A stretch of 23,560 nucleotides of DNA from a virus: positions 1-23,560 of the IMG/VR virus record IMGVR_UViG_3300044971_000508; one strand, written 5' to 3'. The notes below the pieces were generated by a model. The model did not search any database. It was not told where the DNA came from and worked only from the letters and a program-made list of their open reading frames with translations. Positions 1 to 23,560 of the stretch are shown here, piece by piece. Position 1 is the first letter of the stretch. Each line of letters starts with the position of its first letter. The position numbers and the translations under genes are program-made.

Positions 1-1532
1 GTACCAGATGCGCCAAATAAAGGTGAGGATGCAAATATTAATTCAACACTCTCAGTATCTTTAGCAAATTCAAGACCATTATCGTACACCCTATCACCAT
101 ATCCCTCATTAAATTTTTTACGATAGTCCTCATTGTAAAAATCATTGTCTTGTTTATATTTAAAATTGTAATATCTAGCATTGATCTCACTCATTGGTTT
201 GATCTTAATTGCTTTGCTATGATCTAGCTTTTCACTCCAATCAACAATCGTACCAGTATAAAAGTCAACATAAGGCTTGATTACTAGATGATTTGTTTTA
301 AATTTATCTTCAATAATCAATAAGTTAAACATTTTCATGATTGATGTCACAAAGTCTTTTTGAAATATACCTTTTGGAATTGTATCATTGATCACCATAG
401 CATCGCCTAATTCTACATTTGATAAAGTTGCTACGTTATTAATTACATTTACAAAGCTTGTATCTACATCAATAAAATCGCCAGATTCAAGTGATCCAGT
501 TGATCTTACCCTTAATACATCATTTGTTACAAGACTTACTGATAATGTTTTATTGTAATATAAGCTATCAGTATCATCATAAATTTGATTAGATCCAGAA
601 ATTGCAACTCCGTTTTTTGTTACTGATAATGAAAACGCACCTCTTGCTAAAGAATATTCACCTAATATTTCTACTGACAAAGTTGTTGTTAAAGGGTTTG
701 TGCCATTATATATAAATGCAGTATCACCACTAGCAGCAGTAAATAAAGAGCCGCTTTTATTTTCATAGCTTACAAAATCAACACTGGTAGATTCGTTTAA
801 AGATTGACCTACATTTGTTGTTAATCTTAAAACTTCGCTTGTTTCTTTTGTAAGTTGCTTTGAATTATTTGGCACAATTAGCTTTCTAAAATCGCTAGTA
901 TTAAACAAATCGCATTCGTAAGTATAGCCACTGCCAGTGAAAATTTTATCTAGATATTCACGCACAAATAATGCTGGCTTAAATGTCTTATATTGGAAAT
1001 TTACTTTGTCAGTGCTTACATTGCCATAGTCAATCAAAGGATAGCAATAACCAGTGCTGCCGCTACTATCCCAGCTTGCCACAATATTAGCATAAGAGTA
1101 TGTGTGATCATAAGCGCTAAAGTCTAAGTCCTCAAGTCTTTTATTGCCAAGTGCATTTATAAATCCACCTAATTCACCAAATAATGCGCACTCATACTCA
1201 ATTGCTCCGTCAACATGTACAATCTCAAGCAAGCGCAAAACGCCTTTCATGATCTGTAAACCATCAACCTCTATGCGTGCCGATGCGTTACGCGCTGCGT
1301 TAAAGTTTGCCAGCACATTAGGATCAAGAGGATTGTCAAAGTTTGCATTGTTAAAATCAAAGATATTGCCAAGTAGTTTGTTATTGTTAGCAGTGCCGGG
1401 CAATACTATTGTTTTTGTAAAGCTGGTGCTTTTGCTATCTAGGTTTTGTAGATCATCAATGGCATAAGTAATCTGGTTGCTTAAGCCTTGCGTCAAATCA
1501 AGTTCATATCCTTCAATAAATATTCTAGTCAT
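1..1532 (-). CDS. Phage structural (tail/baseplate-type) protein, C-terminus cut by window edge
   Basis: The frame is open from an ATG at 1532 to the left edge of the window, so at least 510 residues are present and the C-terminus is missing. The protein begins MTRIFIEGYELDLTQG and contains SFTKTIVLPGTANNNKLLG near residue 40. Near the edge come NARYYNFKYKQDNDFYNEDY and then ELIFASSP. It is rich in Ser, Thr, Asn and aromatic residues, as virion proteins often are. From memory, proteins with this start and a YNFKYKQDNDFYN-like segment are common in Bacteroidetes phages and are annotated only as structural proteins. It starts one base after the preceding gene ends, so it belongs to the same leftward operon as terminase. 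A tail or baseplate role is inferred from position and composition; no enzymatic motif was seen. Confidence 0.8.
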   Translation of the reverse strand, partial: MTRIFIEGYELDLTQGLSNQITYAIDDLQNLDSKSTSFTKTIVLPGTANNNKLLGNIFDFNNANFDNPLDPNVLANFNAARNASARIEVDGLQIMKGVLRLLEIVHVDGAIEYECALFGELGGFINALGNKRLEDLDFSAYDHTYSYANIVASWDSSGSTGYCYPLIDYGNVSTDKVNFQYKTFKPALFVREYLDKIFTGSGYTYECDLFNTSDFRKLIVPNNSKQLTKETSEVLRLTTNVGQSLNESTSVDFVSYENKSGSLFTAASGDTAFIYNGTNPLTTTLSVEILGEYSLARGAFSLSVTKNGVAISGSNQIYDDTDSLYYNKTLSVSLVTNDVLRVRSTGSLESGDFIDVDTSFVNVINNVATLSNVELGDAMVINDTIPKGIFQKDFVTSIMKMFNLLIIEDKFKTNHLVIKPYVDFYTGTIVDWSEKLDHSKAIKIKPMSEINARYYNFKYKQDNDFYNEDYRKKFNEGYGDRVYDNGLEFAKDTESVELIFASSPLFGASG

Positions 1533-1533
1533 G

Positions 1534-2664
1534 TTATCTTAATTGGCTAAAGCGTGTTTGATTAATGTCAATATCTACCTCAAAAACTCTTAATCTATTA
1601 TTGACATATTTGCTATATTCAAAATTTGTATTCTTAATGCTTACTGGATAAAAATAACCATCCAACTCAAAGTAAACTTGCGGTGAGTCAATTAACTCTG
1701 CAAGCCATTCAAATTGGCTATCTGTCGGTGCATTCATTGTAAGCTTATAGGCATGATCTTTTTTATTTAGATAGTTCACCTTGCTATCAACATACTTTTT
1801 ATTGGCATCATAATAAGTAACAGATGACGCGCCTAAAGTGTAGTCTCTTTTTTCATAAGACTTTCTTTGCACGTCCATTGTTAGCCTTGATGCTAGATCA
1901 AATTTAGCAGTGTCAAACATGCCTAGGTGATTCATAAAGTGTAGGTTGTAGCTAGTATATTTAGGATTGCACTCCAAATTAACTCTATATGTGCTTGTGC
2001 CTATTGTGATTGTATAGTATTTCACAGATGATGTGATCACGGCAGTAGGGTTGTTTAAAGCCGGCGATCCTACGTTAAGCTGCGCAAATGCTTTAGTGCT
2101 ACCTAGCGAATAAGTAGTATCTGCAATCTTAACATTGCTATAATTGTAAGTTGACACAACCAGTCCACTCACATCCTTTGCGCCAATGTATATATTTTCT
2201 CCTAGTTTTGCATTTATTTCTTCTGGCCTATTGCTTAATGCTTTTCCATTGTAAACGCTTAAGTCTGTGACTTTACGCTCAAATGTAGGAGCCACAAAAT
2301 TATAAGCAGTAACATTGCCACTGGCTAAGTTTAAATAAGTCACGCCGCTATATTCCTCACCGATCCTATATTGATAAGATTGTGCTATTTGTCCGCTAAC
2401 ATTTGGCTCGCACATTAAGACGCTTGTATTTGGTGTAAGCCACTGGTAAGTCATTGTATTTCTTATGATAGGCCCAGCATCAAAATACCCGATGCCGTTT
2501 GATGGATCTGGGTAAAGCTTAACTCTTACTTGTTGCGCTCCGCCAACGTAAAGATCAACAACATACTTTAAGTCTGCGCTTGTTATGTTTGAGTCAAAAA
2601 TATGCCAAAGAGTGTCTTGCACCGATGGACTGCCACTTGGATAACCTAAGTTTGTTATTGCCAT
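1534..2664 (-). CDS. Conserved phage structural protein, probably tail
   Basis: A 376-residue protein beginning MAITNLGYPSGSPSVQDTLW. It looks beta-rich, with many Tyr, Asn and Thr and few Cys. Recognisable stretches are YFDAGPIIRNTMTYQW near residue 60, NRPEEINAKL near 145 and a segment with LECNPKYTSYNLHFMNHLG and FDLASRLTMDV around 230-265. I recall similar proteins beside the neighbouring >510-residue protein in marine and freshwater Bacteroidetes phages, with no assigned function. Its ATG shares one base with the stop of the upstream gene (TAATG), which suggests translational coupling. A structural tail role is inferred from gene order after terminase; a baseplate or tail-tip protein is the likeliest alternative. 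Confidence 0.8.
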   Translation of the reverse strand: MAITNLGYPSGSPSVQDTLWHIFDSNITSADLKYVVDLYVGGAQQVRVKLYPDPSNGIGYFDAGPIIRNTMTYQWLTPNTSVLMCEPNVSGQIAQSYQYRIGEEYSGVTYLNLASGNVTAYNFVAPTFERKVTDLSVYNGKALSNRPEEINAKLGENIYIGAKDVSGLVVSTYNYSNVKIADTTYSLGSTKAFAQLNVGSPALNNPTAVITSSVKYYTITIGTSTYRVNLECNPKYTSYNLHFMNHLGMFDTAKFDLASRLTMDVQRKSYEKRDYTLGASSVTYYDANKKYVDSKVNYLNKKDHAYKLTMNAPTDSQFEWLAELIDSPQVYFELDGYFYPVSIKNTNFEYSKYVNNRLRVFEVDIDINQTRFSQLR

Positions 2665-3320
2665 TATTTATTACTTTTATTCAAATTAATTCTCTCAAAT
2701 GTAATCACAATGTCCGATTCTATTGCCTCCGCCATCTTAACCTCAAAATTCTCAAATGTCTTGTTAAAGGCATCCGTGAAATAGTTAGTTGTTTTTATAC
2801 CGAACTTTTTAATTAAGTAAGATAAAGTCTCAACTTGCCTATCAATTAAAGATCCTTTTTTGCTAAAGCTTACGCCTATTCTTTCGCCACCTTTACCTAG
2901 CGCCTTGTCATTTGTTACGCTTGTGATCTTTGCTTTCCCACTCTGTATGTATTTTTTTAGCGATGCTCGGCCGCTTGCTGGCATGCCATAGTTCTTGTAT
3001 TGATATGGTGACTTAGGTGCATTTGATGAACTATCAACACCTTTTACCCCCTCATTGGGATAGTCATAATAGTCAAGCATCCTTAGTCTAAATATCGTTG
3101 CACCATTTTGCTCAATGATCTCTGGGATCATATTACTAAGCAAATCACCACTACCGACAACCTTTTTATTGTTGGCAAAATAGCTAATATTTTTTAAAAA
3201 TTCCTCACCATATTGCTCAAGCACGCCATTTACCACACCAAACTCTATGATGTCAGTACCACCAAAATCGCCGCCTTCCCTAAGAAAGTCCGCTTGTGCT
3301 TTGTTTATATTGATGCTCAT
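2664..3320 (-). CDS. Probable head-tail connector/tail-completion protein (HK97 gp10-like logic)
   Basis: A 218-residue, Lys-rich protein. An N-terminal helical stretch (LEQYGEEFLKNISYF) is followed by GSGDLLSNMIPEI near residue 57, a YYDYPNEGVKGVD segment near 85 and a C-terminal part with RQVETLSYLIKKFGIKTTNY. The order 'helix, GSGdL, hydrophobic strands, YYdY.n.GVkG, KxGIkTTxFF-like end' matches the general pattern of HK97 gp10-type tail-completion proteins. That is pattern recognition rather than a proven homology. The ATG at 3320 lies inside the end of the frameshifted reading frame upstream (41-base overlap), and the stop overlaps the next ATG. No enzymatic residues were seen. Confidence 0.72.
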   Translation of the reverse strand: MSININKAQADFLREGGDFGGTDIIEFGVVNGVLEQYGEEFLKNISYFANNKKVVGSGDLLSNMIPEIIEQNGATIFRLRMLDYYDYPNEGVKGVDSSSNAPKSPYQYKNYGMPASGRASLKKYIQSGKAKITSVTNDKALGKGGERIGVSFSKKGSLIDRQVETLSYLIKKFGIKTTNYFTDAFNKTFENFEVKMAEAIESDIVITFERINLNKSNK

Positions 3321-3564
3321 CTAGTTGCTTTTTACTTTTTAAATAGGACAAATCATTTAGAAACTGAATAACTGATAAGTCATAAACTTGATCTAAAGGT
3401 ATATTTTCAAACTCACTTACTTGCTTTGCATTGAATACCCACCCCCAATTGCTTGCAAAACTTTCCTCAATTGTTGCACTCTTTTTTTGTCTAGCTTCCT
3501 CAAGTTCATTTCCGCCGTCAAACAATCCATCGTATTGTTGGTTGAAGCTTTTAAGACTTGATAA
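3280..3564 (-). CDS. -1 frameshift extension of the 4055 gene (C-terminal domain)
   Basis: In the -1 frame the sequence is open from 3591 to a stop at 3280, overlapping the zero frame. It has no ATG; the only plausible independent start is a TTG at 3525. If ribosomes slip back one base on the T9 run at 3563-3571, translation continues as LSSLKSFNQQYDGLFDGG, then ATIEESFASNWGWVFNAK and IPLDQVYDLSVIQFLNDL, ending near the next gene's start. The fusion would be about 258 residues (164 before plus 94 after the slip). The WGW-x(n)-L-x-FLNxLSYLKxKK pattern resembles a domain I recall from single-frame Bacteroidetes phage proteins. This supports a real fusion, either by programmed frameshift or because one base is missing or extra in the homopolymer. 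Confidence 0.65.
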   Translation of the reverse strand, partial: LSSLKSFNQQYDGLFDGGNELEEARQKKSATIEESFASNWGWVFNAKQVSEFENIPLDQVYDLSVIQFLNDLSYLKSKKQLDEHQYKQSTSGLS

Positions 3565-4055
3565 AAAAAAACCATTGCAAAATATCCGTGCTTAAAGTTT
3601 GCTTGTTTCATATCGTTTGCATATTCCTCATGCTTAGACACATCGTACTTTTGTTTGACAAAGTTAAGCTTGCGCCAACTCCATCTCATAGGAGTACAAA
3701 TGCTGGCAAGTATATTGTGCATGTTGATAATAGGATCATCTTTACTAAATGTCAAGACCTCGATATATCGCCCAGTGTTAAATGGAGGCTTTATGTCAAA
3801 ATTTAAATGATACACCTTATTGTTGCAATATATGATCTGCTTAGGCTTTGCCATTGTTGCCTCATTTACTTTTATGTCAAAGGCATTGTGTAGCTTTTGA
3901 CATAATACTGCAAACTTTTTAATTGGCATAGCGTCAATCTCTGCCTCGCTTTTATCAAGCAATACTTGTACTAGCCTAGTTGCCTTTAAAAATTCATCTG
4001 TCTCAAGTGTTGCTATTGATTGTAGCTTTTGGAATTTGTCAATCGTTAACTTCAT
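3417..4055 (-). CDS. Tail-assembly-chaperone-like protein, unshifted product
   Basis: A 212-residue protein in the zero frame, beginning MKLTIDKFQKLQSIATLE, starting 18 bases after terminase ends. The first ~160 residues look like an ordinary folded helical protein (PPFNTGRYIEVLTFSKDD, MHNILASICTPMRWSWRK). At codons 161-164 it reads GTT TTT TTT TAT through a run of nine T. After this the zero frame yields about 48 residues ending GGGYSMQSK that are Lys/Arg/Gln-rich and look less like the rest. In the -1 frame the sequence stays open and encodes a WGWVFNAKQVSEFE segment that looks like the natural C-terminus. The gene is in the position and format of the G/GT tail assembly chaperones, known for -1 frameshifting. 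Sequence and family identity are not proven. Confidence 0.7.
   Translation of the reverse strand: MKLTIDKFQKLQSIATLETDEFLKATRLVQVLLDKSEAEIDAMPIKKFAVLCQKLHNAFDIKVNEATMAKPKQIIYCNNKVYHLNFDIKPPFNTGRYIEVLTFSKDDPIINMHNILASICTPMRWSWRKLNFVKQKYDVSKHEEYANDMKQANFKHGYFAMVFFYQVLKASTNNTMDCLTAEMNLRKLDKKRVQQLRKVLQAIGGGYSMQSK
3562..3571 (-). promoter_or_regulatory. Candidate -1 ribosomal frameshift slippery site (T9)
   Basis: The minus strand reads G-GTT-TTT-TTT-TAT in the zero frame, which contains T-TTT-TTT, a valid X-XXY-YYZ slippery heptamer. A one-base slip back changes the next codon from TAT to TTA and enters a frame open for another 94 codons. I did not identify a convincing downstream pseudoknot by eye. 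Confidence 0.6.
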
Positions 4056-4073
4056 AAATAGTAAGTATAAATT

Positions 4074-5240
4074 TTATATAACATGGTATTTACCAACTTG
4101 CTTGTGATCAATACGGCATTTATTTGCCAGAGCCAAAGCGATTACGCAGTCATCATGAAAGCCTTGCGGTGCAGAGTACCTCACGCCGGTAGGTGTGAAT
4201 GTGTACTCAAAAACCTCCAACTCTTGTTTAATTGGGCCATCTGGATAGCTGATCGACTTAGTTTGGATTGCACTGCTTAGGCTCTCAAGCAATTGCTGCT
4301 TGCTTGTAGCCGTAAACTTAAAGCCGTGCATCTGTGTGAACTTCTTTTGCAACTCTTCAACTATGGCATCACCCACACCAGTGCTATCAATTACGATCGG
4401 CAGATTCTTTGGCAATCTTAAGATTGTCTCTTTAGTTTGCATCCAGTCTTTTTGAAAGCGCTCAAAATGTACCACATTGCCTTGCTTGTCCATGCCTATG
4501 ATCACTGACCAGTCCACAGATTTGGCCAAGTCAATGCCATAATATGCAGCTACGCCTTTTGTTTCTTTTGTGCATGCATAGATGAAATCGCTACCAAAAG
4601 GGTTGGCTGCATTTTCCATTGGATCGGCCATGTACTCTTGCTTGAATACCACTGCTGGCAATTGTGCTGCTGCTGCGTCAATTTCTGTGGGATCGATGTG
4701 TGGATTGTCATAGGTAGTAAATTTAAACGATTCCCAGTTAGGCTCACCGCCACGCATGAACATGCTATAAAAGTAATTCTTACCTCTAGGCGTGCTTAAA
4801 AATATAGCCTTGCCTTTGTAGTCAGTAAGCGTTGGCCTTATTGAATTATTCCAGCCATCCTCTAGATTTGGAATGTAGGATGCCTCATCTATGATCACCA
4901 GATGATACTTAGTACCACGCATTGCATCAAGCCTCTCACCAGTATAAAAGCGAACTGATCCGCCAGTGACAAAGTCAATTAGCAAATCAGTCTCATTCTT
5001 TTTATAAACCTTATCTGGTAGTATCTTACATATTTCCTTAAAAAACATCTTGCCAAGCTGATACGTTGGCGTAATGTATGCAACATGTTGTCTCTTCAAT
5101 CCGGTCTCAATAGATATGTTTTGACTGATTAATGACTTGCCAAACCTTCGACCACACATCATCACTCTAAAACGAGCCTCCGAGTCAAGCACTTGCTTTT
5201 GTGCTGGATGTGGCTTAGGTAGTTTTATGTCAAGATTCAT
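4074..5240 (-). CDS. terL: Terminase large subunit
   Basis: The ATP-driven DNA-packaging motor and headful nuclease, acting at the capsid portal. The 388-residue protein has a Walker A motif at residues 30-36 (GRRFGKS), Walker B at 116-120 (IIDEA) and the coupling motif LSTPRG at 149-154. The RNase-H-like nuclease domain begins near residue 234 with YGIDLAK (D237), followed by VIDSTGVGD (D285, D291) and FHDDCVIALA (D363/D364), the expected acidic cluster. The length is slightly short for the family (usually 400-550), but both domains are complete. It overlaps the small-subunit gene by 11 bases. The gene downstream is not a portal gene, which is unusual. Confidence 0.96.
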   Translation of the reverse strand: MNLDIKLPKPHPAQKQVLDSEARFRVMMCGRRFGKSLISQNISIETGLKRQHVAYITPTYQLGKMFFKEICKILPDKVYKKNETDLLIDFVTGGSVRFYTGERLDAMRGTKYHLVIIDEASYIPNLEDGWNNSIRPTLTDYKGKAIFLSTPRGKNYFYSMFMRGGEPNWESFKFTTYDNPHIDPTEIDAAAAQLPAVVFKQEYMADPMENAANPFGSDFIYACTKETKGVAAYYGIDLAKSVDWSVIIGMDKQGNVVHFERFQKDWMQTKETILRLPKNLPIVIDSTGVGDAIVEELQKKFTQMHGFKFTATSKQQLLESLSSAIQTKSISYPDGPIKQELEVFEYTFTPTGVRYSAPQGFHDDCVIALALANKCRIDHKQVGKYHVI

Positions 5241-5658
5241 ACTTGATTGTGATTGTATCTATGTTTGTATTTTCAGTAGTTGCGCGATCAGTCATTCCTA
5301 GTGCATTCTTAGCGTAGAAAATTGCTTTGCCTTCATTTGCTACAATATCAATAGCTAATGACTTAAACATTGTCACAATCCTATTGGCGACCTCATGATA
5401 AGGATGCGTAGGATCTTGCCTTACTTTCCAAAGGCCCATCTTAGTGTAAAATTCAAAGTCATGCTTTCTTAACCAGTGATCTAAGAAATAGTCAATCGTT
5501 GGCACAAAGCGATCTCTAATCTCGACAATCTTGCCCGATCCAGTTGCCACTTGTTTTTGGCCCTCCATGCAATTGTCGCAATATGCAAAGGCCAAGTCCA
5601 TCAATTTCTCTTCATCTATGTCCTTAAACTTTCTTGTCACGCTTTCTCTTATTTCCAT
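5230..5658 (-). CDS. terS: Probable terminase small subunit
   Basis: A 142-residue, mostly helical protein directly upstream of and overlapping the large terminase gene, the standard location for the DNA-recognition subunit of packaging. The C-terminal part reads NEGKAIFYAKNALGMTDRA, matching the 'x-IFxxKxxxGxxD/K' segment often seen near the end of terminase small subunits and related HTH packaging proteins. The middle contains DHWLRKHDFEFYTKMGLW. I cannot place a helix-turn-helix with certainty. The function rests on position plus this segment. Confidence 0.72.
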   Translation of the reverse strand: MEIRESVTRKFKDIDEEKLMDLAFAYCDNCMEGQKQVATGSGKIVEIRDRFVPTIDYFLDHWLRKHDFEFYTKMGLWKVRQDPTHPYHEVANRIVTMFKSLAIDIVANEGKAIFYAKNALGMTDRATTENTNIDTITIKYES

Positions 5659-6248
5659 AGTTTTATATTTTTAGTGCCATCGCGATAGCCTCTTATGTCA
5701 GCTTCATGCTTGGCCCAGTTCTTTTGTAATAGTTCGGTCTTATTGTAGCCATACTCGTCACCCGATGCATGTCCGCCTATATGCTCTGCAAGGCAGTCCA
5801 TCACATAGTAGGTATTAAATCCAGCTATGTTGGCCCTCTCACAATAGTCCAGATCAATAGGCCCATAAGGAAACATGGACTCATTAAAGATGCCGATCTT
5901 ATCAACTACCTTCATGCTAAGTAGCCAGTTGCTTATAATGTGCTGACTCCTAATGCCACGCCTTTCTCTGTCCAAGCTGCTTGCCACAATGCCGGCATCT
6001 GGGTAAGTCTGCAATGCCTCTACTTTTTTAGCAAGCCAGTTCTCTGGCTCAATAATGTCATTTGCTAGATAAGCAATTGCATCATATCCATCTACACCAG
6101 CAATGTCAATAGCTTCATTCATTGCGTTGGCTATGCCTTCTGTATCAATTAAGATAGTTTCAGCATGATAGCCAGTCTTTGTGCAATTATCTATAATGAC
6201 TGATCTAGGTCTTTTGCCATAAATCAAGCCAGCTATTAATACTCTCAT
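5649..6248 (-). CDS. Glycosyltransferase, GT2/GT-A-like, short
   Basis: Likely transfers a sugar from a nucleotide-sugar donor. The 199 residues begin MRVLIAGLIYGKRPRSV and carry AYLANDIIEPENWL at 59-71, corresponding to the donor/metal-binding region of GT2 enzymes (LAND in place of a typical DxD). The acceptor-side pattern GIFNESMFPYGPIDLDYCERA lies at 119-139; GT2 proteins commonly show 'F.EdlDlcxRa' there. The C-terminal tail after residue 150 is short, so this is a minimal enzyme. Its ATG follows directly on the stop of the LpxA-like gene, with no gap. With that gene and the GT4-like gene it forms a cassette just upstream of terminase. Confidence 0.75.
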   Translation of the reverse strand: MRVLIAGLIYGKRPRSVIIDNCTKTGYHAETILIDTEGIANAMNEAIDIAGVDGYDAIAYLANDIIEPENWLAKKVEALQTYPDAGIVASSLDRERRGIRSQHIISNWLLSMKVVDKIGIFNESMFPYGPIDLDYCERANIAGFNTYYVMDCLAEHIGGHASGDEYGYNKTELLQKNWAKHEADIRGYRDGTKNIKLWK

Positions 6249-6734
6249 TTAAAATATGTTTTTGCCTATTTCTTTTGCTGGGTTGCCAGCATACTTTGTC
6301 GAATGTGTAGTGTGTAGCTTTCTTGTCACCACGGCACCCATTCCGATCATGCAACCTTTAGCAATGATTTGCTTTTGATGGATCACTGCATTAAGTCCAA
6401 TGTTGCAGCCATCACCGACAATCGTATGGCCACCAACCTTTGCACCGCAACTGATCGTCACATTGTTACCGATCACACAATCATGGCCTACATGTGAATG
6501 CTTAAGCATCCAAACACCAGCACCGATTATTGTCTTATCAATTGTGCCGGCATCAATAGTCACATGACCAGTGATCACGCAGTCATCACCGATCACAACT
6601 TCGCCTATTGGCGCATTCCAGAATAGCTTATGCTCTGCTGGCTCACCGATCACACAATATGGCCCGATGTAAACATTGTCACCTAGTGTGACATTTGGCC
6701 CTACTATGGCCGTTTTATGAATAAATGTACTCAT
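6249..6734 (-). CDS. LpxA-like hexapeptide-repeat acyl/acetyltransferase
   Basis: The 161-residue protein is almost entirely left-handed beta-helix hexapeptide repeats ([IV]-G-x-x-x-x), for example VGPNVTLGDNVYIGPYCVIG at 11-30. HVGHDCVIGNNVTISCGAKV at 81-100 resembles the catalytic histidine region of LpxA-type acyltransferases. It ends TKYAGNPAKEIGKN, the 'aGxPAk' closure typical of sugar O/N-acetyltransferases. It is much shorter than housekeeping LpxA (about 260) and lacks a C-terminal helical domain, so lipid A synthesis is unlikely. Acetylation of a sugar on a surface glycan or its nucleotide precursor is more plausible. The reading frame overlaps the upstream small gene by 20 bases. 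Confidence 0.85.
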   Translation of the reverse strand: MSTFIHKTAIVGPNVTLGDNVYIGPYCVIGEPAEHKLFWNAPIGEVVIGDDCVITGHVTIDAGTIDKTIIGAGVWMLKHSHVGHDCVIGNNVTISCGAKVGGHTIVGDGCNIGLNAVIHQKQIIAKGCMIGMGAVVTRKLHTTHSTKYAGNPAKEIGKNIF

Positions 6735-6957
6735 TATATGTTTTATAAACGTTAACTAAAAATGATCCCACGCATGCACCACATCTGCCGTTGTATGTGT
6801 AGTACGGATCTTTTATGCGCATGATTTCTACCAGTTCATTTTGGATCTCATGTGTAAATCCAACCAGTTCACCAGTTGTCTTGAATAGATCATAAAAATG
6901 CTTATGCCTTAACAAGGTCTGCAAATGCCGATCGTCTAGCTTCATTAATTCGCTCAT
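6715..6957 (-). CDS. Small conserved protein of unknown function with a CGAC motif
   Basis: I place the start at the ATG at 6957 (80 residues, MSELMKLDDRHLQTLLRHKH), because the extension to 6993 lies inside the upstream glycosyltransferase and begins with non-conserved-looking residues. The protein is helical in its first 50 residues and ends PYYTYNGRCGACVGSFLVNVYKTYNEY, with two Cys in a CGAC arrangement. I vaguely recall short Bacteroidetes phage proteins with a similar CGxC end. One CxxC pair is too few for a classical zinc ribbon unless the protein dimerises. It overlaps both neighbours (56 and 20 bases), so it is clearly embedded in the operon. Confidence 0.7.
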   Translation of the reverse strand: MSELMKLDDRHLQTLLRHKHFYDLFKTTGELVGFTHEIQNELVEIMRIKDPYYTYNGRCGACVGSFLVNVYKTYNEYIYS

Positions 6958-7927
6958 GATTGTATTTGTTTTTTGCCCACTCAAAAAGATCATTGCCCAT
7001 CTTGATTCTTTTATCTGGGTTGTTTACTAAATATGATAAATGCTTAAACCAGTCTGCTTGATTTTTTACCCATAGCACTGGTGCATCTTTGTCTAGGTTG
7101 TATGGCTCAACATCGCTCACAATCACTGCCACTCTTTTAGCTGCCGCCTCAAGTAGCTTTAAATTACTTTTGCTCGCATGCCATGGTGACTCTTGCAAAG
7201 GTACAACCATAATGTCTGCATGTTTAAAATGCTCCATGTAATTGCTTGGCAATTCGCTAATAAGTTTTCTATTAGCTAACTTGCCGCCATTCGTAAACAT
7301 TGAATGTATCTTATCCCAGTATGATTTGCTCACTGGATCTGTGTCAGTATATCCGCCAAGCACCATCTCAATATCTTTTAATGCAGTCAGTCTTTTGAAA
7401 GGATTTGCAAGCAACTTGATGTCCTCAAGGTGTGTAGATCCGCCGGCCCAAAAGATACGAGTCTTGTCGCTATCGTATTTGTCAGCATTGTATTGATGCT
7501 CACCATAAGGTATGCAGTTAGGCAGTACTATCACATTTTTATTGTACTTGCTTACCTTGTCAGCAATCCTAGCATTTGTGCATGTCACTAGATCAGCATT
7601 AAAGATGTTGTTAATGATACGCTTTTTGTGCGCCTCATATCCATAATACAAAGGATGGTTGTAAGGCAATTCCCAGTCATCATCCAGATCCATCACTACT
7701 TTAAAGTGCTGCTTTGTTTCATCCCAATCAATATCAAATTGACTGAATCTATTGTACAATAAAATATCAAACTGCCTCTCTTCAAGTATTTCTTTTGTAG
7801 GCACATTGCACACATGGTTGTATGAATCTGGCAAGAATGATAAAGGCAGCATAACTCTATGCCATCCGCAACCGCTTAGCTTTTGTGTGATGCCAAGTAC
7901 TTGTATAATCTTATCTGCCTTGTCCAC
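6902..7927 (-). CDS. Glycosyltransferase, GT4/GT-B-like
   Basis: A 341-residue enzyme of GT-B layout. The N-terminal Rossmann half opens IIQVLGITQKLSGCGWHRVM, with the G-rich acceptor loop. The C-terminal half has RIFWAGGSTHLEDIKLL, then DIMVVPLQESPWHASKSN and LLEAAAKRVAVIVSDVEPY. The 'pl.xs.....s.kllEaaa....vi.sdv.py' run is the donor-binding signature of GT4 family members, although the usual EX7E is not exact (the acidic positions are E of LQES and E of LLEA). The start is a GTG at 7927; an in-frame stop at 7980-7982 precludes a much longer protein. It overlaps the end of the 40-codon gene, suggesting coupled translation. The substrate is unknown. Confidence 0.85.
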   Translation of the reverse strand: MDKADKIIQVLGITQKLSGCGWHRVMLPLSFLPDSYNHVCNVPTKEILEERQFDILLYNRFSQFDIDWDETKQHFKVVMDLDDDWELPYNHPLYYGYEAHKKRIINNIFNADLVTCTNARIADKVSKYNKNVIVLPNCIPYGEHQYNADKYDSDKTRIFWAGGSTHLEDIKLLANPFKRLTALKDIEMVLGGYTDTDPVSKSYWDKIHSMFTNGGKLANRKLISELPSNYMEHFKHADIMVVPLQESPWHASKSNLKLLEAAAKRVAVIVSDVEPYNLDKDAPVLWVKNQADWFKHLSYLVNNPDKRIKMGNDLFEWAKNKYNHERINEARRSAFADLVKA

Positions 7928-8033
7928 GATATTTCTTAGGTTTGGGTGAGTGCTTGTTATAGCTTTTTTTTGCCGATCCTATTTTGCGTTTGCCAAATGT
8001 GACCTTGCGCGCATCATTATTTACTTTTGCCAT
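7911..8033 (-). CDS. Small, highly basic 40-residue protein
   Basis: A short gene of 40 codons with an ATG at 8033 and a TAA at 7911-7913. The protein starts MAKVNNDARKVTFGKRK and ends KKSYNKHSPKPKKYRGQGR; almost half of its residues are Lys, Arg or His. I recall the ending KKYRGQGR, preceded by an NKHxPK-type stretch, from small phage proteins in Bacteroidetes. That, together with tight overlaps on both sides (13 bases with the gene before, 17 with the GTG of the glycosyltransferase), argues that it is a real gene. A nucleic-acid-binding role would fit the charge but is only a guess. Confidence 0.72.
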   Translation of the reverse strand: MAKVNNDARKVTFGKRKIGSAKKSYNKHSPKPKKYRGQGR

Positions 8034-8266
8034 GATATGAATAATTGTTTAAATTGATCAAAAGTTAAATTGACAACATAAGCATCGCCATCACACACAA
8101 TCTCTGTGTACTCTTTGCCTTGCTTAAAATTGCCACATGCATAGTCTATGCTAAAAAATAAAAACTCGACCTCTTCTAATTCACTGAATTTGTAATCGAC
8201 ACCCAGTTCACTAAATAAGATTGTATCACTATTGTGACAAAGGATAGGCAAAAGTACTGGTTGCAT
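8021..8266 (-). CDS. Hypothetical acidic small protein
   Basis: 81 residues starting MQPVLLPILCHNSD, with an acidic and aromatic middle (SELEEVEFLFFSIDYACGNF) and ending FDQFKQLFISWQK. It looks like a compact alpha/beta protein. There is no signal peptide and no recognisable motif. Spacing of 2 bases to the upstream membrane gene and 13-base overlap with the downstream basic gene show operon membership. I do not recognise the family. Confidence 0.65.
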   Translation of the reverse strand: MQPVLLPILCHNSDTILFSELGVDYKFSELEEVEFLFFSIDYACGNFKQGKEYTEIVCDGDAYVVNLTFDQFKQLFISWQK

Positions 8267-8268
8267 AA

Positions 8269-8508
8269 TTATTTAATTTTTTGTCCAATAAATCCAGCAC
8301 CAAATATAATACAAATAAATTGTGAATATTCAATCGGCATGAAATATAAAAGCACTGCCGTCCAAACGCTTAAGCATGTCACGCAGTCAAAAGGCTTGAT
8401 CCTTTTTTCAAAAGGTATTTGCCACACTTTTTTTATAACATAAACTATCTTGGCCACGTTCACGAAATAATACGCAAAAAAGAAAGCCGCTAGAATGATT
8501 GTAAGCAT
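8269..8508 (-). CDS. Small membrane protein with a CxxC motif
   Basis: 79 residues with three probable membrane segments: residues 1-20 (MLTIILAAFFFAYYFVNVAK), about 46-58 (CLSVWTAVLLYF) and 62-75 (SQFICIIFGAGFIG). Between them is a basic loop and PFDCVTCLSVWTA, a Cys-x-x-Cys followed by a Trp. The pattern 'F.C..Cl.xW' resembles small membrane proteins of the DUF1360 type and uncharacterised phage membrane proteins. The function is unknown; it could be an inner-membrane accessory or superinfection protein, which is speculation. It is spaced one base from the gene before and two from the gene after. Confidence 0.7.
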   Translation of the reverse strand: MLTIILAAFFFAYYFVNVAKIVYVIKKVWQIPFEKRIKPFDCVTCLSVWTAVLLYFMPIEYSQFICIIFGAGFIGQKIK

Positions 8509-8509
8509 G

Positions 8510-8767
8510 TTATTTGTTTTGGTTATAGGTTTTGTTATAGTTCAGTTCTCCACTTGCTAATTTCCTATTAATTTCAAATGCTTCGTCTATATCGCAAGAT
8601 TTATATCCAACTTCAAAAGCGGTAATTATCTGCTCTTTTTCTTTTTCTTTGGCAGCTAAGATTAATTTTTCAAACTCGTCTTTATGTACTACCCAACTAT
8701 TCGTATTAATGGTTGGTTGTGCTTTCTTATAAAATAATATTTCAAATTCTTGCATTGCTGTTTTCAT
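8510..8767 (-). CDS. Hypothetical small helical protein
   Basis: 85 residues: MKTAMQEFEILFYKKAQ, then a Lys/Glu-rich helix (KDEFEKLILAAKEKEKEQII), then an Asp/Glu-rich segment and a tail ELNYNKTYNQNK. The A-rich ending 'YYN.TYNQ' is a tail I recall from many small Flavobacteriia phage proteins with an 'ILxAKxxEKEQI' helix. Base composition is very AT-rich. No function is assigned. It lies 4 bases after the sigma-like gene and 1 base before the membrane protein. Confidence 0.68.
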   Translation of the reverse strand: MKTAMQEFEILFYKKAQPTINTNSWVVHKDEFEKLILAAKEKEKEQIITAFEVGYKSCDIDEAFEINRKLASGELNYNKTYNQNK

Positions 8768-8771
8768 AATA

Positions 8772-9296
8772 TTAATTATTAGTGTTAAGACATAAATGCC
8801 TTAACTCAAGTTTTGTTTTACGAATAATATCTTTTACATGTTTTTCGGGTATGTTATAAAACTCCGCTACCTTTTTACATGATCTAAACTCAACATATTT
8901 ATTAAAAAGTATTGCCTCGTGTGCTTGCATCTCATCTTCACCATACTTGTCAATCAATCTTTGATTTGCTACTTTAGCAAAGTTAGGGTTTAATTCTGGC
9001 AGTTTCAATTGGCTCTTTAAATAACTGATTGCCTTTTCGTATTCATTTTTCCTAAACTTCTTATAAAACTGGCTTGTGCTGCTAAAGGCCATATTTGTGA
9101 TAATCTTAATAGAAAATCCTAAAAGGCCATTAGAGGCCCAAATTTCGTTTATTTTATCACAATCGATGCCGAGCAAGGCCAAAGCCATTTCTTGCCTTAA
9201 ATCATCTTGTAATGACTCTGGACGAACACTTTTGATCAGTTGATTAATCTGTGGTGATCGGTAGATGCTTTCAATATGTTTATAGCAATCTTTCAT
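8772..9296 (-). CDS. Sigma-70-like / HTH regulatory protein
   Basis: I choose the ATG at 9296 (174 residues) over a TTG four codons upstream, which overlaps a promoter-like element. The N-terminal half has SLQDDLRQEMALALLGID, resembling the 'dlxQe.flal' helix of sigma region 2, then a long helical segment IKIITNMAFSSTSQFYKKFRK with the aromatic and basic residues expected for promoter melting. The C-terminus EFRSCKKVAEFYNIPEKHVKDIIRKTKLEL reads as a region-4-type helix-turn-helix. This suggests a phage transcription switch protein, but similarity is weak, and it could be a plain HTH regulator. It sits directly next to a conspicuous inverted-repeat array, a likely place for autoregulation. Confidence 0.6.
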   Translation of the reverse strand: MKDCYKHIESIYRSPQINQLIKSVRPESLQDDLRQEMALALLGIDCDKINEIWASNGLLGFSIKIITNMAFSSTSQFYKKFRKNEYEKAISYLKSQLKLPELNPNFAKVANQRLIDKYGEDEMQAHEAILFNKYVEFRSCKKVAEFYNIPEKHVKDIIRKTKLELRHLCLNTNN

Positions 9297-9305
9297 GGCT
9301 TTGTA

Positions 9306-9313
9306 CAAATGTA
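9306..9313 (-). promoter_or_regulatory. Possible Bacteroidetes -7 element (TACATTTG)
   Basis: The minus strand reads TACATTTG, matching TAnnTTTG, ten bases before the ATG of the sigma-like gene, so the leader would be only a few bases. It overlaps one arm of the repeat array. No clear -33 TTTG was found. This is a motif match only. Confidence 0.35.
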
Positions 9314-9417
9314 CTCAATGTACTCGGTTTTTGCGTGTTTTTTTCTTCCTATACTATTTCTTTTTTATTTTTATACCCCCCCCTAGAAAATCAAAAAAAT
9401 AGAGTACATCGAGTACA
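9310..9417. promoter_or_regulatory. Operator-like array: four TGTACTC copies as an inverted pair around a C8 tract
   Basis: The left arm (9310-9325) is TGTACTCAATGTACTC. The right arm (9402-9417) is GAGTACATCGAGTACA. The right arm's reverse complement matches the left at 15 of 16 positions. Each arm holds two heptamers nine bases apart (start to start), about one helical turn. Between the arms lies a strongly pyrimidine-biased stretch ending in CCCCCCCC at 9376-9383. No gene fits in 9297-9446. An operator, a phage origin or a packaging/recombination site are all possible; an operator for the adjacent sigma-like gene is my first guess. Confidence 0.5.
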
Positions 9418-9446
9418 AATATCATATTTAGCTATAAATCAATTAG

Positions 9447-9629
9447 TTAAGTAGTTTCAAAATTGTGCGAAAATTGTGCAACATGCACATTTTTGATCGT
9501 TTTTGCACAATTTTGACGCTTTTCTACCTTTACTTTTTGTCCATCCCACTCAAAAATGCCACCTTCTGGGTTATCCTTTAGCCATTTTTCAAATGCAGCT
9601 ATCGGACTTAGATAAGATTTTAAACTCAT
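9447..9629 (-). CDS. Hypothetical 60-residue protein
   Basis: I use the ATG at 9629 (MSLKSYLSPIAAFEKWLKD), not the more upstream start at 9692, because everything before it is the antisense-like out-of-frame copy of the primase C-terminus. The protein has FEKWLKDNPEGGIFEWDGQKVKVEKRQ, a short strand-turn-strand pattern, and then a tail rich in His and Asn encoded by an inverted-repeat cluster. It overlaps the end of the primase gene by 41 bases. I do not recognise it. Confidence 0.6.
   Translation of the reverse strand: MSLKSYLSPIAAFEKWLKDNPEGGIFEWDGQKVKVEKRQNCAKTIKNVHVAQFSHNFETT
9459..9514. repeat. Inverted/direct repeat cluster at the end of the 60-residue gene
   Basis: AAAATTGTGC occurs at 9459-9468 and again at 9470-9479. 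The second copy extends to AAAATTGTGCAA (9470-9481) and has a perfect 12-base inverted partner, TTGCACAATTTT, at 9503-9514. Nested inside is TGTGCA-aca-TGCACA (9475-9489). It lies in coding sequence (the C-terminus of the small protein), so part of the pattern may be constrained by amino acids. It could also be a terminator-like hairpin or a protein-binding site. Confidence 0.5.
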
Positions 9630-12084
9630 GTTTGTTGTTATTTTGACGATTTCGTCTTGTTTCAATAGTATATCCAAACAGATCACTGGCAACTTGTATG
9701 CCCTTTTTAAATCTTATTTGGGTGTAGTCTTTTTTGTCAAGATCGTTGGTGTTTAAAAATGATGTGTATTCAATCCCAAACTCCATCCATTTGTCACCTT
9801 CTAAGCTATCGTAGTAATCTAAGAAATCCTCTGTGAAATTAAGCTTTACATTCTTACGGATGATGGTGTCACTATTGTCCAGTGCTGGGATGCCGGCCTC
9901 AAGGTATATCTGGACGCACTCAATCATGTAATTGTAAAAGCGATTCCACTCGTCATGATCCCAATCATTAAACAATGCCTTGCCTCCAAAGAAATCAAGC
10001 GGTGTGTTCTTATGATTAAAGAAACTGCTAAACTCAATTACCTTCACCCTTCTTTTGCCATGACCACCAGAGTAGTTGATCGTGTAGTTGGTAGTGAATC
10101 CAAACTTCGGTGAGTCCTCGTAGGATATATAAACCTCGTCTTTGTTTTTCTTTTCTATTGTCACACCTTCTGTGATCTTAGAGTAGAATCCTTCAAAGTC
10201 TACATTCTTACGGCAATCCTCAATGACGATCAACTGCGTGCTTAACTCAACTCTTTGGAATGCAAAGGACTTGTCAAGCTTAAAGTTTTTGCCATCAATA
10301 GAGACTAGATTGATCAACTTACCAATAGCCTTAAAAAATAAACCTTTGCCGGCGCCACCACCTTGTGCCTCATCTTCTGTCTCTTCTGCTAGGATCACTG
10401 CAAAAGATTTGGTAGGATCTTTGTAAGTGTGCAAAAGATAACCAATCAATGATATGGCATAAGCTTCGCGCTCTTTGTCCGAATTGCTAATCTTGTTAAT
10501 AAATTTAGTGTACTGCACATTCTCATAGTCGATGTCATGATCAATGTCAATCTTATACTGGATCACTTGATCGCGCCACACATGCATATTGATCGCGCCA
10601 TACTTAAGCAATTCCTTTTTATCTTTTGTGACATGCACCACGCCATTAAGGAATGGATAATACGCAGAGTCTTTGGTATGCTTAAGAAACTTCAACTCTA
10701 TGTTCGGCATAAACTCAAAGAGTGCTTTATTAAAATAAGCATCTGCGCCTTTGTAGATCACTTCACGCAGTCTCATCTTATTGATGCCGTCAAAGTTATC
10801 ATAAGGGATAGCGTCAATGTAATTTATCAAATACTTTTTGATCTGCTCAATATTTGTCTCACTGACAAAGTTATCTACTACGCGCACCAGTTGATAGTTT
10901 AGCTTTTTATCATAGTAGTAAAGATAAAAACCACCTTCATTTGATAAAAGACTGATCAACTTATAACGATCAATTGTGATTTGCCCTTTTGTTACTGACC
11001 AGAATGTAAGCAGTTGCGTGTCATTATCCGAGTCCATGTCTTGAACTAGCTTCTTAGCTTGCTTGATGTCTAGCTTATGCTTTTGTGATAAGAAAGCTGC
11101 GATGTTCTCATTGTCAATGCCTTCATCTTTTTTATTGACAAAGTCTTTTTTAATATTGCCTCCGATCCTATTGCGTTGCTCACCATAGCCATCTTTGACA
11201 AGTTGCTTGGCAGCTTCGCTAAAGTTACCATTATGCTCTAGTGTTGCATAGATCGCAAATGGCTTGTAACCCTTGCCAGTGTCAAACTCTGTGCTTGTGC
11301 TAAATACTTTAAATAGTCCAAGGCCTTTGTGATAGTCGGCGCTTATGTGCGAGTCAGTCTTGCCGGGCCTTTTAAGAAAGTCACGCTCACCTCTTGACTC
11401 AATGTAAGTCCAGCCATGTGCCTCAAGTAGTGCCACCACATCGCATTTGCTATTGTAGTCATCCCACGGCGTTGTCTGGTAAGTGTCCGAGTCTGCCACA
11501 ACTTGCGTGCGCACCTCTTTGACAACTTCATTAAATGATCTGCAAATAGATAAGATGCTATCTCTTTGCTCAAGTGTGATCACATTGATCACAAAGTCTT
11601 TTTCTTTGGTGTAGCCTTCGGATGGCGGCGCTAACACATAGCCACCCTCACCGCGTGTCTCAATTAATACGATCTCTTTTGCGTGTGGTGTTTCTTTTAA
11701 TTCATCTTTTGTAGCGTTACGCATGGCAAGCTTTTGATTGCCTTGCACCTCTTCGCATCGGTAGTACAGATGATAACCGCCGGACTTTGTGCGCACCACA
11801 TAAAGTAGCGGCATAAGATCGGCCAGTGCATCTTGTAGTCTTTGCCAAAGGTTGCCGCTCACATCATATTTAAGATCAACATCTATAATCTCAAGTCCGC
11901 CAGATACGGCACCGCCTATGATCGCAATGTTCTTGCAACGATCATTTGTGAACTGGTGTTGTATTGTTGCATCATCCATGATGCTTGACTGAAATTCCGT
12001 CCAAGGAAAAACGGCACGCTTATTTTCTCCGATTGGTATAACAGAGAATCCTTGCTTTGCATAGTAGTTGGCTGCTTTTATCAT
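9589..12084 (-). CDS. Primase-polymerase / SF3-type helicase (replicative primase)
   Basis: 831 residues with two units. The N-terminal prim-pol domain starts AANYYAKQGFSVIPIGENKR. It carries the acidic motif IIDVD at 66-70 and SGGYHLYY at 101-108, the metal and nucleotide-binding motifs of archaeo-eukaryotic primases ('bifunctional primase/polymerase'). The C-terminal helicase-like unit has a P-loop GGGAGKG at 575-581, Walker B LIVIED at 618-623 and a sensor-like FGFTTNYT at 661-668, as in D5/SF3 phage helicases. The residue after the P-loop Lys is Gly rather than Ser/Thr, which is unusual. It should prime and unwind DNA at the fork. It is coded opposite to the SSB/nuclease operon and starts within an ATGA overlap of the VRR-NUC gene. 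Confidence 0.9.
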   Translation of the reverse strand: MIKAANYYAKQGFSVIPIGENKRAVFPWTEFQSSIMDDATIQHQFTNDRCKNIAIIGGAVSGGLEIIDVDLKYDVSGNLWQRLQDALADLMPLLYVVRTKSGGYHLYYRCEEVQGNQKLAMRNATKDELKETPHAKEIVLIETRGEGGYVLAPPSEGYTKEKDFVINVITLEQRDSILSICRSFNEVVKEVRTQVVADSDTYQTTPWDDYNSKCDVVALLEAHGWTYIESRGERDFLKRPGKTDSHISADYHKGLGLFKVFSTSTEFDTGKGYKPFAIYATLEHNGNFSEAAKQLVKDGYGEQRNRIGGNIKKDFVNKKDEGIDNENIAAFLSQKHKLDIKQAKKLVQDMDSDNDTQLLTFWSVTKGQITIDRYKLISLLSNEGGFYLYYYDKKLNYQLVRVVDNFVSETNIEQIKKYLINYIDAIPYDNFDGINKMRLREVIYKGADAYFNKALFEFMPNIELKFLKHTKDSAYYPFLNGVVHVTKDKKELLKYGAINMHVWRDQVIQYKIDIDHDIDYENVQYTKFINKISNSDKEREAYAISLIGYLLHTYKDPTKSFAVILAEETEDEAQGGGAGKGLFFKAIGKLINLVSIDGKNFKLDKSFAFQRVELSTQLIVIEDCRKNVDFEGFYSKITEGVTIEKKNKDEVYISYEDSPKFGFTTNYTINYSGGHGKRRVKVIEFSSFFNHKNTPLDFFGGKALFNDWDHDEWNRFYNYMIECVQIYLEAGIPALDNSDTIIRKNVKLNFTEDFLDYYDSLEGDKWMEFGIEYTSFLNTNDLDKKDYTQIRFKKGIQVASDLFGYTIETRRNRQNNNKHEFKILSKSDSCI

Positions 12085-12335
12085 TGGTTAATTTCTTGCA
12101 TTTTATAAATTGTTCTCACTTCAAATCCTAATTCTTGTAATTGCTCATGGCGATACTTTTGCAGTTCACTCAGTCTGCCTTTCTCGGCCTTGCATTCTAT
12201 AAAGAAAGTCTTGCCATCTTTTAGTAACATAAGATCCGGCATGCCATTCTTGTTGCACTGGATGATCTTAACTACATACCAGCCGAGCAATTCAAAATGT
12301 CGGATGACTTTACTTTGCAGAATACTCTCTCTCAA
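12081..12335 (-). CDS. VRR-NUC family nuclease
   Basis: 84 residues, a complete stand-alone VRR-NUC domain (PD-(D/E)XK fold), expected to cut DNA junctions or branched DNA. Visible motifs are ESILQSKVIRHFELLGWYVVKI at the start, NGMPDL at 30-35 (catalytic Asp 34), TFFIECKAEKGRLSELQ at 43-59 (E47, K49 and the trailing Gln 59). Apart from a TTG at 12335 no start exists, since a stop lies three codons upstream (12342-12344). The TTG start lies inside the end of the upstream 46-codon gene, so translation is probably coupled. The stop overlaps the primase ATG. Confidence 0.9.
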   Translation of the reverse strand: MRESILQSKVIRHFELLGWYVVKIIQCNKNGMPDLMLLKDGKTFFIECKAEKGRLSELQKYRHEQLQELGFEVRTIYKMQEINQ

Positions 12336-12450
12336 TTTCTTTTAGTTTGGGTTTAACTTCTTTAATAAATTTTGATTGCACCATTATGTATAATGGTTTC
12401 TTTTTTTCTCTTTCGGGTAGTGGCTTACGGCCTCTTGTTTCTTTTTTCAT
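12310..12450 (-). CDS. Small basic 46-residue protein, first gene of the leftward operon
   Basis: A short gene from ATG 12450 to TAA at 12310, preceded by an A-rich leader and a promoter-like element. The protein starts MKKETRGRKPLPEREKKKP and continues with LYIMVQSKFIKEVKPKLKEIEREYSAK. 'GRkPLPExEKKKPLxIxV' resembles small phage proteins with a 'GRPPL.E.EKKKP' N-terminus, some of which have a ribbon-helix-helix-like rest. A DNA-binding regulator is therefore possible but unproven. It overlaps the nuclease start by 26 bases. Confidence 0.65.
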   Translation of the reverse strand: MKKETRGRKPLPEREKKKPLYIMVQSKFIKEVKPKLKEIEREYSAK

Positions 12451-12472
12451 TTGTTTTGTTTTTGATTTGCTG

Positions 12473-12480
12473 CAAAAATA
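12473..12480 (-). promoter_or_regulatory. Candidate leftward promoter, -7 element TATTTTTG
   Basis: The minus strand reads TATTTTTG (TAnnTTTG) 22 bases before the ATG at 12450, with an A-rich leader. The region where a -33 TTTG should be is T-rich but lacks a clear match. It would drive region A. Confidence 0.5.
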
Positions 12481-12526
12481 GTTAAAATAAATTTAAAAAA
12501 AAACTTTTTTATTTAAAATAAAATAC

Positions 12527-12534
12527 TATATTTG
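12527..12534 (+). promoter_or_regulatory. Candidate rightward promoter, -7 element TATATTTG
   Basis: TATATTTG matches the Bacteroidetes TAnnTTTG element 34 bases before the ATG at 12569. A T-tract lies about 20 bases upstream in place of the -33 TTTG. The leader contains AAAACAAAC, which also occurs in the leader of the gene at 16992. Confidence 0.6.
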
Positions 12535-12568
12535 CTCTTGTAGTCTAAAACAAACTACATTTTATATT

Positions 12569-13165
12569 ATGGCTTTATCAAATTTAGGAGGTGTTAACAC
12601 AACTTACCTCAGTGTTGCGGACGGCAACTTAGTACGCCAACACAAACAAGCAAACGCGCAAACAACGGAGCGCTTAACAAAAACCGGCAAGCTAGTCTTT
12701 GAAGAGCGTTTCAAAGATTTGACTGCAAAATTAGATGGCATCGCTACTAGAGAGAATGACTATGGTAAGCAGTGGCAGATCAAGTTTCAAGATCAAGGTG
12801 ACTTTTACATTGTCAGCTTGCCTTACTCTAGTCGCTACGCTTCTAGCTTTCTTAAGGTATTGCCAAACATTGATCTAAGTAAAGAGATCCGCTTTATGCC
12901 ATGGGCAATGAAAGACAAGAACGATCCTACAAAGACGATTACTGGGATCACAATGTATCAAGATGGCGAAAAGCTTGCACCTTACTACACTAAAGAGGAT
13001 CCTAAAGGATTGCCTCAAATGGTTAAGATTAAGGTTAAAGGCAAAGAGCAGTGGGATGACTCCGACATGATGTCTTATCTTGAGGAAATGGCGCTTAATT
13101 TATTTGAGCAAGATCATAAAGACTTATCAACTGCATCACATGATGATGATGAAACACCTTTTTAG
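12569..13165 (+). CDS. Single-stranded DNA-binding protein-like
   Basis: 198 residues, first gene of the rightward operon. The body alternates strands rich in Lys and aromatic residues (YGKQWQIKFQDQGDFYIVSL, LPQMVKIKVKGKEQWDDSD), compatible with an OB fold. The last residues are acidic and end DDDETPF, strikingly like the C-terminal tip of SSB proteins (DDDIPF in E. coli), which recruits replication and repair enzymes. It is followed by nuclease and exonuclease genes, matching a replication/recombination operon. Fold and tip are by eye; it could be another replication accessory factor. It is the only gene in this block with a clear promoter-like element upstream. Confidence 0.7.
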   Translation: MALSNLGGVNTTYLSVADGNLVRQHKQANAQTTERLTKTGKLVFEERFKDLTAKLDGIATRENDYGKQWQIKFQDQGDFYIVSLPYSSRYASSFLKVLPNIDLSKEIRFMPWAMKDKNDPTKTITGITMYQDGEKLAPYYTKEDPKGLPQMVKIKVKGKEQWDDSDMMSYLEEMALNLFEQDHKDLSTASHDDDETPF

Positions 13166-13172
13166 TTGGTGA

Positions 13173-13230
13173 TTATTGGTTAGCGGTTTGCAGCTTCCGT
13201 ACAAAAAGCTGCACTTTTTTAAACCAATAA
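13173..13230 (+). terminator. Nested inverted repeats, terminator-like, after the SSB-like gene
   Basis: An inner hairpin TGCAGCTT (13189-13196) / AAGCTGCA (13206-13213) has a nine-base loop and is followed by TTTTTT at 13215-13220. An outer 9-base inverted pair TTATTGGTT (13173-13181) / AACCAATAA (13222-13230) encloses it. The inner hairpin plus T run has the form of an intrinsic terminator, which could attenuate transcription to the genes downstream. Confidence 0.6.
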
Positions 13231-13239
13231 ATATTTTTT

Positions 13240-13431
13240 ATGCCAGTTGTAAAAATTACAAAAGAAACAGATTTGATCTTTAATGAAGATAGATACTTTA
13301 TTAGAGTAGATGGTAAATTTATAAAAGGCTTTGCTACTTTAGAGCAAGCCGAAGAGATAGCAAACCAGATCGCCAAGAATGGCGGCAGAGAAAAAACAGA
13401 TGAGATCACCATTAAAGAAATTATATGCTAA
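13240..13431 (+). CDS. Hypothetical small protein
   Basis: 63 residues: MPVVKITKETDLIFNEDRYF, then IRVDGKFIKGFATLEQAEEIANQIAKNGG and a C-terminal strand. The layout of two strands, a hairpin DGK and an amphipathic helix is a small alpha/beta fold; 'vdGkfi.gfaTleqAeeia' is like a family of tiny phage proteins, but I cannot name it. The stop codon overlaps the next gene's ATG. Confidence 0.7.
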   Translation: MPVVKITKETDLIFNEDRYFIRVDGKFIKGFATLEQAEEIANQIAKNGGREKTDEITIKEIIC

Positions 13432-14174
13432 TCAAAAATCAAACATCAAACCAGCTAACATTTAAAGACGGCCGATTCTACACAGACGAGAACGGCAACT
13501 ATTTCCCTAGCGCCACTACCTTGCTTGAGGCATATCCAAAGCCGGCGCAATTAATTATGTGGATGAAAGAGGTAGGATCTAAGGCCGACGAAATTAGAGA
13601 CGCAGCCGGTAAGCGTGGCTCGGCGGTGCATCAACTTACCGAAGACTATGACTACGGCACCGAATGCACTTTGCTTGACGAACATGGCAAGCCTAAATAC
13701 TCGCTTGACGAATGGTCTATGTTTGAGCGTTACGTTGAATTTAGCACTAACCATAAGCCGGAGCATTTATTAGTTGAACAAACATTTATAAACAGTGGCT
13801 TAGGCTTTGCCGGCACCATTGACCGCGTTTGCACAATTGAGGGCAAAACTTATATTTTAGACATTAAAACAAGTAACGGCATTTATAATTCGTACTGGCT
13901 GCAACTAGCCGCTTATCGCGAACTATATACCGCAGCCATAGGCAAGGCGGATATTATGCCAAAAATTGATGGCGTGGCTATTTTATGGCTTAATGCCAAG
14001 ACCAGGACTTATGGCAAAGGCGGAGTAATACAAGGCCCAGGATGGCAGATGGTCACTGAAATGGACACCACAAAGCAGTGGTCATTATTCCAAGCCGTCC
14101 AGCAATTGTGGCACGCAGAGCATGAGAATGATAGGCCAAAAGAATTTAGTTATCAACTTTCTCACAAAAAGTAA
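13425..14174 (+). CDS. PD-(D/E)XK nuclease (RecB/Cas4-like exonuclease fold)
   Basis: 249 residues, a predicted Mg-dependent DNA nuclease of recombination or replication. Motifs in order: KRGSAVHQLTEDY (H69, the helix before the core), GFAGTIDRV at 127-135 (Asp 133), TYILDIKTS at 142-150 (D146-x-K148) and WLQLAAYREL at 158-167 (Q160, Y164). This is the classical arrangement of the RecB-type PD-(D/E)XK core. Such genes are often annotated as phage exonuclease or PDDEXK-like recombination nuclease. By hand count, three rows of this gene are 45-55% GC, against 37-40% in two rows of the exonuclease gene that follows, which hints at a separate origin. The ATG overlaps the preceding stop. Confidence 0.87.
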   Translation: MLIKNQTSNQLTFKDGRFYTDENGNYFPSATTLLEAYPKPAQLIMWMKEVGSKADEIRDAAGKRGSAVHQLTEDYDYGTECTLLDEHGKPKYSLDEWSMFERYVEFSTNHKPEHLLVEQTFINSGLGFAGTIDRVCTIEGKTYILDIKTSNGIYNSYWLQLAAYRELYTAAIGKADIMPKIDGVAILWLNAKTRTYGKGGVIQGPGWQMVTEMDTTKQWSLFQAVQQLWHAEHENDRPKEFSYQLSHKK

Positions 14175-14186
14175 TAACTTTATCCC

Positions 14187-14918
14187 ATGACTACCAAAAG
14201 AAAACGATTATATTTTGACATTGAGACCAGTGCAAACATCGGTTTCTTTTGGCAAAGTGGGTTTAAATTAAACATTGGGCCACAAAATATTATTAAAGAG
14301 CGTGCAATCATTTGCATTTGCTATAAGTGGGAAGATGAGAAAGAGACACATGCTTTGACTTGGGATAGCAAGCAGAATGATAAAAAGATGCTCAATGATT
14401 TTATCAAAGTGCTTAACACGGCAGATGAGATCATTGGACACAATGGTGACAAGTTTGATCTTGCATGGGTGCGCACTAGATGTTTGTTTCACGGCATTGA
14501 CATGTTCCCAAAATACACAACGATTGATACTTTGAAAGTGGCGCGCTCAAAGTTTAAGTTCAACTCAAATAAACTTAACTACATTGCTACGTTTTTAGGC
14601 ATCGGCCAAAAGATCAAAACTGAATTTGATTTGTGGAAAGACATTGCATTAAAAAATGATAAGGTAGCACTGGCTAAGATGGTGAAATATTGCAAGATGG
14701 ATGTGATATTACTTGAGAAAGTACACAAGCTTTTAAATAATCACATAGATGCTAAGACACACTTTGGTGTTATCTTTGGCGAGTATAAAGGTACATGCCC
14801 AGAGTGTGGATCGGATGATATACAAAAACATAGCAGACAAATTTTAGCAAGCGGAACAATTAAAATAATTTATAAATGCAAGACATGTGGGAAATTTCAC
14901 CGAAAGACGGACAAGTAG
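14187..14918 (+). CDS. 3'-5' exonuclease of DnaQ/DEDDy type with C-terminal zinc ribbon
   Basis: 243 residues. Exo I motif YFDIETS at 9-15 (D11, E13), Exo II IIGHNGDKFDLAWV at 82-95 (D91) and Exo III YCKMD at 168-172 (Y168, D172). The tyrosine in Exo III makes it DEDDy, the form found in DNA polymerase family A/B proofreading domains. No polymerase palm follows. Instead the protein ends in a zinc-ribbon pair, CPECG at 204-208 and CKTCG at 231-235. It could proofread for a host polymerase or act in recombination. The family is often annotated as 'DNA polymerase/exonuclease-like'. Its 3' end overlaps the DUF3310 gene by 43 bases. Confidence 0.88.
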   Translation: MTTKRKRLYFDIETSANIGFFWQSGFKLNIGPQNIIKERAIICICYKWEDEKETHALTWDSKQNDKKMLNDFIKVLNTADEIIGHNGDKFDLAWVRTRCLFHGIDMFPKYTTIDTLKVARSKFKFNSNKLNYIATFLGIGQKIKTEFDLWKDIALKNDKVALAKMVKYCKMDVILLEKVHKLLNNHIDAKTHFGVIFGEYKGTCPECGSDDIQKHSRQILASGTIKIIYKCKTCGKFHRKTDK

Positions 14919-15115
14919 GCGGATCGCATTATAAGGATTGTAAGATCCAGCCAACTGAATTTATACATGCTAACAATATACCTTTTATTGAGGGCAACAT
15001 TATCAAGTATGTGATAAGGCATCGCAACAAAAACGGCATAGAAGATTTAAAAAAAGCAAAACATTACATTGATTTATTAATCCAGCTAGAGTATGAGACT
15101 ACCAAAGTTATTTAA
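14876..15115 (+). CDS. DUF3310 family protein
   Basis: 79 residues from the ATG at 14876; a second ATG three codons later could also serve. The core GGSHYKDCKIQPTEFI, then EGNIIKYVIRHRNKNG and IEDLKKAKHYIDLLIQLEY is the textbook DUF3310 (SaV-like) signature: 'Y..xxiqP.efi...xl.f..GniiKYv.R...Kng..DLkKakwYld'. It is a phage nucleotide-metabolism-associated protein of unknown exact activity, usually near replication genes. Here it lies between the exonuclease and the HExxH protein. Confidence 0.92.
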   Translation: MQDMWEISPKDGQVGGSHYKDCKIQPTEFIHANNIPFIEGNIIKYVIRHRNKNGIEDLKKAKHYIDLLIQLEYETTKVI

Positions 15116-15119
15116 CAAA

Positions 15120-15290
15120 ATGAAATTATCCGAACAAGAGACATGGCTTACTAATAAGCTGGCAGAAGTGCATGGCATTGAACAAGAAATAAGACGCTAT
15201 CTTGCTAAGGTACGCGGCGGCCAAATTATTTTCACGCCTAGTGATCAAATAGATCGTCTGGATGAATTAGAATTAAAGAAAGATGCTTAA
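15120..15290 (+). CDS. Hypothetical small helical protein
   Basis: I start it at ATG 15120 (56 residues, MKLSEQETWLTNKLAEVHGI) rather than at 15093, which lies inside the DUF3310 gene. The protein is Glu/Lys/Arg-rich and helical: NKLAEVHGIEQEIRRYLAKVR and a final LDELELKKDA. It may be a small coiled-coil. It overlaps the next start by 8 bases. No family recognised. Confidence 0.65.
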   Translation: MKLSEQETWLTNKLAEVHGIEQEIRRYLAKVRGGQIIFTPSDQIDRLDELELKKDA

Positions 15291-15555
15291 GATCAAAATC
15301 ATATATCGCAAACTTGGCAGAGAGCAAGCACACGGCCTCGCCAGTAGTGATGGTGTAATAGAAATAGACGAGCGATTAAAAGGCAAAAAACATCTAGAAA
15401 TATTAATTCATGAGGTATTGCATTTGCTTTATCCTCGCAATTCCGAGGCTACCATCGTCAAAAATTCTGTGATGCTTACACGCATCCTCTGGAAAGAGGG
15501 TTACAGACGCGTTGATCAAAAAGAGGACGAGCCGCTACAAGACGGCTTAATATAA
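15283..15555 (+). CDS. Small HExxH metalloprotease-like protein
   Basis: 90 residues beginning MLKIKIIYRKLGREQAHGLA. The centre reads IEIDERLKGKKHLEILIHEVLHLLYP, with H43-E44-V-L-H47, the zinc-binding HExxH of a metallopeptidase fold. The third ligand and the rest of a peptidase are not evident in such a short protein. I recall this phage family, with 'E.lIHE.lH...P' close to the N-terminus, as a conserved hypothetical. Proteolysis is a possibility, not a claim. Confidence 0.75.
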   Translation: MLKIKIIYRKLGREQAHGLASSDGVIEIDERLKGKKHLEILIHEVLHLLYPRNSEATIVKNSVMLTRILWKEGYRRVDQKEDEPLQDGLI

Positions 15556-15594
15556 CATTGCATAGCCTTTGAGCAATTAAATATGATTAGGCAA

Positions 15595-15654
15595 AAGGCC
15601 GGCAAAAAAAATCAATAATAAAATTTATTATAGTAATTAGGGAATGCCGGCCTT
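15595..15654. repeat. GC-rich inverted repeat enclosing an AT palindrome (structured intergenic element)
   Basis: AAGGCCGGCA (15595-15604) pairs perfectly with TGCCGGCCTT (15645-15654), 40 bases apart. The loop contains ATAATAAA-a-TTTATTAT (15615-15631), itself a near-perfect palindrome. The hairpin is followed by ATCTTTTT. In a low-GC genome such a GC-rich stem is conspicuous. A Rho-independent-like terminator, a protein-binding site or a replication/cruciform element are all possible. 15556-15706 has no gene. Confidence 0.55.
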
Positions 15655-15656
15655 AT

Positions 15657-15707
15657 CTTTTTGACACATATTACATAAACATAAGTCAATATTTTAACTT
15701 TTTGACA
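15657..15707 (+). repeat. Direct repeat CTTTTTGACA before the helicase start
   Basis: CTTTTTGACA at 15657-15666 recurs at 15698-15707, 41 bases apart (four helical turns), the second copy ending on the first base of the helicase ATG. It resembles a two-site operator but could be chance in an AT-rich gap. Confidence 0.35.
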
Positions 15708-16933
15708 TGCAACTAAGAGACTATCAAGTAGACATAGCAGAGCAAGCAATTGACATCTTAAGAGAATTTAAGCTTGTCTATTTGGCGATGCAAGTGCGCA
15801 CTGGTAAGACGATCACCAGCTTGCATATTGCTAGTTTATATGGTGCAAAAAAAGTATTGTTTGTCACAAAAAAGAAAGCGATCTCTAGCATAGAGGATGA
15901 CTTTAAGCAGTCCAATTGTCTATATGATTTACTGATCATTAATTATGAAAGCGTACATAAATGCGTACAGAATTATGATTTTATCATTATAGATGAGGCG
16001 CATGCATTGGGCCAATACCCACAACCATCGGAGCGAACTAAAGCATTAATGATTTTATGCATAGGCAAGCCTATTATATATTTAAGCGGCACACCTAGTC
16101 CAGAGACTTATGCGCAGTTTTATCATCAATTCTGGGTGAGTAGTTTTAGTCCATTTAAAGACTTTAAAAACTTTTATGCATGGCACAAAGAGTATGGCAT
16201 TCCGGCCAAGAAATATGTTTACAACAGAGAATTGGCAGATTATAGTAAAGTCAAACAAGAGCGCATCCAGTCGGACATCCAGCACTTGATGTTGACTTAT
16301 ACGCAAGAAGAGGCCGGCTTTGAGTCTTTAGTGCAAGAGACGATCTTATATGTAAAGATGAGTGATAAGGTTAAGTGGGCAGTTGATAAGATTAAAAAAG
16401 ATAAATTGTTCAAGACTAAAGATGGACAAGTTGTGCTTGCAGATACGGCGGTCAAAGAGATGCAAAAGATCCATCAAATTTGTAGCGGATCAGTCAAGAC
16501 AGAGGATGGCAATGCGGTGATCTTTGATGACACAAAAGCTACATTTATTAAAGAGCGCTTCAAAGGCCAGAAGATAGCCATATTTTATAAGTACATTGCA
16601 GAGGGTATGCAGTTAAGATACACCTTTGCTGGCCGTATAATAGAGGATCCAATGACCTTTAATGAGGCAGATGGTGACGCGGTGTTCATTTCCCAGATCC
16701 AGTCGGGCCGTGAAGGCATAAATCTAAGCAGTGCAGAGGCGCTTGTCATGTATAACATTGACTTTAGCGCCGTAAGTTATTGGCAATCAAGAGCCAGAAT
16801 GCAGACAAAAGACAGAAAAACCGCTTCGCGTGTTTTTTGGATATTCACTAGTGGCGGCATTGAAGAGCGCATTTTTGGGATGGTACAGAACAAAAAAGAC
16901 TTTACTCTAAGTCATTTTAAAAAAATATATTAA
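15707..16933 (+). CDS. SF2 DEAD/SNF2-like DNA helicase
   Basis: 408 residues, a complete two-RecA-domain superfamily 2 ATPase. Motif Q-like start MQLRDYQVDIAEQAI; Walker A QVRTGKT at 29-35; DEAH at 96-99 preceded by IIID; motif III SGT at 127-129. In the C-terminal half, FISQIQSGREGINLSSAEALVM and YWQSRARMQTKDR are motifs V and VI, with the arginine finger. This is the short phage SNF2-like helicase often placed beside replication genes; it likely remodels forks or aids strand exchange. It stands alone after a structured intergenic gap of 151 bases. Confidence 0.92.
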   Translation: MQLRDYQVDIAEQAIDILREFKLVYLAMQVRTGKTITSLHIASLYGAKKVLFVTKKKAISSIEDDFKQSNCLYDLLIINYESVHKCVQNYDFIIIDEAHALGQYPQPSERTKALMILCIGKPIIYLSGTPSPETYAQFYHQFWVSSFSPFKDFKNFYAWHKEYGIPAKKYVYNRELADYSKVKQERIQSDIQHLMLTYTQEEAGFESLVQETILYVKMSDKVKWAVDKIKKDKLFKTKDGQVVLADTAVKEMQKIHQICSGSVKTEDGNAVIFDDTKATFIKERFKGQKIAIFYKYIAEGMQLRYTFAGRIIEDPMTFNEADGDAVFISQIQSGREGINLSSAEALVMYNIDFSAVSYWQSRARMQTKDRKTASRVFWIFTSGGIEERIFGMVQNKKDFTLSHFKKIY

Positions 16934-16962
16934 AATTATTTTTTTATTCCAATTGTTTGTTT

Positions 16963-16970
16963 TAGCTTTG
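16963..16970 (+). promoter_or_regulatory. Candidate promoter, -7 element TAGCTTTG
   Basis: TAGCTTTG matches TAnnTTTG 22 bases before the ATG at 16992 and is followed by an AAAACAAAC leader like that of the SSB-like gene. No clear -33 element is seen. Confidence 0.45.
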
Positions 16971-16991
16971 ATTTATTAAAACAAACCAACT

Positions 16992-17312
16992 ATGAAAAAA
17001 TTTAACGAGTATTTACAAATGGACGGCGGTCTAGCTTTTAATCTTGCTATTTATAACCGCTTTAGTCTTATAACCGATCAAATTTATACTGAAATTTGCG
17101 GAGGTTTTATTGAAGCAGTATATCAATGGTCGGATCATAATATTGACGATGTTATTGAATGTGCTAATAGTAAATATACTGGATGGACTATCCGTTTTGA
17201 AAATGGACATGAAGGCAAAGTTTATATAGAAAACTGGGTTTTAGCTATTACTCCTAAAAATTGGAAACACGCAAAGTGCCTATTTAATAAATACTTGAAA
17301 AAAGTAAATTAA
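16992..17312 (+). CDS. Hypothetical protein
   Basis: 106 residues, mixed alpha/beta: MKKFNEYLQMDGGLAFNLAI, then YTEICGGFIEAVYQWSDHNI, then WTIRFENGHEGKVYIENWVL and a Lys-rich end. The aromatic content (seven Tyr, four Trp) is high for its size. It has its own promoter-like element and is followed by a terminator-like hairpin, so it may be a monocistronic early gene. Codon choice is A/T-rich. No recognised family. Confidence 0.68.
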   Translation: MKKFNEYLQMDGGLAFNLAIYNRFSLITDQIYTEICGGFIEAVYQWSDHNIDDVIECANSKYTGWTIRFENGHEGKVYIENWVLAITPKNWKHAKCLFNKYLKKVN

Positions 17313-17324
17313 AATAAAATAGGG

Positions 17325-17352
17325 GTGCGTCTATTTAACGCACATATTTTTT
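17325..17352 (+). terminator. Intrinsic-type terminator hairpin
   Basis: GTGCGT (17325-17330), seven-base loop, ACGCAC (17338-17343), then ATATTTTTT ending at 17352. The stem is perfect and the T run typical. It lies directly after the 16992-17312 gene. Confidence 0.6.
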
Positions 17353-17369
17353 AATCAATAATCAAAACT

Positions 17370-17498
17370 ATGAATCGTTTAAAAACACCACAACAAAAAG
17401 CAAACGAGCGCTATGCTCAAGAAAGTATCAAGCCTATGTATGCATTTATCATTGTATGCGTAGCTTTTTTAGTAACCGCTATAATGCAAAACTTATGA
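17370..17498 (+). CDS. Small single-pass membrane protein
   Basis: 42 codons, ATG at 17370 to TGA at 17496-17498. The N-terminal half is polar and basic (MNRLKTPQQKANERYAQESI) and the end is one membrane helix (MYAFIIVCVAFLVTAIMQNL). The A-rich leader ATCAAAACT precedes the ATG as in other genes here. It overlaps the next short gene by 4 bases (ATGA). No function assigned; small inner-membrane proteins of this size are frequent in phage early regions. Confidence 0.55.
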   Translation: MNRLKTPQQKANERYAQESIKPMYAFIIVCVAFLVTAIMQNL

Positions 17499-17611
17499 GG
17501 CCATACTTAACCTTTATTTTTGAACTAACATTTTTTATGTTAGTATCAGTTCCTTTAGCAATCACGTTGTATTTAACTGCAACGCTTTTATCAAAATTTA
17601 AAAACTTTTAA
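17495..17611 (+). CDS. Small membrane protein
   Basis: 38 codons, overlapping the previous stop by ATGA. The protein is almost completely hydrophobic: MRPYLTFIFELTFFMLVSVP, then LAITLYLTATLLSKF and KNF. It has one long or two short membrane helices. Spacing to the next ATG is 2 bases. The compact overlap supports a real gene, but length makes it uncertain. Confidence 0.5.
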   Translation: MRPYLTFIFELTFFMLVSVPLAITLYLTATLLSKFKNF

Positions 17612-17613
17612 CT

Positions 17614-17796
17614 ATGGCAAATCACCAACAATGGCAAGACCTTACGATCATAGAAAAAATTGATCTTGTAGGCAAGCTGACACACCTTTTACAAAACGAT
17701 GAAAAAAGCTTTGAAGCTTTTAAAAGCTGGGTAGGAGCAAGCGAATTGCTTGGATTGTTTAACGAGGTAAAAATCAACAATGAAGGAAATTCTTAA
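17614..17796 (+). CDS. Hypothetical small protein
   Basis: 60 residues: MANHQQWQDLTIIEKIDLVG, then KLTHLLQNDEKSFEAFKSWV and GASELLGLFNEVKINNEGNS. The sequence is predicted to be mostly helical, soluble and slightly acidic. The end overlaps the DnaA-like gene by 17 bases. I do not recognise it. Confidence 0.62.
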   Translation: MANHQQWQDLTIIEKIDLVGKLTHLLQNDEKSFEAFKSWVGASELLGLFNEVKINNEGNS

Positions 17797-18142
17797 TTAC
17801 ATTAAATTATACACTGGTTGCAATGATCATGCATTAAAAAGGATTGAGGCAATGCTTGAGCCTAGATTGCAACCAGTAGTGGTAGAAAAAATAGTAAAAG
17901 TTGAAAAAATTGTGCATCGTAAATTAAAGCCTAAAGTAGTCATTGAAAAATGGGCAGAGACTTACTTTGCAGAAAATGGCTTAACGTACAAGCAAATGCT
18001 AGACAGATCACGCAAACAAGAAATTGTTGATCTAAGGTATGACTTTATAAAAGCCGCTTATTTTAACGGCTATAATTGTACCTCAATTGCTAGGTTTCTA
18101 AAGCGCGATCACTCAACTATTATTTATGCAATAAATAGCTAG
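17780..18142 (+). CDS. Free-standing DnaA domain IV-like DNA-binding protein
   Basis: 120 residues. Residues 77-119 (RSRKQEIVDLRYDFIKAAYF, then NGYNCTSIARFLKRDHSTII and YAINS) match the C-terminal DNA-binding domain of DnaA: basic-loop-type SRKxEIV, a helix-turn-helix and the DHST signature (110-113) that reads bases in DnaA boxes. Everything else in DnaA is missing: no AAA+ ATPase. Residues 35-45 contain VEKIVKVEKIV, a repeat suggesting a short coiled coil, so it may dimerise. It could recruit replication proteins to an origin or regulate transcription. Its last bases overlap the endolysin gene on the other strand, 18120-18142. Confidence 0.85.
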   Translation: MKEILNYIKLYTGCNDHALKRIEAMLEPRLQPVVVEKIVKVEKIVHRKLKPKVVIEKWAETYFAENGLTYKQMLDRSRKQEIVDLRYDFIKAAYFNGYNCTSIARFLKRDHSTIIYAINS

Positions 18143-18590
18143 TTCCCCCACTAGCATTTCGCACGGCTCGCAAAGATTCTTTTCTTTGTGGGCCGTTTGC
18201 TTTAAAGCTTACATGCACCCAGTCTGGGTTATCTTTAGTGCCAAATTCCCAGATTAACTGGTCAAAGTCTAAATTGGCTTTAATATAATTATGCACCATC
18301 TTGTTAGTCACCCCATGACTTGATCCATCCATATCGATGTCAATCGCTTCGCCCTTGCAATGCTGGCTTGTAGCGCTGCCCTTCACGGCCTTATTGAGAG
18401 CCTCGGATCTGTAAGCGGATGAAATATGTATAGGGCATCTAAAGTGCGCTCTAATAGGCTCGAAAATAGCCTCTGCTAGCTTTTTAAAATTCTCTAGATG
18501 TTGCTCTGTTGGCATGTTTGAAATCCCAAGGCGCTTGGCTTGCTCGCTGCGTGTCACCTCGGATAGGCTTAAATGTTCGCTGATCTTCAT
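18120..18590 (-). CDS. M15-family peptidase, probable endolysin
   Basis: 156 residues. The zinc ligands are visible: SQHCKGEAIDID at 76-86 (H77, D84) and WVHVSF at 124-129 (H126), preceded by ISSAYRSEALNKAVKGS at 57-72. This is the M15_3-type D-Ala-D-Ala/peptidoglycan endopeptidase core used by many phage lysins. It should cut peptide cross-bridges in the cell wall. There is no signal peptide, so release would need a holin; membrane-protein genes lie directly upstream. It starts at ATG 18590, inside the end of a 28-codon membrane gene (ATGA). Confidence 0.93.
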   Translation of the reverse strand: MKISEHLSLSEVTRSEQAKRLGISNMPTEQHLENFKKLAEAIFEPIRAHFRCPIHISSAYRSEALNKAVKGSATSQHCKGEAIDIDMDGSSHGVTNKMVHNYIKANLDFDQLIWEFGTKDNPDWVHVSFKANGPQRKESLRAVRNASGGTSYLLHK

Positions 18591-18673
18591 ATAATTTGTT
18601 TAATAAAGTAAAAAAGGCCGATCATCCATAGGACGCCGACAATTGCTAAAAGTTGTTTTTCTCGCTTATGCAT
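18587..18673 (-). CDS. Tiny membrane protein before the endolysin
   Basis: 28 codons: MHKREKQLLAIVGVLWMIGL then FYFIKQII. It has a basic N-terminus and one transmembrane helix (8-24). It overlaps the stop of the 71-residue membrane protein (8 bases) and the ATG of the endolysin (ATGA). The strict spacing supports a real gene, and the position fits a lysis-related role such as a holin partner. This is inference from context only. Confidence 0.52.
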   Translation of the reverse strand: MHKREKQLLAIVGVLWMIGLFYFIKQII

Positions 18674-18881
18674 CTTTCTTAAATATCTTTTCAATACTGG
18701 TCAGTCCTAAAGTACCAAAAGCAAGCATCGCCACCGCCTCAACTAAGATAGCGCTGGGAGCCGTATGCTCTTCGCTAAATTGATTATGGTACATAGTCAC
18801 ACAAAGTGCTATTGTGCAAAGTAAACCGCAAAGGCGCTTCATACTAAAGCGGCCGTTCTCTTCTTGGAAAAATTGTTTCAT
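18666..18881 (-). CDS. Holin-like small membrane protein
   Basis: 71 residues with two membrane helices: 17-31 (LCGLLCTIALCVTMY) and about 42-60 (SAILVEAVAMLAFGTLGLT), a short loop between and a basic tail IEKIFKKDA. It begins MKQFFQEENGRFSMKRL. The 'fF.ddnGrfSM.Rl' start followed by two helices is typical of small membrane proteins in Bacteroidetes phage lysis modules; I infer holin function from this and the endolysin next door. Not proven. Confidence 0.62.
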   Translation of the reverse strand: MKQFFQEENGRFSMKRLCGLLCTIALCVTMYHNQFSEEHTAPSAILVEAVAMLAFGTLGLTSIEKIFKKDA

Positions 18882-18884
18882 AAA

Positions 18885-19265
18885 TTATAATTGACTGAAT
18901 TGAAAAACTACTAAAAAGATTAATATTATTTTTTGCCAAGCATGGTATTTATCCATTTTTTCAAGTTCTTTCTCTCTTGCTTGATAAGTTTCCATGTTAG
19001 CCTCGTAGCGATATTTGTAATTCTCAAGCTTGCTAGTTTTATAAATGTAGACATTGAGTAAAGAGTCATCTTTTATGCTTTTATTTTTTAAAGAATCTAT
19101 TGTCTTATTGTATCCGATATACAAAGCATTGATCTCTTTGCCTTGATCTATGGTCATTATTACAACAGAGTCATCCTTAATTTTCTTTATTTGCGGATAT
19201 TGCGAAAAGCTTGAAACTGACACCAGTATCATTGCTAACACTATCCAAAGTCGCTTTGACATCAT
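18885..19265 (-). CDS. Exported protein with C-terminal membrane anchor (lysis cassette)
   Basis: 126 residues from ATG 19265. The N-terminus MMSKRLWIVLAMILVSVSSFSQ is a signal peptide of the Bacteroidetes type, and the C-terminus ends in a membrane helix (KIILIFLVVFQF). Between lies a charged helical stretch, including YRYEANMETYQAREKELEKM. It could be an envelope-spanning protein anchored at the end of the periplasm. It shares 89 bases with the upstream lipoprotein-like gene in another frame. The function is unknown; membership of a spanin system is possible. Confidence 0.65.
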   Translation of the reverse strand: MMSKRLWIVLAMILVSVSSFSQYPQIKKIKDDSVVIMTIDQGKEINALYIGYNKTIDSLKNKSIKDDSLLNVYIYKTSKLENYKYRYEANMETYQAREKELEKMDKYHAWQKIILIFLVVFQFSQL

Positions 19266-19503
19266 TTAACTCTGTTTTTAATATTGTCACCTCTTGTTTT
19301 AATTCAGTAATTTTTGCAACTGCTTGCTGCACCAGTTCGGCCTCTTTTTTAGATGCCTTTGCTTGCACCTCAACAGATTTAGCATTGGTTGCGCTTACTT
19401 GCTCCATAAGCTTTGCAAACTCAATATCCTCTTTTGTCTCTAAGCTTGGCTGCTGGGCCGTTGCCGTGCATCCAAATATAAATATAAAAAATATGTACCT
19501 CAT
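19177..19503 (-). CDS. Lipoprotein-like coiled-coil protein (o-spanin-like)
   Basis: 108 residues. The N-terminus MRYIFFIFIFGCTATAQ has a short hydrophobic stretch ending in a possible lipobox (I-F-G-C12), so Cys12 may be lipidated. A long helical/coiled-coil stretch follows (residues 20-90: EFAKLMEQVSATNAKSVEVQ, AELVQQAVAKITELKQEVTI). The ATG at 19503 shares a base with the stop of the upstream gene. Lipoprotein plus coiled coil beside a gene with an N-terminal helix and coiled coil is the logic of an outer/inner spanin pair. The lipobox is not perfect and pair assignment is inferred. Confidence 0.6.
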   Translation of the reverse strand: MRYIFFIFIFGCTATAQQPSLETKEDIEFAKLMEQVSATNAKSVEVQAKASKKEAELVQQAVAKITELKQEVTILKTELNDVKATLDSVSNDTGVSFKLFAISANKEN

Positions 19504-19772
19504 TACTTAATATTTTGAATTTTGCCTAGGCTTTCAAGTGTGCTAAGTTTAGCCGTTGCGGCCGCCAGAGATGAGTCACATCTTCTTAAGGCCACTTGCA
19601 TCACATCAACTTTATCATCTAGTTTTTCAACTTTTACATTTTGTGTGGTGATCTGGTCTTTGAAGGTAGTACGGACGTCAATGTATAAATATGATATTGC
19701 AAGCAATACTAAAAATAGCGTTGCAACTATTGGGTTCTTGGCAAACTCCTTGAAGGTCATTGGTAGTGTCAT
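19503..19772 (-). CDS. Inner-membrane coiled-coil protein (i-spanin-like)
   Basis: 89 residues with a single N-terminal transmembrane helix at about 15-31 (IVATLFLVLLAISYLYI) followed by a helical, heptad-like region (DQITTQNVKVEKLDDKVDVM, and SSLAAATAKLSTLES). This N-in/C-out organisation is that of Rz-type inner-membrane spanins. It precedes, with TAATG coupling, a lipoprotein-like coiled-coil gene. Together they look like a spanin pair, although overlap of Rz1 in Rz as in lambda is replaced here by a partner downstream. Confidence 0.6.
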   Translation of the reverse strand: MTLPMTFKEFAKNPIVATLFLVLLAISYLYIDVRTTFKDQITTQNVKVEKLDDKVDVMQVALRRCDSSLAAATAKLSTLESLGKIQNIK

Positions 19773-20305
19773 AAAATCTTTTTAAAATATCCTATTTGAA
19801 ATTCCTTGTTAGTGTTTATATTTAACTGGATCTGCCCCTTATAAGGCGTCTTGTAAATAAGTCCGGCTCCTAGTGTGCCTTTAGTAGTGGCATTGCCTCC
19901 AATATAAAGTTCACCTTTAGGCTGGTAAGGAATGCGCAGTTCACGCACCTCTTTAATAATCTTATGTGTAATGCTTGCGCTTACTGATCGGCCAAAGATT
20001 GCATTTTTGCTGATCGTGTCGGTGATGGCAATGGTGCCGTCTTGTATGCTTATTGTGTCCTTATAGATATGCTTAGCGAAATACTCTTTAAGTATCGCCA
20101 TGGTGTCAACTGGTGTGCTTACGGATATTGTATCGTATATTGTAGTATCTTTTCGGATATCTTTGCCTTTACGATATATAAGCGAATCATGCTTTATTTC
20201 AAGCGTGTCGGTTGTAATGACAACGATAGGATCGCTTGCCTTGTAAGATTTGCTTAAAAGTAGTGCAATGACTAAAAGTGATATGAGTAAGAAAAACCTA
20301 GTCAT
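19769..20305 (-). CDS. Membrane-anchored beta-rich protein of unknown function
   Basis: I choose the ATG at 20305 (178 residues, MTRFFLLISLLVIALLLSKS): the region further upstream belongs to the 57-codon gene. After an N-terminal membrane anchor (3-18) come Thr/Asp-rich repeats such as TTDTLEIKHDSLIYRKGKDI and TTIYDTISVSTPVDT, then ITDTISKNAIFGRSVSASIT, and a C-terminal part with GELYIGGNATTKGTLGAGLI. I recall proteins with this 'KGKDI..DT..Y' and 'LYIGaNa..k..lGaGL' pattern next to Bacteroidetes phage lysis genes. Function unknown. It overlaps the next gene by 4 bases. Confidence 0.68.
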   Translation of the reverse strand: MTRFFLLISLLVIALLLSKSYKASDPIVVITTDTLEIKHDSLIYRKGKDIRKDTTIYDTISVSTPVDTMAILKEYFAKHIYKDTISIQDGTIAITDTISKNAIFGRSVSASITHKIIKEVRELRIPYQPKGELYIGGNATTKGTLGAGLIYKTPYKGQIQLNINTNKEFQIGYFKKIL

Positions 20306-20471
20306 ATTTTTTAGTTGCTTTATAGTAATATCGTATTGCCATAAAACCGGAAATAATAGCAACCAAGCCGGCCACTAAAGTCACAAAAGGTTGTGCTTGG
20401 GTTACTGACAATGTCGCGGCGGTCATTGAGACGCCGGTATTGATTAAAGCTTGGCTGCTATCTTGAGTCAT
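20298..20471 (-). CDS. Small membrane protein, possible holin
   Basis: 57 codons, ATG at 20471 directly after the TAA of the upstream gene, TAG at 20298. The protein reads MTQDSSQALINTGVSMTAAT, then LSVTQAQPFVTLVAGLVAII and SGFMAIRYYYKATKKYD: one confident membrane helix (about 28-46) preceded by an amphipathic segment and a basic C-terminus. Small size, membrane helix and tight coupling between lysis genes suggest a holin-type or antiholin role; the 71-residue protein is the alternative holin. Confidence 0.58.
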   Translation of the reverse strand: MTQDSSQALINTGVSMTAATLSVTQAQPFVTLVAGLVAIISGFMAIRYYYKATKKYD

Positions 20472-20618
20472 TTAGTCTTCGTTTTTAGGTTCCTCTTTAG
20501 GCTTTTGATCTTCTGCTAACTTACCAAAGAAGTTTAACAATGGCAACCCGAACTCAGTTGGGATTTTGTTGATGAATGCTTGAAGCTCGTTCAAGTCTTT
20601 TTCGCTTAATTGTAACAT
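20472..20618 (-). CDS. Hypothetical 48-residue protein
   Basis: ATG at 20618, TAA at 20472-20474. The protein is MLQLSEKDLNELQAFINKIP, then TEFGLPLLNFFGKLAEDQKP and KEEPKNED: an amphipathic helix, a hydrophobic FGLPLLNFFGKL segment and a polar, acidic tail. 'IPxxfglPllnFf' is a segment I recall in short Bacteroidetes phage proteins near tail-fibre and lysis genes. It is the first gene after a promoter-like element and is immediately followed by the putative holin. Confidence 0.6.
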   Translation of the reverse strand: MLQLSEKDLNELQAFINKIPTEFGLPLLNFFGKLAEDQKPKEEPKNED

Positions 20619-20632
20619 ATATATATTTTTTA

Positions 20633-20640
20633 CAAATCTA
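20633..20640 (-). promoter_or_regulatory. Candidate -7 element TAGATTTG for the lysis genes
   Basis: The minus strand reads TAGATTTG (TAnnTTTG) about 14 bases before the ATG at 20618. A good -33 is absent. 20619-20702 holds no gene. Confidence 0.4.
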
Positions 20641-20702
20641 TGATTAAATTTTTTTTTGTAGCATTTTTATATGCTTATTTGTTACGAAGTTCTATTTTGG
20701 AA

Positions 20703-20978
20703 CTAACCATTTGTTACATCTTCTGTCACAAAATTTCCAATAATTGTGACATCAATTTGTTCCGCAACCCACTCATACGCATAATCGTTTGTTGCCCAAT
20801 TATCGTAATCTTCTCCTGTCATTGTTAAGTTACCTTGTTGTAACTGACTTTGAGTATCACTTAAAAGTGCATAGTAGAAAGTAGCAGATGTGCTTAAATT
20901 GTCATTGATGCAGTATGCGTTTAAAATTACTGCCGTTCCTAAGTTTAGTGGGAATACCACAGGTTGAATTGTTTTCAT
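20703..20978 (-). CDS. Conserved small protein following the tail fibre
   Basis: 91 residues, beta-rich, Thr/Asn/Gln-rich: MKTIQPVVFPLNLGTAVILN, then LSTSATFYYALLSDTQSQLQ, then QGNLTMTGEDYDNWATNDYAYEWVAEQI. The 'G.l.MtG.dYdnW..nDyay.WvA.qi' portion resembles short proteins I recall beside Bacteroidetes phage tail-fibre genes, function unknown. It lies 20 bases after the fibre gene on the same strand, so probably in one transcript; a fibre chaperone or tail component is plausible. Confidence 0.68.
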   Translation of the reverse strand: MKTIQPVVFPLNLGTAVILNAYCINDNLSTSATFYYALLSDTQSQLQQGNLTMTGEDYDNWATNDYAYEWVAEQIDVTIIGNFVTEDVTNG

Positions 20979-20998
20979 TTTTATATTATTTTAAATTG

Positions 20999-23560
20999 TT
21001 ATGTCATTGTAAGGCTCTTCCACCCGCTTGATGTATAAATATAAAGACCTTCTGTTGCATCAGTACAATAGAATATCAATCCTACCGCAGGACTTGATAT
21101 TGCATTTCTTTGTGCATTAGTTCCTCTTGGTGGTAGGAAGCCTTTTGTAGTAGAGGTTGCTTGTAAAACGGCAGATGCTACATCTGTGCTTGTTCCTACT
21201 GCAAAGTTTCCTGTGGTAAATAATATAGCTTGTATATTACCTGTATTAGTTGTATTAAATTTTATATTACCAACATCATTTTGTATTGCAATATCTCCTA
21301 CGCCTTGATTAAGTAAATATAAATCACTAGAATTAATTATTCTAAACGCTGAAGTAGATGAACTAAATTTACCAATAAAAGCATTTGAATTACTTGTTAA
21401 AGTTAATTGAGAAGCTGATGATGTTCCTGAAGTAGTATTAGAAATTGTAATACCTGTTGTAGCATTTCTATTATTAGATACAGTTAAATTATCCTGTACC
21501 CTTGCAATACCATTAACGTCAAGACGGAAACCTGCGTCTGTGAAAGTGCCACCTCTTTGAATTAATACGTTACCTGTTGATGCAAATATTTGAGCAGATA
21601 AATTTGTTGATGCTACACCTCCTGTAATAAATTGTATTCCATTAGTCCCCTGTAATGCCATTACATTAGAAGTGCCACCTGTTAATAATGTATTTGCACT
21701 ACCAACTCCGCCATATCCTGTTCCACTTATATTATAAACTATTGCATTACCTACAGATGAATCTAAAAACATAGCACCTGCGTTTCTGCTTAATGTAATA
21801 GCAGCAGGACTTGATATAGCATTTACACTTGTTATAGTTAAAGCCGCAGTAGCAGAAGCACCTGCTGCAAATTGTAATAAACCCGTAGACCTAATTCCTA
21901 AATCTGTTGGTGCTCCACCTGTTATTAACCCTGAACCAAAATAACCAAAATTAGTTCCATTAGATGCCATTGTTAAAACAGGATAACTTGCAGCATTTAT
22001 TGTAAAACTTCCGTAGTTTGGACCTGTAAAATATGATAATCCATTTGCTCTTATAGCATAGTTCGTTACCCCTGTAAAAGCACCATTCGTAAATGTTGGA
22101 TTAATATCAAGACCAACAAGAACGTCATTGTTTGCTGCTGCTACTAAGGTAGTGTTTATTAATCCACCTCTTGCTATTGCACTTGATGCAGTTTCTGAGC
22201 CACCTAATGTGAACTTAGTTGCAGTACCGAAAGTAGTAGTTCCTAATGCTAAATCACCACCTGAACTTAAAGTTAATTGAGCAGTTGCAGAACCATTTCT
22301 AAATTGAATACTATTCCATCCTGAAGCATTTGACCCTAATATAACATTATTAGAAGCATCAGCATATAGTACATCTGTAATAGTACCACCAGATGTTCTT
22401 ATTAGTAATCCCGTATTATTGTTTGTAGAAATATTTCCTGCTACGTTCAATGCGCCTGTTACATCTAATTTATAAGACGCAGAAGGAATACCTCCTATAC
22501 TTGTATTACCATTATTTAAAATAGTTATACCTCTTGTTGCACCATTATTTCCTACAAATATTTGCACCGCTTCAGCAGTAGCCGTTCCATTTGCAGTTGT
22601 TCCTGTTAGTTGTAAGGCAGAAGTAACTCCTGAACCTCCATATATTTTCGGAGATTGTATTGATGTCTGCACCCTTGCAGTACCATTAACATCTAGCTTG
22701 TAGCCTGCGTCTGTGGTTCCTGTTCCTAATAACCAATTCCCTGTTTGAAATATAGTTCCTGTTGTTGTAAGTGCTACTGTTGCTCCCGCTGTATTACTAG
22801 CCGAAGTTTGAAATAAAGTTTTACCATCATTATTAGGGTTTAAACCAATTAGTGTACTAAAACCTGCGTTTACATTTGTAGCTATTGTACCATTATAGTA
22901 ATAATTAGCACAAATATATAAATCTCCGCCTGAACCTTGATTTCCTGCAACTATAGAACTATTACCTATATATACATTATTTTGTCCTGCAAAAGTATTA
23001 AATTGACCTTTTGTGCCTATTGAAATATTAGTAGACACTCTTGCAGTACCATTAACGTCAAGACGGAAACCTGCGTCTGTGCCACTTGTATTTATTCCAA
23101 CATTACCTGTTGAAAATATTCTCATTCTTTCGCTTGGCTCAACGTCAGTAGTTGCAGTTCTTGTTCCAAAAATAATATCTCCAAAAGTAGAACCTGAAGT
23201 AGTCCTTTCTTGATACCCTATATAAGCAGGATAGTGCGTTCTATTTGGTGTTAGTCCGTGATACCCAAATCCAATTAATCTATAACTATTGTTAGTGTAT
23301 TCTTCTTGACCTAATCCTAAATAATAAGAACCTGCTATTGTAGTTGATGCAACTGCGTTACTATATTTTCTAATTGATAAAGCCGTACCTTCAGAGCTAC
23401 TACCTCCATTAATTCTTAATCCAATTTGATTAACATTTGTAAACGCTCCATTGGTAAATGTAGGATTAATTTCTAATCCCACTAATACGTCAAAATTAGC
23501 AGCAGCCGTTAATGTAGGAGTAAGGTTAGTACCTCTTGCTATTGCAGATGCAGCCGTAAC
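20999..23560 (-). CDS. Repetitive phage tail-fibre protein, N-terminus cut by window edge
   Basis: The frame is open from the right edge to a TAA at 20999, at least 853 residues; a GTG at 23482 is an internal Val, not a start, because the frame stays open beyond it. The protein is Gly/Ser/Thr/Asn-rich and modular: repeated blocks of LDVNGTARV-type with AGFRLDVNG / AGYKLDVNG, and blocks ARGxxL..TLxAAAN.DVLVGLxINPTFTNGAFT. The C-terminus reads TTKGFLPPRGTNAQRNAISS, then a segment with GLIFYCTDATEGLYIYTSSG and a Trp near the end, a fibre ending I recall as common in Bacteroidetes phages. It should bind host receptors; no S74 peptidase motif was seen. Confidence 0.85.
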   Translation of the reverse strand, partial: VTAASAIARGTNLTPTLTAAANFDVLVGLEINPTFTNGAFTNVNQIGLRINGGSSSEGTALSIRKYSNAVASTTIAGSYYLGLGQEEYTNNSYRLIGFGYHGLTPNRTHYPAYIGYQERTTSGSTFGDIIFGTRTATTDVEPSERMRIFSTGNVGINTSGTDAGFRLDVNGTARVSTNISIGTKGQFNTFAGQNNVYIGNSSIVAGNQGSGGDLYICANYYYNGTIATNVNAGFSTLIGLNPNNDGKTLFQTSASNTAGATVALTTTGTIFQTGNWLLGTGTTDAGYKLDVNGTARVQTSIQSPKIYGGSGVTSALQLTGTTANGTATAEAVQIFVGNNGATRGITILNNGNTSIGGIPSASYKLDVTGALNVAGNISTNNNTGLLIRTSGGTITDVLYADASNNVILGSNASGWNSIQFRNGSATAQLTLSSGGDLALGTTTFGTATKFTLGGSETASSAIARGGLINTTLVAAANNDVLVGLDINPTFTNGAFTGVTNYAIRANGLSYFTGPNYGSFTINAASYPVLTMASNGTNFGYFGSGLITGGAPTDLGIRSTGLLQFAAGASATAALTITSVNAISSPAAITLSRNAGAMFLDSSVGNAIVYNISGTGYGGVGSANTLLTGGTSNVMALQGTNGIQFITGGVASTNLSAQIFASTGNVLIQRGGTFTDAGFRLDVNGIARVQDNLTVSNNRNATTGITISNTTSGTSSASQLTLTSNSNAFIGKFSSSTSAFRIINSSDLYLLNQGVGDIAIQNDVGNIKFNTTNTGNIQAILFTTGNFAVGTSTDVASAVLQATSTTKGFLPPRGTNAQRNAISSPAVGLIFYCTDATEGLYIYTSSGWKSLTMT
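21509..21542. repeat. 34-bp exact repeat in the tail fibre, copy 1
   Basis: A 34-base sequence starting ACCATTAACGTCAAGACGG recurs exactly at 23048-23081 and in degenerate form at 22682-22715. It encodes FRLDVNG-type motifs, so the repeats mark modules of the fibre. Confidence 0.75.
22682..22715. repeat. Tail-fibre repeat, degenerate copy 3
   Basis: Aligned with the two exact copies it keeps ACCATTAAC at the start and CCTGCGTCTGTG at the end but differs in the middle, encoding YKLDVNG instead of FRLDVNG. Confidence 0.6.
23048..23081. repeat. 34-bp exact repeat in the tail fibre, copy 2
   Basis: Identical to 21509-21542 over 34 bases. The sequence is in frame with the fibre and is about 1.5 kb from the other copy. 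Homologous recombination between them would delete a block of about 1,539 bases, which is divisible by three. Confidence 0.75.

Follow-up and report, generated by a model that had tools for sequence, protein, structure and literature searches.

Directly behind the gene for the terminase large subunit (TerL) in the phage DNA analysed here (IMG/VR record IMGVR_UViG_3300044971_000508, the whole 23,560 nucleotides of which are called the window), a minus-strand gene carries a run of nine T residues (T9) beyond which two reading frames stay open. The question raised by this locus is whether one frame has simply been broken in this contig or whether both are used, and, if both are, what the two products might be and at which level the slip takes place. 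Judged from DNA and predicted proteins, this is, with a probability of about 0.8, a gene with a programmed frameshift from a tailed phage of Bacteroidota type, and most likely encodes the tail assembly chaperone pair of that phage.

Layout of the gene and its surroundings

A sequence-only reading of the window had described a zero-frame T_TTT_TTT heptamer within the run, and this heptamer was confirmed in the gene that runs from 4055 to 3417 (Table 1). On the plus strand the run is A9, and the zero-frame codons across the slip site are ATG GTT TTT TTT TAT CAA, with the frame continuing for 48 codons beyond the slip. The earlier estimate of 94 open codons in the -1 frame and a product of about 258 residues was also correct: the open codons extend over 3564-3283, the stop is at 3280-3282, and the fusion has 258 aa. 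Upstream of the slip the -1 frame is open for only 9 codons, and its product has no internal Met, in agreement with the earlier remark that it lacks an ATG of its own; the listed start is a TTG at 3525. Treating the extension as a separate gene with its own start was rejected, since the -1 product has no Met and relatives exist in which both parts lie in a single frame. Ordinary reading would give the G-like protein of 212 aa, and at the conserved T9 a fraction of the products would be carried one base back into the 94-aa helical extension, giving the GT-like protein.

Table 1. Coordinates and supporting evidence for the frameshift gene and its neighbours in the window
Feature	Positions	Strand	Evidence
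Probable terminase small subunit	5230..5658	-	phrog_606, E=0.00098
Terminase large subunit, directly upstream	4074..5240	-	phrog_2, E=2.3e-46; PF03237
Zero-frame ORF, 212 aa, putative G-like product	3417..4055	-	ATG at 4055; 212 aa in homologues down to 61% identity
N-terminal part common to both products, 164 codons	3564..4055	-	Near-clade changes at codon positions 1/2/3 of 87/65/256 (third-position bias, zero frame)
Slip site, T9 run with in-frame heptamer T_TTT_TTT at 3570-3564	3563..3571	-	T9 in 177/178 and T10 in 1/178 distinct homologous contexts; no wobble change on tree
Dual-coding overlap, zero and -1 frames	3417..3563	-	Position bias lost (24/37/37); synonymous conservation raised
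-1 frame extension, 94 aa and stop, putative GT-like part, WGW motif	3280..3564	-	Variation tracks the -1 frame past the zero-frame stop
218-aa gene, putative structural protein, start inside end of extension ORF	2664..3320	-	Syntenic in relatives
376-aa gene, probable tail protein by position	1534..2664	-	No family match

The adjacency to a terminase gene, which had been noticed before, also stands. The corresponding genes of a 35-kb relative (G001) run TerS, TerL, the frameshift gene, the genes for proteins of 218, 376 and 1107 aa, a glycosyltransferase-like gene, tape measure, head protease, probable scaffold, probable capsid, two small genes and portal, so that the tape measure gene lies five genes downstream of the frameshift gene.

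Several minor observations were made in the same genomes. In the window, glycosyltransferase-like and hexapeptide acyltransferase-like genes are found just upstream of the terminase genes (5649-7927), and in G001 a further glycosyltransferase-like gene separates the tape measure gene from that of the 1107-aa tail protein. The lysis-region peptidase of the window (18120-18590) differs from that of G001 (L048:14444-14950) despite a 100% identical 212-aa protein, which looks like gene exchange. A large tail protein of another relative (L034:7514-10636) ends in C-terminal tandem Cys-containing repeats (YRDxNPCSxTYNNYRVNGVNVG), and its G001 homologue has a Thr-rich stretch in place of these repeats.

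Conservation of the T9 run and selection on the fusion

The T9 run was found to recur in every survey of homologues. Searching IMG/VR with the 212-aa protein returned 45 relatives, all with T9 in the same phase and the extension in the -1 frame, and 80 loci were retained with a zero-frame protein profile, all with T9; a genome scan gave one further locus, in a Chitinophagaceae MAG, also with T9. Scanning with the extension only, a query independent of the slip site, T9 was seen in 79 of 80 loci. A protein of the cultured Nonlabens phage P12024S, gp38, was picked up by a fold search; among the relatives of gp38, T9 was present in 62 of 63 cases and T10 in the remaining one. These sets overlap; after removal of identical contexts, 178 distinct DNA contexts remained, which are not to be counted as independent events, and 177 of them had T9 and one T10, all in slip-compatible phase and followed by a WGW or FGW extension in the -1 frame. 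Some of these contexts have no BLAST similarity to the window protein. Such recurrence argues that the arrangement is not due to chance, and it supports the programmed -1 fusion that had been proposed.

The gene of P12024S likewise has no BLAST similarity to the window protein. Its place is immediately behind TerL, its T9 run has the phase seen in the window, and it has a W.W extension in the -1 frame and a matching predicted fold. The link was obtained through the fold search only; when the window protein and two divergent relatives served as tblastn queries against cultured phages, there was no match. The locus (L132; NC_018271, 23136-23830) is deposited as two hypothetical genes, gp38 and gp39 (phrog_32199 and phrog_38404), which are better read as one frameshift gene, and both cultured phages, P12024S and P12024L, carry the arrangement. 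The assignment of the host phylum as Bacteroidota rests on these Nonlabens phages together with the one contig binned in the Chitinophagaceae MAG.

Substitutions in the near clade follow the two frames. The third-position bias seen before the slip is lost within the overlap, where both frames are read (Table 1), and past the zero-frame stop 42 of 71 changes are at third codon positions as read in the -1 frame. Excess synonymous conservation, with a mean near 0.03 across most of the N-terminal part, rises to 0.43 at codons 161-170, stays at 0.22-0.31 to codon 200 and then drops back. These codon-position and synonymous-site signatures of dual coding are confined to the overlap, and every representative with V-F-F at the slip site uses identical codons for these residues. 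The suggestion that the zero-frame tail is the less protein-like of the two was contradicted by these data: the zero-frame length stays at exactly 212 aa across homologues whose identity ranges from 100% to 61%, and the tail is constrained, being under selection jointly with the -1 frame.

A rare sister group to the slip-site lineages encodes the long form directly. The sole non-T9 locus of the extension-only scan (L277, the same as L197) and its 83% relative L278 join the N-terminal part and the extension in a single open 237-aa frame that lacks T9 (L277:1063-1773 and L278:2501-3211), in the same gene order, behind TerL and before homologues of the 218- and 376-aa genes. The homologue check put forward in the sequence-only reading, on whether the WGW part always follows a slippery run, was answered both ways, the part standing behind T9 or T10 in all 178 contexts and in a single frame in these two. 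L277 and L278 show that the N-terminus and the extension form one functional protein, and they open the question of whether a short form is required. An A_AAA_AAC site in L277 was considered as a reverse shift and dropped, since it is not kept in L278. The codon-position bias, the lost synonymous variation in the overlap and the sister lineage with one open frame together show, on comparative grounds, that the fusion is a selected protein, that both frames of the overlap are coding and that T9 is the conserved site.

An indel in the homopolymer, from sequencing or of biological origin, had been named as the main alternative, with one frame simply broken in this contig. Homopolymers are indeed error-prone, but T9 recurs in nearly all distinct contexts, isolate genomes included, and both frames are under selection. 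A sequencing indel or pseudogene is ruled out by the runs in homologues, and we give this explanation almost no probability.

Probable identity as a tail assembly chaperone

The gene appears to represent a family, so far unannotated, with the kind of frameshift known from phage tail assembly chaperones, and a G/GT-type chaperone is the best reading of its identity, suggested by the two-product organisation together with weak matches to PF10109 and phrog_18582. Like the lambda gpG/gpGT type (PMC5009743), it would yield two products from one start, the -1 shift adding a C-terminal domain, and it belongs to the tail module. The shared start of zero-frame product and -1 fusion and a slippery site conserved across homologues are what would be expected of such a pair. 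It differs from gpG/gpGT in that the slip site is an invariant homopolymer, the zero frame continues well past the slip and no clear sequence similarity is seen. The gene also lies behind TerL, not just before the tape measure gene, and so does not occupy the interval from the major tail protein gene to the tape measure gene that is typical of G/GT pairs. This departure from the lambda order makes strict G/GT membership provisional, and the claim is one of G/GT-like working. Gene order varies between phage groups, so the position weakens strict membership only.

Profile searches gave no strong match for any member. Weak matches to Phage_TAC_7 (PF10109, which covers E, 41 or 14) were obtained in 4 of 31 members (best 0.0022) and to phrog_18582, a tail assembly chaperone family, in 4 of 31 (best 0.003); phrog_166, a tail protein family, was matched with a best value of 1e-4. 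These matches sit among one-off chance matches, and the tail families are those that recur across members and in two libraries. Phage_TAC_7 and phrog_18582 are the best functional matches in part of the members, covering in the window protein its helical N-terminal part, although their E-values are only about 0.002-0.02 and most members have no match. When the zero-frame part and the extension were folded as separate pieces, the zero-frame protein was predicted to be mostly helical and the extension helical; searches of the PDB by fold and by sequence profile gave no match to a solved structure.

It is conceivable that the two products are real but serve otherwise in the head-tail module, as a different structural or assembly protein that uses a frameshift. 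The place directly behind TerL would suit such a protein, and the family matches are weak, with none to a solved chaperone structure; the two-product organisation with a helical -1 extension and the recurring matches to two chaperone families speak against it, and we consider it unlikely. The chaperone comparison made from the letters is accordingly kept as the best reading, its family assignment being drawn from organisation and weak profile matches. From this reading we infer the role of a chaperone, namely binding of the tape measure protein and recruitment of tail tube subunits, and a ratio between the two products. Members of the G/GT type bind the tape measure and tail tube proteins, are missing from the virion and are made in a set ratio. 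A tail assembly chaperone would be a probable name for the gene in a large, almost unannotated set of Bacteroidota phages, cultured isolates included, and T9 right after TerL followed by WGW or FGW in the -1 frame provides a simple marker.

Ribosomal or transcriptional slippage

The slip had been assumed to be ribosomal. The in-frame heptamer is present in all contexts; slippage by RNA polymerase is about equally likely, so that the odds between the two levels are about even. In the ribosomal route, ribosomes would slip on U_UUU_UUU to give the fusion. In the polymerase route, RNA polymerase would add one U on T9, and the resulting U10 would give the same fusion with one extra Phe. To our knowledge, all reported chaperone frameshifts are ribosomal.

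A purely ribosomal slip, by tandem tRNA-Phe slippage without a stimulator as in known phage G/GT pairs, is close to an even bet. On this reading T9 is conserved through demands on single bases: the heptamer requires its T residues, the first T of the run is explained by a hydrophobic residue (V, L, I or F) at its codon, and the ninth by Leu in the -1 frame. There is a strong prior for ribosomal shifting in phage chaperones, and chaperone genes in GeneTack tests gave 6-7% frameshifting (PMC3711429). Bacteroidota ribosomes may possibly prefer UUU. No stable pseudoknot-free RNA fold was found downstream of the slip site in 31 representatives (mean z about -0.2 to -0.3), where a stem-loop or pseudoknot would be expected for a stimulated ribosomal -1 shift; some tailed-phage shifts have no stimulator, and efficiency in other G/GT-type chaperones can be low (PMC5009743). 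The eighth T fits less well. A change to C there is silent in both frames (TTT/TTC Phe in the zero frame, TTR/CTR Leu in the -1 frame) and keeps the heptamer, yet it shows 0 changes on the tree of the 178 contexts, compared with 4 to 33 at other T/C wobble sites (those that lie outside the slip site and occur in 150 or more sequences). Frameshifting in E. coli is more efficient at U_UU.C than at U_UU.U (PMC4066793).

Transcriptional slippage calls for an A/T run of about nine that is conserved where the frames meet, which is what this family has; nine A or T is a classical run length in bacteria (PMC1088944; PMC5009743). Elsewhere in the contigs, A/T runs of at least nine number 19 against about 58 expected, a shortage that deepens with length. 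The invariant eighth T, the lack of an RNA fold and this shortage favour a homopolymer requirement, and it may be that the homopolymer itself matters. Stops in the third frame come early after T9 (a mean of 5.9 versus 11.1 codons), which polymerase slippage might favour; this is given little weight because it is partly due to the conserved -1 residues and to shared ancestry. We tentatively suggest, at somewhat less than even odds, that in an entire superfamily of Bacteroidota phages the ratio of the tail-chaperone products is set by the RNA polymerase, slipping on an invariant T9, instead of by the ribosome, and that one sister lineage has given up the frameshift and encodes the long form directly.

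Such slippage would resemble that of Thermus dnaX, Shigella mxiE and IS elements, where the frames also join at a run of nine A/T (nine As for dnaX, a U run for mxiE) and in which long A/T runs are avoided elsewhere (PMC1088944). Unlike in these cases, an in-frame ribosomal heptamer is also present here, and transcriptional slippage is a proposal made from the DNA. At this site, ribosomal and polymerase slippage could be told apart cleanly in a gene for phage assembly. In mxiE, as here, the slipped product is the longer one (PMC1088944).
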